From Neorhizobium galegae (GTDB lineage: Bacteria; Pseudomonadota; Alphaproteobacteria; Rhizobiales; Rhizobiaceae): a stretch of DNA of 64,000 nucleotides. The number at the start of each line of letters is the position of its first letter. Positions within the stretch are counted from its first letter, which is position 1. Under the pieces are notes generated by a model. It saw only the letters and a list, made by a program, of their open reading frames with translations. It was not told the DNA's origin and did not search any database. The stretch lies in assembly GCF_017877135.1 (NCBI RefSeq), contig NZ_JAGIPH010000005.1:248001-312000 (forward strand), written 5' to 3'. A program made the translations under genes and the position numbers. Shown piece after piece: positions 1 through 64,000 of this stretch.

Positions 1-413
1 AGCATCTGTCCGACTGGTATACGCCCTCCCATATCATCCACGGCTTCCTGTTCTATGGTCTGGGATGGCTGGTTCTGCGCAAGGGTTCTCTCGGCAAGCG
101 CCTGGCGCTCGCGACCTTCATCGAGGCGGCCTGGGAGCTTCAGGAAAATTCGCCGATCATCATCGATCGCTATCGCTCCGCCACGATGGCGGTCGGCTAC
201 GAGGGTGACAGCATCCTGAATTCGGCGATGGACACGGTGTTCATGGCCCTCGGCTTCTTCTTTGCCGCCCGCGCGCCGATCTGGCTGACGGTGGCGATTG
301 CCATCGGCTTCGAACTCCTGACCGGCGTCCTCATTCGCGACAACCTTACCCTCAACGTGCTGATGCTTGTCTGGCCCGTCGATGCGATCCGGACGTGGCA
401 GGGGGCGTTGTAG
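1..413 (+). CDS. UPF0314/DUF2585 membrane protein, 5' truncated by window edge
   Basis: The reading frame is open from base 3 to the stop at 413, so the true start lies outside the window. The visible part begins [18 protein letters not shown], contains [11 protein letters not shown] and ends with two hydrophobic helices and the tail [11 protein letters not shown]. These match my recollection of the UPF0314/DUF2585 family of small alphaproteobacterial inner-membrane proteins, whose function is unknown. It converges on ccmG with only a few bases between the two stop codons. Family assignment is from motif memory, not alignment. Confidence 0.8.
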
Positions 414-417
414 GGCG

Positions 418-1029
418 TCAGCCTGCAGGCGTCCCCAACGCCTTCTCGATGGCCGGCATCAGGCCGTCTGTGACGCTGCGCTCATCGAAGGGTCCGACCT
501 TCTTGTAGAGGATAGTGCCGTCGGGACCGACGAGATAGCTTTCCGGAATGCCGTAGACGCCCCAGTCAATAGCTGCCTTGCCGTTCGGATCGACACCAAT
601 CGCATCATAGGGATTGCCGAGTTCGCCGAGGAATCGCAGGGCGTTGTCGTTGCGGTCCTTGTAGTTGATACCGACGAGGGTGAGGCGACTGTCCTTGGCA
701 AGGTCCTTCAGCATCGGATGCTCCTGCCGGCATGGCACGCACCAGGAGGCAAAGACGTTGACGAGGGTAAGCTTGCCCTTCATGGCCGCGTCCGTCAGTG
801 CCGGTGTCTGCGAACCCTCGAGCGGCGGCAGCGACAGCGATGGCGCCGTCTTGCCGATCAGCGCCGAAGGGATGGCCGAAACGTCCAGCCCGTTGACATC
901 CTGATCGTAGAGCATCTTGCCGGCGACAAGGGCAAAGCCCGCAAACACCACAAGCGGGATCAGCGCCAGCAGATAGCGGGCAGCGCTGCGGCCACCCTCC
1001 GGCCTCTTGTCGTCGGTGCTCGTGCTCAT
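418..1029 (-). CDS. ccmG: Cytochrome c biogenesis thiol:disulfide interchange protein CcmG/DsbE
   Basis: A 203-residue periplasmic thioredoxin-like protein with one N-terminal membrane anchor (about residues 18-40, [19 protein letters not shown]). The redox motif is [10 protein letters not shown], followed by the CcmG-typical segments [30 protein letters not shown] and [10 protein letters not shown], which include the conserved cis-Pro. CcmG reduces apocytochrome c or CcmH thiols before heme attachment. Its ATG overlaps the ccmD stop (ATGA), so the two are translationally coupled. It is the last gene of the ccmABCDG series here; ccmEFH are not in the window. Confidence 0.95.
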
Positions 1030-1199
1030 GGTTTTTGTGTCTCGGCAGCCGCTGCGGACCGGCGGCGAAGGCTGGATGCCTCAAGCGCTGCAAGCTCGCG
1101 GCGGCGGGCCCGGCCATCAAGCACCGTCCAGGCGATGAGGCAGAGCGTGACGATGCCCGCAATCCCGTAGGATGTGTAGATGTAGAAGGCGTGGCTCAT
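1026..1199 (-). CDS. ccmD: Heme exporter protein CcmD (57 aa)
   Basis: A small gene between ccmC and ccmG. It encodes 57 residues: [19 protein letters not shown], one transmembrane helix, then a basic, Ala-rich cytoplasmic tail ([20 protein letters not shown]). A short N-terminal Tyr-rich part, a single helix and a basic tail are the usual CcmD layout. CcmD helps release holo-CcmE from the CcmABC complex. Its start lies 4 bases after the ccmC stop and its TGA overlaps the ccmG ATG, which supports a real operon member despite its size. Confidence 0.92.
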
Positions 1200-1203
1200 C
1201 GGA

Positions 1204-1962
1204 TCAGCTCTCCCGGCCGGCGAGACGGGCGGCCATGCGCCTTTGCGTGGCCACGCGGCGGCGCCAGATCTCGTTGCGGATCGCCATGATGTGGAGCGTG
1301 AAGAACAGAAGCGTGAAGGCCAGCGCCATCACCAGCAGCGGGCGCAGGAATTCGCCGTCGATCGTCGGCCCGCCAAGCCGGATGACGCTCGCCGGCTGGT
1401 GCAGCGTATTCCACCAGTTCACGGAAAACTTGATGATCGGAATGTTGACGAAACCGACGAGGATCAGCACGGCACTGAGGCGTGCCGCGCGCGACGGATC
1501 ATCCATGGCCCGGTTCAGCGCAATGATCCCGAGATACATCAGAAACAGGACGAAGACGGAGGTAAGGCGTGCATCCCACACCCACCACGTGCCCCACATG
1601 GGCCGCCCCCAGAGAGAGCCGGTGACAAGGGCGATGAGCGTGAAGGCAGCCCCCAGCGGCGCTGCGGCCTTGTGGCTGACATCGGCCAGCGGATGGCGCC
1701 AGACCAGCGTGCCGATCGCCGACAGCGCCATCACCGAATAACACATCATCGACAGCCAGGCGGCCGGCACATGGACATACATGATGCGCACCGTATCGCC
1801 CTGCTGGTAATCGCCCTGCGTCGTGAAGGCGAGATAGAGCCCGACGGCAAACAGCGCTGCCGTCACCGCCGCGAGCCAGGGCAGAATACGCGCGGCAAGC
1901 GCCAGAAACCGCGTCGGGTTGGCAAGGTCGCTGAATTTGGTGATGGCAAGGCTCTCGGTCAT
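1204..1962 (-). CDS. ccmC: Heme exporter protein CcmC
   Basis: A 252-residue, six-helix inner-membrane protein. The tryptophan-rich heme-handling motif [13 protein letters not shown] is present, with the flanking [20 protein letters not shown] segment supplying a conserved periplasmic histidine and another later in the [11 protein letters not shown] loop. CcmC presents heme to CcmE for covalent attachment. Length and order match the family. It sits between ccmB and ccmD on the minus strand, and 44 bases separate it from ccmB. Confidence 0.95.
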
Positions 1963-2006
1963 GGGTCTCTTCTAAGGCCGGAGGCGGCAGGCTGACTTGA
2001 TTCTAG

Positions 2007-2666
2007 TCAATCCCCGCCATTGCGCAACGCCAGCGCAGCCCCAAGCGGGCCGAGCACGGCAAAAAACATCGTGATGGCGACCAGAATCAGGAAGGGCGGC
2101 AGGAAGGGTGCCGGATCTTCCACCGCCGCATAGGATGCCGAGACCCCAAAGATCAACACCGGCACGCAGAGCGGCAGCACCAGGATGGAGACGAGAAGCC
2201 CGCCGCGCGGCAGTGTCACGGCAACCGCCGCGCCGACAGCGCCGATAAAGGTAAGTGCCGGAGAACCCACAAGCAGCGTCAGCATCACCGCGCCGATGCC
2301 GACCTCGTTCATGTTCATGAACAGGCCGAGCAGCGGTGAGGCAATCACCAGCGGCAGCACATTGGCCAGCCAGTGCGCCAGGCATTTGACCAGCACCGTC
2401 AGCACCAGCGGATGTTCCTGCATCAGCAGAAGATCGAGCGACCCGTCTTCCCGCTCGGTCTGGAACAGACGATCAAGCCCGAGAAGGGCCGCCAGCAGTG
2501 CCCCGATCCAGACGATGGCGGGGCCGATGCGCGCCAGAAGATTGAGATCGGGACCGACGCCGAAGGGAATGACGGCAACCACCGTCATGAAGAACAGGAC
2601 GCCGATCAGCGCACCGCCACCGGCGCGGATGGAGAGCTTGAGGTCGCGCAGGAGAAGGGCGGTCAT
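2007..2666 (-). CDS. ccmB: Heme exporter protein CcmB
   Basis: A 219-residue polytopic membrane protein starting MTALLLRDLKLSIRAGGG. An in-frame ATG four codons upstream (2678) is possible, but CcmB proteins normally begin just before the LLxRDLxxxxR segment. The motifs ALLGLDRLFQTEREDGSLDLL and FIGAVGAAVAVTLPRGG are typical of CcmB, the membrane subunit of the CcmAB ABC unit that drives release of heme-loaded CcmE. A palindromic mosaic repeat lies between it and ccmA, which may alter transcript coupling. Confidence 0.93.
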   Translation of the reverse strand: MTALLLRDLKLSIRAGGGALIGVLFFMTVVAVIPFGVGPDLNLLARIGPAIVWIGALLAALLGLDRLFQTEREDGSLDLLLMQEHPLVLTVLVKCLAHWLANVLPLVIASPLLGLFMNMNEVGIGAVMLTLLVGSPALTFIGAVGAAVAVTLPRGGLLVSILVLPLCVPVLIFGVSASYAAVEDPAPFLPPFLILVAITMFFAVLGPLGAALALRNGGD

Positions 2667-2688
2667 GATGATGCCCATTCTTCGGCTT

Positions 2689-2803
2689 GCCCCTCACCCC
2701 AACCCTCTCCCCGCAAGCGGGGAGAGGGGGAATTCCGCCGTTGCGGCAAGTGTTCTTCTCCCCGTTTTGACGGGGAGAAGATGCCGGCAGGCAGATGAGG
2801 GGC
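2689..2803. repeat. Palindromic intergenic mosaic element (RIME-like)
   Basis: A 115-base element bounded by the inverted ends GCCCCTCA (2689-2696) and TGAGGGGC (2796-2803). It holds two strong stem-loops: 2703-2728 with a 12-bp stem (CCCTCTCCCCGC) and 2755-2780 with a 10-bp stem (CTTCTCCCCG). This layout resembles the Rhizobium-specific intergenic mosaic elements that are dispersed in rhizobial genomes. No second copy was noticed in this window. It lies inside the ccm gene series, between ccmA and ccmB. Confidence 0.75.
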
Positions 2804-2835
2804 GAATGAGGACAGACACGTTGAGACCCGCTCGA

Positions 2836-3483
2836 TCATATCCCCTCCTCCATCTCCGCATACTGAAACCCCTTCATCTCCAGGCGCTGCGTTGCCTCGA
2901 AATCCAGCGGCTGGTGGGTTGCGGCGATCACGAGGCCGCCGGCCGTCAGATGCGCCCGGATGAGCCTTGCAAACAGTGCTTCTGCTGCGGCATCAAGCGC
3001 GGCCGTCGGCTCGTCCAGCAACCAGACGGGCCGATGCGCCACCAGAAGCTTGGCAAAGGCCATGCGCCGCTGCTGGCCGGCCGACAGATAGCCGAAGGGC
3101 AGATCGAGAAGTGCTGGAAGCTCGACCCGTTCGGCGGCTTCCTCCGCCGAAAGCCCGGCGCCGCCGGCCATGTCGCCCAGGAAATCGCGCCAGAAACCCA
3201 GGTTTTCGGCCACCGTCAGTTCGGGTTTCATGGCGTTGCGATGACCGAGATAGTGGCTGACTTCGCCCGGAAGTTGCAGCGCGCCTGCCCCGCTTCGGAC
3301 CCAGTCCACGCGTCCCTTTGCCGGACGGATAAGGCCCGCCACAACACGCAGAAGTGTCGACTTTCCAGACCCGTTGCGGCCGGTCAGCACCATGGCCTCG
3401 CCGCTCCCTAAGGCAAAGGATATGTTTGAAAAAATAAGATCCTCGCCGCGACGCGCCGCAAGAGTTTCGGCAATCAGCCGCAT
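2836..3483 (-). CDS. ccmA: Heme exporter ATP-binding protein CcmA
   Basis: A 215-residue ABC ATPase. Walker A is GRNGSGKST, the signature is LSAGQQRRMAFAKLL, Walker B is VWLLDEPTAALD, and the H-loop is ATHQPL. The size and the AENLGFWRDFLG segment fit CcmA, which pairs with CcmB to power release of heme-CcmE during cytochrome c maturation. It is first in the minus-strand ccmABCDG series and is divergent from acnA across a 264-base region. Confidence 0.94.
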   Translation of the reverse strand: MRLIAETLAARRGEDLIFSNISFALGSGEAMVLTGRNGSGKSTLLRVVAGLIRPAKGRVDWVRSGAGALQLPGEVSHYLGHRNAMKPELTVAENLGFWRDFLGDMAGGAGLSAEEAAERVELPALLDLPFGYLSAGQQRRMAFAKLLVAHRPVWLLDEPTAALDAAAEALFARLIRAHLTAGGLVIAATHQPLDFEATQRLEMKGFQYAEMEEGI

Positions 3484-3561
3484 GAGATTTGCCTTGTTTC
3501 CGTTTGAGGCCGGGCGATGAAAAAAATCTGCCGATCTGGCCGATCTCAGTCTGGAACCTTT

Positions 3562-3580
3562 CTTAGAAATTATCTATAAG
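3562..3580. promoter_or_regulatory. Candidate Irr (iron control element) operator upstream of acnA
   Basis: The imperfect dyad CTTAGAAATTATCTATAAG lies in the acnA-ccmA divergent region, 167 bases before the acnA start. It resembles the TTTAGAA-N-TTCTAAA pattern reported for Irr boxes in Rhizobiales. Regulation of aconitase by Irr is known in this group, which is why the match is worth recording. The right arm is degenerate, so this is a candidate only. Confidence 0.4.
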
Positions 3581-3747
3581 CTTCGCAACCACGCCAGCGA
3601 CCGGCGTGATTTTCATCTTGCGCCGGACCTGAAGACAAAATCTTCTCGTGCGGACAGCGGAAATGGTCGCACCCGCATCCTGATGTGCATGAAGTGCATA
3701 GGCGTCCGCACGCGCGTGTTGGCTCTAGTATCAGCGGGGATTATTCC

Positions 3748-6441
3748 GTGTCAAAGTCTCTCGACAGCTTCAATTGTCGGTCGGTTCTTACCGTCGATGG
3801 CAAGGACTATGTGTATTACAGCCTGCCGAAGGCGGAAGCCAATGGCTTGCCGGGCGTTGCCAACCTGCCCTTCTCGATGAAGGTTCTGCTCGAAAACCTG
3901 CTGCGTTTCGAAGACGGCCAGACGGTCACCAAGGATCATATCCTGGCCGTTGCCGCATGGCTCAACAACAAGGGCAAGGTCGAAAACGAAATCGCCTACC
4001 GTCCTGCCCGCGTGCTGATGCAGGACTTCACCGGCGTTCCTGCCGTCGTTGACCTGGCCGCCATGCGCGACGCCATGGTGTCGCTGGGTGGCGATCCGGA
4101 AAAGATCAACCCGCTCGTTCCCGTCGATCTCGTCATCGACCACTCGGTTATCGTCGATGAATTCGGCACGCCGACGGCCTTTGCCAAGAACGTCGAGCTG
4201 GAATACGAGCGCAATGGCGAGCGTTACCGCTTCCTGAAGTGGGGCCAGCAGGCGTTCAAGAACTTCCGCGTCGTGCCTCCCGGCACCGGCATCTGTCACC
4301 AGGTCAATCTGGAATATCTCGGCCAGACCGTCTGGACCAAGGAAGAAGACGGGGAAACCATCGCCTATCCGGATACCTGCGTCGGCACCGACAGCCACAC
4401 GACCATGATCAATGGTCTCGGCGTTCTGGGCTGGGGCGTGGGCGGCATCGAAGCGGAAGCGGCCATGCTCGGCCAGCCGGTATCCATGCTCCTGCCCGAA
4501 GTCATCGGCTTCAAGCTGACCGGCAAGGTGAAGGAAGGCGTGACCGCGACCGACCTCGTGCTTACCGTCGTGCAGATGCTGCGCAAGAAGGGCGTCGTCT
4601 CCAAGTTCGTCGAATTCTTCGGCCCAGGCCTTGATTCGATGTCGCTTGCCGACCGTGCCACCATCGGCAACATGGGCCCGGAATACGGCGCAACCTGCGG
4701 CTTCTTCCCGGTCGATGGCGAAACCATCAACTACCTCACAATGTCGGGCCGCACCACGGACCGGATCGCGCTCGTCGAAGCCTATTCGAAGGCTCAAGGC
4801 ATGTGGCGCGATGGCGACGGCGCAAATCTCGTTTTCACCGACACGCTGGAACTGGATCTCGGCGACGTCGTGCCGTCCATGGCCGGCCCGAAGCGTCCGG
4901 AAGGCCGTCTGCCGCTCGAAACCATTGCGCCGAACTTCGCAACGGCTCTTGAGAACGACTACAAGAAGCCCGGCCAGCTCTCCAACCGCTATGCGGTGGA
5001 AGGTGAAGATTTCGACCTCGGCCATGGCGATGTGGCCATTGCCGCCATCACGTCGTGCACCAACACGTCGAACCCGAGCGTTCTGATCGCCGCCGGTCTT
5101 CTCGCCCGCAATGCGGTTGCCAAGGGCCTGAAGTCGGCTCCCTGGGTCAAGACCTCGCTGGCGCCGGGATCCCAGGTCGTTGGCGAATACCTCGCCAAGT
5201 CGGGCCTGCAGACTTCGCTGGATGCGTTGGGCTTCAACCTGGTCGGCTTCGGTTGCACCACCTGCATCGGCAATTCCGGTCCGCTGCCGGCGCCGATCTC
5301 CAAGACGATCAACGACAAGGGCCTGATCACCGCCGGCGTGCTCTCGGGCAACCGTAACTTCGAAGGCCGCATCTCGCCGGACGTCCAGGCCAACTACCTG
5401 GCTTCGCCGCCGCTCGTCGTCGCCTATGCGCTTGCCGGCACCGTCCAGAAGGACCTGACCAAGGAGCCGATCGGCAACGATCAGGACGGCAACCCGGTCT
5501 TCCTCAAGGACATCTGGCCGACCTCGCACGAAATCCAGGAATTCATCCTGAAATACGTCACCCGCGAACTTTACGAAACGAAGTACGCAGACGTGTTCAA
5601 GGGCGATGCCAACTGGCAGGCCGTGCAGGTTCCGGACGGCCAGACCTATGCCTGGGACGACAAGTCCACCTATGTGCAGAACCCGCCTTACTTCGTCGGA
5701 ATGGGCAAGGCCGGCTCGGGCGTCAAGAACATCGAAGGTGCGCGCATCCTCGGCCTGTTCGGCGACAAGATCACCACCGACCACATCTCTCCGGCAGGCT
5801 CGATCAAGGCGGCTTCGCCGGCCGGCGCCTACCTCATGGGCAATGGCGTTGGTGTTGCCGACTTCAACCAGTACGGCACGCGCCGCGGCAACCATGAAGT
5901 GATGATGCGTGGCACGTTTGCCAATATCCGCATCCGCAACTTCATGCTCGGCCCGAACGGCAAGGAAGGTGGCTACACCGTCCATTATCCGTCCAAGGAA
6001 GAGATGTCGATCTACGACGCTGCCATGCAGTACAAGGCTGAGGGCACGCCGCTGGTCATCTTCGCCGGCGTCGAATACGGCAACGGTTCCTCGCGTGACT
6101 GGGCTGCCAAGGGCACCAACCTGCTCGGCGTTCGCGCCGTGATCGCCCAGTCGTTCGAGCGTATTCACCGCTCAAACCTCGTCGGCATGGGCGTCGTGCC
6201 CTTCGTCTTCGAAGAGGGCACCAACTGGCAGACCCTGGACCTCAAGGGCGACGAGACCGTCACCATCGAGGGCCTCGACGGCGAGATCAAGCCGCGCGAG
6301 TGGAAGACCGCCAAGATCACCTATGCGGACGGTTCCGTGAAGGAAATCAAGATCCTTTGCCGCATCGATACGCTGGACGAGGTGATCTACATGAACAATG
6401 GCGGCATTCTGCAGACCGTTCTGCGCGACCTCGCTGCCTGA
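3748..6441 (+). CDS. acnA: Aconitate hydratase A
   Basis: An 897-residue aconitase of the AcnA/IRP1 type, converting citrate to isocitrate in the TCA cycle. The [4Fe-4S] ligands lie in [11 protein letters not shown] and [10 protein letters not shown]. Catalytic-region motifs include [21 protein letters not shown] and, in the swivel domain, [22 protein letters not shown]. The GTG at 3748 is chosen because it gives the family N-terminus [14 protein letters not shown] and follows a GCGGGGA ribosome site by about 7 bases. An ATG 21 codons upstream adds residues that do not look like the family. It is monocistronic, with a terminator after it. Confidence 0.97.
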
Positions 6442-6462
6442 TTTGACTTTTTGACATCAAGG

Positions 6463-6492
6463 ATGCCGCCGGATCTTGTCCGGCGGCATTTT
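6463..6492 (+). terminator. Rho-independent terminator after acnA
   Basis: An 11-bp perfect stem (ATGCCGCCGGA / TCCGGCGGCAT) with a 5-base loop is followed by TTTTC. It lies 22 bases after the acnA stop. Confidence 0.85.
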
Positions 6493-6632
6493 CATGAGCA
6501 TGTTTCACGCATCCCGGCGTCTCACCCGCTTGTGACTTCCGGTTGATGGGTGTCGCGAGTAGGTTTGCCGCAACGCTCACCCCTTGCTGCGCGATGAAGA
6601 TTTGAAAAATGCTTCTTGAGAAGGCCAAGACC

Positions 6633-7400
6633 ATGCTGCTGAACAAACGTACCGCCCTGCTTCTGGCAGGTGGTCTGGCGGGCGGCATGTGCGGTGGTGC
6701 AGCATTGGCCGGCGACGCGCAGCTTGCGCCCAAGGGCGTGGTGGAACTGTTTACCTCGCAGGGCTGCGCCTCCTGTCCCCCCGCCGATGCCGCGCTGAAG
6801 ACGCTGGTGGAACAGGGTGACGTGGTAGCCCTCTCCTACCACGTCGATTACTGGAATTATCTCGGCTGGACGGACACGCTGAGTTCCAAGGAAAATACCG
6901 AGCGACAATATGGCTATGCCCATTCCATGGGGCGCAGCGGCGTCTATACGCCGCAAGCCATCATCAACGGCCGGGAACACGTCAAGGGCACGGACCTTGG
7001 CGCCATCAACGGCAAGCTCGACAGCCTTAAATCCGCCGGCCAGGGACTTTCCGTGCCGGTTTCGGCCCGCATGAACAATGACGAAATCGAGATCGACATT
7101 GGCGCCGGCCAGGGACGCGCCGATGTGGTCGTCGCCTATTTCACCAAGCAGGAACAGATCGACGTGATGCGCGGTGAAAACAGCGGTCGCAAGATCGAAT
7201 ATTGGCACAGCGTCTACGACGTGCAGACGGTCGGCATGTGGGATGGCACCTCGCTGAAGATCACGCTGCCGGCCAAGACCATGGGCCGCTCCAAGAAGGA
7301 TGGCTGCGCGATCCTCGTGCAATCCTCCACGGCCAAGGGCGAACCTTCTGCAATTCTCGGCGCGGCTATCGTGATGGCCGGGCGCAAGCGCAGCAACTGA
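6633..7400 (+). CDS. Secreted DUF1223 (thioredoxin-like fold) protein
   Basis: A 255-residue protein with an N-terminal signal sequence (MLLNKRTALLLAGGLAGGMCGGAALAG). The mature part opens with GVVELFTSQGCASCPPADAAL, the DUF1223 hallmark with a CxxC pair, and continues with HVDYWNYLGWTDTLSSKENTERQ and YTPQAIINGREHVKG. The family is predicted periplasmic and thioredoxin-like; no substrate is established. The ATG at 6633 is preferred over 6609 because GAGAAGG precedes it by 8 bases and the signal peptide then has the usual length. Confidence 0.88.
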   Translation: MLLNKRTALLLAGGLAGGMCGGAALAGDAQLAPKGVVELFTSQGCASCPPADAALKTLVEQGDVVALSYHVDYWNYLGWTDTLSSKENTERQYGYAHSMGRSGVYTPQAIINGREHVKGTDLGAINGKLDSLKSAGQGLSVPVSARMNNDEIEIDIGAGQGRADVVVAYFTKQEQIDVMRGENSGRKIEYWHSVYDVQTVGMWDGTSLKITLPAKTMGRSKKDGCAILVQSSTAKGEPSAILGAAIVMAGRKRSN

Positions 7401-7450
7401 ACCGCCTCACACTCTCTCGTGGCCACTGTCTGACGGAACCGACGCCGATC

Positions 7451-8527
7451 TCAGGCCTCAGGCACCTCAAAAACCTCGCCGGGTCGCAAGGCGCGAAAAC
7501 GCTCCGGCTCGATCTTTGCGGCCGAGAGTGCATCCCGCAGGGCAGCGAGCGGCTCCTCGATGCCTTCGTCGGTCAGCTTGAACGTGCCCCAGTGATGTCC
7601 CACCGCATGGGTGGCGCCGGCTAGCTGCATGCCGGCCACGGCTTCTGCCGGGTTCTGGTGCTGCCCCTTCATGAACCAGCGCGGCTCATAGGCACCGACC
7701 GGCAGGATGGCGAGGCGAAAGTCGCCATACTTTTTGCCGGCGGCCCGGTAGTTGATGCCGTCGTGAAAGCCGGTATCGCCGATATGATAGATTTTTCCCG
7801 CCAAGGTCTCGATGACGAAGGCGGCCCAGAGCGCCATGCTCCTGTCACCGATGCCGCGGGCCGACCAGTGGTGGCACGGCTCGCAATGAAGGGTAACGTT
7901 CTTGCCGAGATAGACGTTATGGCCCCAATCCATGACCGTTATGCGCGGATCATCCAGCGCCGAGGCAAAGATCGCATCATTGCCGAGCGGCGTGACGAAA
8001 TGCGGCCGATGCTTCTCATGGATCCGCTTCAGCGTGTCGATGTCGAGATGGTCGTAATGATTGTGCGTGACGATCACGACATCGATGGGCGGCAGGTCTT
8101 CCAGCCGGATTCCGGGCGGATTGACGCGCTTCGGCCCGGCAAAGCTGACGGGGCTCGTGCGGTCGGCCCAAACGGGGTCGGTCAGGATGTTGAGGCCGGC
8201 CACCTGGATCAGCATCGAAGCATGACCGACCATGGTCACCGCCAGGCGGTTTCCGGAGAGCCGCTTTTCCGGCACCGCCGGGGCAAAGGCGCTCGGATAG
8301 GCAGGCGGCCAGGCGACGTTCTTGCCGTTGAATTTCCATCGCAACAGGTTGGCAAACCCTTTCGGCTGTTCACCGCCGGGATTGAAAAAGCGCGTCCCAT
8401 CGAAATGATCGGAGAGCGGGCCTGAATAATAGCGATTGGCGGCCATGGCTCTCCCCGCGGTAACCCCTCCTCCCAGGAATGAGAGGGCGCCGATACCGGT
8501 CCATTTCAGGAAATTGCGTCTTTTCAT
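7451..8527 (-). CDS. Tat-exported MBL-fold metallohydrolase (UlaG/NAPE-PLD-like)
   Basis: A 358-residue protein starting MKRRNFLKWTGIGALSFLGGG, a twin-arginine signal with AMA as the likely cleavage site. The metal-binding motif is THNHYDHLDID; other ligands probably lie in LHCEPCHHWS and YHIGDTGFHDG. Such proteins (phosphodiesterase/lactonase type, related to N-acylphosphatidylethanolamine phospholipase D) hydrolyse phosphoester or ester bonds; the substrate cannot be read from sequence. An open frame extends 51 codons upstream, but this covers the vapC relic on the same strand and lacks protein-like features, so the Tat start is used. Confidence 0.87.
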   Translation of the reverse strand: MKRRNFLKWTGIGALSFLGGGVTAGRAMAANRYYSGPLSDHFDGTRFFNPGGEQPKGFANLLRWKFNGKNVAWPPAYPSAFAPAVPEKRLSGNRLAVTMVGHASMLIQVAGLNILTDPVWADRTSPVSFAGPKRVNPPGIRLEDLPPIDVVIVTHNHYDHLDIDTLKRIHEKHRPHFVTPLGNDAIFASALDDPRITVMDWGHNVYLGKNVTLHCEPCHHWSARGIGDRSMALWAAFVIETLAGKIYHIGDTGFHDGINYRAAGKKYGDFRLAILPVGAYEPRWFMKGQHQNPAEAVAGMQLAGATHAVGHHWGTFKLTDEGIEEPLAALRDALSAAKIEPERFRALRPGEVFEVPEA

Positions 8528-8600
8528 CAGGAATGTATAGGCATGCCCTAGAGGCCGGGCAAGAACGCGCACGCCATTAAGGTTGCGCGCCGGGATACGC

Positions 8601-8690
8601 TCACGCAGGCTTGATATCCGTCTGGACAAAATCATTGCCGACAAAGAGCAGGGGCACATCGAGTTCGGAAGCCGAGGCATCCAGATACAT
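8601..8690 (-). pseudogene. Internally deleted vapC toxin relic (29 codons)
   Basis: Directly after the VapB-like gene, with a TGATG stop/start overlap, a 29-codon frame reads MYLDASASELD then PLLFVGNDFVQTDIKPA. The first part matches the first beta strand of PIN-domain VapC toxins (M-x-x-DASA). The second matches the C-terminal end that follows the last acidic residues in the Rv0624-like VapC group (PLLFxGxDFxxTDI). About 100 internal codons, including most PIN catalytic acids, are missing, and the frame is preserved across the junction. The toxin should be inactive. Confidence 0.8.
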
Positions 8691-8935
8691 CAGATCTCCC
8701 ACATTTCATCCATGTAGGCCTTTTCGTCAAAATCTTTCGATGCAGGTCCCAGGCGGGCAACCACGCGATCCTGTATTGCCTTGACCCGTTCGCGCAAAGG
8801 CAGCTCCTCCGGCGTACGCTTCAACTCGTTTTCCAAGGCATGGCGCACTGCTTCCGTCTTGCCCTTGGCGCCAAGACGTTGCATCAGTTCGCCGGCAAGG
8901 GCATCCACTTTCGGATCACGAATATAAAGGGACAC
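8690..8935 (-). CDS. VapB-family antitoxin (Rv0623-like), orphan
   Basis: An 81-residue protein beginning MSLYIRDPKVDALAGELMQ, with GAKGKTEAVRHALENEL, the N-terminal DNA-binding segment of Rv0623-type VapB antitoxins. The C-terminal DFDEKAYMDEMWEI would bind the toxin; the family often ends with such an acidic, Trp-containing tail. The partner toxin is reduced to a 29-codon relic, so this is an orphan antitoxin that may now act only as a DNA-binding protein or neutralise related toxins in trans. Confidence 0.85.
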   Translation of the reverse strand: MSLYIRDPKVDALAGELMQRLGAKGKTEAVRHALENELKRTPEELPLRERVKAIQDRVVARLGPASKDFDEKAYMDEMWEI

Positions 8936-9257
8936 GGCGCTTGGCCTCCACTGCAGGTGTCACTATGCCCAAGTCTAGCATGGCCCCCTACACCGACAAA
9001 GCACCAAAACCCTATCGAACCGACGTCAAGCCTTGACTTTACGGCCTTCATGCTGCTAATGCCGCCCGATCTGCCGAAAGCTTCAAGACCTTTCGCCGCC
9101 GACCGGGACCCGTCACAGGTATAAAGAGATCCCGGAGGTCAACATCCGACAGCGCGTTGCGCCCTCGGGTGCTATCCGGCTTTGCGTCTTGTTTTTTGGC
9201 GGGCGAGACCCGACGTTTCGGATCAGAAGATCCAGCAACGTCTAGAAGGATGAAACG
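8936..9257. other. Intergenic region between vapB and ffh, with candidate ffh promoter
   Basis: These 322 bases separate two divergent genes. A plausible sigma-70 promoter on the plus strand is TTGACT (9033-9038), a 17-base spacer and CTAATG (9056-9061), giving a leader of roughly 190 bases before ffh. The ffh start has a clear AAGGA ribosome site 7 bases upstream. No RNA gene or protein-coding frame with family-like content was recognised. Confidence 0.45.
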
Positions 9258-10835
9258 ATGTTCGAAAGCCTCCAGGACCGTCTTGGCTCCATCTTGAGTG
9301 GACTGACCGGCCGTGGCGCATTGAGCGAAGCGGATGTGTCCGCCGCTCTGCGCGAGGTTCGCCGTGCGCTGCTGGAAGCAGACGTGGCGCTGGAAGTCGT
9401 GCGCGCCTTTACCGATCGCGTCCGCGAAAAGGCTGTTGGCGCGGAAGTTCTGAAATCCATCAAGCCCGGCCAGATGGTCGTCAAGATCGTCCATGACGAG
9501 CTGGTCGAGATGCTGGGCTCAGAAGGCGTGTCGATCGATCTTCATGCGCCGGCACCGGTCGTCGTGATGATGGTCGGCTTGCAGGGTTCGGGCAAGACCA
9601 CGACATCGGGCAAGATTGCCAAGCGCCTCACCGAGCGGGACCGCAAGAAGGTCCTGATGGCCTCGCTCGATACGCGCCGCCCGGCCGCCCAGGAGCAACT
9701 GCGCCAGCTTGGGCAGCAGACCGGCATCGACACGCTGCCGATCATTGCCGGCCAGTTGCCGACAGAGATTGCCGCTCGCGCCGTGCAGGCCGCAAAGCTC
9801 GGCGGCCATGACGTCGTCATCCTCGATACCGCCGGCCGCACGCATATCGACGAGCCGCTGATGGCCGAAATGGCCGAGATCAAGCGCCGCGCCAATCCGC
9901 ATGAAATCCTGCTGGTCGCCGACAGCCTGACGGGTCAGGACGCCGTCAATCTGGCGCGCAACTTCGACGAGCGCGTCGGCATTACCGGCCTCGTTCTGAC
10001 CCGCATGGACGGCGATGGCCGTGGCGGCGCGGCGCTCTCCATGCGCGCCGTGACCGGCAAACCGATCAAGCTGATCGGCGTCGGCGAAAAGATGTCGGAG
10101 CTGGAGGAGTTTCATCCCCGCCGCATCGCAGACCGCATTCTGGGCATGGGCGACATCGTTTCGCTCGTCGAGAAGGCCGCGGAAAACATCGACGCCGACA
10201 AGGCGCGCGCCATGGCCGAGAAGATGGCCAAGGGCAAGTTCGACCTTAACGACCTGGCCGACCAGTTGCGCCAGATGCAGAACATGGGCGGCATGGGCGG
10301 CATCATGGGCCTGATGCCCGGCATGGGCGGCATGAAGGACAAGCTGGCGGCTGCCGGCATGAACGACAAGATGTTTGCCCGCCAGATCGCCATCATCTCC
10401 TCGATGACCAAGGCCGAGCGCGCCAACCCGGATATGCTGAAGCATTCCCGCAAGAAGCGCATCGCCGCAGGCTCCGGCACGGATGCCGCTGAAATCAACA
10501 AGCTTTTGAAAATGCACCGCCAGATGGCCGACATGATGAAAGCCATGGGCGGCAAGGGCAAGGGCGGCATGATGAAGCAGATGATGGGTGGCCTTGCCGG
10601 CAAGATGGGTCTTGGTGGTCTGGGCGGTGGCATGGGCGGCATGGGCGGCATGCCCGATCTTTCCAAGCTCGACCCACAGCAGCTCGAGGCGCTTGCCAAG
10701 CAGGCGCAGGCCGCCGGCATCAAGCCGGGCTCGATGCCGGGCCTTCCCGGCGGCGGGCTTCCGGGTCTTGGCGGACCGAAACTTCCGGGCCTCGGCGGCA
10801 TGCCGGGCCTTCCCGGTTTTCCGAAGAAGAAGTGA
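9258..10835 (+). CDS. ffh: Signal recognition particle protein Ffh
   Basis: A 525-residue SRP54 GTPase that targets membrane proteins co-translationally. The N domain (MFESLQDRLGSILSGLTGRG) is followed by the G domain with GLQGSGKTTTSGK, DTRRPAAQEQL, DTAGRTHID and TRMDGDGRGGAALS. The M domain is methionine-rich and binds 4.5S RNA and signal peptides (around KAERANPDMLKHSRKKRIAAGSG). The long C-terminal tail is Gly/Pro/Met-rich and ends LPGFPKKK, as in other alphaproteobacteria. It heads the ffh-chorismate mutase-rpsP-rimM-trmD series. Confidence 0.98.
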   Translation: MFESLQDRLGSILSGLTGRGALSEADVSAALREVRRALLEADVALEVVRAFTDRVREKAVGAEVLKSIKPGQMVVKIVHDELVEMLGSEGVSIDLHAPAPVVVMMVGLQGSGKTTTSGKIAKRLTERDRKKVLMASLDTRRPAAQEQLRQLGQQTGIDTLPIIAGQLPTEIAARAVQAAKLGGHDVVILDTAGRTHIDEPLMAEMAEIKRRANPHEILLVADSLTGQDAVNLARNFDERVGITGLVLTRMDGDGRGGAALSMRAVTGKPIKLIGVGEKMSELEEFHPRRIADRILGMGDIVSLVEKAAENIDADKARAMAEKMAKGKFDLNDLADQLRQMQNMGGMGGIMGLMPGMGGMKDKLAAAGMNDKMFARQIAIISSMTKAERANPDMLKHSRKKRIAAGSGTDAAEINKLLKMHRQMADMMKAMGGKGKGGMMKQMMGGLAGKMGLGGLGGGMGGMGGMPDLSKLDPQQLEALAKQAQAAGIKPGSMPGLPGGGLPGLGGPKLPGLGGMPGLPGFPKKK

Positions 10836-10846
10836 GACGGAACGCC

Positions 10847-11164
10847 ATGATTGATCCGAAGGTGAAGCAGCAGCTGGGGCAGTATCGCCAGTCGATCGAC
10901 AACATCGACGCGGCCCTCATCCACATGCTGGCGGAACGTTTTCGCTGCACCAAGGAAGTGGGCATCCTCAAAGCCCAATACGAATTGCCGCCGGCCGACC
11001 CGGCGCGCGAGGAATACCAGATCGAACGCCTGCGCAGGCTTGCCAAGGATGCTCATCTGGACCCGGATTTCGCCGAGAAGTTTTTGAACTTCGTCATCAC
11101 GGAAGTCATCCGGCACCATGAAGCCATTGCCGCTGAACACGGCGAACCCAAACAGACCGTCTGA
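10847..11164 (+). CDS. Chorismate mutase, AroQ type
   Basis: A 105-residue all-helical protein, [32 protein letters not shown]. The AroQ-class pattern is visible: RxxIDxIDxxL in helix 1, then [13 protein letters not shown] and [10 protein letters not shown]. Chorismate mutase converts chorismate to prephenate for Phe and Tyr synthesis. The ATG at 10847 is used; a GTG overlapping the ffh stop gives only five further residues. It lies 11 bases after ffh and 34 before rpsP, a neighbourhood seen in other Rhizobiales. Confidence 0.88.
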
Positions 11165-11198
11165 CGACGGCCTCACCCAAGACCCAAGGAGTAATGAA

Positions 11199-11573
11199 AT
11201 GTCCCTGAAGATCCGTCTCGCCCGTGGTGGCTCCAAGAAGCGCCCTTACTACCAGATCGTCATTGCTGACGCGCGCGCACCGCGCGACGGCCGTTTCCTG
11301 GAAAAGGTCGGCTCCTGGAACCCGATGCTGGCCAAGGACAATGAAAAGCGCATCGAGCTCAACGCCGAGCGCCTGAAGCATTGGCTGGACAACGGCGCGC
11401 AGCCGACCGACCGCGTTCTGCGCTTCATGGCAGAGGCCGGCCTTGCCGAACGCGCTGCCCGCAGCAACCCGGAAAAGGCAAAGCCGGGCAAGCGCGCTGT
11501 CGAGCGTGCTGCCGAGCGCAAGCAGAAGGCTGATGCCGCAGCAGCGGCCGCTGCCGAAGCCGCCGCAGAATAA
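11199..11573 (+). CDS. rpsP: 30S ribosomal protein S16
   Basis: A 124-residue protein, [21 protein letters not shown], with the S16 core ([33 protein letters not shown]). The C-terminus after residue 90 is an Ala/Glu/Lys-rich extension, common in Rhizobiales. The start is fixed by AAGGAG at 11186-11191, 7 bases before the ATG. It is part of the conserved rpsP-rimM-trmD-rplS ribosome/translation group. Confidence 0.97.
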
Positions 11574-11595
11574 GAGACGCGTTTTTGCGCATCCG

Positions 11596-11628
11596 GACGG
11601 GTGGCATGGCAACATGCCGCCCGTCTTC
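11596..11628 (+). terminator. Stem-loop between rpsP and rimM, possible terminator or attenuator
   Basis: A strong stem (GACGGGTGGCATG pairing with CATGCCGCCCGTC, one mismatch, GCAA tetraloop) is followed by TTCC rather than a long T tract. It could partly terminate transcription after rpsP or stabilise the upstream mRNA end. Confidence 0.5.
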
Positions 11629-11725
11629 CGTTTGCGCCTACGCTTCTTCTGTTTCCCCTCCTCTTCTGTTTCCAACGCGGCAAACTCCCTTTAAAAGGAC
11701 GCCAGAACCGCAAAGGGAGAGCCCC

Positions 11726-12391
11726 ATGGCCAAGCTGGAAAACCCTATCCTCATGGCGACGATCGGCGCACCGCAAGGTCTGCGCGGCGAAGTGCGGGTG
11801 CGCAGCTTCACGGCCGATCCCCTGGCGCTCGGCGATTACGGCCATCTGCACAGCATGGATGGCCGGGTGTTCGAGATTCTTGATCTGCGCGAAGCAAAGA
11901 CCGTCGTAATCGTGCGGTTCCGCGGCATCAACGACCGTGACACTGCCGAGAAACTGAACGGTCTTGAACTCTTCATCGACCGCGACAACCTGCCGGACGA
12001 GGAACTGGACGACGACGAGTTCTACTATGCCGACCTCGAAGGCCTCGACGCCGTCGATGGCGAGGGCAAAAGCTACGGCAAGGTGAGCGGCGTCTTCGAT
12101 TTCGGCGCCGGCGACCTTCTGGAGCTGAAGGGGCCGGGCCGTCGCCCGACGCTCATTCCCTTTTCCGAAGCCGCCGTTCTGGAAATCGATCTCGACAAAG
12201 GCCGTATCGTCATCGACCCCATGGCGGCCGGCCTGATCGAGACCCCGGACGAAGACGAGGCGATGCGCCGGGCAGCCGAAAGTGATCCGGATGGCGGCAA
12301 TGAACCACCCCAGGCTTCGGGTGGCAAGAACGGCGGCGGCAAGAAGGGTTCCGGCAAAAAGGGCGCGGACAAGAACCGCGACCCGGAATAA
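11726..12391 (+). CDS. rimM: Ribosome maturation factor RimM
   Basis: A 221-residue protein starting [25 protein letters not shown], the RimM N-terminal beta-barrel signature, with AAAGGGAGAG as ribosome site just upstream. The PRC-barrel part contains [19 protein letters not shown] and [22 protein letters not shown]. RimM aids 30S head maturation and binds S19. After about residue 175 comes a low-complexity tail rich in Gly, Lys and Asp that is longer than in E. coli but common in rhizobia. It lies 9 bases upstream of trmD. Confidence 0.95.
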
Positions 12392-12400
12392 GCGCACCCC

Positions 12401-13099
12401 ATGTCATTTCGCGCCACCATCCTCACGCTCTATCCGGACATGTTTCCCGGTCATCTCGGCCATTCGCTCTCTGCCAAGGCCATGGAGCGCGGCCAGTGGA
12501 CGCTCGACACGGTGCAGATCCGCGATTTTGCCGAGGACAAGCATCGAACCGTCGATGACACGCCAGCCGGCGGCGGCGCCGGCATGGTGTTGAAGGCGGA
12601 TATCCTGGCGCGCGCCATCGATTCCGTCGCCGATGACCGCCGTCCGCGCCTGCTGATGAGCCCGCGCGGACGCCCGCTGACGCAGGCGCGCGTGCGCGAA
12701 CTGGCAGAAGGCGATGGCGTGGTCATCGTCTGTGGCCGGTTCGAAGGCGTTGACCAGCGGGTCATCGACGCCCGCGAACTCGAGGAAGTCTCGATTGGCG
12801 ACTATATCCTCTCCGGGGGCGAGCCGGCAGCACTGACGCTGCTCGATGCGGTGGTGCGCATCCTGCCCGGCGTCATGGGCAATGCCGCCTCCGGCACGCA
12901 TGAGAGCTTTGAGACGAGCCTGCTGGAACATCCGCATTACACCCGCCCGCAGGTGTTCGAGGGACAGCCGATCCCGGATGTGCTGACGTCAGGCAATCAC
13001 GCCGCCATCGAAAAGTGGCGCCATCAGCAGGCGCTTGCCCTGACCCGCGAACGCCGGCCGGATCTTCTTGAAAAACCGGCTCAGCCGCTGACGAAATAA
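12401..13099 (+). CDS. trmD: tRNA (guanine(37)-N1)-methyltransferase
   Basis: A 232-residue SPOUT methyltransferase. The family motifs are [63 protein letters not shown] and the basic end [15 protein letters not shown]. TrmD methylates G37 of tRNAs that read CNN codons and prevents frameshifting. Its 3' end overlaps the convergent TauE-like gene by 19 bases, and rplS follows after this opposing gene, so the usual trmD-rplS adjacency is interrupted here. Confidence 0.97.
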
Positions 13100-13827
13100 T
13101 AGACTGTCAGCGCCGCGCCAACCGCCACCACGATAAGACGCATCACCATCTGCGGCACCCGGCGTGCCAGCCACACGCCGGTATAACCACCGGCGGCCCC
13201 CGCCGGCAGCATGACCAGCGCCTGCGGCCAGCCGACAACGCCCCCGCCGACGAAGATGACGATGGCAACAGCGGCAATGACCATGGCCAGCAGGTTTTTG
13301 AGCGCATTCAGATGATGATAGCTGCCGCCGGCCGTCAGGCCCAGCACGGCGAGCATCATGATGCCCATGCCAGCTCCGAAGAAGCCGCCGTAAATCGCGG
13401 TGACAAGCTGCCCCAAAAAGCTTGCCGGCGTGTTGACTGGATGTTCGGAGGATGTTTTCGGCTTAAGCCAAGGACCGGCGGCAAACATGATGGTGGCGCT
13501 TGCCAGCAGCCACGGCACCAATACGCGAAACGACGGGTTATCAAGCGCCAGAAGCAAGATCGCGCCGGCTGCGCCGCCGACGATGGAAACCACGCAAAGC
13601 ACAAGCGCGCCGCGCCAATTGCGCGCGATCTCCCGCCGATAGGCAAGCGTGGAGGTGATATAGCCTGGAAACTGCACGATGGACGACGTGGCATTGGCCG
13701 AAATCGGCGGCAGGCCGGCAAGCGTCAGCGCCCCGAAGGTCAGGAACGTGCCGCCGCCGGCAATGGCGTTGACCGCACCGGACAAGAAACCTGCGACAAA
13801 CAGCAGGCCGATCATGATAAGGCTCAT
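13081..13827 (-). CDS. TauE/SafE-family (sulfite/sulfonate exporter-like) permease
   Basis: A 248-residue, about eight-helix membrane protein. It begins [28 protein letters not shown], the TauE/SafE duplicated-half signature with GGG, and has [14 protein letters not shown] and [16 protein letters not shown] in the second half. Members export small organic or sulfur anions; the substrate is unknown. The start at 13827 follows a GGGAGGA site by about 9 bases, better than the ATG six codons further up. It lies antiparallel inside the trmD-rplS group and overlaps the trmD end. Confidence 0.87.
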
Positions 13828-14107
13828 TGCGCGGCGTCCTCCCAAACCCGTTTATCGTGAGTAGCCCCGACCAAGGCGGCCAGCAAGTGCGCTGGCTGTG
13901 ATCTTTTCCGGCTTTTGCAGCACCTGCCGGGGTGACAAGCGCCGCCGTTTGGTATATTGGCGCACGCGGACATGGGATTTTCATCCCGTCGACCAGCAAG
14001 CAAAGAATGGCGAATACGCTCCGCCCAAGGGCCGGATCCGGAGGTAAGCTCCAATGGAACCGATGTCGAGCGCTCTGGCTGTTTGAGAAAAAGAGAAGGT
14101 TTGACCA

Positions 14108-14650
14108 ATGAACATCATTCAGCAGCTGGAAGCCGAACAGGCTGCCAAGATCGAAGCCAAGCGCAAGCTTCCGGAATTCTCCCCGGGCGACACGCTGCGC
14201 GTCAACGTGACCGTTCGCGAAGGCAACCGTACCCGCGTACAGGCCTATGAAGGCGTGTGCATCGCCCGTTCGGGTGGCGGCATCAACGAGAGCTTCACCG
14301 TTCGCAAGATCTCCTACGGCGAAGGCGTCGAGCGCGTATTCCCGATCTATTCGCCGATGGTCGACAGCGTCGAAGTCGTTCGCCGCGGTAAGGTCCGTCG
14401 CGCCAAGCTCTACTATCTGCGCGATCGTCGCGGCAAGTCGGCGCGTATCGTTGAAAACACCAACACGCGTACCCGCAAGCTGAACGAATCCGAGCGCTCC
14501 GCCGCTGCCGAGGAAAAGGCACGTTTGGAAGCTGAAAAGGTAGCAGCAGCACAGGCACTGGCCGCCGAAAAGGCAGCAGCAGAAGCAGCCGCCAAGGCTG
14601 AAGCCGAAGCAGCAGAAGCTGCAAAGGCTGCAGAAGCTTCTGCAGAATAA
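14108..14650 (+). CDS. rplS: 50S ribosomal protein L19 with Ala/Glu-rich C-terminal extension
   Basis: A 180-residue protein. The L19 core covers about residues 1-115 ([60 protein letters not shown]). The last 60 residues are almost only Ala, Glu, Lys and Ser, likely helical, and are absent from E. coli L19. L19 is at the 30S-50S interface. Similar tails occur in other Rhizobiaceae as I recall. A good terminator follows. Confidence 0.96.
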
Positions 14651-14672
14651 GGCTTCTCGCCTGATACTTTCG

Positions 14673-14704
14673 AAAAGGCGGCCCTCGCGGGTCGCCTTTT
14701 TTGT
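14673..14704 (+). terminator. Rho-independent terminator after rplS
   Basis: Stem AAAAGGCG-CC / GG-CGCCTTTT closed around CTCGC, ending in a T6 run, 22 bases after the rplS stop. Confidence 0.88.
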
Positions 14705-14725
14705 TTGAGGCAATTTGAACGGCGC

Positions 14726-15532
14726 TCAGTTGCGGGCGAGGAGCGCCGGCAGTGCTTCGAAGAGCGCATCGCGGGCACGCGCGCTCGCAGAGCCGCCAAG
14801 CTTTCGCTCGTCCTGCACGAGCTTTGCAAACACCACCGTCCGGCCGCCCTTTTGCGCCCAGCCGACGAACCAGCCCCAGGGATGCGCTCGGTCAAAGCTG
14901 CCATCGGCCAGGCGAGGATAGGCCATGCCGGTCTTGCCCTGCGCCACCCAACCATCCTTGAGGTCGAACCGCTCCATCGCCTTCACCGTCATTTCCATGG
15001 CCTCGCGGCTGACGGGAAGCGTGCGGTTGACGAATTTGTTGAGGAACGCCACCTGCTCGTCCGGCGAAATTTTTAGGGATGAGGAGATCCAGGCGCGTTC
15101 CAGGCCATTGTTCTTGGCCGCGTCTCCGGAAAAATCGGCATTACCGTAGCCAAAACCTTGCGCATAGCGGTGAAGCGTCTCGGCCCCGAGGCGCTGCGTA
15201 AGGCGCTGTGAAAACCAGACAACCGAATATTTGAGCCAGCGCTGCGCATCCGTCGGCTGCTTCCAGGCCTCGCCACCCCAAGCCGGATCCCCCTTCTGAT
15301 AGGAAAAGGACGGCGTGTGCTCGTCTTTCAGAATGCCCGCATCAAATGCCATCAGGCTGAGCGGCAGCTTGAAGGTAGAGGCAGGCGTCACGCGCTCTGC
15401 GCAACGGCCTTCGCGCAGAAATACCGCGCCGGATTTTGCGTCGGCAACAATGGTGCAGATGTCCGAAGCGGCCGCCGGCACAGCGACGGCCAAGAGCGTC
15501 GAAACGAAAAAACCGGATAAAACCAGGCGCAT
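14726..15532 (-). CDS. Class D (OXA-type) beta-lactamase
   Basis: A 268-residue serine beta-lactamase with a signal peptide (MRLVLSGFFVSTLLAVAVPAAAS). Class D motifs are in order: STFK at about 52-55 with the catalytic Ser and the carbamylated Lys, YSVVW (S-x-V), the YGN triad in GFGYGNADFSG, and QGKTGMAY (K-T-G). These enzymes hydrolyse penicillins, some also oxacillin or carbapenems; the spectrum cannot be told by eye. The start at 15532 gives a normal signal peptide; 14 further codons are open upstream. It converges on rplS in a core-gene setting with no mobile element nearby, so it looks intrinsic. Confidence 0.92.
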   Translation of the reverse strand: MRLVLSGFFVSTLLAVAVPAAASDICTIVADAKSGAVFLREGRCAERVTPASTFKLPLSLMAFDAGILKDEHTPSFSYQKGDPAWGGEAWKQPTDAQRWLKYSVVWFSQRLTQRLGAETLHRYAQGFGYGNADFSGDAAKNNGLERAWISSSLKISPDEQVAFLNKFVNRTLPVSREAMEMTVKAMERFDLKDGWVAQGKTGMAYPRLADGSFDRAHPWGWFVGWAQKGGRTVVFAKLVQDERKLGGSASARARDALFEALPALLARN

Positions 15533-15748
15533 GATATCCCCCTTACTGCACGCGAAGAAGGCGATCAAACCCATGAACGTGACAGGAGGATGGCGGTATC
15601 GTGCCGCGTCCTGGCACGGATGTCATTGCAGGGCCGGCGCGGCTGAGTGTGGCCGCGATCGCGCCGGCGGGTTTCACCCGATACCCGCCCCCTTGCCATT
15701 CCCGGCATTTCCGTGACAATCGGCAGGCCACATGATCAGGAGCCTCGG

Positions 15749-16555
15749 ATGATTTCTCGCCGCACCACCCTTGCCGCCTTCTGCGCCCTGTCTCTCCTGC
15801 CGCTTGTCTCGTCCCCTGCCCCGGCGGCCGACCTGCCGGACCTCAAGGGCCGCGCCATCGTGGTGGTGACGGAAAATGCCTATCCGCCGCTGCAGTTCGC
15901 CGATCCGAAGACCGGTACGGCAATCGGCTGGGAATATGATGCGATGAACGAGATTGCCAAGCGGCTGAACGCCAAGGTCAGCTACCAGAACACGTCCTGG
16001 GATGCGATGATCCAGGCGGTGTCGGACGGTCAATACGATATCGGCATGACCGGCATCACCATCAAGGAAGACCGCAAGGAAAAGGTCGACTTTTCAAAGC
16101 CCTATATGCGCTCGCAGCAATTCATGCTGGTGCGCGCCGATGAGACCCGCTTTTCCGATGCCAAGAGCTTCGGCGCCAGTCCCGATGCGCTGATCGGGGC
16201 GCAGCCTGGCACGACGCCCTTCTATACGGCCGTTTACGAAGTGCTGGACGGCAACGAGCAGAACGCCCGCATCAAGCTTTTTGAAACCTTCGGCGCCACC
16301 GTGCAGGCGCTGCGCGCCGGCGATGTCGACATGGTGCTGACGGATGGCACCGCCGGAAAAGGTTATGTCGATGCCTCGAAGGGCACCCTGAAGCTCGTCG
16401 GCGGGCCGCTTGGCTCGGAGGATTTCGGCTTCATCTTCAAGAAGGGGTCCGACCTCGTGGCACCGGTCGATGCGGCAATCGACGCCCTCAAGGCGGACGG
16501 TACGCTGGACGCGCTCAACAAGAAGTGGTTCCTCGACTACAAGATGGGGCAGTAA
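15749..16555 (+). CDS. Amino-acid ABC transporter, periplasmic substrate-binding protein
   Basis: A 268-residue family-3 solute-binding protein. A signal peptide (MISRRTTLAAFCALSLLPLVS...APA) precedes the binding domain. Typical segments are TENAYPPLQFADPKTG, GWEYDAMNEIAKRLN, QYDIGMTGITIKEDRKEKVDFSKPY and LNKKWFLDYKMGQ. The last shows the two-lobed fold is complete. Likely ligands are polar amino acids. A permease gene starts 6 bases after it, but no ATPase gene follows. Confidence 0.88.
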   Translation: MISRRTTLAAFCALSLLPLVSSPAPAADLPDLKGRAIVVVTENAYPPLQFADPKTGTAIGWEYDAMNEIAKRLNAKVSYQNTSWDAMIQAVSDGQYDIGMTGITIKEDRKEKVDFSKPYMRSQQFMLVRADETRFSDAKSFGASPDALIGAQPGTTPFYTAVYEVLDGNEQNARIKLFETFGATVQALRAGDVDMVLTDGTAGKGYVDASKGTLKLVGGPLGSEDFGFIFKKGSDLVAPVDAAIDALKADGTLDALNKKWFLDYKMGQ

Positions 16556-16561
16556 GCCCGG

Positions 16562-17386
16562 ATGGCCGTTTCCCGGCGCGGGAGAGAACCGGAGGATTTC
16601 CCCTGGTGGATCGTGGCCTTCGGGCTGATGATGGCGGGCTTTGCCGTGGTCATCGCCACCAATGACCTCTATGGTCAGGTGTTTTTCATCGTGGCCAAGG
16701 GCATCGGCATCACGGTCGGGGTGGCCCTTGTCAGTTTCGGGCTTGCTGCAGCCCTTGGACTTGGCGTGGCGCTTGCCGGCCTGTCCGGCAACCGCGTGCT
16801 GCGCCAGAGTGCGCGCTTCTATGTGGAAGTCATCCGCGGCATTCCCATCCTCGTGCTTTTGTTCTATGTCGCTTTCGTCGGCGCACCGGGACTGGTCGCC
16901 GCTTATAATTTTTGTGCCGCACCGCTCATCGAACGGGGCTTCCTGCCAAGTCTTCTCGTGCGCGACCTGTCGCTTCTGTCGCGCGCTGTCATCGCGCTCA
17001 CCATCGGCTACAGCTCCTTCATCGCGGAGATCTTTCGCGCCGGCATCCAGTCGGTCGATAGCGGGCAGATCGAGGCGGCGAAGGCGCTCGGCCTCTCACG
17101 GTTCCAAAGGTTTCGCCTCGTGGTCATGCCACAGGCGCTGAAGGTGATCTTTCCGCCGCTCTCCAACGACTTCGTCTCGATGGTGAAGGACTCTTCGCTG
17201 GTCTCGGTGCTGGGCGTTGCCGACATCACCCAGATGGCCAAGGTTTACGCCTCCGGTTCCTTCCGCTTCTTCGAAACCTATTCGATCCTCGCCTATCTCT
17301 ATCTTGCGCTGACCATCGGCCTGTCGCTGATCTTGCGGCGCATGGAACGTCGGATGCGCGGGAGGATCGCGCAGGGTGGTGCCTAG
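16562..17386 (+). CDS. Amino-acid ABC transporter permease (HisM/HisQ family)
   Basis: A 274-residue membrane protein with the family features: an early helix pair, FYVEVIRGIPILVLLFYVAF, and the EAA loop EAAKALGLSRFQRFRLVVMPQALK followed by SLVSVLGVADI. It forms the membrane channel for the adjacent binding protein. The last bases converge on and slightly overlap the GGDEF gene, so the usual third gene, the ATPase, is not present here; it may be encoded elsewhere or shared. Confidence 0.88.
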   Translation: MAVSRRGREPEDFPWWIVAFGLMMAGFAVVIATNDLYGQVFFIVAKGIGITVGVALVSFGLAAALGLGVALAGLSGNRVLRQSARFYVEVIRGIPILVLLFYVAFVGAPGLVAAYNFCAAPLIERGFLPSLLVRDLSLLSRAVIALTIGYSSFIAEIFRAGIQSVDSGQIEAAKALGLSRFQRFRLVVMPQALKVIFPPLSNDFVSMVKDSSLVSVLGVADITQMAKVYASGSFRFFETYSILAYLYLALTIGLSLILRRMERRMRGRIAQGGA

Positions 17387-18393
17387 AGCAGATCCTGGAT
17401 GATGCTGCAGTCACGCCCGGCTGCCTTGGCCCGGTAAAGCGCCTGATCGACGGAATGGAGCAGAGCCTCCCTTTCGGCGCGACCGGCACCGGAAAGCGCG
17501 CCGCCAATGCTCAAGCGGGCCGACAGCTGTTCTCGTCCGATGACGAAGGGCGACCGGAACAAGGCAAGAAGACGCTCGGCCAGCAGCGCAAGCTCATGAC
17601 AGCTTGCCACCTGCTCGATGAAGATGGCAAATTCGTCTCCCCCCATGCGCACCACGATATCGGACGGGGAAAGCGCGGTTCGGATGCGCGCGGCTGCCTG
17701 GGACAGCACCTCGTCGCCCACCGGATGACCAAAGCGATCGTTGATGGACTTGAACCCGTCCATATCCAGATACAGCACACCGGAGAGGGAGGCTGCGGTT
17801 GCACGGGCCTCCAGCATGGGATCGACCAGCGCCGGCAGCGCTGCGCGATTGTAAAAACGGGTGAGCGGATCCGTCAGGGCCGCATAGCGCCAATCCTTTT
17901 CGGAGAGCGACAGCCTGAAATTGTTGCGCTGCAGGCGCAGAAGCGCAGAGGCCACCTCGGCAAAGCGGATCAGGCTTTGCCGATCCACGGTGTCTGCGGA
18001 TCGCGGCTCGGTATCCACGATGCAGAAGCTGCCGACAACCAGGCCATCCTCCACCGCGACGGGAGCACCGGCATAGAAGCGCAGGAACGGGTCCTGAGTG
18101 ACGAAAGGCAGGTCCGACAGGGCCGGCACCTGCCGCATGTCGGGGATCACGAGCGTCTGCCCACTTGTGACCACGCGGGTGCAGATGGCGATGTCGCGGG
18201 AGCAGTCCGGCAGCTCGATCCCGACCTGAACGGCATTGAGCTGCCAATGGTCATCCAGCAGGTGTACGGCCGCGCGCGGCACGTCATAGACCTGTTGCGC
18301 AAGTTCGGCCAGCACGCGCAGTTCCTGCGCCGATCCGACGGATGCCGGGTTGACGGACCGGACGGCATCAAGTCTGTCAATCTCGCTGAACAT
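17383..18393 (-). CDS. GAF-GGDEF diguanylate cyclase
   Basis: A 336-residue soluble protein. The N-terminal half (about 20-160) looks like a GAF domain (VPRAAVHLLDDHWQLNAVQVG, FYAGAPVAVEDGLVVGSFCIVD). The C-terminal half is a GGDEF domain with DPLTRFYNRAAL, LYLDMDGFKSINDRFGHPVGD and the active site RMGGDEFAIF. It should make c-di-GMP in response to a signal bound by GAF. The product-inhibition I-site RxxD, expected just before the active site, reads SPSD, so feedback control is probably absent. No EAL domain is present. Confidence 0.9.
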   Translation of the reverse strand: MFSEIDRLDAVRSVNPASVGSAQELRVLAELAQQVYDVPRAAVHLLDDHWQLNAVQVGIELPDCSRDIAICTRVVTSGQTLVIPDMRQVPALSDLPFVTQDPFLRFYAGAPVAVEDGLVVGSFCIVDTEPRSADTVDRQSLIRFAEVASALLRLQRNNFRLSLSEKDWRYAALTDPLTRFYNRAALPALVDPMLEARATAASLSGVLYLDMDGFKSINDRFGHPVGDEVLSQAAARIRTALSPSDIVVRMGGDEFAIFIEQVASCHELALLAERLLALFRSPFVIGREQLSARLSIGGALSGAGRAEREALLHSVDQALYRAKAAGRDCSIIQDLL

Positions 18394-18732
18394 GCGTTCG
18401 GTTCTCCTGCCCTGTTAACCTCTCCGGCACATATCTCGTCTTCGGCCGCGATTTTCAATTGCCGGGCCGATCAAATCACCCGGCGACACAGAAGGCTTTG
18501 GCAATTGCCGAAAGCGCGGAAAACTGATAGATCCTCCTCCATGGGATCGAAATTCGGATGCCTCGCGACGAATGTTTATGTGCTGCAGGACCACAAGCGT
18601 CTGCCGGCACGCTTTTTCGCGCGCATTTCCGGCGCCCTTTTCGGCCGACTTCGCACGCTCTGATCGCGTCGAACCGGCAGCCTGCTGCCGATTTCAAATC
18701 CCCCTCTTCTCTACATCAAATGGATGGCAGCC
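18394..18732. other. Intergenic region between GGDEF gene and leuC
   Basis: These 339 bases separate the minus-strand GGDEF gene from leuC. A short open frame at 18541-18663 (plus strand, 40 codons, MGSKFGCLATNVYVLQDHKR...) is present but has no ribosome site, and it has no run of Leu codons as a leader peptide would. No riboswitch, promoter of good quality or RNA gene was recognised. Confidence 0.5.
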
Positions 18733-20142
18733 ATGAGCGCACCCCGTACCCTCTATGACAAGATCTGGGACGACCACGTCGTTTCGACCGACGAGACCGG
18801 CACCTGTCTTCTCTACATCGATCGCCACCTCGTTCATGAGGTGACGAGCCCGCAGGCCTTCGAAGGCCTGCGCCTGGCCGACCGCAAGGTCCGTGCACCG
18901 GAAAAGACGCTCGCCGTGGTCGACCACAACGTGCCCACCACGCCGGATCGCCATATCGGCATCAAGAACGAGGAAAGCCGCATCCAGGTGGAGGCGCTGG
19001 CCCAGAATGCTGCTGATTTCGGCATCGAATATTATTCGGAAAAGGACGTTCGCCAGGGCATCGTCCACATCGTCGGCCCCGAACAGGGTTTTACCCTGCC
19101 CGGCATGACGATCGTCTGCGGTGACAGCCACACCTCCACGCACGGCGCTTTCGGCGCGCTTGCGCACGGCATCGGCACGTCCGAGGTCGAGCATGTGCTG
19201 GCAACCCAGACGCTGGTGCAGAAGAAGGCAAAGAACATGCTGGTGCGTGTCGACGGCCAGCTGCCACCGGGCGTGACCGCCAAGGACATCATTCTTGCCA
19301 TCATCGGCGAAATCGGCACTGCCGGCGGCACCGGCCATGTCATCGAATTTGCCGGTGAAGCCATTCGCGCGCTGTCGATGGAAGGCCGCATGACGGTCTG
19401 CAACATGACGATCGAAGGCGGCGCCCGCGCCGGCCTCATTGCGCCGGACGAGACGACCTTCAATTACATCAAGGACAAGCCGCGCGCGCCGAAGGGCAAG
19501 GCCTGGGACATGGCCGTCGAATACTGGAAGACACTGCAGTCGGACGAAGGCGCCCATTACGACCGCGTTGTTGTTCTCGATGCCGCAGCGCTGCCGCCGA
19601 TCGTCTCCTGGGGCTCCTCGCCCGAGGACGTCATCTCCGTGCAGGGCGTCGTGCCGAACCCGGATGAGATTGCCGAAGAAACCAAGCGCGTCTCCAAATG
19701 GCGTGCGCTCGACTATATGGGCCTGAAGCCCGGCACCAAGATCACCGACATTGCCATCGACCGCGTCTTCATCGGCTCCTGCACGAACGGACGTATCGAG
19801 GATCTGCGCGCCGCCGCCAAGGTCGTCGAAGGCCGCAAGGTGGCCTCCACCGTTTCGGCCATGATCGTGCCGGGTTCAGGCATCGTCAAGGAACAGGCCG
19901 AAGCCGAAGGCCTGCACACGATCTTCCTCGACGCCGGCTTCGAATGGCGCGAGCCGGGCTGCTCGATGTGCCTTGCGATGAACGACGACCGGCTGAAGCC
20001 GGGCGAACGTTGCGCCTCCACCTCGAACCGCAACTTCGAAGGTCGCCAGGGTTTCAAGGGCCGCACGCATCTCGTGTCGCCCGCCATGGCCGCCGCTGCC
20101 GCCATTGCCGGCCACTTCGTCGATATCCGCGAGTGGAAATAA
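18733..20142 (+). CDS. leuC: 3-isopropylmalate dehydratase large subunit
   Basis: A 469-residue aconitase-superfamily enzyme of leucine synthesis. The start [17 protein letters not shown] is chosen over an ATG three codons upstream from family resemblance. Signatures are [38 protein letters not shown], and the [4Fe-4S] cysteines in [16 protein letters not shown] and [13 protein letters not shown], then [12 protein letters not shown]. It needs LeuD, which is not in the window. A strong terminator follows, so it is transcribed alone. Confidence 0.97.
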
Positions 20143-20172
20143 TCGGTCGGGCGCCAGACGCCGGATGAACCA

Positions 20173-20209
20173 GAAAGCCGCCGGATGGATGCCTTCCGGC
20201 GGCTTTCTT
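20173..20209 (+). terminator. Rho-independent terminator after leuC
   Basis: A 13-bp perfect stem (GAAAGCCGCCGGA / TCCGGCGGCTTTC) with a 9-base loop, followed by TTC. Located 30 bases after the leuC stop. Confidence 0.85.
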
Positions 20210-20351
20210 CGTCGATCAATTCCGCTGATGCCTTGCGCAAGAAATCCGCAATTGACTGGCGCATCCTGCCGGTTAGGTTCAAACCTCGAACCTGATTTCC
20301 GACCCGCCATCTTCCCCCGCGCCCTGCCGCACCCCTTGAGGTGATGAGAGC

Positions 20352-21182
20352 TTGAACCCCGCCGTCATCGCGCTTGCCCTTTCGGCCGCCATTCTCCATG
20401 CCAGCTGGAATGCCTTCCTGCGTTCGGGAAATGACCGGCTCTGGTCGATCACCGTGATGGGTGTCACGGGCATCGTCTTTGCGCTGCCGGTCATGCTCTG
20501 GCTGCCGCTGCCGACGGCGACCGGCTTTGCCTATATCCTCGGCTCGTCGCTCTTGCAGGTGGCCTATAGCATCTTCCTTGTCTTTGCCTATCGGCTGGGC
20601 GATCTTGGGCAGGTCTATCCGGTGGTGCGCGGCTCCGTGCCGCTGCTGGTCACACTCGGCGGCTTCCTGCTCACGGGGCAGACGGTGGGTGCAAGCCAGC
20701 TGGTCGGCGTTGCACTGGTTGCCATCGGCATCATGAGCCTGTCGCTCGGGCGGCAGCGGGCGCCCACCTCCTCCATCCTCTGGGCGCTGCTGACCGGCCT
20801 CATCATTGCAAGTTATGCGACGGTGGATTCCACCGGCGTGCGCTATGTGTCCGATCCGCGCGCCTATGCCGCCTGGGTGCTGTTTACCTATGGCGTGCTT
20901 CTGATCATCGCCTATACAGCGATGCGCGGACGGCTGCGGATCGATATCCGGCAGAAGGAAAGCTGGAAGGCGCTGGGAGCCGGCATCTTCGTGCTTCTAG
21001 CCTATGGCGTCATCATCGTCGCCTATTCGCTCGGCCCCGCCGGCCCGATTACCGCGATCCGCGAGACAAGCGTTGTCTTTGCCATGCTGATCGGCTGGCT
21101 GTTTCTCGGCGAGACGCTCACCCTCAAGCGCATCGTCGCCTGCCTGATCGTTGCCGCGGGCGCCATTGCCATCGGCCGCTGA
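20352..21182 (+). CDS. DMT-superfamily (EamA) transporter
   Basis: A 276-residue protein with about ten hydrophobic helices, arranged as two EamA repeats (SWNAFLRSGNDRLWSITVMGVTG ... AYRLGDLGQVYPVVRGSVPLLV in the first, PAGPITAIRETSVVFAMLIGWLFLGETLTLKR in the second). Such drug/metabolite transporters export amino acids or metabolites; the substrate is unknown. The start is a TTG preceded by GAGGTGATGAGAG; no better ATG lies near. It is alone between leuC and the L,D-transpeptidase. Confidence 0.85.
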   Translation: MNPAVIALALSAAILHASWNAFLRSGNDRLWSITVMGVTGIVFALPVMLWLPLPTATGFAYILGSSLLQVAYSIFLVFAYRLGDLGQVYPVVRGSVPLLVTLGGFLLTGQTVGASQLVGVALVAIGIMSLSLGRQRAPTSSILWALLTGLIIASYATVDSTGVRYVSDPRAYAAWVLFTYGVLLIIAYTAMRGRLRIDIRQKESWKALGAGIFVLLAYGVIIVAYSLGPAGPITAIRETSVVFAMLIGWLFLGETLTLKRIVACLIVAAGAIAIGR

Positions 21183-21274
21183 GACTCGATGAAAGGGTTT
21201 CGCGTCGCGAAGCTTCGATCGTCAGCATCAGACCGCGCCGCCTGTTGCGGCGGCACGACAAACCCGCGACACGA

Positions 21275-21784
21275 TCAGATGACGCGCACCACCATGCCGG
21301 GCCGCATGAACCGGATAAGCCGGCGCATGGCCGTCGGGCTGATGGCGATACAGCCCTCCGTCGGCTGGTAACCGGGCCGGATGAGATGGAAGAAAATCGC
21401 CGAGCCGCGATGACGGCGACGCGAGGTGATGTTCCAGTCGAGGACGAGGCAAATGTCGTAGAGCCCGTCCTTGCGCTGCATCCGCTCGTGGCTTGCCTTG
21501 AACGGTGCGCGCACCGGCCGGTTATAGGCGGCATGGGTCGGCGCATCGCACCACAGCATGTCATCTTTGATGCGGATAAGAGACAGGCCGGTCGGCAGCG
21601 CGCCCACACGCTCGCCTCGCACGAAGCCGTAAAGCAGCTTCATGGCGGCAATCGGCGTTGCGCCATCGCCTTCGCGCTTGAACGCCGTTCGCCCGGAGCG
21701 GCCGATGGCGGCCGGCACCGTCACCCCGTCAAAACTCACGAAAGCGCGAGTGGGATTTGATGGTGCGGCGCGAACCGTGATCAT
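21275..21784 (-). CDS. YkuD-type L,D-transpeptidase family protein
   Basis: A 169-residue protein (MITVRAAPSNPTRAFVSFDG) with the YkuD signature HLIRPGYQPTEGCIAIS, in which His and Cys form the catalytic pair. GRSGRTAFKREGDGATPIA resembles the N-terminal part of this subgroup. L,D-transpeptidases crosslink peptidoglycan or attach proteins to it; this short type has no obvious signal peptide or LysM. Starts at 21817 or 21853 in the same frame are possible. It is divergent from cenR, a cell-envelope regulator. Confidence 0.8.
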   Translation of the reverse strand: MITVRAAPSNPTRAFVSFDGVTVPAAIGRSGRTAFKREGDGATPIAAMKLLYGFVRGERVGALPTGLSLIRIKDDMLWCDAPTHAAYNRPVRAPFKASHERMQRKDGLYDICLVLDWNITSRRRHRGSAIFFHLIRPGYQPTEGCIAISPTAMRRLIRFMRPGMVVRVI

Positions 21785-21933
21785 CTTTCTCTTGCCGCCG
21801 GCGCTTTTCCCACCCATTTGTCTCACACAGTGTTGCTCTGGATATGATTTCATTTGAATTCATAGCACAATGCACCTTAGATCGAAGAGCCTCGCCGCCG
21901 ATGCGCGACGGGCAAAGGAAAGGCAAAGACGGC

Positions 21934-22617
21934 ATGGCAGCCCGCACCGTACTGCTGGTGGATGATGATGATGATCTGCGCGAGACGCTGGTCGAGCAGC
22001 TTTCCCTCTATGAGGAATTTTCCCTTCTGCAGGAAAGCAACGCTACCAAAGCGATGGCGACGGCAAAATCCCGACAGATCGACCTCTTGATCATGGATGT
22101 CGGCCTGCCGGACATGGACGGGCGCGAGGCGGTGAAACTCTTGCGCAAGGGTGGCTTCAAGGCGCCGATCATCATGCTGACCGGGCATGACACCGACAGC
22201 GACACGATCTTGGGCCTGGAAGCCGGCGCCAATGATTATATTACCAAGCCCTTCCGTTTCGCCGTGCTGCTTGCCCGCATCCGCGCGCAGCTTCGCCAGT
22301 ACGAGCAGAGCGAGGACGCGACGTTCACCGTCGGCCCCTATATCTTCAAGCCGAGCCAGAAGCTGCTCACCACCGATGACGGCAAGAAAATCCGGCTGAC
22401 CGAAAAGGAAGCGGCGATCATCCGCTACCTCTACCGCGCCGGCCAGAAAGTGGTGACGCGCGACGTGCTGCTGGAAGAGGTCTGGGGCTATAATTCCGGC
22501 GTGACGACCCATACGCTGGAAACCCATGTCTACCGTCTTCGCCAGAAGATTGAGCGCGATCCCTCAAACGCCGAAATTCTGGTCACCGAAAACGGTGGCT
22601 ACAAGATCGTTCCCTGA
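21934..22617 (+). CDS. cenR: OmpR-family response regulator, CenR-like
   Basis: A 227-residue regulator. The receiver domain has the acidic pocket VDDDDDL, phospho-acceptor Asp55 (LLIMDVGLPD) and the conserved Thr and Lys (MLTGHD, ITKPF). The winged-helix DNA-binding domain has LTEKEAAIIRYLYRAGQKVVTRDVLLEEVWGYN and ends THTLETHVYRLRQKIERDPSN...GGYKIVP. Overall it resembles CenR, an essential cell-envelope regulator in alphaproteobacteria. The start at 21934 follows an AAAGGAAAGG stretch. No histidine kinase gene is adjacent; a cyclic-nucleotide-binding gene follows by 18 bases. Confidence 0.82.
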   Translation: MAARTVLLVDDDDDLRETLVEQLSLYEEFSLLQESNATKAMATAKSRQIDLLIMDVGLPDMDGREAVKLLRKGGFKAPIIMLTGHDTDSDTILGLEAGANDYITKPFRFAVLLARIRAQLRQYEQSEDATFTVGPYIFKPSQKLLTTDDGKKIRLTEKEAAIIRYLYRAGQKVVTRDVLLEEVWGYNSGVTTHTLETHVYRLRQKIERDPSNAEILVTENGGYKIVP

Positions 22618-22635
22618 CACCTTCGGACCTGCCCC

Positions 22636-23091
22636 ATGGCCCTGAGCGACGACATTCGCCTGCTTGCGCAGGTTCCCCTGTTCCAGGGGCTCGACGACGA
22701 CCAGCTGCGTCTGGTTGCCTTCGGGGCGGAACGCCGCAGCGTCGCGAAAGGGCAGGAACTGTTTCGCGAACAATCGCCGGCCGAATGCGCCTATGTGGTG
22801 GCGCGCGGCCGGCTCGACCTCTACACGCTCGGCCGGGACGGCATTGCCGATCTTGCCCGATCCGCCGGCCCCGGCACCCTGCTGTCGGAACTGGCGCTGG
22901 TGACGATGGTGGAGCGCAAGTTTACCGCTATTGCCGCCGAAGATGGCGAAGTGCTGCGCATTCCCCGCACCCTCTTTCACCGCCTGCTGGAGGAATATCC
23001 GGCCGTGGCCCGCATTCTGGAGCAGCGGATCAGGGACAACCTGGTCGGCATGGCAAAGGCGGCTGCGGCGATGCAGGGGCGGTTTGCGTGA
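22636..23091 (+). CDS. Cyclic-nucleotide-binding domain protein
   Basis: A 151-residue single-domain protein of the Crp/Fnr cNMP-binding fold (LLAQVPLFQGLDDDQLRLVAFGAERRSVAKGQELFREQS, then LYTLGRDGIADLARSAGPGTLLSELAL). It lacks the helix-turn-helix of Crp. The phosphate-binding cassette has SELAL but no obvious R-T-A-S-V arginine motif, so nucleotide binding is uncertain. It follows cenR by 18 bases and is probably cotranscribed, suggesting a role in the same pathway. Confidence 0.82.
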   Translation: MALSDDIRLLAQVPLFQGLDDDQLRLVAFGAERRSVAKGQELFREQSPAECAYVVARGRLDLYTLGRDGIADLARSAGPGTLLSELALVTMVERKFTAIAAEDGEVLRIPRTLFHRLLEEYPAVARILEQRIRDNLVGMAKAAAAMQGRFA

Positions 23092-23109
23092 GGAACTGAG
23101 GTAGCTCGT

Positions 23110-23811
23110 TTATTGCTTTTGACTTCGCTGATATGGATCTGGAGGAGGAATTCGGTTTGGGGAAGAAACATCCAAGCAGTACCTTACATGTTGTTCAGCA
23201 GCAGTTGCAGTTGCTTCGTCAACTCTTCTAACCTCCTCCCAAAAGCATTGAGAATCCTTTGGCCTTGTCGCGTCAGCCAATGTAATAGAGTTTGGAGACC
23301 AAAAGCGAACAAACTGCATAAGCGGTATCAATGGATAATAGTATCCATTTACGTGAACCACCGTGCCTAGATGTCCACCGTGGCCACCTGCTCCCACTGC
23401 CCAAAACCCAAAAATGTCTCGACCTTCAGGGAACGAAAAGACCTGTTGACGATGGTGCTTCTGTTCTAATACGGACGCCGCACCTAATGCGGGACGCCAA
23501 GGAACTCCGGCATCACCGCCGGAACCACCGATGGCCACACCATCGCCCTCTACTGAGGCATTTCCACCATTCCCGCCGCTTCCAAGAACACCGCCTTGCC
23601 CTCCATTCCCACCGACTGCAAATCCCCCTGACCCAGTTGAAGCGGAGCCTCCATGCCCTCCTGTCCCAAGTGGAGTCTCTGCCAGTGGCCTGTTACGACG
23701 GAACCACCACAACGCAAATGACACTACAAGCGTCAGTATTGCAATTACTGCGCTTATAGAGCCGGAATATGTATCGAATTTTTTTAGCACGCCAAGAAGA
23801 ACATCTGCCAT
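23110..23811 (-). CDS. Glycine-repeat single-pass membrane protein, unknown function, low GC
   Basis: A 233-residue protein: MADVLLGVLKKFDTYSGS, one transmembrane helix (about 20-38, AVIAILTLVVSFALWWF), a basic stop-transfer RRNR, then about 60 residues of GGxGG repeats (GTGGHGGSASTGSGGFAVGG, and VAIGGSGGDAG). A non-repeat C-terminal half follows, with DIFGFWAVGAGGHGGHLGTV and a Cys-containing end. I do not recognise the family. Hand-counted GC in sampled lines is 35-47 percent, against more than 60 percent for neighbours, which suggests acquisition. A start 11 codons upstream is possible. Confidence 0.7.
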   Translation of the reverse strand: MADVLLGVLKKFDTYSGSISAVIAILTLVVSFALWWFRRNRPLAETPLGTGGHGGSASTGSGGFAVGGNGGQGGVLGSGGNGGNASVEGDGVAIGGSGGDAGVPWRPALGAASVLEQKHHRQQVFSFPEGRDIFGFWAVGAGGHGGHLGTVVHVNGYYYPLIPLMQFVRFWSPNSITLADATRPKDSQCFWEEVRRVDEATATAAEQHVRYCLDVSSPNRIPPPDPYQRSQKQ

Positions 23812-23862
23812 AATTAATCTTTCTAGAGCAATCACGACCGGCAATGAGCAGGGTGGTGCAAT

Positions 23863-24663
23863 TCACATCCGAAACGTCGCCGTCACCGGGACATGGTCCG
23901 ACGGGCGGTTCCAGCCGCGGGCTTCCTTCAGCACCTCGATGTTTTCGAGCAGCGGGCCAAGCTCCGGCGATGACCAGATGTGGTCGAGGCGGCGGCCCTT
24001 GTTGGCGGCTTCCCAGTCTTTGGCGCGGTAACTCCACCAGGTGTAGAGCTTCTCAGAAGCTGGAACGTGCTGGCGCATCAGGTCCAGCCAGCCGCCCTTT
24101 GCCATCACTTCAGTCAGCCCTTCGGTCTCCACCGGCGTGTGGCTGACGATCTTCAGCATCTGCTTGTGCGACCAGACATCATGCTCGAGCGGTGCAATAT
24201 TGAGGTCTCCCACGAGAATGGAGGAGACGCCCGGCATGTCCGCCTTCAGCGCTTTCATCTCTTCGACGAAATCCAGCTTGTGGCCGAATTTCGGATTGAT
24301 GGCGCGGTCCGGCTCGTCGCCGCCGGCCGGCACATAGAAATTATGCAGGCGGATGCGGCGACCGCCACGCTCGAAGATCGCCGATATGTGGCGGGCATCG
24401 CCCACCTTGCAGTAATCCTGCCGGTGATCCTCCGAGAGCGGCACCTTGGAGATGATGGCCACGCCATGATAGCCCTTCTGGCCATGCAGAACGATATGCT
24501 CGTATCCCATGGCCTGCAGCGGCTCGAGCGGGAATTCTTCCGCGCGGCACTTGATCTCCTGCAGGCACAGAATGTCGGGCTTTTCGCGCACGAGGAACTG
24601 TTCGACGATGGGCAGGCGCAGGCGCACCGAATTGATGTTCCAGGTGGTGATGGAAAAGCGCAT
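23863..24663 (-). CDS. xthA: Exodeoxyribonuclease III
   Basis: A 266-residue AP endonuclease/3'-5' exonuclease of base-excision repair. Motifs of the family are ITTWNINSVRLRL, LCLQEIKC, YHGVAIISK, NFYVPAGGDEPDR, LVGDLNIAPLEHDVW, YTWWSYR and the C-terminal RRLDHIWSSPEL...RPSDHVPVTATF, which carry the metal and catalytic residues. The start MRFSITTWNI is used; 19 further codons upstream overlap a terminator hairpin and are not family-like. The only ribosome-site-like bases (GAGG) are inside the 3' arm of this hairpin. Confidence 0.95.
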   Translation of the reverse strand: MRFSITTWNINSVRLRLPIVEQFLVREKPDILCLQEIKCRAEEFPLEPLQAMGYEHIVLHGQKGYHGVAIISKVPLSEDHRQDYCKVGDARHISAIFERGGRRIRLHNFYVPAGGDEPDRAINPKFGHKLDFVEEMKALKADMPGVSSILVGDLNIAPLEHDVWSHKQMLKIVSHTPVETEGLTEVMAKGGWLDLMRQHVPASEKLYTWWSYRAKDWEAANKGRRLDHIWSSPELGPLLENIEVLKEARGWNRPSDHVPVTATFRM

Positions 24664-24696
24664 GAAAAAACCTCGACGTGGCTGCGCCGAGGTTTT
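24664..24696 (-). terminator. Terminator-like hairpin between lolA-like gene and xthA
   Basis: On the minus strand a 9-bp perfect stem (AAAACCTCG / CGAGGTTTT) with a 12-base loop is followed by TT, so a T6 run directly abuts CATG of xthA. It fits a terminator for the upstream LolA-like gene, and its 3' arm holds the xthA ribosome-site candidate. Confidence 0.7.
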
Positions 24697-24743
24697 GGAC
24701 TTTTTGCACCGGATGGGCAAGGGCCGTGCGCCGAAAGCCGGCC

Positions 24744-25388
24744 TTACAGCTTGTGCACTTCGTTATAGGGGATGGTGAAAACCTTGTCGTCGAAGCGCAC
24801 GCCGTTCTGCACGTTGTAGATCATCACCGACGTGTCCTTGTTCTGCAGGTCGGTGATCGTCCACTGGCGCAGATCATAGGTTTTCGGGTCGAACATCATG
24901 GTGATCGTGCTGTCTCCGAACACCGTCTTGTTGCCCAGAACAATGGTGGTGAGGTCCGACTCTTCCTTGACGTTGCGCACCATCTGGTTCGACAGGTCGA
25001 TGCGGTCGGCGAGAAGCAGGCTGAGCGGCGTCTTCGACAGCGGATAAAGATCCCAGGTCTTCAGTTTCAGATTGCCGACAACGACATTGTTGCCATCGGC
25101 GATGACACGGATCGGCGAGGGATCCTCGAAATTGAAGCGAAGCTTGCCCGGACGCTCGATGAAGAATTTTCCGCCGGTCTGTTCGCCACGCGGGCCGAAC
25201 TGCGCAAACTCGCCCATCATCGTCTTTACGGAGGAAAAGTGATCGGCAATCTTCTGGGCGGCATCGGACGGGGCCGAGCCCTGCGCAAGGGCCGGCACGC
25301 CCGCCAGGCCACCGGCTGCCAGCGCGCCAAGGCCCAGCATCATGTGGCGGCGGCTGAGGGCGGCGGAAGCGGTGATACGGGTCGTCAT
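24744..25388 (-). CDS. lolA: LolA-like outer-membrane lipoprotein carrier protein
   Basis: A 214-residue secreted protein. The N-terminus has a twin-arginine-like signal (LSRRHMMLGLGALAAGGLAGVPALA). The mature part has the LolA-type beta-sheet pattern: FSSVKTMMGEFAQFGPRGEQTGGKFFIERPGKLRFNFEDPSPIRVIADG and DLYPLSKTPLSLLL. LolA shuttles lipoproteins across the periplasm to LolB. The start at 25388 gives a normal signal; the frame is open 22 codons further up. It follows ftsK, as lolA often does in proteobacteria. Confidence 0.87.
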   Translation of the reverse strand: MTTRITASAALSRRHMMLGLGALAAGGLAGVPALAQGSAPSDAAQKIADHFSSVKTMMGEFAQFGPRGEQTGGKFFIERPGKLRFNFEDPSPIRVIADGNNVVVGNLKLKTWDLYPLSKTPLSLLLADRIDLSNQMVRNVKEESDLTTIVLGNKTVFGDSTITMMFDPKTYDLRQWTITDLQNKDTSVMIYNVQNGVRFDDKVFTIPYNEVHKL

Positions 25389-25450
25389 GGGTTCAAATCT
25401 CCTTCGGGCCTGTAATGGCGGGAAAACGCGGCGGCTTCGTGGCCTTCGCT

Positions 25451-28126
25451 TCACCGCTCGATGATATCGGCCTCTGTCGGCACAAGGATTTCGCGTTTGC
25501 CGGCATGGTTGGCGGGACCGATCAGCCCCTCCTGCTCCATGCGCTCGATGAGCGAGGCGGCACGGTTATAGCCGATGCCGAGCCGGCGCTGGATATAGGA
25601 TGTCGAGGCTTTGCCGTCCCTCAGAACGATTGCCACCGCCTGATCGTAAGGGTCGTCCGAATCCGACAGATTGCCGGTGCCGGCCGGACCGCCACCATCG
25701 CCATCCTCGTCATCATCGGCGGTGATGGCATCGAGATATTGCGGTGCGCCTTGCGTCTTCAGGTAAGCGACGATTTCTTCCACCTCGGTGTCGGACACGA
25801 AGGGACCGTGGACGCGCTGGATGCGGCCGCCACCGGCCATGTAGAGCATATCGCCCATGCCAAGCAGCTGTTCAGCCCCCTGCTCGCCCAGAATCGTGCG
25901 GCTATCGATCTTCGAGGTGACCTGGAAGGATATGCGGGTTGGGAAATTCGCCTTGATCGTGCCGGTAATGACATCGACGGAGGGGCGCTGCGTCGCCATG
26001 ATGACATGGATGCCGGCCGCACGCGCCATCTGCGCCAGGCGCTGCACCGCCCCTTCGATATCCTTACCCGCGACCATCATCAGGTCAGCCATTTCGTCGA
26101 TGATGACGACGATATAGGGGATGGGCTTCAGATCGAATTCCTCGGTTTCATACATGGCTTCGCCCGTCTGGCGGTCAAAGCCCGTCTGCACCGTGCGCGT
26201 CAGCACCTCGCCCTTGGCGATGGCCTGCTCGACACGGCTGTTGAAACCATCAATGTTGCGAACGCCGATCTTCGACATCTTCTTGTAGCGTTCCTCCATC
26301 TCGCGCACGGTCCACTTCAGCGCCACGACAGCCTTCTTGGGGTCCGTGACGACCGGGGACAGGAGATGCGGAATGCCGTCATAGACGGAAAGTTCCAGCA
26401 TTTTCGGATCGATCATGATCAGACGGCATTTTTCCGGCGACAACCGGTAAAGCAGCGACAGGATCATCGTGTTGATGGCAACCGACTTGCCCGAGCCGGT
26501 GGTGCCAGCGACCAGCAGATGCGGCATTTTTGCAAGATCGGCAATGACAGGCTCGCCGCCGATGGTCTTGCCGAGCGCCATGGCAAGTTTTGCCTTGCTG
26601 CTCTCGAAATCGGTGCTGCCGATCATTTCGCGCAGGAAAACGGTTTCGCGCGTCTGGTTGGGCAGTTCGATGCCGATGGCATTGCGGCCGGGAACGACGG
26701 CAACGCGCGCGGCAATGGCGCTCATCGAACGGGCGATATCATCGGCCAGACCGATGACGCGCGACGACTTGATGCCCGGCGCAGGCTCCAGTTCATAGAG
26801 CGTGACGACCGGGCCGGGGCGCACATGGATGATCTCGCCCTTTACGCCAAAATCCTCCAACACGCCTTCCAACATGCGGGCATTCTGCTCCAGCGCATCG
26901 GCAGACAACGTGCTGTCGCGCACTGCATGGCGCGCCTCGGTCAGAAGATGCACGGATGGCAGCTGGAAGCCGCCATCGTCGATGAAAGAGGATTGCGCCT
27001 CGCGCGCCACGCGGGCGCCGGGGCGTGGTGGTGCCGCGGCCGGCACGACGCGACCGCTGACCCGCGCGCTTGTCGGATGGGAGGGTTTACGGGCGGAATT
27101 GAACATCGGCTCTTCGTCATCATCCGGCAGGATGCCGGCGGGACGGACCATGTCGTCATCCTCGTCCTCATCTTCATCGTCTTCGACCGACAGGGGCGGC
27201 GGCGAAATGCGGCGGCGCGCCGCCATGAGGTCCGACATCGGGCTTTCGAGCGAAGGTTCGAGGCGGCCGCCGGCCGTGGGCTTGGCGCGCACGGGCTCGT
27301 TCAGCTTGCCGAATTCGTCCTCGTTGAAATCATAAGGCTCGTCAAAGCGTGACGCACCCTGGCGGGCGGGAGGCTTGATATGCAGCAGGCGGCGCAGGCG
27401 CGCCTGGGTGATGTACCAGGTATGCGCAAGGGCGCCAAAGGCGAGAAAGCCGGCAAAGCCACCTTCGTCATCCTCGTCATCGACATCCGCGGCCTTGCGA
27501 CGCGGGGCGGCAGGGACCTCTTCCTCATCCTCCTCGTCAAGCTCCTGACGCCCGATGAGGCCGGCGGAAAACAACAGGAAGCCGACCGCAGGAATGGCAA
27601 AGACACATCCGAGGATGGTGGCGGCGATGCCGGTCGGATAGGCGCCGACAAAAAGCGCCGGAAACCGCAGGATCATATCGCCGATGACGCCGCCAATACC
27701 GTTGGGGATCGGCCAGGTTTCGGGTGCCGGAAAACAGCCGAGCGAGGCTGAAGCCAGAACCATGCCGGCCAGCCAGGCACCGAGGCGCGCCGGAATGCGC
27801 CGGATCGAGCGTCCGGAGATCAGGGCAAGCGCCCAGGCAAGCACCGGCAAAAGCGCAAGCACGCTGGCAAGGCCGAGGAATTGCAGCATCAGATCTGCAA
27901 AGACGGCGCCGGGAAAACCGAGCAGATTTTTCGGCGGCATGTCCGTCGCGTAGGATAGGCTTGGATCGGCAACATTCCATGTGGCAAGCGCTGCCACGGC
28001 CAGTGCCAGCGCAAAAAACAGCGCGAAGCCGGACAATGCCAGCACCTGTCGCAGGACAAAGGCTGCGAGGGCGTGGCGAGTGGAGTTTGGCGCCATCGCT
28101 GCCGAAGTGCTTCTGCCCATAGTCAT
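25451..28126 (-). CDS. ftsK: DNA translocase FtsK
   Basis: An 891-residue divisome protein. Four N-terminal membrane helices (about 20-180) anchor it; a linker rich in acidic, Pro and Arg residues (about 200-390) follows. The motor has Walker [13 protein letters not shown], Walker [13 protein letters not shown] and [22 protein letters not shown]. The C-terminal gamma winged helix ([26 protein letters not shown]) reads KOPS sites. FtsK clears chromosome dimers with XerCD at dif. A start two codons further in (28120) is possible. A CtrA-like palindrome lies 88 bases upstream. Confidence 0.97.
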
Positions 28127-28452
28127 TCAGCCCGAACTTCCCGTTGACGCAAGGACAAGCGCGCACAGCCATGGCAGGCAGCACACGTTCCATTGAGCCG
28201 ATAGATTAGACAAGCTTGGTTAACGCGGCTTTAACCAAGCAAACGGGATTGCGCTGAAACCAGCGGCCCGTCCGATCCGTGCCGTGGACCCGTCGGCTGC
28301 CAGCATGCAGATGGAGGAGAAAAGCGTCTCGATCCCGGTGATCACCTCGGTGAACAGGAAGCCGGACAACGTGATGTGTTGGTTATAAGGTGACTAACGC
28401 TCCGAACGATGCGAGTAATCCACCGCATCTGACGCTCGGGATATGCCAGCAT
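28127..28452. other. Intergenic region upstream of ftsK, with palindrome
   Basis: These 326 bases separate ftsK from the end of the DUF2628 gene on the same strand and probably hold the ftsK promoter. The notable element is a 10-bp inverted repeat at 28214-28240. The remaining sequence has no protein-like frame on either strand and no RNA gene that I recognise. Confidence 0.5.
28214..28240. promoter_or_regulatory. Candidate CtrA box within a perfect inverted repeat, upstream of ftsK
   Basis: GCTTGGTTAA, a 7-base spacer and TTAACCAAGC form a perfect 10-bp inverted repeat. Its core is TTAA-N7-TTAAC on both strands, which is the consensus for CtrA, the alphaproteobacterial cell-cycle regulator. 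It lies 88 bases before the ftsK start. It could also be a plain hairpin or a site for another dimeric regulator. Confidence 0.5.
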
Positions 28453-28833
28453 TTAGCCTGCGCGGGGAGCGGTGGCGCTCACGTCCAGGCCAAGAGCACG
28501 CTGAGCTTGCGCATTGCGTTCGTCCGTATCGGCCAGCCGGTATCCGCGGGACAACAGCCTTGCGGTATAGATCCGGTTGTAGAGGCTGCCCCAAACGGCA
28601 CCCACCGCGAGCCACCCGAGCGGCAGGCCAAAAGGCCCAAGGGCAAGAGCCGCCAGCAAGGCAACAGTACCGCCCAGAGCGCAAATGCCAACCCCGTTCA
28701 CGACATCGCCTCTGACAATGGCAGGCAAGCCCCCGAGGACCAAGCTGGCCCAGCTGAACCCATAAAAACCGGTGCGTGGCAGGCCACTCCTTGCGTGCAT
28801 CAACTGAATAGTTGTAGTCAACGCGCTCTCCAA
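28453..28833 (-). CDS. DUF2628-type small membrane protein
   Basis: A 126-residue protein with two or three hydrophobic segments (YGFSWASLVLGGLPAIVRGD, ICALGGTVALLAALALGPFGLPLGWLAVGAVWG) and then YNRIYTARLLSRGYRLADTDERNA, which resembles the DUF2628 tail (YN...LLxxGY). Function is unknown. A start at 28797 (MHARSG) would remove 12 residues. It lies between ftsK and amtB, all on the minus strand, but with AT-rich gaps on both sides. Confidence 0.65.
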   Translation of the reverse strand: MESALTTTIQLMHARSGLPRTGFYGFSWASLVLGGLPAIVRGDVVNGVGICALGGTVALLAALALGPFGLPLGWLAVGAVWGSLYNRIYTARLLSRGYRLADTDERNAQAQRALGLDVSATAPRAG

Positions 28834-28963
28834 CTTAAACTGACACCGCAGAAATATAGCCTCCCATCGGCTCAGTACACTAGCAAGGATTATACTTCAA
28901 GTTAAAATAAATTACTATTCTGTTACAAAAAAAGAATTAGAATTAACACTATTATCACAAACT

Positions 28964-28990
28964 AAAAAGCCCGGGAAATTCCGGGCTTTC
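28964..28990 (-). terminator. Rho-independent terminator after amtB
   Basis: On the minus strand, GAAAGCCCGGA / CCCGGGCTTTTT with an AT loop and a T5 run, about 36 bases after the amtB stop. Confidence 0.87.
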
Positions 28991-29025
28991 TATATGTTGA
29001 TTCGCTAAAGTGCGTAACGCTTACC

Positions 29026-30429
29026 TTAGGAGTGGTAAGCCGCTTCGCCATGCGAGGCCAGATCGAGACCTTCGCGTTCGGCTTCGACGGTTGCGCGCAG
29101 GCCGACAATAACATCCACCACCTTGTAGAGGATGAGCGAGCCGATACCCGACCACAGGACCGTGACGACAACGCCCTTCAGCTGCGCCAGAACCTGCGTG
29201 GCCGTGCCGGCATAAGAGGCTGCGAAGTCGGCCGTGGAGTAATCCACAACGCCTGCACCGCCCAGAGCCGGGTTGACGAAGACGCCCGTCAGGATGGCAC
29301 CGATGATGCCGCCGACGCCATGGACGCCGAACACGTCTGCCGTGTCGTCATAACCGAACTTGTTCTTCACCGTCGAAACGAAGAAGTAGCAGATCGGCGA
29401 AACGACGAGACCCATGACGATGGCGCCGATCGGGCCGACGAAACCGGCAGCAGGCGTGATGACGACGAGGCCGGCAACGGCACCGGAGGCAGCGCCCAGC
29501 ATCGAGGCCTTGCCGCGGGTGAAGCTCTCGATGATCGACCAGGACACGATGGCAGCAGCCGTCGCAACGAAGGTGTTGATCATGGCAAGCGCTGCATAGG
29601 CGTTGGATTCCAGGTTGGAACCGGCGTTGAAGCCGAACCAGCCAACCCACAGCAGCGAAGCGCCAACCATGGTAAGCGTCATGGAATGCGGAGCCATCAT
29701 GTCCTTGCCGTAGCCCGTGCGCTTACCGACGAGGATGGCGCCGACGAGACCAGCAATACCGGCATTGATGTGAACAACGGTGCCGCCTGCAAAATCAAGC
29801 GCGCCAAAACCATAGATCAGGCCGGACGGGCTGGTGTAGGAGCTGGGGCCGCCCCAGAACCAGACCATGTGCGCCATCGGGAAGTAAACGAAGGTCAACC
29901 ACAGGATGGTGAAGAGGATGACGGCGGAGAACTTGATACGCTCGGCAAATGCACCGACGATCAGCGCCGGCGTGATGGCGGCGAAGGTCATCTGGAAGCA
30001 GACGAAGGCCAGTTCAGGAATGGCAACGCCCTTGGTGAAGGTTTCCGCCAGGCTCGTCGTGCTGACGCCGGCCAGGAACATCTTGGAGAAGCCACCGACG
30101 AAGCTGTTGATCGCGCCGCCGTCCGTAAAGGCCAGCGAATAGCCGTACGCCACCCAGAGCAGCATCGCCACAGCCGCGATCATCATGACCTGCATGAGAA
30201 CCGACAGCATGTTCTTGGTGCGCACCAGGCCGCCGTAGAACAGGGCCAGACCCGGCACGATCATCAGGAGGACGAGGATGGACGAAACCAGCATCCAGCT
30301 TGTGTCGCCCTTATCGACGGTCATGGCAGGCGCAGCAGCATCCTGCGCAAAAGCGATCGCCGGCGCAAACAGCGCAAACGACGCTGCCGCAAGGCGCGCT
30401 GGGATGGAATTGAGTTTGGAAAATGACAT
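29026..30429 (-). CDS. amtB: Ammonium transporter
   Basis: A 467-residue protein with a cleavable signal (MSFSKLNSIPARLAAASFALFAPAIAFAQ) and about eleven membrane helices. The family segments FYGGLVRTKNMLSVLMQ, GALDFAGGTVVHINAGIAGLVGA (first pore His) and DTADVFGVHGVGGIIGAILTG (second pore His) are present. It imports ammonium and is closed by GlnK when nitrogen is plentiful. glnK lies 27 bases upstream on the same strand, the standard operon. Confidence 0.97.
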   Translation of the reverse strand: MSFSKLNSIPARLAAASFALFAPAIAFAQDAAAPAMTVDKGDTSWMLVSSILVLLMIVPGLALFYGGLVRTKNMLSVLMQVMMIAAVAMLLWVAYGYSLAFTDGGAINSFVGGFSKMFLAGVSTTSLAETFTKGVAIPELAFVCFQMTFAAITPALIVGAFAERIKFSAVILFTILWLTFVYFPMAHMVWFWGGPSSYTSPSGLIYGFGALDFAGGTVVHINAGIAGLVGAILVGKRTGYGKDMMAPHSMTLTMVGASLLWVGWFGFNAGSNLESNAYAALAMINTFVATAAAIVSWSIIESFTRGKASMLGAASGAVAGLVVITPAAGFVGPIGAIVMGLVVSPICYFFVSTVKNKFGYDDTADVFGVHGVGGIIGAILTGVFVNPALGGAGVVDYSTADFAASYAGTATQVLAQLKGVVVTVLWSGIGSLILYKVVDVIVGLRATVEAEREGLDLASHGEAAYHS

Positions 30430-30456
30430 TGCAGATGACTCCCCTGATCAGCCGTC

Positions 30457-30813
<357 letters not shown>

Positions 30814-30881
30814 TTATCTCGGCGCGGAGCCGGTTCTCCAGGCCGCTGACGGATCTGTGAGCAGCGACTGAACCTCTACAT

Positions 30882-30896
30882 TCAATCGCCGTGCCA
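30882..30896 (-). promoter_or_regulatory. Sigma-54 (RpoN) promoter of glnK-amtB
   Basis: On the minus strand the sequence is TGGCACGGCGATTGA, which matches TGGCAC-N5-TTGC except for A in place of the last C. Spacing of the -24 and -12 elements is correct, and the glnK ATG lies 87 bases downstream. Confidence 0.75.
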
Positions 30897-30965
30897 GATT
30901 CTCGCCACAAATTAACCCATTGAATTTTATAGTAAATTTAAAAATTTCATAGAAGGGATGCATTT

Positions 30966-30984
30966 GAACGCCAAATAGGCGCTC
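30966..30984. promoter_or_regulatory. Candidate NtrC-binding site upstream of glnK
   Basis: The dyad GAACGCCAAATAGGCGCTC fits the NtrC pattern GCACC-N5-GGTGC with one change in each arm. It lies about 70 bases upstream of the -24 element, a normal enhancer distance. Confidence 0.5.
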
Positions 30985-31018
30985 ATTTACACAGCAAATT
31001 ATTCAAATTGCATAAAAT

Positions 31019-31903
31019 TTAATCACTTGCCCGTTTGCGAATCAGACCTTCCTGCGCAACCGAGGCCACAAGCGTACCGCAACGGGTGTAAAGCCCGCCG
31101 CGGGTCATTCCGCGGGCACCTGAAGCGCTGGGACTATCCTGGCTGTAGAGCAGCCAGTCGTCGAGCGCGAAGGGGCGGTGAAACCACATGGCATGGTCGA
31201 GGCTTGCCGCCTGGATGGACGGATCGAAGATCGTCTTGCCATGGGCGTAAAGCGAGGTATCGAGGAGCGTCATGTCGGAAAGATAGGCAAGAATGGCGGC
31301 GCGATAATGCCGGTCGTCGGGCACCGGGCCGGTGGCGCGCACCCACATATGCTGCTCGGGCTTCAGCTTCTCGTTCGACACGTAATGGACAAGCGACACG
31401 GGACGGATCTCCACCGGGCGCTTGCGCCCCCAATAGCGCTTCACCATCTCCGGCGCCTTGGCCAGAAACACGGACTGAAACTCCTCCTCCGACATCAGAT
31501 CTTCAGGCTGCTTGATGGCCGGCATGGCCGCCTGGTGATCGTAGCCGGGCTCTTCGATCTGCGCCGAGACGGACATCGCGAAAATGGCGCGACCGTGCTG
31601 GATGCCGGTGACGCGGCGCGTGGTAAAACTTGCGCCGTCGCGCAGACGCTCCACCTGGTAGACGATCGGCAACTTAGGGTCGCCGGGCAACAGGAAATAG
31701 CCGTGCAAGGAGTGGACGAACCTGTCCATCGGCAGCGTGCGCTGCGCCGCCATCAGCGCCTGGGCGATCACCTGCCCGCCGAACACCCGCTGCCAGCCGA
31801 TCTGCGGGCTTTCTCCCCGAAACAGGTTCTCCTCCAGCCGTTCAAGATCCAGCGTTTCGAGGAGTTGGTCCATGGCGGAGCGCTGTTCCGGGGCCTGCGG
31901 CAT
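31019..31903 (-). CDS. tesB: Acyl-CoA thioesterase II
   Basis: A 294-residue double-hotdog thioesterase. Segments such as NLFRGESPQIGWQRVFGGQVIAQAL, VHSLHGYFLLPGDPKLPIVY, FTTRRVTGIQHGRAIFAMSVS, ATLLDTSLYAHGKTI-like SDMTLLDTSLYAHG, DHAMWFHRPFALDDWLLY and GLYTRCGTLVASVAQEGLIR match TesB. The catalytic Asp of the family should be in the LDHAMWFH region. It hydrolyses medium- and long-chain acyl-CoA. It is divergent from the UbiH-family gene. Confidence 0.93.
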   Translation of the reverse strand: MPQAPEQRSAMDQLLETLDLERLEENLFRGESPQIGWQRVFGGQVIAQALMAAQRTLPMDRFVHSLHGYFLLPGDPKLPIVYQVERLRDGASFTTRRVTGIQHGRAIFAMSVSAQIEEPGYDHQAAMPAIKQPEDLMSEEEFQSVFLAKAPEMVKRYWGRKRPVEIRPVSLVHYVSNEKLKPEQHMWVRATGPVPDDRHYRAAILAYLSDMTLLDTSLYAHGKTIFDPSIQAASLDHAMWFHRPFALDDWLLYSQDSPSASGARGMTRGGLYTRCGTLVASVAQEGLIRKRASD

Positions 31904-31989
31904 TTTTAACGGTCTCCAGCGGTAGGAAGCGATTGCCCGATGATCTATATGTCAGGCAGTGCATTCTCAAGTACGGCAGGAGCAAAGCG

Positions 31990-33204
31990 ATGCTGGATAT
32001 GCTGATCGTAGGCGGCGGATATGTCGGCCTTTCCGTTGCAGTGGCAACCAAACAGGCAGCACCGCACCTGTCCGTCGAGGTCATCGAGGCGGCACCGGAG
32101 CATGTCTGGGAGAAGGACGAGCGCGCCTCCGCCATCATTGCGGCGGCAAGCCGCATGCTCGGCGTTCTCGGTCTCTGGGATGAGATTGCCGTCGATGCGC
32201 AGCCGATCACCCGGATGATCGTGACGGATTCGCGCACGGCAGATCCGGTGCGTCCCGTCTTCCTCACCTTCGACGGCGATGTGGAGGAAGGCCAGCCTTT
32301 TGCCCATATGGTGCCGAACGTTGCCATGGTGCGCGCGCTGCGCGCCGCCTGCGAACGGCTTGGCATCCCGATTCGCCACGGCGTCTCGGCGACCGGATTT
32401 TCCGCGGGCCCCCATGCCGCTACATTGACCCTCTCCAGTGGCGAGACGCTGGAGAGCCGCCTGGTTGTCGCCTGCGACGGTGTGCGCTCCAAGCTGCGCG
32501 ACATGGCCGGCATCAAGACCGTGCGCTGGGACTATGACCAGTCGGGCATCGTGACGACGGTGGAGCACGAGCGCCCGCACGACGGATGCGCCGAGGAACA
32601 TTTCCTGCCGCCGGGCCCGTTTGCCATCCTGCCGCTCAAGGGCAATCGTTCGTCGCTGGTGTGGACGGAGCGGACGGCCGACGCCGACCGGCTGGTCGCC
32701 TCCGACGACCTGATCTTCGAAGAGGAACTGCAGCGCCGCTTCGGCTACAAGCTCGGCGCACTGACGGTTGTTGGCAGCAAGAAGGCGTTTCCGCTGGGGC
32801 TCACCCTGTCGCGCGCCTTCGTTGCACCGCGGCTGGCACTGGCCGGTGACGCCGCCCACGGCATCCACCCGATTTCCGGCCAGGGTCTCAATCTTGGTTT
32901 CAAGGATGTGGCAGCGCTTGCCGAAACCGTGGTCGAGGCCGACCGGCTCGGCCTCGATATCGGCGCGCTCAACATTCTGGAGCGCTATCAGGCCTGGCGC
33001 CGGTTCGACACCTTCCGCATGGGGGTGACGACGGATGTGCTGAACCGGCTGTTTTCAAATGATGTCGCGCCGATCCGCATCGCGCGCGATTTCGGGCTCG
33101 GCGTGGTGGAACGCCTGCCGAAACTGAAATCCTTCTTCATCGGGGAAGCGGCCGGCACGAAGGCGAAAAATGCCCCGCGCCTTCTTCAGGGCGAAACCAT
33201 CTGA
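31990..33204 (+). CDS. UbiH/UbiF/VisC/COQ6-family FAD-dependent hydroxylase
   Basis: A 404-residue flavoprotein monooxygenase. The N-terminal FAD motif is MLIVGGGYVGLSVAVATKQ; the second is the DG motif ESRLVVACDGVRSKLRDMAGI, and the third LALAGDAAHGIHPISGQGLNLGFKDVAALAE binds FAD and is diagnostic for the ubiquinone hydroxylases. The likely role is hydroxylation of the ubiquinone ring, though the exact position (UbiH, UbiF or UbiL type) is not clear. The start at 31990 follows GCAGGAGC by several bases. Confidence 0.88.
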   Translation: MLDMLIVGGGYVGLSVAVATKQAAPHLSVEVIEAAPEHVWEKDERASAIIAAASRMLGVLGLWDEIAVDAQPITRMIVTDSRTADPVRPVFLTFDGDVEEGQPFAHMVPNVAMVRALRAACERLGIPIRHGVSATGFSAGPHAATLTLSSGETLESRLVVACDGVRSKLRDMAGIKTVRWDYDQSGIVTTVEHERPHDGCAEEHFLPPGPFAILPLKGNRSSLVWTERTADADRLVASDDLIFEEELQRRFGYKLGALTVVGSKKAFPLGLTLSRAFVAPRLALAGDAAHGIHPISGQGLNLGFKDVAALAETVVEADRLGLDIGALNILERYQAWRRFDTFRMGVTTDVLNRLFSNDVAPIRIARDFGLGVVERLPKLKSFFIGEAAGTKAKNAPRLLQGETI

Positions 33205-33229
33205 GGTTTGCCCGGGCCCGCAGGAGCGA

Positions 33230-33418
33230 TCAGTCCTCGATCTTGCGGGCTTCCGATATTAGCATGATGGGAATGCCGTCGCGGATCGGATAGGCGAGAC
33301 GCGCCTTTTCCGAGATCAACTCGTTCGTTTCGCGATTGAGCGACAATCTGGTCTTGCCGAGCGGACACACCAGAAGCTCCAGCAGCTTGGGATCGACCTT
33401 GGCGAGTTTCTCGTCCAT
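33230..33418 (-). CDS. Trm112-family small protein
   Basis: A 62-residue protein, [23 protein letters not shown], ending with [22 protein letters not shown], the Trm112/YcaR pattern. Eukaryotic and some bacterial members bind zinc and activate methyltransferases; here only one Cys (VCPLGK) remains, so zinc binding is unlikely. It starts 8 bases after the Lon-domain gene on the same strand, and the two are probably cotranscribed. Confidence 0.85.
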
Positions 33419-33426
33419 CACAAACC

Positions 33427-34101
33427 CTACTGGAGAACCGTGTCGCTGTCGCCGAAATCGCGCGCCAGCAGGATTTCGGTGATGGCCACCAGCGTCTCGG
33501 CCCGCGTCTTCAAGTCCGGCGCCTCCAGCAGGGCCTGCTTTTCCGGCGCACCAAACGGCGACATCATCGACAGCGAATTGACCAGCATGCGGTTGCCCGC
33601 CCGCTCGACACTGTCCCAATCCGCCTCCAGCTGGTTTGCATCCAGATAGGCCCGAAAAACCCGCAAAAGCTCCTCGCGATTGACCGCGGCCTCGCCATCC
33701 TCTTCAGACAGATCGCTCATGAAGGGCATGATCTGGAAGGTCCGGAACGGATGCCCCTCGCCCACCTCCTCCGCCAGCCGCACACGGCAGACGCCGGCAA
33801 GCGAAACGATGTAGCGGCCATCGCCGGTTTCGGCAAAGGAGGTGATGCGGCCAAGGCATCCGACGGTGCTGAGCGCCGGGCGCAGGCTGTCCGGCGCTTC
33901 GCCCATGGCAGGCTGCACCATCGCAACGAGCCGGTCGCCAGCCATCGCCGCATCGAACATGGCGAGATAACGCGGTTCGAAAATATTGAGCGGCAACTGG
34001 CCGCCCGGCAGAAGCAGCGCGCCCGTCAACGGAAAGACCGGCACGGTCTGCGGCAGGTCCTCACGCTTTACATATCTCGCATTGCCGACATGCATGGCCA
34101 T
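33427..34101 (-). CDS. Lon N-terminal (substrate-binding) domain protein
   Basis: A 224-residue protein with only the Lon N-terminal domain: [57 protein letters not shown] and [21 protein letters not shown]. It has neither the AAA nor the protease domain of Lon. Its function is not established. It is clustered with cnoX-like and Trm112-like genes, all minus strand, an arrangement I recall from other rhizobia. Confidence 0.9.
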
Positions 34102-34225
34102 CCTCCACCTTCGACACTGCCGAACGGCAGGTCAGGTCTGATATGTGGTCTTGCACCCGGTTTCACAAGACGGGCCGGTTCAAGCCGCTGGCCAAACCAG
34201 GCCGGAAGACCATCCGACATCAACC

Positions 34226-35206
34226 TCAGGAAAACAGGATGGACGACATGCGACGGCGGGCGGCAATGGTTGCCGGATCCTTCGGGCCCCAGGCTTCGAA
34301 GAACTGCAGCAGCTGGCGGCGGGCGCCATCATCGTCGAAGGTGCGGTCCTTCTTCATGATCAACAGCAGGTGTTCGGCAGCTTCGTCGCGCTTGCCTTCC
34401 ACATTGCGGATCTTGGCAAGCTTAACACGCGCCTCGTGGTGATCCGGATGAAGCGACAGCTCATGCTCGAGGGCCACGGGATCGCCAAGCTTGCGGGCCT
34501 CCTCGATCTGGCCGAGCTTCAGGGCAACGGCCTGGATCGGCGCCTGCGAGGAGAGCTCCGGCGGCAGCGATGCCAGCATCTGGCTGACCCGCGCCACCTC
34601 GCCCAGTGCCAGCAGGCATTCCATCATGCCGGCAGCGGCCTTGGCATTTTCCGGATCGGCTTGCAGAACGGCCGCAAACAGCTGGGCTGCGCCATCGAGA
34701 TCGCCCGTGTCGAACAGACCCTGTGCCTCTTCGAGCGCCGCGTCCAGTTCTGCCGCCTGATCGGCACCGGCCGGTCCCCCGATCTTGTCGATGAACTGGC
34801 GGATCTGGCTTTCCGGCACGGCCCCCATGAAACCGTCGACCGGACGACCATTGACGAAGGCGATAACGGCCGGGATCGACTGGATGCCGAGCTGGCCGGG
34901 GATGGAGGGATGATCATCGATATTGAGCTTGACGAGCTTGACCCGACCCTGGCCTTCGTTGACCACTTTTTCGAGCGCCGGCGCCAGCTGCTTGCAGGGC
35001 CCGCACCACGGCGCCCAGAAATCCACCAGAACCGGCTGATGGCGCGATTCCTCCAGCACATCCTTGGTGAAGGCAGCCGTCGTCGTGTCCTTGACGAAAC
35101 CGCCAGCCGGCCGGGATGCGGCAGCGGGCTGGGCGCCAAAGCTCATCGTGCCGCTCATCTGGTTCCCGTAGGAGCCGCCGTAGGGGTTGTTCGTGCCACT
35201 GCTCAT
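34226..35206 (-). CDS. CnoX/YbbN-like thioredoxin-TPR co-chaperone
   Basis: A 326-residue protein. A Gly/Asn-rich start of about 35 residues precedes a thioredoxin domain with PWCGPCK at about 66-72, LVKLNIDDHPSIPGQLGIQSIPAVIAF and the cis-Pro. The C-terminal 170 residues are helical TPR-like repeats (EEAQGLFDTGDLDGAAQLFAAVLQADPENAKAAAGM). E. coli CnoX is a chaperedoxin that hands oxidised proteins to GroEL; it has SxxC, whereas this protein retains both Cys and may be redox-active. Confidence 0.9.
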   Translation of the reverse strand: MSSGTNNPYGGSYGNQMSGTMSFGAQPAAASRPAGGFVKDTTTAAFTKDVLEESRHQPVLVDFWAPWCGPCKQLAPALEKVVNEGQGRVKLVKLNIDDHPSIPGQLGIQSIPAVIAFVNGRPVDGFMGAVPESQIRQFIDKIGGPAGADQAAELDAALEEAQGLFDTGDLDGAAQLFAAVLQADPENAKAAAGMMECLLALGEVARVSQMLASLPPELSSQAPIQAVALKLGQIEEARKLGDPVALEHELSLHPDHHEARVKLAKIRNVEGKRDEAAEHLLLIMKKDRTFDDDGARRQLLQFFEAWGPKDPATIAARRRMSSILFS

Positions 35207-35268
35207 GGATAAGTCTCCCGGAACTGCCTGTGCGGCTTCAATGGCCGCCTTGTGCTACAAATCGTATG

Positions 35269-35790
35269 TCAGCCGGTGACTTTCAAGACAAGCGGCTGAT
35301 GGCCGGTCGCCTCAAGAAAGCGGACAAGATCGTCGCGTCCGATCGAGGTCGTGGCATCATTGGAGAGGGGGTGGCCGTTGATGATGTCATGGGCCATCAG
35401 ATCCTCATCGAGAACGAAAGTCACCTTGTGCCCGCTATCGTTGATGGCCCCGAAGACGGTGACCGAGCCTGGAATGACACCGAGATATTCCAGCATCTTT
35501 TCCGGACTGCCGAACGAGACGCGGCTTGAGGCGCCGATGAGCTTGTGGACGGTTTTCAGGTCCACCACGGCATTTTCCTCGACGGTCAGCACGAAGAACT
35601 GGTCCTTCTTGTCCTTCACGAAGAGGTTCTTCGTATGCCCGCCGGGAATTTCGTCGCGCAGGCTTTCCGATTCGGCAACCGTGAACACCGGCGCGTGCGA
35701 TTTCGTCGTGTGCGCGATGCCGAGGTTATCAAGAAAACGGAAAAGATCTTCGGCCGTCTTCGGCACCGGGGCTGTCGCACTGTCTGTCAT
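35269..35790 (-). CDS. PrdX/YbaK-like prolyl-tRNA editing (deacylase) protein
   Basis: A 173-residue protein of the INS/YbaK fold: LDNLGIAHTTKSHAPVFTVAESESL, GGHTKNLFVKDKKDQFFVLTV with the key Lys, LIGASSRVSFGSPEKMLEYLGVIPGSVTVFG and FVLDEDLMAHDIINGHPLSND. Such proteins remove Ala wrongly attached to tRNA-Pro. The start at 35790 (MTDSATAPVPKTAEDLFRFLD) is chosen because the 60 upstream codons are not protein-like. Confidence 0.9.
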   Translation of the reverse strand: MTDSATAPVPKTAEDLFRFLDNLGIAHTTKSHAPVFTVAESESLRDEIPGGHTKNLFVKDKKDQFFVLTVEENAVVDLKTVHKLIGASSRVSFGSPEKMLEYLGVIPGSVTVFGAINDSGHKVTFVLDEDLMAHDIINGHPLSNDATTSIGRDDLVRFLEATGHQPLVLKVTG

Positions 35791-36140
35791 GGTGAAGGTC
35801 TGCAGTCTTTCTGAAGGGGAACAAGCGATGGCGAACGGACGCATCCAGCCGCCGGCTGGACTATGGCGGCAGAGCCTTATCCTCACAAGCCGGGTGGCTG
35901 CAATTCCTGCCCGGATCGGACAGCGGAACGGAAGCGTTTTGTCCGCATCAGGCGACAGTCGCCACGGCACCTTCTTAAAAATATGTTTCGCGTCAGATAC
36001 TTAATCGCGAAATCGAAATTTTTTCCGTTTCCCGTCATTTCCCTGTTGCATTCAAAAATCACTTGGGCCATATAGCCCCCGTCGCCGCAAGCGAGCGACA
36101 CGCCGGCCCAGCGAACTACCCCGGGTCGCGCGATTGATGA
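35791..36140. other. Intergenic region before tRNA-Gly, no gene
   Basis: These 350 bases hold the upstream region of the deacylase gene on the minus strand and of tRNA-Gly on the plus strand. A promoter for the tRNA lies at 36046-36074. No protein-coding frame with convincing content was found. Confidence 0.5.
36046..36074 (+). promoter_or_regulatory. Sigma-70-type promoter of tRNA-Gly
   Basis: -35 TTGCAT, a 17-base spacer, and -10 CATATA, placed about 67 bases before the tRNA. The spacer length is ideal and both boxes are near consensus. Confidence 0.6.
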
Positions 36141-36215
36141 GCGGGCGTAGCTCAGGGGTAGAGCACAACCTTGCCAAGGTTGGGGTCGAGGGTTCGAATC
36201 CCTTCGCCCGCTCCA
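36141..36215 (+). tRNA. tRNA-Gly (GCC)
   Basis: A full cloverleaf of 75 bases. The acceptor arms are GCGGGCG / CGCCCGC, the D arm GCTCAGGGGTAGAGC, the anticodon arm CAACC TTGCCAA GGTTG with anticodon GCC at 36173-36175, and the T arm AGGG TTCGAAT CCCT. The discriminator is T and CCA is encoded. It reads GGC and GGU codons. Confidence 0.98.
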
Positions 36216-36362
36216 ATTTTCTCTTACGGAAAATTGATGGTCAGGCCGAGGATATTTTCTCGGGCTTACGCTTTATGTCGCTTCAAAAATTCCCAAATAT
36301 TTCGTCCCGTCGCGGATGCGTTTTGGCATCCGCTCCGGAGAGACATCAGGAAGACCGCATGA

Positions 36363-37472
36363 TCAGGCCTTCGGCATCGGCCCGACATAGCGCGACTGCG
36401 GGCGAATCAGCCGGCCGGTTTCTTCCTGCTCCAGCACATGCGCCGTCCAGCCCGCCATGCGCCCCGCGGCAAAGACATTGGTAAAGCTGTCGCGCGGAAA
36501 GCCGACCGCCTCCAGAACGAGCGCCGTGTAAAACTCGACATTGGTTTGCAGCGGCCGCAGCGGCTTCTTCTCCTGGAGTAGCGCAAGCGCTGCCGTCTCC
36601 ACCTGTTCGGCAAACCGGATACGGCCATTGCCATCCTTCAGCCTAGCGACGGCCCCCTTCAACACATCGGCCCGCGGGTCGCGCACGCGGTAGATGCGGT
36701 GGCCAAAGCCCATCAGCCGTTCGCCGCGCGCTAACGCATCGGAAAGCCAGTTCTCGATGCGGGAAGCGTCACCGATGGCATCCAGCATGTCGAGGACCGG
36801 CCCCGGCGCGCCGCCATGCAGCGGACCCTTCAAGGCACACAGCGCCCCGACAACGGACGAGAAAAGCCCCGCCTTCGTGGAGGCAATGACGCGTGCGGTA
36901 AACGTGGAGGCGTTGAGGCCGTGATCGGCAACCGTCACCAGATAGGTATCGAGCGCCTTGACCTTGTCCGGCTCGGCCTGCGCGCCCTTCAGCATGCGCA
37001 GGAAATCTTCCGCCTGGGACAGTGATGCATCCGGCTCCACCGGGGAAAGCCCCTGGCCGCCACGGGCAATGGCAGCGGCAAAGACCGGAACGGCGGCAAC
37101 GGCAAGCACCGGATGGGCTGTGGTTTCCTCATCCGGCAGGGCTGCGAGCAGAAGCCGCAACGCCTCCACCGGCGAAAGGCCCGATAGCGCCGGCAGGAGC
37201 GGCTGCATCAGGGCAAACGCCCGACCACGCGCGGTGCCGAGTGCATGTTTGATATCCGCCGCGCTCAAGACCTGCGGCGTCAGATCCCTCCAGAGCAGCG
37301 CAAGCGCTTCCTCGAACGTCCAGTCGGCCATCTCCTGCAGATGATAGCCGCGCAAGATCAGTTCGCCGGCGACACCATCCACATGGCTGAGGCGCGTTTC
37401 GGCGGCAATCACATCATCAAGACCGGGCGCCTGCGATGCGGTGGCGAGTACGGGAGTGCTGGGATGGCTCAT
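36363..37472 (-). CDS. Citrate synthase/methylcitrate synthase-like protein
   Basis: A 369-residue, short-type citrate synthase. The folding landmarks are ETRLSHVDGVAGELILRGYHL, ALKGPLHGGAPGPVLDMLD (first catalytic His) and LMGFGHRIYRVRDPRADVL (second His). The third catalytic position, Asp in NVDFY of most citrate synthases, is Glu here (NVEFYTALVLEAVG). It condenses acetyl-CoA (or propionyl-CoA) with oxaloacetate if active. It is divergent, 104 bases away, from a second citrate-synthase homologue with an HTH domain. The true TCA-cycle gltA is probably elsewhere. Confidence 0.87.
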   Translation of the reverse strand: MSHPSTPVLATASQAPGLDDVIAAETRLSHVDGVAGELILRGYHLQEMADWTFEEALALLWRDLTPQVLSAADIKHALGTARGRAFALMQPLLPALSGLSPVEALRLLLAALPDEETTAHPVLAVAAVPVFAAAIARGGQGLSPVEPDASLSQAEDFLRMLKGAQAEPDKVKALDTYLVTVADHGLNASTFTARVIASTKAGLFSSVVGALCALKGPLHGGAPGPVLDMLDAIGDASRIENWLSDALARGERLMGFGHRIYRVRDPRADVLKGAVARLKDGNGRIRFAEQVETAALALLQEKKPLRPLQTNVEFYTALVLEAVGFPRDSFTNVFAAGRMAGWTAHVLEQEETGRLIRPQSRYVGPMPKA

Positions 37473-37545
37473 GGCATTTCCTCTTTGTGGGATTGTTGTT
37501 GTCAATTCCGCTTGAGAATGTTGCAGTGCATATATATCGTCAATC

Positions 37546-37562
37546 TTGATTCATCCAATCAA
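37546..37562. promoter_or_regulatory. Candidate operator between the divergent citrate-synthase genes
   Basis: TTGATT-CATCC-AATCAA is a perfect 6-bp inverted repeat with a 5-base spacer, in the AT-rich part of the 104-base divergent region, 14 bases before the HTH-citrate synthase start. A dimeric MerR-like protein could bind here; the adjacent gene encodes one. Confidence 0.4.
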
Positions 37563-37576
37563 TGTGAACCTTGCCG

Positions 37577-38767
37577 ATGAGCCTGCGCGAAAAATTCATG
37601 ACTGCCGAAGCCGCTGCTGCCACATTGGAGATCAGCCGGCCGACGCTTTACGCCTATGTCAGCCGCGGCCTGATCCAGACGAGCGGTGCAGGAGACGATC
37701 CGCGCCGCAGGCTGTACAGCGCCCACGACGTGGAGGAGTTGAAGAAGCGCAAGGCCGTCGGCCGGCGGCCGCGAGACGTGGCGGCGACGACGCTCGATTG
37801 GGGTCTGCCGGTTCTGTCCTCTGCCATCACGCTGATCGACAACGGCGCGCTTTATTATCGCGGTCGCAATGCGCTGCATCTGGCCGACACCGAAAGCCTG
37901 GAAGACATTGCCCGCCTGCTGTGGGACTGCGGCGAAGACGACCCGTTCTCTCAGGCAAAGGCGACGCCCGAGACCTTCGACGCGCAATTGCTGGCAAAGA
38001 CGGCAAGTCTGCCGCTGACGGAGCGTTGCCAGTCGCTGCTGCCCTTTATTGCCGTCGGGCGGGCAACGGCCTGGAAGCGCAATCCGCAGCGTCTATGGCC
38101 GGGCGCCTGCGCGCTGCTGCGCACCGTGGCCGGCGCCGCTGTCAGCCGGCAGCCGGACAGCCGGCCGATCGACGCGTGTCTGGCAGACGCCTGGGGGCTG
38201 GATGACAAGGGCCGTGATATCGTGCGGCGCGCCCTTGTTCTACTGGCCGATCATGAACTCAATGCCTCGGCCTTTGCCGTGCGTGTCGTCGCCTCCACCG
38301 GCGCCTCGCTTGGCGCCTGCCTCAATGCCGGCCTGTCGGCACTGAGCGGCCCGATGCATGGCGGCACCACAAGCCTTGTGGAACTGCTGTTCGATGAGGT
38401 GGAGCGCGTCGGCGATGCAGCGACCGTGATCGAAAACCGCCTGCGGCGCGGCGACAGCGTGCCGGGCTTTGACCATCACCTCTATCCGGACGGCGATCCG
38501 CGTGCGCGCGGACTGCTTCCCCACCTGCCGGAAAATTCAGCACAGGCCGATCTGCTGGCGGTGATGAGCGACATGGATGGCAAGCTGCCGAACTGCGATT
38601 TTGCGCTGGTGGCGCTGCGCCGCGCCCTCGGCCTGCCGCAGGGATCGGCGCTGGCGCTCTTTGCCATCAGCCGCACGGCCGGCTGGATTGCCCATGCGCT
38701 GGAGCAGGCGCTGGACGACAAGCTGATCCGCCCCCGCGCGCGCTATACAGGCCCGGCCATCGGCTGA
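37577..38767 (+). CDS. MerR-type HTH domain fused to citrate synthase-like domain
   Basis: A 396-residue protein. The first 65 residues are a MerR-like DNA-binding domain (MTAEAAAATLEISRPTLYAYVSRGLI and RRRLYSAHDVEEL). The rest is a citrate-synthase fold: LPVLSSAITLIDNGALYYRG, SALSGPMHGGTTSLVELL (His), PGFDHHLYPDGDPRARG (His, divergent from GFGHRVY) and LPNCDFALVALRRALGLP (Asp kept). It may sense a citrate-synthase substrate or form a heteromer with the divergent partner. The start at 37577 keeps the residues before TAEAAA that homologues have; 37598 or the TTG at 37571 are alternatives. Confidence 0.85.
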   Translation: MSLREKFMTAEAAAATLEISRPTLYAYVSRGLIQTSGAGDDPRRRLYSAHDVEELKKRKAVGRRPRDVAATTLDWGLPVLSSAITLIDNGALYYRGRNALHLADTESLEDIARLLWDCGEDDPFSQAKATPETFDAQLLAKTASLPLTERCQSLLPFIAVGRATAWKRNPQRLWPGACALLRTVAGAAVSRQPDSRPIDACLADAWGLDDKGRDIVRRALVLLADHELNASAFAVRVVASTGASLGACLNAGLSALSGPMHGGTTSLVELLFDEVERVGDAATVIENRLRRGDSVPGFDHHLYPDGDPRARGLLPHLPENSAQADLLAVMSDMDGKLPNCDFALVALRRALGLPQGSALALFAISRTAGWIAHALEQALDDKLIRPRARYTGPAIG

Positions 38768-38803
38768 ACCGGCTGCCAGTCTCAGAAAAAATTGCAGCGC
38801 CAC

Positions 38804-38830
38804 GGAATAAATCGCACGTCGTCTTCGTAT
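38804..38830 (+). promoter_or_regulatory. Candidate autoregulated ECF promoter
   Basis: GGAAT, a 17-base spacer and CGTAT lie immediately before the ECF sigma gene. The spacing suits an extracytoplasmic-function sigma factor. The -10 ends 8 bases before the ATG, so the mRNA would be leaderless or nearly so. Confidence 0.35.
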
Positions 38831-38838
38831 ACTGGGGC

Positions 38839-39390
38839 ATGAGCGACAAGAGACACCCCTTCGATGTCCTGAACCAGCTGGCAACGCTTCGCCGCTATGC
38901 CCGCTCGCTCGTTCGCAATCCCGACGACGCAGAGGATCTGGTGCATGATGCCCTGGTCAAGGCCTATGAGCGCAAGGCGAGCTTCCGCAACAGTGGCAAC
39001 CTGCGCAACTGGCTGCTGTCGATCGTCCATAACACGCATATCGACCGCATCCGCGCGCGCCGTTCCACCGACAATCGCCACAAGGCCGCCGCCGACATCG
39101 CAGAGACCGTGCATCATGCCGATCCGGACCAGTCGATCCGGCTGAAGCAGTTGCGGGAAGCCTTCTTTGCCCTCTCGCCGGAACAGCGGGATGCGCTGCA
39201 CCTCGTCGCCATCGAGGGACTTTCCTACCAGGACGCCGCAGACGCACTGGCCATTCCCGTCGGCACGCTGATGTCGCGCGTCTCTCGGGCGCGTGCGGCC
39301 TTGCGCGCCTTCGAGGAAGCCGGCCGACGCCCGTCCGAGGGCGCCAACCATCTCAAACTCATTGAAGGGGGACGCGATGAAACCCGTTGA
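38839..39390 (+). CDS. ECF-family RNA polymerase sigma factor
   Basis: A 183-residue sigma factor. Region 2 has LRRYARSLVRNPDDAEDLVHDALVKAYERKASF and LRNWLLSIVHNTHIDRIRARR; region 4 has LSPEQRDALHLVAIEGLSYQDAADALAIPVGTLMSRVSRARAAL. It redirects polymerase to stress-type promoters. The start has only GGGG next to the ATG, not a normal ribosome site. The anti-sigma gene overlaps its end by 14 bases, so the two are translationally coupled. Confidence 0.93.
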   Translation: MSDKRHPFDVLNQLATLRRYARSLVRNPDDAEDLVHDALVKAYERKASFRNSGNLRNWLLSIVHNTHIDRIRARRSTDNRHKAAADIAETVHHADPDQSIRLKQLREAFFALSPEQRDALHLVAIEGLSYQDAADALAIPVGTLMSRVSRARAALRAFEEAGRRPSEGANHLKLIEGGRDETR

Positions 39391-40150
39391 TCCGGTCCAG
39401 TCCGCCGATGTGGAAGCCTATGTGGACGACCAGCTGGATGCCGGCCGCCGTATCGAGGTGGAAGCCTATCTTTCGGAAAATCCCGACATCGCAGCACGGG
39501 TGATGGCCGACCTTGCCATCAAGGGCGAGCTGCGCCTGGCGCTTGCCGAAGGCCATCGCCATGGCCGGCCGGAGACCCGTGAGGCGGCGCGCCGTCTGCA
39601 GGGTGCTCTGTCGCGCGGACGCATTTTTCATTCCCTCCAGCGGCTTGCTGCCACAGTGGCACTGGTTGCTGCCGGCTGGGGCCTCAGCAGCCATTTCGGC
39701 CCCTTCACCGTGTCGGAAGTGGTGGCCTCCGTGCCGCCGCCCGCCTTCGTGGAGGAAGCCATCCGCGCGCATGGCACGTCGGCACTGCGCCACACCATGC
39801 ACTCGCAGCCGGAAGCCCCGCGCTTCGACCCGACCGAGATCCGCTCGGCAACCGCCATCGTCATGCCCGACATCCCGAAGGACTGGCAGGTGGAAGACGT
39901 GCAGATCTTTCCTTCCGCCTTCGGTCCGAGCGTCGAGATGGCGCTGACCGATGGGGACAAGACGAGGCTGTCGCTGTTTGCCGTCCGGCCCGGCAGCTTT
40001 GCCGTGCAGCAGGTGTCCGATGTCACGCAGGAGGCCGTGAAGGCCTCCTACTGGCAGATCGGCGAGGTGGCCTATGCGCTGGTCGCCCATGCTGAAAATG
40101 CCACCAACCTGCGTGGCGAGGCCGAACGCCTTGCAAAATCGCTTTACTGA
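39377..40150 (+). CDS. Membrane-anchored anti-sigma factor
   Basis: A 257-residue protein. The N-terminal cytoplasmic part (MKPVDPVQSADVEAYVDDQLDAGRRIEVEAYLSENPDIAARVMADL) is like the sigma-binding domain of anti-sigma factors, though without the zinc-ligand His-x3-Cys-x2-Cys. A transmembrane helix lies at about 90-105 (LAATVALVAAGWGLSSHF), then a periplasmic domain of about 150 residues. It should hold the ECF sigma factor inactive until an envelope signal. The start follows AGGGGG by 5 bases inside the sigma gene. Confidence 0.87.
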   Translation: MKPVDPVQSADVEAYVDDQLDAGRRIEVEAYLSENPDIAARVMADLAIKGELRLALAEGHRHGRPETREAARRLQGALSRGRIFHSLQRLAATVALVAAGWGLSSHFGPFTVSEVVASVPPPAFVEEAIRAHGTSALRHTMHSQPEAPRFDPTEIRSATAIVMPDIPKDWQVEDVQIFPSAFGPSVEMALTDGDKTRLSLFAVRPGSFAVQQVSDVTQEAVKASYWQIGEVAYALVAHAENATNLRGEAERLAKSLY

Positions 40151-40170
40151 TCAACCACAGGAGACCCCCG

Positions 40171-40881
40171 ATGAACCCCCGTTTCGGATATAATCCGGCC
40201 GTCCAATCCCAGGCCGTCTTCGATGAGGCGCTGCGCAAGCACATGCTGCGCGTCTACAATTACATGGGCCTCGGCCTTGTCATCACCGGCATCGTCGCCT
40301 TCGTCGTGTCCTCGACGCCGGCGCTTTACGTGCCGATCTTCTCGACCCCGCTGAAGTGGGTGGTGATGCTGGCCCCGCTCGCCTTCGTGTTCTTCTTCTC
40401 GTTCAAGATCCAGACCATGTCGGCCTCCACCGCCCAGATGACCTTCTGGGCCTTCTGCGCCGTCATGGGCCTGTCGCTGGCTTCCGTCTTCCTCGTCTTT
40501 ACCGGCGCCAGCATCGCCCGCACCTTCTTCATCACCGCCACCATGTTCGGCGCCACCAGCCTTTACGGCTATGTGACGAAGCGTGACCTGTCGAAGTTCG
40601 GCTCGTTCCTGATGATGGGCCTCATCGGCGTGGTGATCGCCTCGGTGGTCAACATCTTCCTCGGCTCCAGCGCCCTGCAGTTTGCCATCTCGATCATCGG
40701 CATCTTCGTGTTCATCGGCCTCACCGCCTGGGACACGCAGAACATCAAGGAGCAGTATGCGGAAAACTTTGACCAGGAGAGCCAGCAGAAGCTTGCCGTC
40801 TTCGGCGCGCTGTCGCTCTATCTCAACTTCGTCAACATCTTCCAGCTGCTGCTGAGCCTCACCGGCGACCGCGAGGGCTAA
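40171..40881 (+). CDS. BAX inhibitor-1/YccA-family membrane protein
   Basis: A 236-residue protein with seven membrane helices. FDEALRKHMLRVYNYMGLGLVITGIVAF begins the fold; SPLKW..., TFFITATMFGATSLYGYVTKRDLSKFGSFLMMGLIG and FIGLTAWDTQNIKEQY are the family signature, with the AWDTQ motif near the pore. Bacterial members are pH-sensitive calcium-leak channels or regulators of FtsH. It starts 20 bases after the anti-sigma gene and may share its transcript. Confidence 0.93.
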   Translation: MNPRFGYNPAVQSQAVFDEALRKHMLRVYNYMGLGLVITGIVAFVVSSTPALYVPIFSTPLKWVVMLAPLAFVFFFSFKIQTMSASTAQMTFWAFCAVMGLSLASVFLVFTGASIARTFFITATMFGATSLYGYVTKRDLSKFGSFLMMGLIGVVIASVVNIFLGSSALQFAISIIGIFVFIGLTAWDTQNIKEQYAENFDQESQQKLAVFGALSLYLNFVNIFQLLLSLTGDREG

Positions 40882-40927
40882 GCTTGCCCCGCGGTCGTTG
40901 ACCGGCACTCTTTGCCTTCGCCCACCG

Positions 40928-40958
40928 AATGGCCATGTTCTTGCGGCATGGCCATTTC
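40928..40958 (+). terminator. Stem-loop after BAX inhibitor gene, weak terminator
   Basis: AATGGCCATG / CATGGCCATTT with a 9-base loop, followed by CC rather than a long T run. It lies about 47 bases after the stop. Confidence 0.5.
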
Positions 40959-41012
40959 CATGAGATCTTCGCGTTATAGTCCTCCCGTACTCCAGTGCCT
41001 GTCGAGCATGTA

Positions 41013-41684
41013 ATGGCCCTGCCCCAAGACCCACCTGAGGACGCGCAGGACAGCCCAGGCGCCGATCACGGACATGGCGCAGAGCCCTTGAGCTTTTCCG
41101 CCATTCTGAGAACCATGGCCGATGACAAGAGGCGCGAGCGCGTCTCCGTGGCCGATCTTCTGTCGCTGATGCAGGACCGTGCCTTCGGCGCGCTGATCTT
41201 CATCTTTGCCATGCCGAACACCATTCCGACACCCCCTGGAACATCGGTAATCCTCGGCATTCCGCTGGTTTTTCTCGCTGCCCAGATGGCCCTTGGCAAA
41301 GCGCCGTGGCTGCCGAAATTCATCGCCGGCCGCTCGATGCTGCGGACCGATTTTGCCGGCATGGTCGACAAGGCAAGCCCGTGGATCGCCAAGGCCGAGC
41401 GCATGCTGAGGCCGCGCTGGAGAAGTCTGTCCTCGCCAGGCGCCGAGCGGATCATCGGCTGCTTCAGCCTCATCCTTGCGGTGGTGCTGGCGCTTCCCAT
41501 TCCGCTTGGCAACATGCTGCCGGCCGTGGCGCTCTGCATGATGGCCTTCGGCATTCTGGAAAAGGACGGCGTGTGGATTGCAGGCGGCGCCACACTCGGC
41601 GTCGTCTCGCTGTTCCTGGTGGCGGGCGTCATTTACGCCATCATCAAGAGCGCCTTTTTCCTGATTGCAGCCGTCTTTGCCTGA
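41013..41684 (+). CDS. ExoD-family exopolysaccharide synthesis protein
   Basis: A 223-residue membrane protein (the frame is open to an upstream ATG at 40995). The ExoD hallmarks are VSVADLLSLMQDRAFGALIFIFAMPNTIPTPPGTSVILGIPLVFLAAQMALGK and the helix pairs LILAVVLALPIPLGNMLPAVALCMMAFG and LGVVSLFLVAGVIYAIIKSAFF. In Sinorhizobium meliloti, exoD mutants make altered exopolysaccharide and are alkali-sensitive. It converges on the aminotransferase gene with 2 bases between stops. Confidence 0.88.
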   Translation: MALPQDPPEDAQDSPGADHGHGAEPLSFSAILRTMADDKRRERVSVADLLSLMQDRAFGALIFIFAMPNTIPTPPGTSVILGIPLVFLAAQMALGKAPWLPKFIAGRSMLRTDFAGMVDKASPWIAKAERMLRPRWRSLSSPGAERIIGCFSLILAVVLALPIPLGNMLPAVALCMMAFGILEKDGVWIAGGATLGVVSLFLVAGVIYAIIKSAFFLIAAVFA

Positions 41685-41686
41685 CC

Positions 41687-42862
41687 TCAGAGGCTAAAGC
41701 CCGCGAGCCGCTCTTCCAGCCGGCCAATGGTGGCGGCATCTGCATTGGCAAAGGCAAAGCGCAGGTAATTTTCCTGGGCGGCGCCAAAATACCCGCCGGG
41801 AATGCAGGAAATACCGACCTGCCGCGCCAGGGCTTCGGCAACCTCAGCCGACTTTACACCGGCAAACGGATGTTTCACGAAGGCGAAATAAGCACCGACG
41901 GCGGCAAGCTGCCAGGCTGGAAGCTTTGCCATCACCGCCCTCAGGGCATCGGCACGACGCAGGATCTCCAGCCGGTTTTCCTCACGCCAGTCGGCGAGAA
42001 GCGGCAGGGCCTCGGCCACGGCGGCCTGGGCCGCGCGCGGCGCGCAGATCTGCAGGTTGTCCATGATCTTGGCCACCTGCGCGACAAAGACGGGACCTGC
42101 CGTGATGGCGCCGAGACGGTGGCCGGGAATGCAAAAACTCTTGGAAAAGCTGTAAAGCGAGACGAACCCATCCTGCCAGCCCTCTTCGGCAAACAGCGCA
42201 TGCGGCGCAAGACCGGCCGTGGGCAGGAAATCGCGATAGGTTTCGTCAAGGATCAGCCAGACGCCACGGCTGCGGCAGAGTGCAAAGATCGCCTTCAGGA
42301 GGTCCGGCGGATAAACGGCCCCGGTCGGGTTGTTGGGCGACACCAGCGCCAGGGCCTTGACGCCCGCCTCAAGCGCGGCCTCGATGGCCTCAAGGCGTGG
42401 CACGAAGCCATCCTCGGCCGCGCAGGCGACGAAGCGGCTGCGTATGCCCAGCATCGCAAGCGTCGTCTCGTGGTTGAAGTAGTAGGGCTCCGTCATCAGC
42501 ACCGTATCGCCCGCGCCGGCAACGGCCATCACGGCGCAGAGAAAGGCCTGGTTGCAGCCGGAGGTCACGTGAATATTGGTAGCCGTAATGCCGGCGCCAT
42601 AAACTTCTGCCGAGTGGGCTGCATAGGCATCCCGCAGTCTCGCATCTCCCTCGATCGGACCATAGCCTGTGGAGGCAAGCGAGGAGGCCGTCTGCCCGAG
42701 AAGTTCCAGCATCTTCGGATGCGCCGGATAACCGGGCACTGCCTGCGACAGGTCGATCAGCGGCCCGTGCGAGCCATCATAGGCACGCGCCCAGGCTTGG
42801 ACGGAAGGCACCGGCGGCGGCTGGATGGATTGCACGAGCGGATTGAATGCGGGCATGGACAT
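41687..42862 (-). CDS. Class I/II pyridoxal-phosphate aminotransferase
   Basis: A 391-residue enzyme. Features include PLIDLSQAVPGYP, HVTSGCNQAFLCAVMAVAGAGDTVLMTEPYYFNHE, LVSPNNPTGAVYPPDLL, WLILDETYRDF and the PLP-lysine motif SLYSFSKSFCIPGHRLGAI. The best guess is a transaminase of the aspartate/aromatic group; no substrate can be assigned. It is divergent from agmatinase. Confidence 0.88.
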   Translation of the reverse strand: MSMPAFNPLVQSIQPPPVPSVQAWARAYDGSHGPLIDLSQAVPGYPAHPKMLELLGQTASSLASTGYGPIEGDARLRDAYAAHSAEVYGAGITATNIHVTSGCNQAFLCAVMAVAGAGDTVLMTEPYYFNHETTLAMLGIRSRFVACAAEDGFVPRLEAIEAALEAGVKALALVSPNNPTGAVYPPDLLKAIFALCRSRGVWLILDETYRDFLPTAGLAPHALFAEEGWQDGFVSLYSFSKSFCIPGHRLGAITAGPVFVAQVAKIMDNLQICAPRAAQAAVAEALPLLADWREENRLEILRRADALRAVMAKLPAWQLAAVGAYFAFVKHPFAGVKSAEVAEALARQVGISCIPGGYFGAAQENYLRFAFANADAATIGRLEERLAGFSL

Positions 42863-43026
42863 GGAGCGGCAGCCTTACGATGAACGTCCCGGAATAACGG
42901 CGGTCGGGAAACGATTGTCAATTGATTTTGCGGCTCAATTTCGAAGATAATGCCAAAATCGAAGGCAGAAGGAAGCTGCGCTTATTTCCTGCGCAGCTTT
43001 CCGGCAATGGATGAAAGACAAGCCGC

Positions 43027-44079
43027 ATGACTTGGACCCCGGACAAACTGGACGCCCTGCGCGCAAAATATGCGCAAAGCGAAAGCGGCGAGATCTTTGA
43101 TCCGGCCTTTGCCAAAGTGGGCGAGAAGATTTTTCGCAACGGCACGCGCGCAGCTCCTTATGCCGGCGTCCCGACGTTTCTCTCGGCCCCCTACCAGCCC
43201 GTCGCGGCCGACAATCCGGATTTCGGCGATCTGCAGGTGGCAATCACCGGCGTGCCGATGGATCTCGGCGTCACCAACCGGCCGGGCTCCCGCTTCGGGC
43301 CACGGGCGCTGCGCACCATCGACCGCATCGGCCCCTACAATCACGTCCTCGGCTGCGCGCCGGTCTTCGACCTCAAGGTCGCCGATATCGGCGACGTGCC
43401 GTTTCGCAGCCGCTACCGGCTGGAAATGAGCCATGACGACATCGAAAAGCGCTTTGGCCAGATCGTTGAGGCGAGTGTCCTTCCGCTGGCCGTCGGCGGC
43501 GATCATTCGATCACCCATCCGATCCTGAAAGCGGTGGGCAAGAGCCGGCCGGTCGGCCTCATCCATATCGACGCGCATTGCGACACCAGCGGCGCCTTCG
43601 ACCAGACGAAATTCCACCATGGCGGCCCGTTTCGCAACGCGGTTCTGGATGGCGTTCTCCACCCGACGCGCACGATCCAGATCGGCATTCGCGGCTCGGC
43701 CGAATATCTCTGGGAATTTTCCTATGAGAGCGGCATGACGGTGATCCATGCCGAGGAAGTAACCGGTCTTGGCATTCCCGCCATCATCGACAAGGCGAAG
43801 GCGATCATCGGCGATGGCCCGACCTACCTGTCCTTCGATATCGACAGCCTTGATCCGGCCTTTGCGCCGGGAACCGGCACGCCGGAAGTGGGTGGCCTGA
43901 CGACGCGCGAGGTGCTGGAACTGATCCGCGGCCTCAAGGGCATCAACCTTGTCGGTGCCGACGTGGTGGAGGTCGCGCCGCAATATGATTCGACAGCCAA
44001 TACGGCCCATGCCGGCGCGCAGGTTCTGTTCGAGCTTTTGAGCCTGATGGTGTTCAGCCCGGCGCTGTCAAAGGCCTGA
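43027..44079 (+). CDS. speB: Agmatinase/ureohydrolase
   Basis: A 350-residue arginase-superfamily enzyme. The binuclear manganese ligands are in GGDHSITHP, HIDAHCDTSG and SFDIDSLDPAFAPGTGTPEVGG, and VAPQYDSTANTAHAGAQVLFE closes the domain. Agmatinase splits agmatine to putrescine and urea. It has about 35 residues more at the N-terminus than E. coli SpeB. Guanidinobutyrase or related ureohydrolase activity is possible, since this family is hard to assign by sequence. Confidence 0.87.
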   Translation: MTWTPDKLDALRAKYAQSESGEIFDPAFAKVGEKIFRNGTRAAPYAGVPTFLSAPYQPVAADNPDFGDLQVAITGVPMDLGVTNRPGSRFGPRALRTIDRIGPYNHVLGCAPVFDLKVADIGDVPFRSRYRLEMSHDDIEKRFGQIVEASVLPLAVGGDHSITHPILKAVGKSRPVGLIHIDAHCDTSGAFDQTKFHHGGPFRNAVLDGVLHPTRTIQIGIRGSAEYLWEFSYESGMTVIHAEEVTGLGIPAIIDKAKAIIGDGPTYLSFDIDSLDPAFAPGTGTPEVGGLTTREVLELIRGLKGINLVGADVVEVAPQYDSTANTAHAGAQVLFELLSLMVFSPALSKA

Positions 44080-44091
44080 GCCGAGACTTTC

Positions 44092-44122
44092 CACCACCGC
44101 CCCTTTTTAAAGGGCGGTGGTG
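44092..44122. terminator. Strong hairpin between convergent speB and galM
   Basis: An 11-bp perfect stem CACCACCGCCC / GGGCGGTGGTG with a T-rich loop. It has no T run after the stem on either strand, so it may be a transcription barrier rather than a canonical terminator. Confidence 0.5.
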
Positions 44123-44128
44123 ACACCA

Positions 44129-45148
44129 TCAGCTCTTGGAAAACACGTAGTCGGTTTCCTGGCGAAGCAGTTCGCCGGGGCGCAGCACGGCACTCGGGAA
44201 ACCCTTGTGGTTGATGGCATCCGGCCAGATCTGCGTTTCAAGGCAGAGGCCCGCATAGGGCTGGTAGGGCTTGCCGGAAAGGCCCGGCACCGAGGGCACC
44301 AGCTTGAAGGCACAGTAAAGCTGAACACCGGGCTCGGTGGTGCGCACTTCGAGCGAGACACCGGAATTGACGCTGCGCACCAGTGCCACGGAGCGCTTCT
44401 CCACCCGCTCAGGCGACAGGCAGTAATTGTGGTCGAAATCCACCTGCGCGCCAGTCGCATCGGTGCGGGCCACCGGTCCAAGCGCGCGCAGGTCCATCGC
44501 CGTTCCCTCGACCGGCACCAGAACGCCGGTCGGCACCTGCTGCTCGTCGAGTTCCAGATACTGGTCGGCGGCAATCATGATGTCGTGGCCCAGAATGGTG
44601 TCGCGGCCATCCAGGTTGAAGTAGGTGTGCTGGCAGAGATTGGCGAGCGTCGGGGCATCCGTCACCGTCTCGTAGATCACGCTCAGAACGCCATCGTCCT
44701 TCAGCTCATAGGTGGCGGTGACGGTGCAGTTGCCGGGATAGCCGCCGCGGCCGTCCGGGTCGGTCACCTGCAGGATGACCTTGTTTTCGGCGTGCGCCAC
44801 GATCGTCCAGTTGGTCTTGCCAAGGCCATCGCGGCCGCCATGCAGGTGCGTGGTACCCTGCTGGTTCAGATCCAGCTGGTAGGCCTTGCCATCCAGCGTG
44901 AACTGCCCCTTGCCGATGCGGTTTGCCACGCGCCCGGGCGTTGCGCCGAAATAGGAGGAATGCAGCGGATAATCGTCGAAATTGTCAAAGCCCAGCACCA
45001 GCGGCGCCTCATGGCCCTCAAGGCGCAGATCCTGGATGACAGCGCCCCAGGTCATCACATGAGCGGTGAGCCCGCCGCCGGAAATCTTGACCCGGTAGAC
45101 GGTTTCGCCCTTGGGGGTAGTGCCGAAGATTTCGCCCTGTGTCGTCAT
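44129..45148 (-). CDS. galM: Aldose 1-epimerase (mutarotase)
   Basis: A 339-residue enzyme starting MTTQGEIFGTTPKGETVYRV. The family features are GAVIQDLRLEG, GRVANRIGKGQFTLDGKAYQL, GTTHLHGGRDGLGKTNW with the catalytic His, NLCQHTYFNLDG with the second His, and DFDHNYCLSP with the Asp; the general-base Glu is in LCLETQIWPDA. It interconverts alpha and beta anomers of sugars. An ATG seven codons upstream is less likely. Confidence 0.94.
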   Translation of the reverse strand: MTTQGEIFGTTPKGETVYRVKISGGGLTAHVMTWGAVIQDLRLEGHEAPLVLGFDNFDDYPLHSSYFGATPGRVANRIGKGQFTLDGKAYQLDLNQQGTTHLHGGRDGLGKTNWTIVAHAENKVILQVTDPDGRGGYPGNCTVTATYELKDDGVLSVIYETVTDAPTLANLCQHTYFNLDGRDTILGHDIMIAADQYLELDEQQVPTGVLVPVEGTAMDLRALGPVARTDATGAQVDFDHNYCLSPERVEKRSVALVRSVNSGVSLEVRTTEPGVQLYCAFKLVPSVPGLSGKPYQPYAGLCLETQIWPDAINHKGFPSAVLRPGELLRQETDYVFSKS

Positions 45149-45225
45149 GGTATCCGTCCTGCTCCTCATTCTAGTGCGGGCGCAAACTGCGCCATTTCCG
45201 GCAGCTTCGCAATGCTCGAAATAGC

Positions 45226-46407
45226 CTAGCGCGACAGCACGCGCGTTGCCTGCTCAAGCCCCTGCAGGGTGAGCGGAAACATGCGGTTTTCCAGAATGGA
45301 GCGCATCATCACAAGCGAATGAACATGCTGCCAATGGGCCTCCGGCACGGGATTGATCCAGGCAACATGGGAGAAGTGGTCGGTCAGCCGACGCATCCAG
45401 ACGGAACCCGGCTCCTTGTTCCAGTGCTCGACCGAGCCGCCCGTATGGCTGATCTCGTAGGGGCTCATCGTGGCATCGCCGACGAAGATCACCTTGTAGT
45501 CCGGCCCATAGCTTCGCAGGATATTTTCAACGGCCAGCCGCTCGGATCGGCGGCGATTGTCGCGCCACACGCTTTCGTAAGGGCAGTTGTGGAAATAGAA
45601 ATGCTCGAGATGGCGAAATTCGGCACGGGCGGCGGAAAACAGCTCCTCGACCACCCGCACATGATCATCCATCGACCCGCCGACATCGAAGAACATCAAA
45701 AGCTTGACCGCATTGCGCCGCTCTGGCCGCGTCTTGACGTCGAGATAGCCGTGTTCGGCCGTGGAGCGGATGGTGCCTGGCAGATCCAGTTCGTCGGCGG
45801 CGCCGTCGCGCACCCAGCGGCGCAGGCGCTTCAACGCCACCTTGATGTTGCGCGTGCCGATCTCGCGGGCATCGTCGAAATCGCGGAAATCCCGCTTGTC
45901 CCACACCTTGACCGCCTTGCGATGGCGCGAGGTCTCCTGGCCGATGCGCACACCCTCCGGATTGTAACCATGCGCGCCGAAGGGCGAGGTGCCGGCCGTG
46001 CCGATCCATTTGGAGCCACCCTGGTGGCGGCCATCCTGTTCCGCCAGACGCTTTTTCAGCGTCTCCATCAGAGCATCAAAGCCGCCGAGCGCCTCGACCA
46101 GCGCCTTCTCCTCCGCCGTCAGGTGCTTTTCGGCAAGCTTGCGCAGCCAGTCTTCCGGCAGATGTTCTGCATTGACCGCATCGGCGCCGGACACGGCCTC
46201 GACACCCTTGAAACAGGTCGAAAACACCTGGTCGAAGCGGTCGATATGGCGCTCATCCTTCACCAGCGTGGCGCGGGCGAGATAATAGAAGCCCTCGACA
46301 TCGAACTCGGCAAGCCCCGCCTGCATCCCGTCGAGAAGCGCCAGGAATTCCCGAAGCGTCACCGGAATTCCTGCCTGCTTCAGCGACAGAAAGAAGGGAA
46401 TGAACAC
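45226..46407 (-). CDS. CoxE-like von Willebrand factor A-domain protein
   Basis: A 393-residue protein. The first 230 residues are helical and charged (LREFLALLDGMQAGLAEFDVEGFYYLARATLVKDERHIDRFDQVF), as in CoxE-type proteins. The VWA domain contains LLMFFDVGGSMDDHVRVVEELFSAA; the metal-site motif DxSxS is DVGGS, with Gly for the first Ser. VWA-MoxR pairs help assemble or activate other proteins. It follows metA by 15 bases, and the likely partner moxR lies on the other side of metA. Confidence 0.87.
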   Translation of the reverse strand: MFIPFFLSLKQAGIPVTLREFLALLDGMQAGLAEFDVEGFYYLARATLVKDERHIDRFDQVFSTCFKGVEAVSGADAVNAEHLPEDWLRKLAEKHLTAEEKALVEALGGFDALMETLKKRLAEQDGRHQGGSKWIGTAGTSPFGAHGYNPEGVRIGQETSRHRKAVKVWDKRDFRDFDDAREIGTRNIKVALKRLRRWVRDGAADELDLPGTIRSTAEHGYLDVKTRPERRNAVKLLMFFDVGGSMDDHVRVVEELFSAARAEFRHLEHFYFHNCPYESVWRDNRRRSERLAVENILRSYGPDYKVIFVGDATMSPYEISHTGGSVEHWNKEPGSVWMRRLTDHFSHVAWINPVPEAHWQHVHSLVMMRSILENRMFPLTLQGLEQATRVLSR

Positions 46408-46422
46408 GGCGCGCCTCCGCCC

Positions 46423-47343
46423 TTACACCTTGCCGATTTTCTCCAGCTCATACGGCGTGGTCTGGTACATCTCATTGATCCAGTTGCCGAACAACAAATG
46501 GGCATGGCTGCGCCAGCGGTTGAGCGGCGTCAGCGCCACGTCGTTATGCGGAAAATAGTTATACGGCATCTTTATGGGGATGCCGGCATTCACGTCGCGG
46601 AAATATTCTTCCGCCAGCGACGTGGAATCATATTCGACATGGTTGAACATGTAGAGCCGGTTGCCCTTCTTTTCATGCACGAGGCAGACGCCCATCTCGT
46701 CGGATTCCATCAAGAGTTCCAACCCCGGTACCGTCTGGATGTCGGCGCGGCGCACTTCCGTCCAGCGCGACACCGGCACCTGGAAATCATCGGAAAAGCC
46801 GCTCAAATAAACGGAAGACGGGGAAAGATTGCGATGGCGATACACGCCAAACGCCTTTTCCTTCAGCTCATGCTTCGGCACCCCGTGAAAATGGTAGATC
46901 GCCGCCATCGCGCCCCAGCAGACGTTGAGCGTCGAATGGACATTGGTCTCTGTCCAATCGAAGATCTGGCGCATCTCGTCCCAATAGGTCACCTGTTCAT
47001 AGGGCAGCGTCTCCACCGGCGCGCCGGTGATGATGAAGCCATCGAACTTGCGGTCCTTCACCTCGTCCCAGGTCTGGTAGAAGGAGAGGAGATGCTCTTC
47101 CGAGGTGTTCTTCGCCTTGTGGCCGCCGACACGCACCAGCGACAGTTCCACCTGCAGCGGTGAGGCGCCGACGAGGCGCGCAATCTGCACCTCCGTGCGG
47201 ATCTTGTTCGGCATCAGGTTCAACAGACCGATCTGCAGCGGGCGGATATCCTGACGCACCGCGGCCGTCTCGGTCATCACCCGCACGCCTTCATGGGTGA
47301 GAGCTTCGAAGGCGGGCAGCGTATCGGGGATCTTGATCGGCAT
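46423..47343 (-). CDS. metA: Homoserine O-acetyltransferase (MetA family)
   Basis: A 306-residue enzyme of methionine synthesis. Catalytic Cys142 (LNVCWGAMA), His235 and Glu237 ([10 protein letters not shown]) are present. The acyl-CoA choice is set by residue 111: Gly gives succinyl-CoA in E. coli, Glu gives acetyl-CoA in Bacillus. Here it is Glu111 ([11 protein letters not shown]), so O-acetylhomoserine should be the product. The start at 47343 ([13 protein letters not shown]) is family-like. A SAM-II riboswitch and terminator lie in the leader. Confidence 0.95.
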
Positions 47344-47363
47344 GGTCTTCACTCGTCAAAAAC

Positions 47364-47394
47364 AAAAAACCGGCGGCGAAAAATCGCAACCGGT
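47364..47394 (-). terminator. Intrinsic terminator in the metA leader, riboswitch expression platform
   Basis: On the minus strand ACCGG / CCGGT and GCGA / TCGC pairings form a stem around TTTTT, and the final arm runs into a T6 stretch, about 20 bases before the metA start. It fits the off-switch for the SAM-II riboswitch upstream. Confidence 0.65.
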
Positions 47395-47426
47395 CCGGGG
47401 GAAGTCTTTGAACGCTTCTCACGGCC

Positions 47427-47483
47427 CTTTAGCGACTTATTTAACGTGGCTGCAAGCCGGCCGGCCAAATCACCACGAGAGGC
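47427..47483 (-). ncRNA. SAM-II riboswitch upstream of metA
   Basis: On the minus strand the leader reads TCGTGGTGATTTGGCCGG, GGCTTGCAGCCACG, TTAAATAAGTCGCTAAA, the conserved primary sequence of the SAM-II (metA) aptamer of alphaproteobacteria. It binds S-adenosylmethionine and lowers expression of the downstream genes. It is 84 bases upstream of the metA start. Confidence 0.95.
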
Positions 47484-47546
47484 AGCTTAAATAGGCCTTT
47501 CTTCCTTGCTCGTCAATCAGCGGGCTTTTTCTTGCTTTCGAACATC

Positions 47547-48386
47547 CTAACGCTCTCGCCGGGCCATGAAGGCCATGCGTTCGAAGAGATGCACGTCCTG
47601 CTCATTCTTCAACAGCGCGCCATGCAGTCTGGGCAAAGCCGTCTTCACATCGGCACCGAGATCCTCGGCATCGATATCGTCGGAGACGAGAAGCCGGATC
47701 CAGTCGAGCGCTTCGGATGTCGAGGGTTTCTTCTTCAGGCCCGGCATCTCGCGGATTTCATAGAAACGGGTGAGAGCGGCGCTGAGCAGCGAGGACTTGA
47801 TGCCGGGGTAATGCACCGCAACGATCCGCTCCAGCGTGTCTTGATCGGGAAAGCGGATATAGTGGAAGAAGCAGCGGCGCAGAAAAGCGTCCGGCAGTTC
47901 CTTCTCGTTGTTGGATGTAATGATGACGATGGGGCGTACCGTTGCCTTCACCGTCTCGCCGGTCTCGTAGACATGGAATTCCATGCGGTCGAGTTCCTGC
48001 AGAAGATCGTTCGGAAACTCGATATCGGCCTTGTCGATCTCGTCGATCAGCAGCACGACCTTCTCACCGGCGGCAAAGGCCTGCCACAGTTTGCCGCGCC
48101 GGATATAATGGGCGATGTCGTTGACGCGCGGATCGCCGAGCTGGCTGTCGCGCAGGCGAGAGACCGCATCATAGTCGTAGAGCCCCTGCTGGGCGCGCGT
48201 GGTGGACTTGACGTTCCATTCGATGATCGCAAGCCCGAGCGAGCGTGCAATCTGGCGGGCCAGCTCCGTCTTGCCGGTGCCGGGTTCGCCTTTCACCAGA
48301 AGCGGGCGCTCCAGCCGGATGGCAGCATTGACGGCGACCATCAGGTCCTTGTCGGCGATATAGTCGTCGGTTCCGGTAAACTGCAT
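47547..48386 (-). CDS. MoxR-family AAA ATPase
   Basis: A 279-residue AAA ATPase. Walker A is GEPGTGKTELARQIA, Walker B is VVLLIDEIDKADIEFPNDLL, sensor 1 is PIVIITSNNEKELPDAFLRRCFFHYIRFP. MoxR proteins act with a VWA protein as chaperone-like remodellers. The matching VWA gene is downstream of metA on the same strand. The start at 48386 (MQFTGTDDYIADKDLMVAV) is used; the frame opens three codons upstream. Confidence 0.92.
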   Translation of the reverse strand: MQFTGTDDYIADKDLMVAVNAAIRLERPLLVKGEPGTGKTELARQIARSLGLAIIEWNVKSTTRAQQGLYDYDAVSRLRDSQLGDPRVNDIAHYIRRGKLWQAFAAGEKVVLLIDEIDKADIEFPNDLLQELDRMEFHVYETGETVKATVRPIVIITSNNEKELPDAFLRRCFFHYIRFPDQDTLERIVAVHYPGIKSSLLSAALTRFYEIREMPGLKKKPSTSEALDWIRLLVSDDIDAEDLGADVKTALPRLHGALLKNEQDVHLFERMAFMARRER

Positions 48387-48779
48387 GAACCTCATTCCCA
48401 GTTCGGCCAGCCTTTAGCGGCCAAGGTCGGCTTCGGCGCCAAGAGGTAGAGAGCGAGCGCCGCCTTCGCAAGAAAGAAAGGCCAAAGATCGCGATCGCCG
48501 TTTAAAAAATGTGCTTGTGTTCAGCCACAGTTCTGACACGCTAACAGGTGCAAACTTTTGATGCTTCGCCTTTCTGAACAAGACAGGGGAGGCGACCGGC
48601 AAAGACCGCATTTTATATCTTCTGCTTCCCGACCGGGCTTGCCCGGTCACCCGACCGCCCCGATGCCGTGGCCATTTCAAAAGGGCCTCTCACCCCGGGA
48701 CGAGCGTTCTTGCATGATCTGTTTTCATCCGCATCACCACCGCCGCAGCGCATGAGCCTGCGCAACAAGGAAGCATCCC
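48387..48779. other. Intergenic region upstream of moxR, no gene recognised
   Basis: These 393 bases lie between moxR and a small basic protein gene. The region has a tight hairpin at 48631-48648 (GACCGGGC, TT, GCCCGGTC) and AT-rich patches around 48510-48560 that could hold promoters. No frame with family-like protein content and no RNA gene was seen. Confidence 0.45.
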
Positions 48780-48917
48780 ATGGCCAAAGGTCAGGTCCGT
48801 TCGAACCGCGAAGTGAGAAAGCCCAAGAAGGACAAGGAAAAGCCTTCGGCAGCGCCGGCATCCACCTTCACCACGCAATTGAAGGGTGCGGCGGCTGCAA
48901 GCCCGAAGAAGCGTTGA
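48780..48917 (+). CDS. Small basic protein (45 aa), unknown function
   Basis: Encodes 45 residues beginning MAKGQVRSNREVRKPKKDKE and ending FTTQLKGAAAASPKKR. AAGGAAG precedes the ATG by about 6 bases. It is rich in Lys/Arg with an N-terminal GQVRSNREVRKPKKD segment that I recall from small conserved rhizobial proteins. It may bind nucleic acid, but no function is known. The basic composition and clear ribosome site argue for a real gene. Confidence 0.65.
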   Translation: MAKGQVRSNREVRKPKKDKEKPSAAPASTFTTQLKGAAAASPKKR

Positions 48918-49145
48918 CAATGCGCGGCGGGCCGGCGCGCTCAGCCCGCCCGCCCGCACGTGATCCCGGCACGTCGACCGTGGAGGGCGGCGGCCGGTGG
49001 TTATCCTGCCCGTTGCCCTCCAGCCATATGATCCAACCATACGACCCGCTTGTTCGCCCTCCATGGGCAAGCACCGATGACTTGGAGGCGGGCCGCGCAC
49101 ATAGGGCTTTTGCTTTTGGCGGAAGATGCGCTAAGGGCATGACCC

Positions 49146-49799
49146 ATGAGCCCATCCACATTTACCCTTCTCCTTGGCGGCAACCTGACCGTGACAGAGC
49201 GTTTGAACGCGCTGATCGCCGGAAGCCGCGTGATTGCCGCCGATAGCGGCATGCGCCATGCCCAATCGCTGAACCTCATGCCGGAGCTTTGGGTGGGCGA
49301 TTTCGATTCCGCCGATGCCGCACTGCGCGACAAGTTCCGCCAGGTAGAGCGCCACTCCTATCCTGCAACGAAGGCTGCAACCGATGGCGAGATTGCCGTT
49401 GCCGAAGCCCTGGCGCGCGGGGCCGAGCGGCTGATCCTCGTCGGTGCGCTGGGCGGCGAGCGCTCCGACCATGCGCTGCAGCACCATTTGCATGCACTGG
49501 CGCTCGCCGAAGAGGGGCTGGAAGTCATGCTGACCTCGGGCGAAGAAGAGGCCTATCCGCTGATCAGCGGCGACGAGATGGAACTGGAGCTGCCGAACGG
49601 CTCGCTGTTTTCCGTGCTCGGCTTCAGCGATCTTGAGGGACTAACCCTTTCCAACGTGCGCTACCCGCTCACCGATTTTTCCCTGACATTCGGCTCGTCG
49701 CGCACCATATCCAATGTCGCGCAGGGCCCGATCTCGATCTCGCTCGGACACGGGCGCGCGCTTTTGATGGCCCGCCCCTATGACCTGACCGGAGCCTAA
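49146..49799 (+). CDS. Thiamine diphosphokinase
   Basis: A 217-residue protein. The motifs LLLGGNLTVTERLNALIAGSRVIAADSGMRHAQ, LWVGDFDSADAAL with conserved Asp residues, YPATKAATDGEIAVAEAL and LVGALGGERSDHALQHHLHAL match TPK (ThiN type), which transfers pyrophosphate from ATP to thiamine to give TPP. It is a salvage enzyme that fits with the thiBPQ thiamine importer 3 kb downstream. It lies 8 bases upstream of the ABC-F gene. Confidence 0.9.
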   Translation: MSPSTFTLLLGGNLTVTERLNALIAGSRVIAADSGMRHAQSLNLMPELWVGDFDSADAALRDKFRQVERHSYPATKAATDGEIAVAEALARGAERLILVGALGGERSDHALQHHLHALALAEEGLEVMLTSGEEEAYPLISGDEMELELPNGSLFSVLGFSDLEGLTLSNVRYPLTDFSLTFGSSRTISNVAQGPISISLGHGRALLMARPYDLTGA

Positions 49800-49807
49800 G
49801 GAACAAG

Positions 49808-51631
49808 ATGGCACCTCCCATTCTCAAGCTCGACGACATTTACCTGAGCTTTGGCGGCGCACCGCTGCTCAACGGCGCCAATTTCCAGGTGGAGCCGGGC
49901 GACCGCATCTGCCTTGTCGGGCGCAATGGCTCGGGCAAGTCGACGCTGATGAAGATTGCCGCAGGCCTTGTCGAGGCGCAATCGGGCGAGGTGTTCCGCC
50001 ACCCCTCCTCCACCATCCGCTATCTCGAGCAGGCGCCGGATTTTGCCGGCTACACCACGGTGCAGGCCTATGCCGAGGCGGGCCTTGGCCCCGGCGACGA
50101 TCCCTACCGCGTGACCTATCTTCTCGAGCATCTTGGTCTCACCGGCCAGGAAGATCCGACCCGGCTTTCCGGCGGCGAGGCGCGCCGTGCAGCGCTTGCC
50201 CGCGTGATGGCGCCGGAGCCGGACATCCTGATGCTGGACGAGCCGACCAACCATCTCGATCTTCCCACCATCGAATGGCTGGAAGGCGAGCTGCAGAAAA
50301 CGCGAAGCGCGCTGGTGGTCATCTCGCATGACCGACGCTTTCTCGAAAAGGTCTCCACGGCCACCGTCTGGCTCGATCGCGGCCTGTCGCGGCGGCTGGC
50401 GCGCGGCTTTGCCTTCTTCGAGGAATGGCGCGACAAGGTGCTGGAGGAGGAAGAGCTTGAACAGCACAAGCTCGGCAAGCAGATTGAGCGCGAGGAGCAC
50501 TGGCTGCGCTACGGCGTGACCGCCAGGCGCAAGCGCAACATGCGCCGTCTCGGCAATCTGCAGAGCCTGCGCGCCGATTACCGCGGCCATAGGGGGCCAC
50601 AGGGCACCATCCAGGCGGCGGTGACGGAGGGCAAGGAGAGCGGCAAGCTCGTCATCGAGGCGGAAGGCATTACCAAGCGTTACGGCGACCGCCAGGTCGT
50701 GGCGCCGTTTTCAATCCGCGTCCATCGCGGAGACCGTATCGGCCTTGTCGGCCCCAATGGTGCTGGCAAGACGACGCTTCTGAAGATGCTGACCGGCCAG
50801 TTGGAGCAGGATAGCGGCACGATCAAGCTCGGCACCAATCTGGAGATCGCAACGCTCGACCAGAAGCGCGAGGACCTGAACCTTGAAGATACGCTCAGCC
50901 ATTACCTCACCGACGGGCGCGGCGAGAGCCTGCTGGTGAATGGCGAACAGCGCCACGTCGCCGGCTACATGAAGGATTTCCTGTTCCAGCCGGAGCAGAT
51001 GCGCACGCCGATCAAGAACCTGTCTGGCGGCGAGCGGGCCCGCCTGATGCTGGCGCGCATGATGGCAAAGCCATCCAACCTTCTGATCCTCGACGAACCC
51101 ACCAACGACCTCGACATCGAGACGCTGGACCTGTTGCAGGAAATCGTTGCCGGCTATAACGGCACCGTCATCCTGGTCAGCCATGATCGTGACTTTCTCG
51201 ATCGCACCGTCACCTCCACAATCGCGCCGGCAACGCCCGAGGCGCCGGATGGACGCTGGATCGAATATGCCGGCGGCTATACGGACATGATGGCGCAGCG
51301 CAAGGGCGTGCTGGATGAGAAGCGCCGGGCTGAAAAGGCCCGCACGGACGCAGCCGGTCCTTTGCAAACCGCGACGGACGCGCCGAAGAACAAGGCAAAA
51401 CTCTCCTTCAAGCAGAAATTTGCACTGGAAAACCTGCCCAAGGAGATGGCAAAGGTCGAAGCGGATATCGCTTCCCGCGAAAAGACCATGGCCGATCCCA
51501 ACCTGTTCTCGAAGGATGCCGCAGCCTTCAACCGCATCGCGGCGGAACTGGAGAAGCTGCGGGAAAACCTTGCGAAAATGGAAGAGGAATGGCTGGAGCT
51601 TGAGATGCTGCGCGAGGAGCTCGAAGGCTGA
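49808..51631 (+). CDS. ABC-F ATPase, Uup-like
   Basis: A 607-residue protein with two ABC domains and no membrane part. Walker A motifs are GRNGSGKST and GPNGAGKTT; signatures are LSGGEARRAALARV and LSGGERARLMLARM, with MLDEPTNHLDLPTIEW and LDEPTNDLDIETLD Walker B regions. The last 80 residues (KLSFKQKFALENLPKEMAKVEADI...) are a basic coiled-coil region as in Uup. ABC-F proteins act on ribosomes or on DNA repair. It follows the kinase gene closely. Confidence 0.92.
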   Translation: MAPPILKLDDIYLSFGGAPLLNGANFQVEPGDRICLVGRNGSGKSTLMKIAAGLVEAQSGEVFRHPSSTIRYLEQAPDFAGYTTVQAYAEAGLGPGDDPYRVTYLLEHLGLTGQEDPTRLSGGEARRAALARVMAPEPDILMLDEPTNHLDLPTIEWLEGELQKTRSALVVISHDRRFLEKVSTATVWLDRGLSRRLARGFAFFEEWRDKVLEEEELEQHKLGKQIEREEHWLRYGVTARRKRNMRRLGNLQSLRADYRGHRGPQGTIQAAVTEGKESGKLVIEAEGITKRYGDRQVVAPFSIRVHRGDRIGLVGPNGAGKTTLLKMLTGQLEQDSGTIKLGTNLEIATLDQKREDLNLEDTLSHYLTDGRGESLLVNGEQRHVAGYMKDFLFQPEQMRTPIKNLSGGERARLMLARMMAKPSNLLILDEPTNDLDIETLDLLQEIVAGYNGTVILVSHDRDFLDRTVTSTIAPATPEAPDGRWIEYAGGYTDMMAQRKGVLDEKRRAEKARTDAAGPLQTATDAPKNKAKLSFKQKFALENLPKEMAKVEADIASREKTMADPNLFSKDAAAFNRIAAELEKLRENLAKMEEEWLELEMLREELEG

Positions 51632-51633
51632 GC

Positions 51634-51648
51634 TTAATCTATTCTTAA
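51634..51648 (+). promoter_or_regulatory. Candidate CtrA box upstream of receiver-domain gene
   Basis: TTAA-TCTATTC-TTAA has the TTAA-N7-TTAA spacing of CtrA sites. The base after it is G instead of the preferred C. It lies 130 bases before the receiver-only regulator gene and 2 bases after the ABC-F stop. Confidence 0.35.
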
Positions 51649-51778
51649 GTTTAACAAAGTCTTAGCGTCGAGATTTGTCGTCAGATCCCGGAACATTTCC
51701 CAAAACGGCACGTTCGATGGATGCAAGGCCTTAACCAAAGCCAAGCGCCTCGAGTACCCGTCAAAAGAGGAATGTACC

Positions 51779-52231
51779 ATGTCGGCATCTGTAGTGCGTC
51801 GTCGGCTGGCCAGTGCAGCCATGAAACAAAGAGTGATGATCGTCGAGGACGAGTTTCTGATTGCCCTCGACATGGCAGATACGATCGAGAGCATGGGGCT
51901 GACCGTCAGCGGCTTTGCAAGCGGCCGCGACCACGCCATGGACCTTGCCCCTTACGTCGATATTGCGCTCGTGGACGTCAACCTGTCCGATGGCGCAACC
52001 GGTCCCTCCATCGGGCGTGAGCTGTCCGAGCGCTATGGCGTGACCGTGATCTTCATGACCGCCAATCCGGAACAGCTGCGCTGCGACATCGGCCGCTCGC
52101 TCGGCGTGCTGACCAAGCCGGTCATGCCGCATGTGGTGGAACAATCGGTGGATTATGCCATTGCCAATCGCCTGGGCGCCATTGCCGCCGTGCCGCGCGA
52201 GCTGCAGGTGTTTCCCCGCGCGACGGCCTGA
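51779..52231 (+). CDS. Receiver-domain-only response regulator
   Basis: A 150-residue protein: a short basic N-terminus, then one receiver domain (MIVEDEFLIALDMADTIESMG, phospho-Asp66 in ALVDVNLSDG, Thr in VIFMTANP, Lys in VLTKPV). The C-terminus (AVPRELQVFPRATA) has no output domain. Such single-domain receivers act as phosphate sinks or partner-binding switches in general stress or cell-cycle control. The start at 51779 is kept because GAGGA lies 8 bases ahead; 51821 would remove the basic N-terminus. Confidence 0.87.
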   Translation: MSASVVRRRLASAAMKQRVMIVEDEFLIALDMADTIESMGLTVSGFASGRDHAMDLAPYVDIALVDVNLSDGATGPSIGRELSERYGVTVIFMTANPEQLRCDIGRSLGVLTKPVMPHVVEQSVDYAIANRLGAIAAVPRELQVFPRATA

Positions 52232-52296
52232 GCTTTCACGCCTGATCTTCCGGTGGCTTGCCAAGCCACCCTCCTACCGATACATCTTCGCCTGCT

Positions 52297-52386
52297 CTAA
52301 CGGGGTGCAATGGCTGCAAGGCCATCGCTGAGAGACGGTCACGTCAACCCGCGGAACCTGATCCGGCTAACACCGGCGGAGGGATT
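52297..52386 (+). ncRNA. TPP riboswitch (THI element) upstream of thiBPQ
   Basis: The THI-box landmarks are present in order: ACGGGGTGC, GCTGAGAGA, ACCCGCGGAACCTGATC and CGGCTAACACCGGCGGAGGGA. It binds thiamine pyrophosphate and represses the importer genes. The aptamer lies about 57 bases upstream of the thiB start; AAGGAGG just before the ATG suggests translational control is possible. Confidence 0.97.
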
Positions 52387-52442
52387 AGACGGCTTGCATC
52401 CAGCGCCTGTTCCCCCTGTGTTGATCAACGAAGGAGGCCTCG

Positions 52443-53456
52443 ATGCGCATATTCCTGTCCACTGCCTGTGCAGCGCTTGCGGCGCTGACCCTTTCGCTGC
52501 CGGCTTCTGCGGCGGAGAAAAAGACGCTGACCGTCTATACCTATGAAAGCTTCATTTCCGACTGGGGCCCGGGGCCCAAGGTCAAGGAAGCCTTCGAAAA
52601 GACCTGCGCGTGCACGGTGAACTTCGTCGCCGTGGCAGACGGCGTGGCGCTTCTCACCCGCCTCAAGCTCGAAGGCTCCTCTTCCGAAGCAGACGTGGCG
52701 CTTGGCCTCGACACCAACCTCATCCAGGAAGCCAAGGATACCGGGCTTTTCGCCCCCCACGGCATAGACACAGCTTCCGCAGCCGTGCCGGGCGGCTTTT
52801 CCGATGATGTGTTCGTGCCATACGATTACGGTCATTTCGCCGTCATCTACGACACGCAGACCATCAAGAACCCGCCGAAGAGCCTGAAAGACCTGGTCGA
52901 AGGCGACCCGTCGCAGAAGATTGCCATCGAGGATCCGCGCACCTCCACGCCGGGGCTTGGCCTGCTCCTCTGGGTACGGTCCGTCTACGGGGACAAAGCG
53001 CCGGAAGCCTGGGCAAAGCTGAAGAACCGCGTTCTGACCGTCACGCCCGGCTGGTCTGAGGCCTATGGCCTGTTTACCAAGGACGAGGCACCGATGGTCT
53101 TTTCCTATGTCACCTCGCCCGCCTACCACATGATGGAGGAAAAGACCGATCGCTATCAGGCCGCGTCCTTTTCCGAAGGGCATTACATCCAGATCGAGGT
53201 TTCGGGCCGCCTGAAGGCTTCCAAAAACCCGGAGCTTGCGCAGAAATTCCTCGCCTTTACGCTCTCGCCGGAGTTCCAGACGGTCATTCCGACCACCAAC
53301 TGGATGATGCCCGCCGCAAAGCCCGCAGAGCCGCTGCCGGATGTGTTTTCCAAGCTGGTGCAGCCGGCAAAGACTTATCTGATGAGCCCGCAGGAGGTCG
53401 CCAAGAACCGCGATGCCTGGATACGCGAATGGCTCGCCGCCATGAGCATGAACTGA
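52443..53456 (+). CDS. thiB: Thiamine ABC transporter, periplasmic binding protein
   Basis: A 337-residue protein with a signal peptide ([23 protein letters not shown]). The motifs [65 protein letters not shown] and [30 protein letters not shown] match ThiB. It captures thiamine or its phosphates in the periplasm. First gene of thiBPQ, directly after the TPP riboswitch. Confidence 0.96.
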
Positions 53457-53459
53457 TCC

Positions 53460-55076
53460 ATGCTGAGCGAGGCGCAACGGAAGCGGGGGTTGGCTGCCGG
53501 TGCGGCAAGCCTTTTAGCCGTTGCGCTCTTCGTTCTGGCACCGGTCACGGCCCTTTTGGCAACAGCCCCCGCCTCGTCATCGCAAGCTGCGCTCTTTGAT
53601 GGCTACACGGCAAGCCTTCTGCGCTTCACGCTTCTGCAGGCGGGCCTCTCCACGGTTCTTTCCATCCTTCTCGCCATACCGGTAACGCTGGCGCTCGCCA
53701 GAAGGCCCTCCTTTCCGTTGCGGGTCTGGATCATCAGGCTGATGGCGGTGCCGATGGGGCTGCCGGTGCTGATCGGCGCGCTCGGCCTCATCGGCATCTT
53801 CGGCCGCCAGGGCCTGTTCAACCGGTTGCTGGCGTTTGGCGGTGTCGAACAGCCGGTCAGCATCTACGGTCTCTCGGGCATCCTGATTGCCCATGTCTTC
53901 TTCAACCTGCCGCTTGCCTGCCGGCTGATGCTGGCGGGGCTGGAGCGCCTGCCCGCAGAATATTGGCGGCTTTCGGCAAGCCTTGGCATGCGCCCGCTTT
54001 CCGTCTTCCGCTTCATCGAAGGCCCGGCGCTTGCCCGCGTCGCGCCGGGGGCCGCGGGCCTTGTCTTCATGCTCTGCGCCACCAGCTTTACGCTCGTTCT
54101 GGTGCTGGGCGGCGGGCCGGCGGCAACGACGCTGGAGGTCGCGATCTATCAGTCGCTGCGCTTCGATTTCAATCCGACACGCGCCGTTGCCCTGTCTCTC
54201 CTGCAGATCGGCCTGACCGCCGTGGTGCTCATCCTCATCAGCCGGCTTCCGCCCGCCGAAAGTGCAGGCGTAGGTGAAGGCCGCGCCAACCGACGATTTG
54301 ACGGGCGGAGCCTACCGGCAAGGCTTTACGATGCCGGCATTATCGGCGTGGCAACGCTTTTTCTTCTGTTGCCGCTCGGCTCCATCGTCGTGGCGGGCCT
54401 GAAGGCCGATCTGCTAAAACTTGTCACCATGCCGGCCTTCCGCCAGGCGGGGCTCACCAGCCTTGCCATCGCTTTCTCGGCCGGGCTTTTGTCCATCCTC
54501 GTCTCGCTCGGCATTATCGCCGCACGCGCCGCCATTGCCGATCTGAGGCATCCGCCCCACCCTCTCAAGGCTTTTTCGGCAGCGCTTTCGGGCATGTCCT
54601 CGCTGGTCCTGCTGGTGCCGCCGGTCGTCCTCGGCACCGGCTGGTTCCTGCTGATCCGGCCGTATGCGGATGTAAGTCGCGTCGCACCGGTGCTGGTTGC
54701 AACCGTCAACATGCTGATGGCGCTGCCCTTCGTGATGCGGGTGCTGGCACCGGCCTTCGAAACGCATGCGGCGCGCACGGGCCGGCTTGCGGCAAGCCTT
54801 GGTTTGTCGGGTTTTTCACGGATGCGGCTGGTAGACTGGCCTGTTCTGGCGCGCCCGCTGATGATGGCACTGTCCTTTGCCATGGCGCTGTCGCTTGGCG
54901 ATCTCGGCGCCGTTGCCCTTTTCGGCTCGCAGGACCTCACCACCCTGCCCTACCTGGTCTATAGCCGGCTTGGCAGCTACAGGACGAACGATGCCGACGG
55001 GCTGGCGCTGATCCTTGGCGCGATCTGCCTTGCGCTTACCGCCCTTGGCACCGCCGGCTCCCGGAGGCAACCGTGA
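53460..55076 (+). CDS. thiP: Thiamine ABC transporter permease
   Basis: A 538-residue fused permease with two inner-membrane domains and about twelve helices. Each half has an EAA-type loop, [25 protein letters not shown] in the first and [31 protein letters not shown] in the second. It forms the channel for thiamine uptake. It is 3 bases after thiB and overlaps thiQ by 4. Confidence 0.94.
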
Positions 55077-55732
55077 TGGCGAATGACGCGCCGGCCGCAG
55101 CCGTGGAACTCCTCGACGTCCGACTGGTGCTGGGTTCTGCCCGTTTTCACTTCGACTGCCGGCTGGAGGAGGGGGTGATTACCGCCATCACCGGTCCGTC
55201 GGGCTCGGGAAAATCGACCCTTCTCAACCTTGTGGCCGGCTTCGAGACGCCGGACAGCGGCCGTGTGCGTCTGTCGGGCAGGGACATGACCGGGGTGCAT
55301 CCGGGGCAACGGCCCCTATCGCTGGTCTTTCAGGACAACAACCTGTTTGCCCATCTCGATCTCTTGACCAATGTCGGCCTTGGCATTCACCCCGCGCTGA
55401 AACTGTCGCCGGCGGATCGGCGCGCGGTGTCGGATGCGCTTTCCCGCGTGGGCCTTGCCGGATACGAAAAGCGCATGCCCGGCACGCTCTCCGGCGGTGA
55501 GCGTCAAAGGGCAGCCTTTGCGCGGGCCCTTGTGCGCAAGCGCCCGCTCCTTCTCCTCGACGAGCCGTTTGCCGCCCTCGACCCTGCCCTTCGCGTATCC
55601 ATGGCCGAGCTGCTGCTCAATCTGCACCGCGAAAGCGGCAATACGGTTGTCATCGTGACCCATGACCGCGACGAGGTTACGCGGCTGGCGGACCGGGTGC
55701 TTGGCGTGGAAAACGGCACTGTCCGCCCATAG
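55073..55732 (+). CDS. thiQ: Thiamine ABC transporter ATP-binding protein
   Basis: A 219-residue ABC ATPase. Walker [14 protein letters not shown]-loop QDNNLFAHL, signature [16 protein letters not shown], Walker [14 protein letters not shown] and H-loop VTHDRDE are all intact. It powers ThiP. Its ATG overlaps the thiP stop (ATGA). The short length, with no regulatory C-terminal domain, is usual for ThiQ. Confidence 0.95.
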
Positions 55733-56034
55733 TCGGGGCAGAGAATTTCTCGCCTCTGCGCAAGACGCCCGTATCAGGAAATTTGACGATCCGTCATAAA
55801 GCGTCAACGAATTCGCCACATTTTAGACGTGCGCAGGTGCGATGCCGCATTGCGAAAGAGGGCTGGAAGATTACGCGTGAGTGCTTGTGTTCTGTCTGAA
55901 GAGAGGACAAAACGGCAGTTACGCGCAGTTGCGCCACCCGCAGCGAACGCAGACCAGAGCGGCAGGGGCAGAGGCCGCACGATGCGCCGGATGGCGGGCT
56001 TGGACGAATGACGGTTCCAACTGAACGGACGACG
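55733..56034. other. Intergenic region between thiQ and M48 protease gene
   Basis: These 302 bases separate two plus-strand genes. A weak hairpin (GCAGAG / CTCTGC, about 55740-55760) lies near the thiQ end and may act as a terminator. No promoter of good quality, coding frame or RNA gene was recognised. Confidence 0.45.
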
Positions 56035-57555
56035 ATGACAGCGCTGAACCGGGTTTGCAGGATAGCTGCAGACCGAGGATCACGTGGCCGCGGCGTCCGG
56101 GCGCTGTCTGCACTGTTTGCTGCCGCAACGCTTCTCGCCGGCTGCCAATCGGTCATGGACCAAAGCTATCAGGCCGATGTGAAGCCCTCGGCCAATCCGC
56201 AGATTGTCGATGAGGTGCAGAAGAACGATCCGCGCGCCCAGATGGGCGCCCGCGAGCATCCGCGCATCGTGGCAAGCTATGGCGGCCAGTATCATGACGC
56301 AAAGACCGAACGGCTGGTTGCCCGCATTGCCGGTGCGCTGACTGCGGTCTCGGAGAACCCAAACCAGTCCTACCGCATCACCATCTTGAACTCTCCGGCG
56401 ATCAACGCCTTTGCGCTGCCGGGCGGCTATCTCTACGTGACGCGCGGCCTATTGGCGCTTGCCAATGACGCCTCGGAAGTGGCGGCCGTCCTCAGCCACG
56501 AAATGGCCCATGTGACGGCCAATCACGGCATCGAGCGCCAGAAGCGCGAGGAAGCCGAAGTGATTGCCAGCCGGGTGGTGGCCGAGGTCCTGTCCAGCGA
56601 TCTGGCCGGCAAGCAGGCATTGGCGCGAGGAAAGCTGCGGCTTGCGGCCTTTTCCCGCCAGCAGGAACTGCAGGCCGATGTGATCGGCGTGCGCATGCTG
56701 GGCGAAGCCGGCTACGACCCCTATGCGGCAGCCCGGTTCCTCGATTCCATGTCCGCCTATGCCCGCTATTCGTCCGCCGACCCGGATACGGACCAGAGCC
56801 TCGACTTCCTTTCCAGCCATCCCAGCGCACCGCAGCGGGTGGAGCTTGCCCGCCAGCATGCCCGCGCCTTCGGCCAGGAAGGCACCGTCGGGGACCGCGG
56901 ACGCGATTATTACCTGACCGGCATCGATGGCCTTCTCTACGGCGACAGCCCGGATGAAGGCTATGTGCGCAACGAAACCTTCCTGCATGCGGGGCTTGGC
57001 ATCCGGTTTGACGTGCCGGAAGGTTTTCGCATCGACAACAAGGTGGAAGCGGTCCTTGCGACGGGACCGGACGAGACCGCCATACGCTTCGACGGCGTAC
57101 AGGCAACGGATACCAACCAGAGCCTGTCGAACTACCTGACCAGCGGCTGGGTCGCAGGGCTGCAGCCGGACACTGTGCGGGAAACTACGATCAACGGACT
57201 GCCGGCGGCAACGGCCCGCGCATCAGCCGAGCGCTGGGATTTCGACGTCACCGTCATTCGCCTCGACAAGCAGCTGTTCCGTTTCCTCACGGCAGTGCCG
57301 AAGGGGAGCACATCGCTTGAAGCGACGGCAGATACCATGCGGCGTACGTTCCGGCGCATGACGCCGCAGGAGGCAGCGGAGCTGCGGCCGCTTCGCGTGC
57401 GTGTCGTCACCGTTCAACCGGGCGACAACATCACGACCATGGCCGCCCGTATGATGGGGACGGACCGCAAGCTCGACATGTTCAAGATGATCAACGCACT
57501 CCCCACGGGCGTGTCGCTTCAGCCCGGCCAGCGGGTCAAGATCATTTCCGAATAG
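56035..57555 (+). CDS. M48-family lipoprotein metalloprotease with C-terminal LysM
   Basis: A 506-residue protein with a lipoprotein signal, lipobox LLAGC (Cys about 37). The zinc motif HEMAHVTANHG is in the M48 domain (NSPAINAFALPGGYLYVTRGLLALANDASEVAAVLSHEMAH, then QELQADVIGVRML with the Glu ligand). The C-terminal 50 residues (VVTVQPGDNITTMAARMMGTDRKLDMFKMINAL) are a LysM domain for peptidoglycan. It resembles BepA-type proteases for outer-membrane quality control. The start at 56035 is favoured over 56008 by the signal. Confidence 0.9.
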   Translation: MTALNRVCRIAADRGSRGRGVRALSALFAAATLLAGCQSVMDQSYQADVKPSANPQIVDEVQKNDPRAQMGAREHPRIVASYGGQYHDAKTERLVARIAGALTAVSENPNQSYRITILNSPAINAFALPGGYLYVTRGLLALANDASEVAAVLSHEMAHVTANHGIERQKREEAEVIASRVVAEVLSSDLAGKQALARGKLRLAAFSRQQELQADVIGVRMLGEAGYDPYAAARFLDSMSAYARYSSADPDTDQSLDFLSSHPSAPQRVELARQHARAFGQEGTVGDRGRDYYLTGIDGLLYGDSPDEGYVRNETFLHAGLGIRFDVPEGFRIDNKVEAVLATGPDETAIRFDGVQATDTNQSLSNYLTSGWVAGLQPDTVRETTINGLPAATARASAERWDFDVTVIRLDKQLFRFLTAVPKGSTSLEATADTMRRTFRRMTPQEAAELRPLRVRVVTVQPGDNITTMAARMMGTDRKLDMFKMINALPTGVSLQPGQRVKIISE

Positions 57556-57570
57556 GAGGCGGGCCTGCGT

Positions 57571-58446
57571 TCAGCAGGCCTCCGCCATCTGCGGGTTGGT
57601 GGTCACCAGCGCCGATTTCAGCTTCTCGATGGCCCGGCTTTCGATCTGTCGCACGCGCTCCTTGGAAATTCCAAGTTCGGCACCCAGCGCTTCCAGGGTC
57701 GCGCCGTCATCGGTCAGGCGGCGGGCGCGAATGATCTTCTTTTCGCGATCATTGAGCTTGGTCAGAGCTCCCTGCAGCCATTTCAGGCGACGTTCGCCAT
57801 CGATCATGAACGAGACCTGCTCGTCCGGCAGCGGTTCAGCACTTTCCAGCATGTCGAGCCGCTCACCGCTATCGCTGTCGCCGGCAATCGAGGGCGCCTG
57901 CAGCGAGGCATCATTGCCGGAAAGGCGGGCATCCATGGTTTGCACGTCCACCAGGCTGACACCCAAGGCCGTTGCGATCTCTTCGTGGATGGCCTGAGCC
58001 GTCTTGGTATTGCCACCGCGCGCAAGCTTGGCACGCAGGCGGCGCAGGTTGAAGAACAGCGCCTTCTGGGCAGAACTCGTGCCGCCGCGCACGATCGACC
58101 AGTTGCGCAGGATATAGTCCTGCATGGAGGCGCGGATCCACCAGCTCGCATAGGTCGAAAAACGCACGTCACGCGATGGCTCAAACCTTGCCGCCGCTTC
58201 CAGCAGCCCTACATAACCTTCTTGTACAAGGTCGCTCATGGGCAGGCCGAAGCCACGGAACTTGGAGGCCATGGCGATGACGAGACGCATATGGGCAAGC
58301 GCGATCTGGTTGCGGGCATCGCGATCCTGCCCGTCCTTCCACCGCACGGCAAGATTGCGCTCTTCCTCGCGCGCCAGATAGGGCGCGGCCATCGCGATCT
58401 TGATCATATTGCGGTCTGCGGACATGGCATTCATTGCGCTCTCCAT
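57571..58446 (-). CDS. rpoH2: RpoH-type sigma factor (RpoH2-like)
   Basis: A 291-residue sigma-70-family factor. Region 2 has AHMRLVIAMASKFRGFGLPMSDLVQEGYVGLLEAAARFEP and FSTYASWWIRASMQDYILRNWSIVRGG; the RpoH-box QKALFFNLRRLRAKL is present; region 4 ends EALGAELGISKERVRQIESRAIEKLK. It directs stress-gene transcription. The RpoE2/EcfG-type promoter upstream argues for RpoH2, which in S. meliloti is under general stress control. It converges on the M48 gene, 15 bases apart. A start at 58434 (MNAMSADR) is also possible. Confidence 0.9.
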   Translation of the reverse strand: MESAMNAMSADRNMIKIAMAAPYLAREEERNLAVRWKDGQDRDARNQIALAHMRLVIAMASKFRGFGLPMSDLVQEGYVGLLEAAARFEPSRDVRFSTYASWWIRASMQDYILRNWSIVRGGTSSAQKALFFNLRRLRAKLARGGNTKTAQAIHEEIATALGVSLVDVQTMDARLSGNDASLQAPSIAGDSDSGERLDMLESAEPLPDEQVSFMIDGERRLKWLQGALTKLNDREKKIIRARRLTDDGATLEALGAELGISKERVRQIESRAIEKLKSALVTTNPQMAEAC

Positions 58447-58648
58447 GAAACTGTTTGACCAGACAAAGGCGCATGCGCTCCAGACCCCCCACCTGCCGTG
58501 GCCGGCAGGGCCGGTCGGACAGATCGTGCCTGAGGCATGCCTCTTTGCTCCCCTCGTTCACGTCAGGCGGTCAGGGCTTAAGCCCTCCCCTGCGCGGACA
58601 CGGCAAAGGCAGTTTCACAGACTGCATTCCTCGCCGCACCGGCGGGTG

Positions 58649-58673
58649 AACGCGTGTCATGTCAAAAAGTTCC
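58649..58673 (-). promoter_or_regulatory. EcfG/RpoE2-type general-stress promoter of rpoH2
   Basis: On the minus strand GGAAC, a 16-base spacer and CGTT match the consensus for the alphaproteobacterial general-stress sigma factor. It lies 203 bases before the rpoH2 start, immediately after the carD terminator. Confidence 0.7.
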
Positions 58674-58675
58674 AA

Positions 58676-58706
58676 TAAAAAACCCGGCTTTCGCCGGGCT
58701 TTTTCA
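58676..58706. terminator. Bidirectional-type terminator after carD
   Basis: AAAAAACCCGGC / GCCGGGCTTTTT, stem of 7 GC-rich pairs with A and T runs on both flanks. On the minus strand it ends the carD transcript, about 22 bases after its stop. Confidence 0.87.
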
Positions 58707-58728
58707 GGTGAGTGCAGGAAAAAGAGGT

Positions 58729-59298
58729 TTAGGCCGCTTCTTCGTGCGAATCTTCCTCGTCCAGAACCTTGCTGCGCTTCGGTCCCTTGGCAAGGTTTGC
58801 CTCGATGAGGCGAACCGATTCCGTATCGGACATCTTGTTGACGGCTGCGATTTCGCGCGCCATGCGATCAAGGGCAGCCTCATAGAGCTGACGCTCGGAA
58901 TAGGATTGCTCCGGCTGATTTTCGGCGCGGTAGAGATCGCGCACCACTTCAGCGATCGAAATCAGGTCGCCAGAATTGATTTTCGCATCATATTCCTGCG
59001 CCCGACGCGACCACATGGTGCGCTTGACGCGGGCCTTGCCCTGGACAACCTTCAAGGCGCGTTCGACGAAATCGGTTTCGGACAGCTTGCGCATGCCGAT
59101 GCTGACGGCCTTGGCAACCGGCACCTTGAGGCGCATCTTGTCCTTCTCGAAATCGATCACGAACAGTTCGAGCTTCATGCCAGCCACTTCCTGTTCTTCG
59201 ATGGCTGTGATTGTGCCCACTCCATGCGCCGGATAAACGATCGCTTCACCGGTCTTGAAACCATGGCGCGCTGAAGATTTTTTCTGCTGGGTCGTCAT
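58729..59298 (-). CDS. carD: CarD-family transcriptional regulator
   Basis: A 189-residue protein. The RNA-polymerase-binding Tudor-like domain is KTGEAIVYPAHGVGTITAIEEQEVAGMKLELFVIDFEKDKMRLKVPVAKA; the helical DNA-binding part has MWSRRAQEYDAKINSGDLISIAEVVRDLYRAE and ALDRMAREIAAVNKMSD. CarD stabilises open promoter complexes, notably at rRNA genes. The start at 59298 (MTTQQKKSSARHGFKTG) is used; the 32 codons upstream are open but not family-like. Confidence 0.94.
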   Translation of the reverse strand: MTTQQKKSSARHGFKTGEAIVYPAHGVGTITAIEEQEVAGMKLELFVIDFEKDKMRLKVPVAKAVSIGMRKLSETDFVERALKVVQGKARVKRTMWSRRAQEYDAKINSGDLISIAEVVRDLYRAENQPEQSYSERQLYEAALDRMAREIAAVNKMSDTESVRLIEANLAKGPKRSKVLDEEDSHEEAA

Positions 59299-59659
59299 TC
59301 GTTTAACAAACTCCCTGTTACGCACCCGGCCTTCCGGGACCGGGGCCGGGTCAGTCAGGCCCGGATGAGACGGGGGAACCGTCGGTGACTCCATACTGGT
59401 CCGTTGAACGCGCGCGAAAACAACACCTGATCGCGGACGGCGACGACAAATCCAAAGCTGGCTATGTCACGGGAACCGCGGCGGGTGCTCTGTTGCTTTC
59501 GTGATGTTTTTGGGCACGCAAGTGCCGCCTTGTGGAACAGTTCTGGATGTCTACCACAAATATGGGAGGAAATCAATGATTTGCTTTCGCAGATGCAAAG
59601 ACGCAACGGTCGCGTCTGTGCCTAATCGTTAAGCAATCCCAAACAGGACAGCGCAAAGC
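59299..59659. other. Intergenic region between carD and fdxA
   Basis: These 361 bases are upstream of carD on the minus strand and should contain its promoter. The part near 59560-59640 is AT-rich. I could not identify convincing -35/-10 boxes, a regulator site, a coding frame or an RNA. Confidence 0.45.
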
Positions 59660-59998
59660 TCAATCGCCTTTGCCGGGCTCCGGCGAGAAATACTGCTCGA
59701 ATTTGTTGGCAACGCCGTCCATTTCCTTGGCGTCATCCATGGCATCGCGCTTGACCGTGATGTTGGGCCAGACCTGCGCATATTCCGCATTGATCTTCAG
59801 CCACTTATCGAGACCCGGCTCGGTATCCGGCTTGATGGCTTCGGCCGGACATTCCGGCTCGCAGACGCCGCAATCGATGCACTCGTCCGGGTGGATGACC
59901 AGGAAATTCTCACCTTCGTAGAAGCAATCGACCGGGCAGACTTCCACGCAGTCGGTGTATTTGCAGCGGATGCAATTGTCGGTCACGACATACGTCAT
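59660..59998 (-). CDS. fdxA: Seven-iron ferredoxin FdxA
   Basis: A 112-residue ferredoxin. Cysteines lie in [23 protein letters not shown] and [18 protein letters not shown], fitting one [3Fe-4S] and one [4Fe-4S] cluster. The C-terminal 50 residues ([24 protein letters not shown]) are the extension of this alphaproteobacterial FdxA group. It transfers electrons in the cytoplasm; the partner is unknown. The start at 59998 (MTYVVTDN) is standard. Confidence 0.95.
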
Positions 59999-60298
59999 GA
60001 GGCACTCCAGTGATATCACGGTTGGTCAACATCGGCGGTGGGAGACGCCTGCCGACCGGGCGGAGCCAGATGATGGCCGGGCACACGAAAACGCGTGGCG
60101 TCTCCTCGCATGCGGCCCCAGCTTTTCCCCTGTGACTAAAGGCTTTGAGGCGGCTTAGCAAGAATAAACAATCGCTCAAACGCCGCCAAAGGCGATGGAT
60201 TATCCAATGACCCCGCAACGCGCGGAAGAGCTGTCACATTTTACAGCAGGATCTGACAAACGGCCCCGGCATGCGATGCGCTCGGCCGGCGGAGGCTT
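59999..60298. other. Intergenic region between fdxA and S4 protein gene
   Basis: These 300 bases precede fdxA on the minus strand and follow the S4 gene end. No recognisable promoter boxes, terminator of good quality, coding frame or RNA were found. Confidence 0.45.
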
Positions 60299-60625
60299 TT
60301 ACGGCTTCCGAAGCGCCCGCTCGAACGCCGCCAGAGGCGCCTGCTGCGGCGTCACATCCTCATAGAGCAGGCGAGCGACTGGGGCAGGCCCGCGCCGGTC
60401 AGCGCAGTCGCGCACGATCAGCACAAAGTCCCGGCGCTCAAGCCGGATCTCGATGCGATCACCAGCCTTCACCTGGCGGCCGGATTGGACAATCACATGG
60501 CCATTGATCGTCACAAAGCCTGCCTCGACCAGATCCTGCGCGAGGCTGCGCGACTTTGCCAGCCGGGCAAAGAAAAGCCACTTGTCGATACGCTGACGCT
60601 GCTCTTCAAGTGGCTTTTCCGGCAT
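60299..60625 (-). CDS. S4-domain RNA-binding protein (Hsp15-like)
   Basis: A 108-residue protein. The S4 fold is clear: QRIDKWLFFARLAKSRSLAQDLVEAGFVTINGHVIVQSGRQVKAGDRIEIR. Hsp15 recycles 50S subunits carrying peptidyl-tRNA after heat shock; here the C-terminal part is shorter and less basic. Its start is 2 bases downstream of the stop of the large helicase gene, so they should be cotranscribed. Confidence 0.88.
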   Translation of the reverse strand: MPEKPLEEQRQRIDKWLFFARLAKSRSLAQDLVEAGFVTINGHVIVQSGRQVKAGDRIEIRLERRDFVLIVRDCADRRGPAPVARLLYEDVTPQQAPLAAFERALRKP

Positions 60626-60627
60626 GG

Positions 60628-63600
60628 CTACTTCTTCATCTGCTCCTTGAGAGCAGCGAGCTTGGCAAAGGGCGAATCCGGATCGATCGGCTTCTCCTTG
60701 CGCGGGGGCTTGGCTTCGAAGCGGGCAGGCTGCGCCGATTTGCCGCGGTCGTTGCGGTCACCCCGGTCCTGACGATCGGGACGGTCGCCGCGCGGCGGAC
60801 GATCGCCCTTGCCTTCCGGCCGGCGGTCGCCACGGTTTGCGCCGCCACGGTTCGGCTGGCCGCCCTCCCGGTTCGGGCGGGCACCCTGTTCGGGACGCTC
60901 ATCGCTGCGGCGGCTGTCGCGACGGCCTTCGCCGGTGCGTGCTTCGCCGGCATTGCCGGCATTGGCGCCGTGGCGATTGCCCTGCTGGCGGCGATCGCCT
61001 TGCGGGCGGCCACCGGAGCGCTGGTTATCGCTGCGGCCGCCGCCCGGACGCCACAGGAGAACGGGCTTAGCCTCTTCGACAGCAACAGGCTCACCGGCCG
61101 TCTCGGCCGTGAGGCCGGCATCGGCGGCAGACGCGCCGGTTTCATCAGCGGAGGCTGCCGCTTCCGGGGCAGCGGTTTCGGCAACGGCCGGCTCGTCAGC
61201 CGGGCTGGTCGCCGCTGCTGTCTCGCCTGATACCTCGGCAGGGGCTGCCGCCTCTGGCGCGGACGCATCGGCGTCGTCGCCTTCGGAGGCAGCATCAGGG
61301 CCGGCCTGCTCGGCGGCTGCGGCCGTTGCCGGCTGCTGGCTTGCGAGATAGGCCTGCGCCTCTTCCGGCTTCACCGCATCAGCGCGGTAACCGAGGCCCT
61401 TCAGGATCTCTTCCATGTCATCGGGCGTGGCCCCCAGAATGGAGAGCATGGCGGTCGTCGTGGTGAAGCGGCGACCATCATAGGCGCCTTCCGGACGCGC
61501 GGTCGAACCTGGCTTCCACTGCAGAAGCGGACGGATAAGATCCGCCAGGCGCTCCAGGATATCGACGCGCACGGCGCGCTTGCCGAGGAACCGGAAACCG
61601 GCCAGCTTGTAGAAATTGCGCTCGAATGTCGGATCAGTGACGACCGAGGTGCGGCCGGCAGCCAGAGCGGGGATGAGATCGCCATAGCCGGGCTTGTCGA
61701 GGCCGTCATTCTTCAGCGCCCAGAGCAGCGTGATCAGCTCGGCCGGTGCCGGCTTCAGAAGAGCCGGCATGAAAATGTGATAGGCGCCAAACCGGATGCC
61801 ATAGCGGCGCATCGAGGCGCGCGCATCCTGATCGAGCGTCTTGACCTCGTCGGCCACATCGCGACGGAACAGCACGCCGAGGTTTTCGACCAGCTGGAAA
61901 GCCAGCCCCTTGGCCAGCCCCTGCAGATCTTCGGCGCGCGACAGGTCATCCAGCGGCTTCAGCACCGTTGCGATATGATGATTGACGTAACGTTCCAGGC
62001 GCGCAGCGACATGATCGCGCGCATTACCGGTCAGCTGTTCGTCAGCCAGAAGAATGAGGCGCGGATGCATGATGTGATCGGCAGCCGCGAGACGGGCAAC
62101 GGGATCGCCGAGCCAGCGCACGGTACCATCGGAGCCGACCGCCAGATCGCTGTTGCCGCAAGCATAAAGACGCGCCGCGCGCGCTTCGAATTCCAGCGCC
62201 AGCGCCTTCTGCGCTGCCCCCTGCACCGCCTTCGCATCCGGACCTTCAGTCCCCGATACGGGCGTAAACCGGAAACCGGCTAGTTGACCGACGTGGTGTC
62301 CCTCGACGAAGACATCCCCATTTACACTGATTTCAGCTTCCAGCATCGCATTCTCTCTCAGGCGCTTCATGAGCACAGATGTCCTGCGATCAACAAAGCG
62401 TTTCGTCAACCTTTCATGTAGCGCGTCCGACAACCTGTCCTCGATTTCTCGTGTCTTTTCTTGCCAGTGTGTCGGATGCGCCAGCCAACCCGGACGGTTG
62501 GATACATAGGTCCAAGTTCTGATTTGGGCGATACGCGCAGAAAGCGTATCGATTTCCCCGTCGGTCCGATCGGCGCGCTGCACCTGCTCGGCCATAAAGT
62601 TCTCGTTGACCGTGCCATAGCGCACCAGATCTGAAAACAGGGTCGAGATCAGATCGGCATGCTGGGCCGGTGTAATACGGCGATAATCGGGAAGCGCACA
62701 GGCCTCCCACAAAATCTCCACTCGCTCAGGCGTTGTGGCAACATCCCGAATTTCCGGGTATCGGGCAAGATAATCCAGCGCCTGCATGTCGGTTGCCGGT
62801 AGCGCGCGGGTAAGCCCGGCAATGGCCGGCGCCATGTCGAGGCTCGCGCGCAAGTCGCGCAGCGAGGAAAAATCCAGCTGCTTGGAGCGCCACTGCAGCA
62901 CCTTCACCTGGTCGAAATGGTGCCCCTCGATCCGCTCCACCAGTTCGTCATCGAAGGGTTGCACCTGGCCCGTCACGCCAAATGTTCCATCCTTAAGGTG
63001 GCGGCCGGCACGACCGGCGATCTGCCCGAGTTCGCCCGGATTGAGGTTGCGGAACTGGTAGCCGTCGAACTTGCGATCCTGCGCAAAGGCAACGTGATCG
63101 ACGTCGAGGTTGAGGCCCATGCCGATCGCATCGGTCGCCACCAGATATTCCACATCGCCGGCCTGATAGAGGCCGACCTGCGCATTGCGCGTGCGGGGGC
63201 TGAGGGCGCCCAGAACAACGGCGGCCCCGCCGCGCTGGCGCCGGATGAGTTCGGCGATCGCATACACCTCGTCGGCGGAAAAGGCGACGATGGCGGAGCG
63301 CTGCGGCAGGCGCGTGATCTTTTTCTGGCCGGCATAGAACAAGGTCGACAGGCGCGGGCGCTCGACGACGGTGATGCCGGGCAGCAGCTTTTCCAGAATC
63401 GGGCGCATGGTCCCGGCACCCAGAAGAAGCGTTTCCTCCCGGCCGCGCAAATGCAGGATACGATCGGTAAAGATGTGGCCCCGTTCCAGATCGCCCGCCA
63501 GCTGCACCTCGTCAATGGCGACAAAGGCGGCTTTCGTCTCGCGCGGCATGGCCTCCACGGTGCAGACGGAAAAACGGGCATTTGGGGGAGAAATCTTCTC

Positions 63601-63795
63601 TTCGCCGGTCACGAGCGCCACATGCTTTGCGCCGACCTTTTCCACCACGCGCGTATAGACCTCGCGCGCCAAAAGGCGAAGCGGCAGGCCGATCACGCCG
63701 GATCCATGCGCCACCATCCGTTCGATGGCGAAATGCGTTTTGCCGGTGTTTGTCGGGCCGAGGACCGCGGTGACGCCGCGACCGCTCAAGATCAT
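60628..63795 (-). CDS. SUV3-like superfamily 2 helicase with disordered Arg/Gly-rich tail
   Basis: A 1055-residue protein. The helicase core (about 1-330) has Walker A LGPTNTGKTHFAIER, motif II VAIDEVQLAGD (DEVQ, as in SUV3), YLVATDAIGMGLNLDVDHVAF and QIAGRAGRH. A SUV3-like C-terminal region follows up to about residue 800. From about 830 the sequence is Ala/Glu/Pro-rich, then Arg/Gly/Asp-rich (GGRPQGDRRQQGNRHGANAG, GDRPPRGDRPDRQDRGDRND), probably disordered and RNA-binding. Mitochondrial SUV3 unwinds RNA in the degradosome. The start at 63795 (MILSGRGVTAVLGPTNTGK) is family-like; the frame extends 63 codons upstream without features. Confidence 0.9.
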   Translation of the reverse strand: MILSGRGVTAVLGPTNTGKTHFAIERMVAHGSGVIGLPLRLLAREVYTRVVEKVGAKHVALVTGEEKISPPNARFSVCTVEAMPRETKAAFVAIDEVQLAGDLERGHIFTDRILHLRGREETLLLGAGTMRPILEKLLPGITVVERPRLSTLFYAGQKKITRLPQRSAIVAFSADEVYAIAELIRRQRGGAAVVLGALSPRTRNAQVGLYQAGDVEYLVATDAIGMGLNLDVDHVAFAQDRKFDGYQFRNLNPGELGQIAGRAGRHLKDGTFGVTGQVQPFDDELVERIEGHHFDQVKVLQWRSKQLDFSSLRDLRASLDMAPAIAGLTRALPATDMQALDYLARYPEIRDVATTPERVEILWEACALPDYRRITPAQHADLISTLFSDLVRYGTVNENFMAEQVQRADRTDGEIDTLSARIAQIRTWTYVSNRPGWLAHPTHWQEKTREIEDRLSDALHERLTKRFVDRRTSVLMKRLRENAMLEAEISVNGDVFVEGHHVGQLAGFRFTPVSGTEGPDAKAVQGAAQKALALEFEARAARLYACGNSDLAVGSDGTVRWLGDPVARLAAADHIMHPRLILLADEQLTGNARDHVAARLERYVNHHIATVLKPLDDLSRAEDLQGLAKGLAFQLVENLGVLFRRDVADEVKTLDQDARASMRRYGIRFGAYHIFMPALLKPAPAELITLLWALKNDGLDKPGYGDLIPALAAGRTSVVTDPTFERNFYKLAGFRFLGKRAVRVDILERLADLIRPLLQWKPGSTARPEGAYDGRRFTTTTAMLSILGATPDDMEEILKGLGYRADAVKPEEAQAYLASQQPATAAAAEQAGPDAASEGDDADASAPEAAAPAEVSGETAAATSPADEPAVAETAAPEAAASADETGASAADAGLTAETAGEPVAVEEAKPVLLWRPGGGRSDNQRSGGRPQGDRRQQGNRHGANAGNAGEARTGEGRRDSRRSDERPEQGARPNREGGQPNRGGANRGDRRPEGKGDRPPRGDRPDRQDRGDRNDRGKSAQPARFEAKPPRKEKPIDPDSPFAKLAALKEQMKK

Positions 63796-64000
63796 GGGCT
63801 GAGAATTCAAAGCATTATCCGCGCATCGTGTCCGGCTGCACCACGATCGCGCACAGCCCCCGAACACATGGCGATCCGTAGCCGATAAGGCAAGCCGCAA
63901 GAGGCCGGACGGCGCGTTTTGGATCGAAATTCCGCAAACAGGCGCCATTTGCCGCGCCAAACTGCCATTGGCATGCGGGAACACGCTGCGAACGAATCAG

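Follow-up and report, generated by a model that had tools for sequence, protein, structure and literature searches.

Several one-component transcription regulators are built on enzyme folds, among them the MocR/GabR aminotransferase fusions, the shikimate-kinase-like BzdR/BoxR, the sugar-kinase-like ROK proteins, PutA, BirA and NadR. In Bacillus subtilis, the gene for the LysR-type regulator CitR lies divergent from citA, and promoters of the MerR family have a 19–20-bp spacer that holds the operator. Caulobacter crescentus has two citrate synthase paralogues, CitB (CCNA_03757), which complements an Escherichia coli gltA deletion, and CitC (CCNA_03758), which does not; the part of that paper available to us treats CitC only as a non-complementing paralogue, and ‘helix-turn-helix’ and ‘MerR’ have 0 occurrences in its main text (PMC7083601). 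Our literature matches included no paper on a regulator combining a citrate synthase with a helix-turn-helix, and the fold was not found there in that role. Here we analysed a window of 64,000 nucleotides from Neorhizobium galegae, in which a ‘citrate synthase’ with a DNA-binding head is probably an unrecognised metabolite-sensing switch beside its target synthase gene.

The two genes are divergent, with start codons 104 bp apart, and their coordinates in the sequence-only reading, made before this analysis, are right (Table 1; 369 aa on the minus strand and 396 aa on the plus strand). The minus-strand protein P0001, described there as canonical-looking, is indeed a citrate synthase (Pfam Citrate_synt, PF00285, 337 bits against a cut-off of 27), but one of the CitA type (NCBIfam NF009005, 438 bits against 332), and the genome also encodes, on another contig, a GltA that scores higher in Pfam. 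By sequence, its closest solved structure is B. subtilis CitA (2c6x, E 2.2e-75). The Glu in its NVEFY motif had been read correctly but marks a whole subfamily: NVEF is also found in 2c6x and in Mycobacterium tuberculosis CitA (8gi7; no structure paper on the latter was among the literature matches), and 88 synthases adjoining genes of the fusion type have Glu at the catalytic Asp position in 71 cases, Asp in 16 and a gap in 1.

Table 1 Features of the divergent locus (window positions)
Feature	Position	Strand	Basis or remark
CitA-type citrate synthase P0001	36363..37472	-	NF009005; Glu for catalytic Asp, codon 36534-36536
Promoter-like site of HTH-CS gene, TTGAGA-17-TATCGT	37512..37540	+	consensus scan
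Proposed promoter of CitA-like gene	37515..37543	-	positional conservation
Predicted operator TCAATCTTGATTCATCCAATCAA, TCAA-N2-TTGAT-N7-ATCAA, 23 bp	37540..37562	.	comparative
Core palindrome TTGATT-N5-AATCAA, right part of operator	37546..37562	.	inverted-repeat check, homologue upstream counts
HTH-CS P0002, winged helix-turn-helix + citrate-synthase domain, proposed regulator	37577..38767	+	Pfam, AlphaFold2 model
Helix-turn-helix domain of HTH-CS, residues 7-58	37595..37750	+	PF12728 27.9 bits; model
Citrate-synthase domain of HTH-CS, residues 75-387	37799..38737	+	PF00285 196 bits; proposed dimeriser and sensor
Retained residue His261	38357..38359	+	
Retained residue His300	38474..38476	+	
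Retained residue Asp341	38597..38599	+	

The plus-strand protein P0002 is a fusion of a citrate synthase with a helix-turn-helix, as had been proposed; HTH_17 exceeds its cut-off of 27, MerR_1 (21.4 bits) falls slightly below its cut-off of 21.6, and the CitA-type model NF009005 gives 157.7 bits, under the 332 required. We refer to this protein and its homologues as HTH-CS. All 75 members scanned, of about 140, match PF00285, and at E 0.001 the same 75 match HTH_17 (69), MerR_1 (49) and MerR (37); the structure prediction used 72 sequences, and both sets came from a pool of 133 listed sequences plus the window protein. In the AlphaFold2 model (pLDDT 91.7, pTM 0.82), the head is predicted to comprise helices 10–17 and 21–29, a hairpin at 35–48 and a helix at 49–61, and a single 12-residue helix (65–76, with low confidence at 68–75) would lead into the synthase domain. 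The model aligns with a citrate-synthase structure over 318 residues (VIA-align Z 33.4, rmsd 2.6), a comparison that barely covers residues 1–18, and the matches listed are citrate synthases except 8gre, which bears a different title.

The catalytic triads of the two proteins had been said to differ. Glu does stand for Asp in P0001, but the HTH-CS triad is intact (His, His, Asp): the second His motif, thought to be changed, retains the catalytic His and differs in its neighbours (GFGH to GFDH, R to H). Aligned across the family, HTH-CS keeps H264 in 138/140, H305 in 137/140 and D362 in 137/140 members, together with the substrate arginines R314 (140), R387 (138) and R407 (140), in what we take to be E. 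coli citrate-synthase numbering. This conservation in nearly all 140 rules out triad loss. Judged by the alignment, the pocket would still hold its substrate-binding and catalytic residues, with synthase activity itself conceivable. A protein that only senses would not have to retain the whole triad, which counts against reading HTH-CS as a regulator; this retention would suit, as would the near-universal substrate arginines and a citrate-synthase fold that looks intact in the model, a trigger enzyme, which would regulate and at the same time work as a synthase (conceivably on a different acyl-CoA or 2-oxo acid), its turnover setting its grip on DNA. We nevertheless regard this as unlikely: Arg precedes the first catalytic His in 90/140 members, the DPRA-to-NxDF segment is shorter than that of GltA in the examples compared, and the CitC protein that fails to rescue the E. 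coli gltA deletion, according to the part of the paper available (PMC7083601), is almost certainly an HTH-CS.

This assignment, by which CitB/CitC would be the same gene pair, follows from two comparisons. In Caulobacter radicis, the partner and HTH-CS have 38.6% and 32.9% identity to B. subtilis CitA, close to the 37% and 32% given for CitB and CitC in the accessible part of the report (PMC7083601), and in the genus of C. radicis the divergent pair and its operator are present at 30/30 of the loci retrieved. A class sample searched at E 1e-110 gave no Caulobacter HTH-CS (0/385).

Between the two genes lies the 6-5-6 inverted repeat already pointed out from the sequence, which is far above chance in HTH-CS homologues and forms part of a predicted operator with three half-sites. 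The sequence TCAAnnTTGA stands upstream of 129/139 HTH-CS genes (dinucleotide shuffles, mean 0.60, maximum 2), or 127/136 with identical segments merged, and ranks first among all 256 palindromes of its form, the runner-up reaching 50. TTGAT-N7-ATCAA occurs upstream of 111/139 and the full TTGATT-N5-AATCAA upstream of 45/139 (shuffles, mean 0.02 and maximum 1 for each). The loci used here are not independent, many being close relatives (L008/L070 and L044/L081 have identical segments, and L234 matches L135 at 100%); L040, too distant, was left out of the sets of 139 and 140, L069, whose match begins at residue 70, out of the upstream counts, and L068, with its upstream cut off, out of part of the operator counting. 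By partner class, TCAAnnTTGA is present in 69/72 CitA-like, 29/30 CoA-transferase and 16/16 prpB loci, a count that scored L149 as a miss. Among the 10/139 genes scored as lacking it in the stretch searched, L149 was misframed and in fact has the motif, L068 and L125 come with hardly any sequence, or none, ahead of the gene, L143, L048 and L066 carry degenerate versions, and L036, L037, L131 and L132 have none in the upstream stretch. Loci fetched later show all three half-sites in 26/28 (L215 and L219 being the exceptions), and 392 windows tiling them, operator windows included, contain TCAAnnTTGA in 26. The exact three-half-site pattern has a single copy in the genome, at the HTH-CS locus, and on this ground we set aside a wide regulon; the looser TCAAYNTTGAY has 26 matches genome-wide against 7 with a reversed control. 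The three-half-site pattern also appears in relatives without a full-length HTH-CS match, such as G037, G041 and G055; the G037 copy is the most operator-like of these, flanked by ORFs that by eye are unlike HTH-CS or its partners.

The operator could in principle be the site of a different regulator, with the helix-turn-helix of HTH-CS serving another role such as protein contact. A few members that have the recognition helix and no operator speak for this. The helix, TLYAYVSRG, is nearly invariant in the family, and its L24, Y25, V28, S29 and R30 are invariant in the 128 operator-bearing members, but it is also retained in the operator-free L037 and L132 and thus does not strictly track the operator. 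We consider a different regulator very improbable all the same, since the operator accompanies HTH-CS across three partner classes, its part TCAATCTTGA is found at the Deinococcus plasmid copy L034, and TCAAnnTTGA is absent from the loci of all five Glu-type synthases (two genera) that have no adjoining HTH-CS.

A DNA-binding head and the same site before the gene in many bacteria together make HTH-CS probably a regulator. Our preferred reading, to which we assign a probability of roughly 0.8, is that HTH-CS is a local one-component regulator, repressing its own gene and acting as a switch for the divergent one. We infer that HTH-CS is the operator binder, and likewise the sign of control, the ligand and the dimer geometry. 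The MerR-like winged helix-turn-helix would bind the operator, and the citrate-synthase domain would provide the dimer and the ligand pocket. Once bound, HTH-CS would lie over two sites: the point where its own transcription starts, which would make it a negative autoregulator, and the −35 box of the CitA-like gene, whose proposed promoter has TTGACG (37543–37538, within the operator), a 17-bp spacer and CATTCT as −10 (37520–37515). A ligand, perhaps oxaloacetate or an acyl-CoA, citrate or 2-methylcitrate, would change the grip on DNA and switch the synthase gene, with derepression as the likeliest mode. Both promoters, and with them the predicted overlap of the operator with the HTH-CS transcription start, rest on consensus and positional conservation: the HTH-CS site is the 1 found in a consensus scan with 0.3 expected, by itself no evidence of function, whereas the CitA-like promoter is absent from the scan output and is derived from conserved positions on the partner strand of 70 CitA, 30 CoA-transferase and 16 prpB loci, the last closely related to one another, with conservation at adjacent positions too.

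The arrangement of the genes supports control of the neighbour. HTH-CS and its partner are divergent, by strand and position, in 25/25, 26/26, 21/21 and 30/30 partnered loci of four sets, and the Glu form and the fusion, far from being always unlinked, are linked in 21/21 class-level loci with intact flanks, the one in the window included. The partner varies between CitA-like synthases, prpB, family III CoA-transferases and transporters, and the operator stays; at each of these the same regulator would face a different target. At prpB, HTH-CS occupies the regulator place in the loci retrieved from Stenotrophomonas, Pseudoxanthomonas and Luteimonas. With one GltA as the root, HTH-CS forms a single clade (136 leaves, support 0.88) in a tree from which four identical rows were left out, as were, being fragments, the C row of L100 and the H rows of L068 and L069. 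Parsimony places 19 partner changes on it, with ‘none’ counted as a state; this count is crude because the upstream ORFs of L082 and L115, which have no Pfam match, may be wrong frames.

The sequence-only reading had also offered a heteromeric enzyme, an assembly of the two proteins to which each would contribute different catalytic residues. Pairing is constant in the alphaproteobacterial CitA class, and the genes are present or absent together in the genus (both in 24/36 genomes, neither in 12/36), as such an enzyme would lead one to expect. But each of the two proteins already has two His and an acid at the catalytic positions, HTH-CS often lacks a facing synthase (30 loci face a CoA transferase), no same-strand arrangement of the two genes was seen in 141 loci, and the Glu-type CitB of Caulobacter restores the E. 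coli gltA deletion alone, as the available part of the paper reports (PMC7083601). A heteromer is therefore extremely improbable, whereas the other proposal of that reading, an enzyme-derived sensor that controls the pair, gains strong comparative support from the operator, divergence, partner exchange and operator-free synthases without HTH-CS; the single genomic copy of the operator, linkage, fold and pocket conservation support it as well.

HTH-CS was present in 50/398 sampled proteobacterial genomes, and the plasmid records examined label its genes ‘citrate synthase’, ‘citrate/2-methylcitrate synthase’ or ‘citrate synthase family protein’. If these proteins are regulators, a step of core metabolism is misannotated in roughly one in eight sampled genomes, and metabolic models include an enzyme that is not actually there. 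More tentatively, the whole widespread family (Pseudomonadota, with relatives in Deinococcota and Actinomycetota) might consist of moonlighting trigger enzymes that bind, and perhaps convert, acyl-CoA and 2-oxo acids, report the state of the citrate or methylcitrate step directly to DNA, and were again and again put in charge of new operons with one operator kept; we find this doubtful. The operator is precise, and citB/citC of the model bacterium Caulobacter is a likely target, which makes the regulator idea testable; a citrate- or methylcitrate-responsive switch would also be of use as a biosensor.

Set against known systems, HTH-CS would resemble the MerR family in its predicted winged helix-turn-helix, with a turn that by its motif may be of the MerR type, its N-terminal head, proposed C-terminal sensor and divergent candidate target gene. 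The HTH domain has only two sequence matches in the PDB, BrlR among them, both insignificant (E 0.25). Unlike MerR proteins, the HTH-CS model appears to lack the long antiparallel dimerising helix, weak evidence from a monomer model; the dimer and sensor would instead come from the entire citrate-synthase fold, and the predicted spacer of the partner promoter is 17 bp long, where MerR promoters have 19–20 bp, with the operator placed on the −35 box. B. subtilis citR–citA likewise puts a CitA-type synthase under a divergent local regulator, but here the proposed regulator is itself a citrate-synthase relative. At prpB, the local regulator described is Xanthomonas citri PrpR, a DNA-binding repressor of prp encoded 5′ of prpB, which its authors, in the part of the paper available, compare with Salmonella PrpR and which binds GTTGCAA-N2-TTGCAAC (PMC12153269). 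This site is unlike the HTH-CS operator, and we therefore set aside X. citri PrpR as an HTH-CS; the name PrpQ gave nothing relevant among the literature matches. In layout HTH-CS is like the enzyme-fold one-component regulators: it has a predicted DNA-binding head, an enzyme fold as proposed sensor and a conserved candidate operator between its own and its target gene, and if the regulator reading is true, the citrate-synthase fold joins the enzyme folds that serve as transcription sensors.

The window carries two divergent genes whose start codons lie 104 bp apart: that of P0001, a CitA-type citrate synthase, and that of P0002, here called HTH-CS (see the table of features). Together with GltA, encoded on another contig, they are the three citrate-synthase matches in the genome, and P0001 scores 438 bits against NF009005 (CitA type; cut-off 332). 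Between the genes lies a predicted 23-bp operator, TCAA-N2-TTGAT-N7-ATCAA, whose core is the palindrome TTGATT-N5-AATCAA that the sequence-only reading had pointed out and that we confirm. An enzyme-derived sensor controlling the pair, one of two explanations proposed in that reading, is in our judgement the best explanation of the sequence data, at a probability of roughly 0.8, with the predicted operator found at most HTH-CS loci and across classes of divergent partner.

Features of the gene pair and its surroundings (window positions)
Feature	Positions	Strand	Description
tRNA-Gly (gcc) gene	36141-36215	+	near end of CitA-like gene
P0001, citrate synthase	36363-37472	-	369 residues; CitA type
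Candidate HTH-CS promoter	37512-37540	+	TTGAGA-17-TATCGT, from consensus scan
Predicted operator	37540-37562		exact three-half-site pattern, single occurrence in genome
Palindrome	37546-37562		TTGATT-N5-AATCAA
P0002, HTH-CS	37577-38767	+	396 residues; helix-turn-helix head and citrate-synthase domain
ECF-type sigma factor gene	38839-39390	+	71 bp past HTH-CS; Pfam Sigma70_r2, r4_2
ORF	39371-40150	+	after the sigma factor gene; without Pfam match; looks like an anti-sigma factor

TCAAnnTTGA occurs upstream of HTH-CS in 129 of 139 loci, against a mean of 0.3 (maximum 2) in 200 mononucleotide shuffles and 0.60 (maximum 2) in 50 dinucleotide shuffles, and ranks first among all 256 palindromes of its form (runner-up 50). 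The palindrome core, TTGAT-N7-ATCAA, is found in 111/139 (dinucleotide shuffles: mean 0.02, maximum 1), giving the combined motif RTCAATnTTGAT-N7-ATCAA; with identical segments collapsed, the counts are 127/136 and 109/136, respectively. Two loci counted among the TCAAnnTTGA misses have the motif in some form, one having been misframed (L149) and the other carrying a single mismatch (L143). Among loci fetched later, outside motif discovery, 26 of 28 have all three half-sites, and both misses are without a recognised partner. Conversely, TCAAnnTTGA is absent at all eight class-level synthase loci without HTH-CS alongside (five Glu-type, from two genera). The recognition-helix residues L24, Y25, V28, S29 and R30 are identical in 128/128 operator-bearing HTH-CS, but some HTH-CS without the operator also keep them. 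The operator-less genes are those of loci L036, L037, L131, L132, L215 and L219; L131 and L132 fall inside a CitA-facing branch and retain most of the recognition helix. The window's genome has 26 matches to TCAAYNTTGAY, a looser form of the half-operator, and 7 to the reversed control, about four times as many (palindromic sites count twice), and some of these may be further targets.

Classed by their similarity to a single query per class, the divergent partners at the 139 HTH-CS loci are CitA-like synthases (72, of which L060 has NVDF), family III CoA transferases (30) and prpB (16); at the other 21, the neighbour is of another kind or none was recognised. TCAAnnTTGA is present in 69/72, 29/30 and 16/16 of these classes and in 8/11 unlabelled loci. 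The prpB class comprises Stenotrophomonas, Pseudoxanthomonas, Luteimonas and kin; at L118, which we examined closely, a PEP_mutase-family prpB is followed by a citrate-synthase-family prpC and a further ORF, taken from its sequence for acnD. Other partners include an MFS transporter (Caballeronia), a CitMHS citrate transporter (one Bradyrhizobium) and an HMGL-like enzyme (Deinococcus). In a tree with CitA-like, PrpC and GltA sequences, HTH-CS forms one clade (136 leaves, support 0.88) within which members facing CitA-like synthases and those facing CoA transferases are intermixed. The CoA transferase, of about 470 residues (for example, L104:4469-5893), faces HTH-CS in Burkholderiales, Pseudomonas and some alphas, and its substrate could point to the HTH-CS ligand in that branch.

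Linkage of the Glu form and the HTH fusion, which the sequence-only reading had left to a wider comparison, holds in a class-wide sample: HTH-CS lies divergently alongside close relatives of P0001 in 21/21 loci with intact flanks, the window's included (L285 is truncated where its contig ends; the neighbours at L277 and L279 are the HTH-CS of L057 and L059, both missed by the motif script). Of 36 genomes in the genus, 24 carry the two genes together and 12 lack them both; one more genome in the order also has the pair, and the orientation is divergent in 25/25 loci fetched from this set, which left out a second HTH-CS copy in genome G025. That copy (G025:C6:32910-34070, minus strand; 49% identical to P0002) has its own operator match just upstream (G025:C6:34094-34116) and no synthase hit alongside. 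In the genus of Caulobacter radicis, HTH-CS is found in 55/61 genomes (E 1e-60), and all 30 loci fetched carry a divergent Glu-type partner and the predicted operator. More broadly, 32/289 class-level and 50/398 phylum-level genomes have HTH-CS (E 1e-35). In Actinomycetota, a Tsukamurella plasmid encodes a distant relative (25.6% identity, 98% query coverage) that combines HTH_17 with citrate synthase opposite a Glu-type synthase, 54 bp apart (L040:2834-5071); between them, TTGATTCAATCAA has half-sites as in the operator at a different spacing. At a Deinococcus plasmid copy, TCAATCTTGATTCCAGAATCAA has a spacing one base shorter.

From the candidate promoter, transcription of HTH-CS would begin inside the predicted operator. 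The outermost half-site, TTGAC/T when read on the partner strand, is a possible -35 box. The hexamer 17 bp beyond it is conserved as xATxxT among CitA-class loci (A 0.80, T 0.70, T 0.73), as CAGATT, invariant bar one position, in the 16 closely related prpB loci, and weakly as TAxxxT in the CoA-transferase class (0.50, 0.60, 0.73); relative to the partner, the predicted operator would then span roughly -54 to -32. Such a position is consistent with negative autoregulation of HTH-CS together with control of the partner; occlusion of the -35 box would point to repression of the latter, but an activator could also occupy the site. No description of a regulator of this kind was found in the literature searched, whose coverage excluded most subscription papers.

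In the AlphaFold2 model of HTH-CS, which is of high confidence (pLDDT 91.7, pTM 0.82; 72 sequences), residues 10-61 form a helix-turn-helix and its hairpin wing, and a linker of weak prediction (68-75) leads to a complete citrate-synthase fold; the top-ranked matches of both Foldseek and VIA-align are citrate and 2-methylcitrate synthases. Unlike MerR proteins, the model has no long dimerising helix, and the dimer is therefore probably made by the synthase domain.

The other proposed explanation was a heteromeric enzyme whose halves complement each other, P0001 having Glu in NVEFY and HTH-CS a supposedly changed second His motif, GFDHHLY. The first observation stands, and the Glu, common to P0001, B. 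subtilis CitA (2c6x) and M. tuberculosis CitA (8gi7), is by this comparison normal for the CitA type. The second needs correcting: of 140 aligned HTH-CS (positions in E. coli numbering), 138 retain the first His, 137 the second His, 137 the Asp and between 138 and 140 each of the substrate arginines, so GFDHHLY retains its catalytic His. Arg precedes the first His in 90/140, and in the examples compared the DPRA-NxDF segment is shorter than that of GltA; in the alignment, HTH-CS differs in the surroundings of the catalytic residues, not in the residues.

Passages on Caulobacter crescentus (PMC7083601) also leave the heteromer unsupported. They describe CitB (CCNA_03757) and CitC (CCNA_03758), which have adjacent locus numbers and are 37% and 32% identical to B. 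subtilis CitA; CitB, but not CitC, allows an E. coli strain deleted for gltA to grow again. The C. radicis Glu-type partner and HTH-CS show 38.6% and 32.9% identity to the same protein, a strong indication that CitC is HTH-CS. The complementation thus argues that the Glu-type enzyme acts alone and that HTH-CS provides no usable citrate synthase in E. coli. In Xanthomonas citri, a gene named prpR lies upstream of prpB and represses prp through binding to GTTGCAA-N2-TTGCAAC (PMC12153269). Because this site differs from the predicted HTH-CS operator, HTH-CS seems to hold the place of another regulator in genera related to X. citri.
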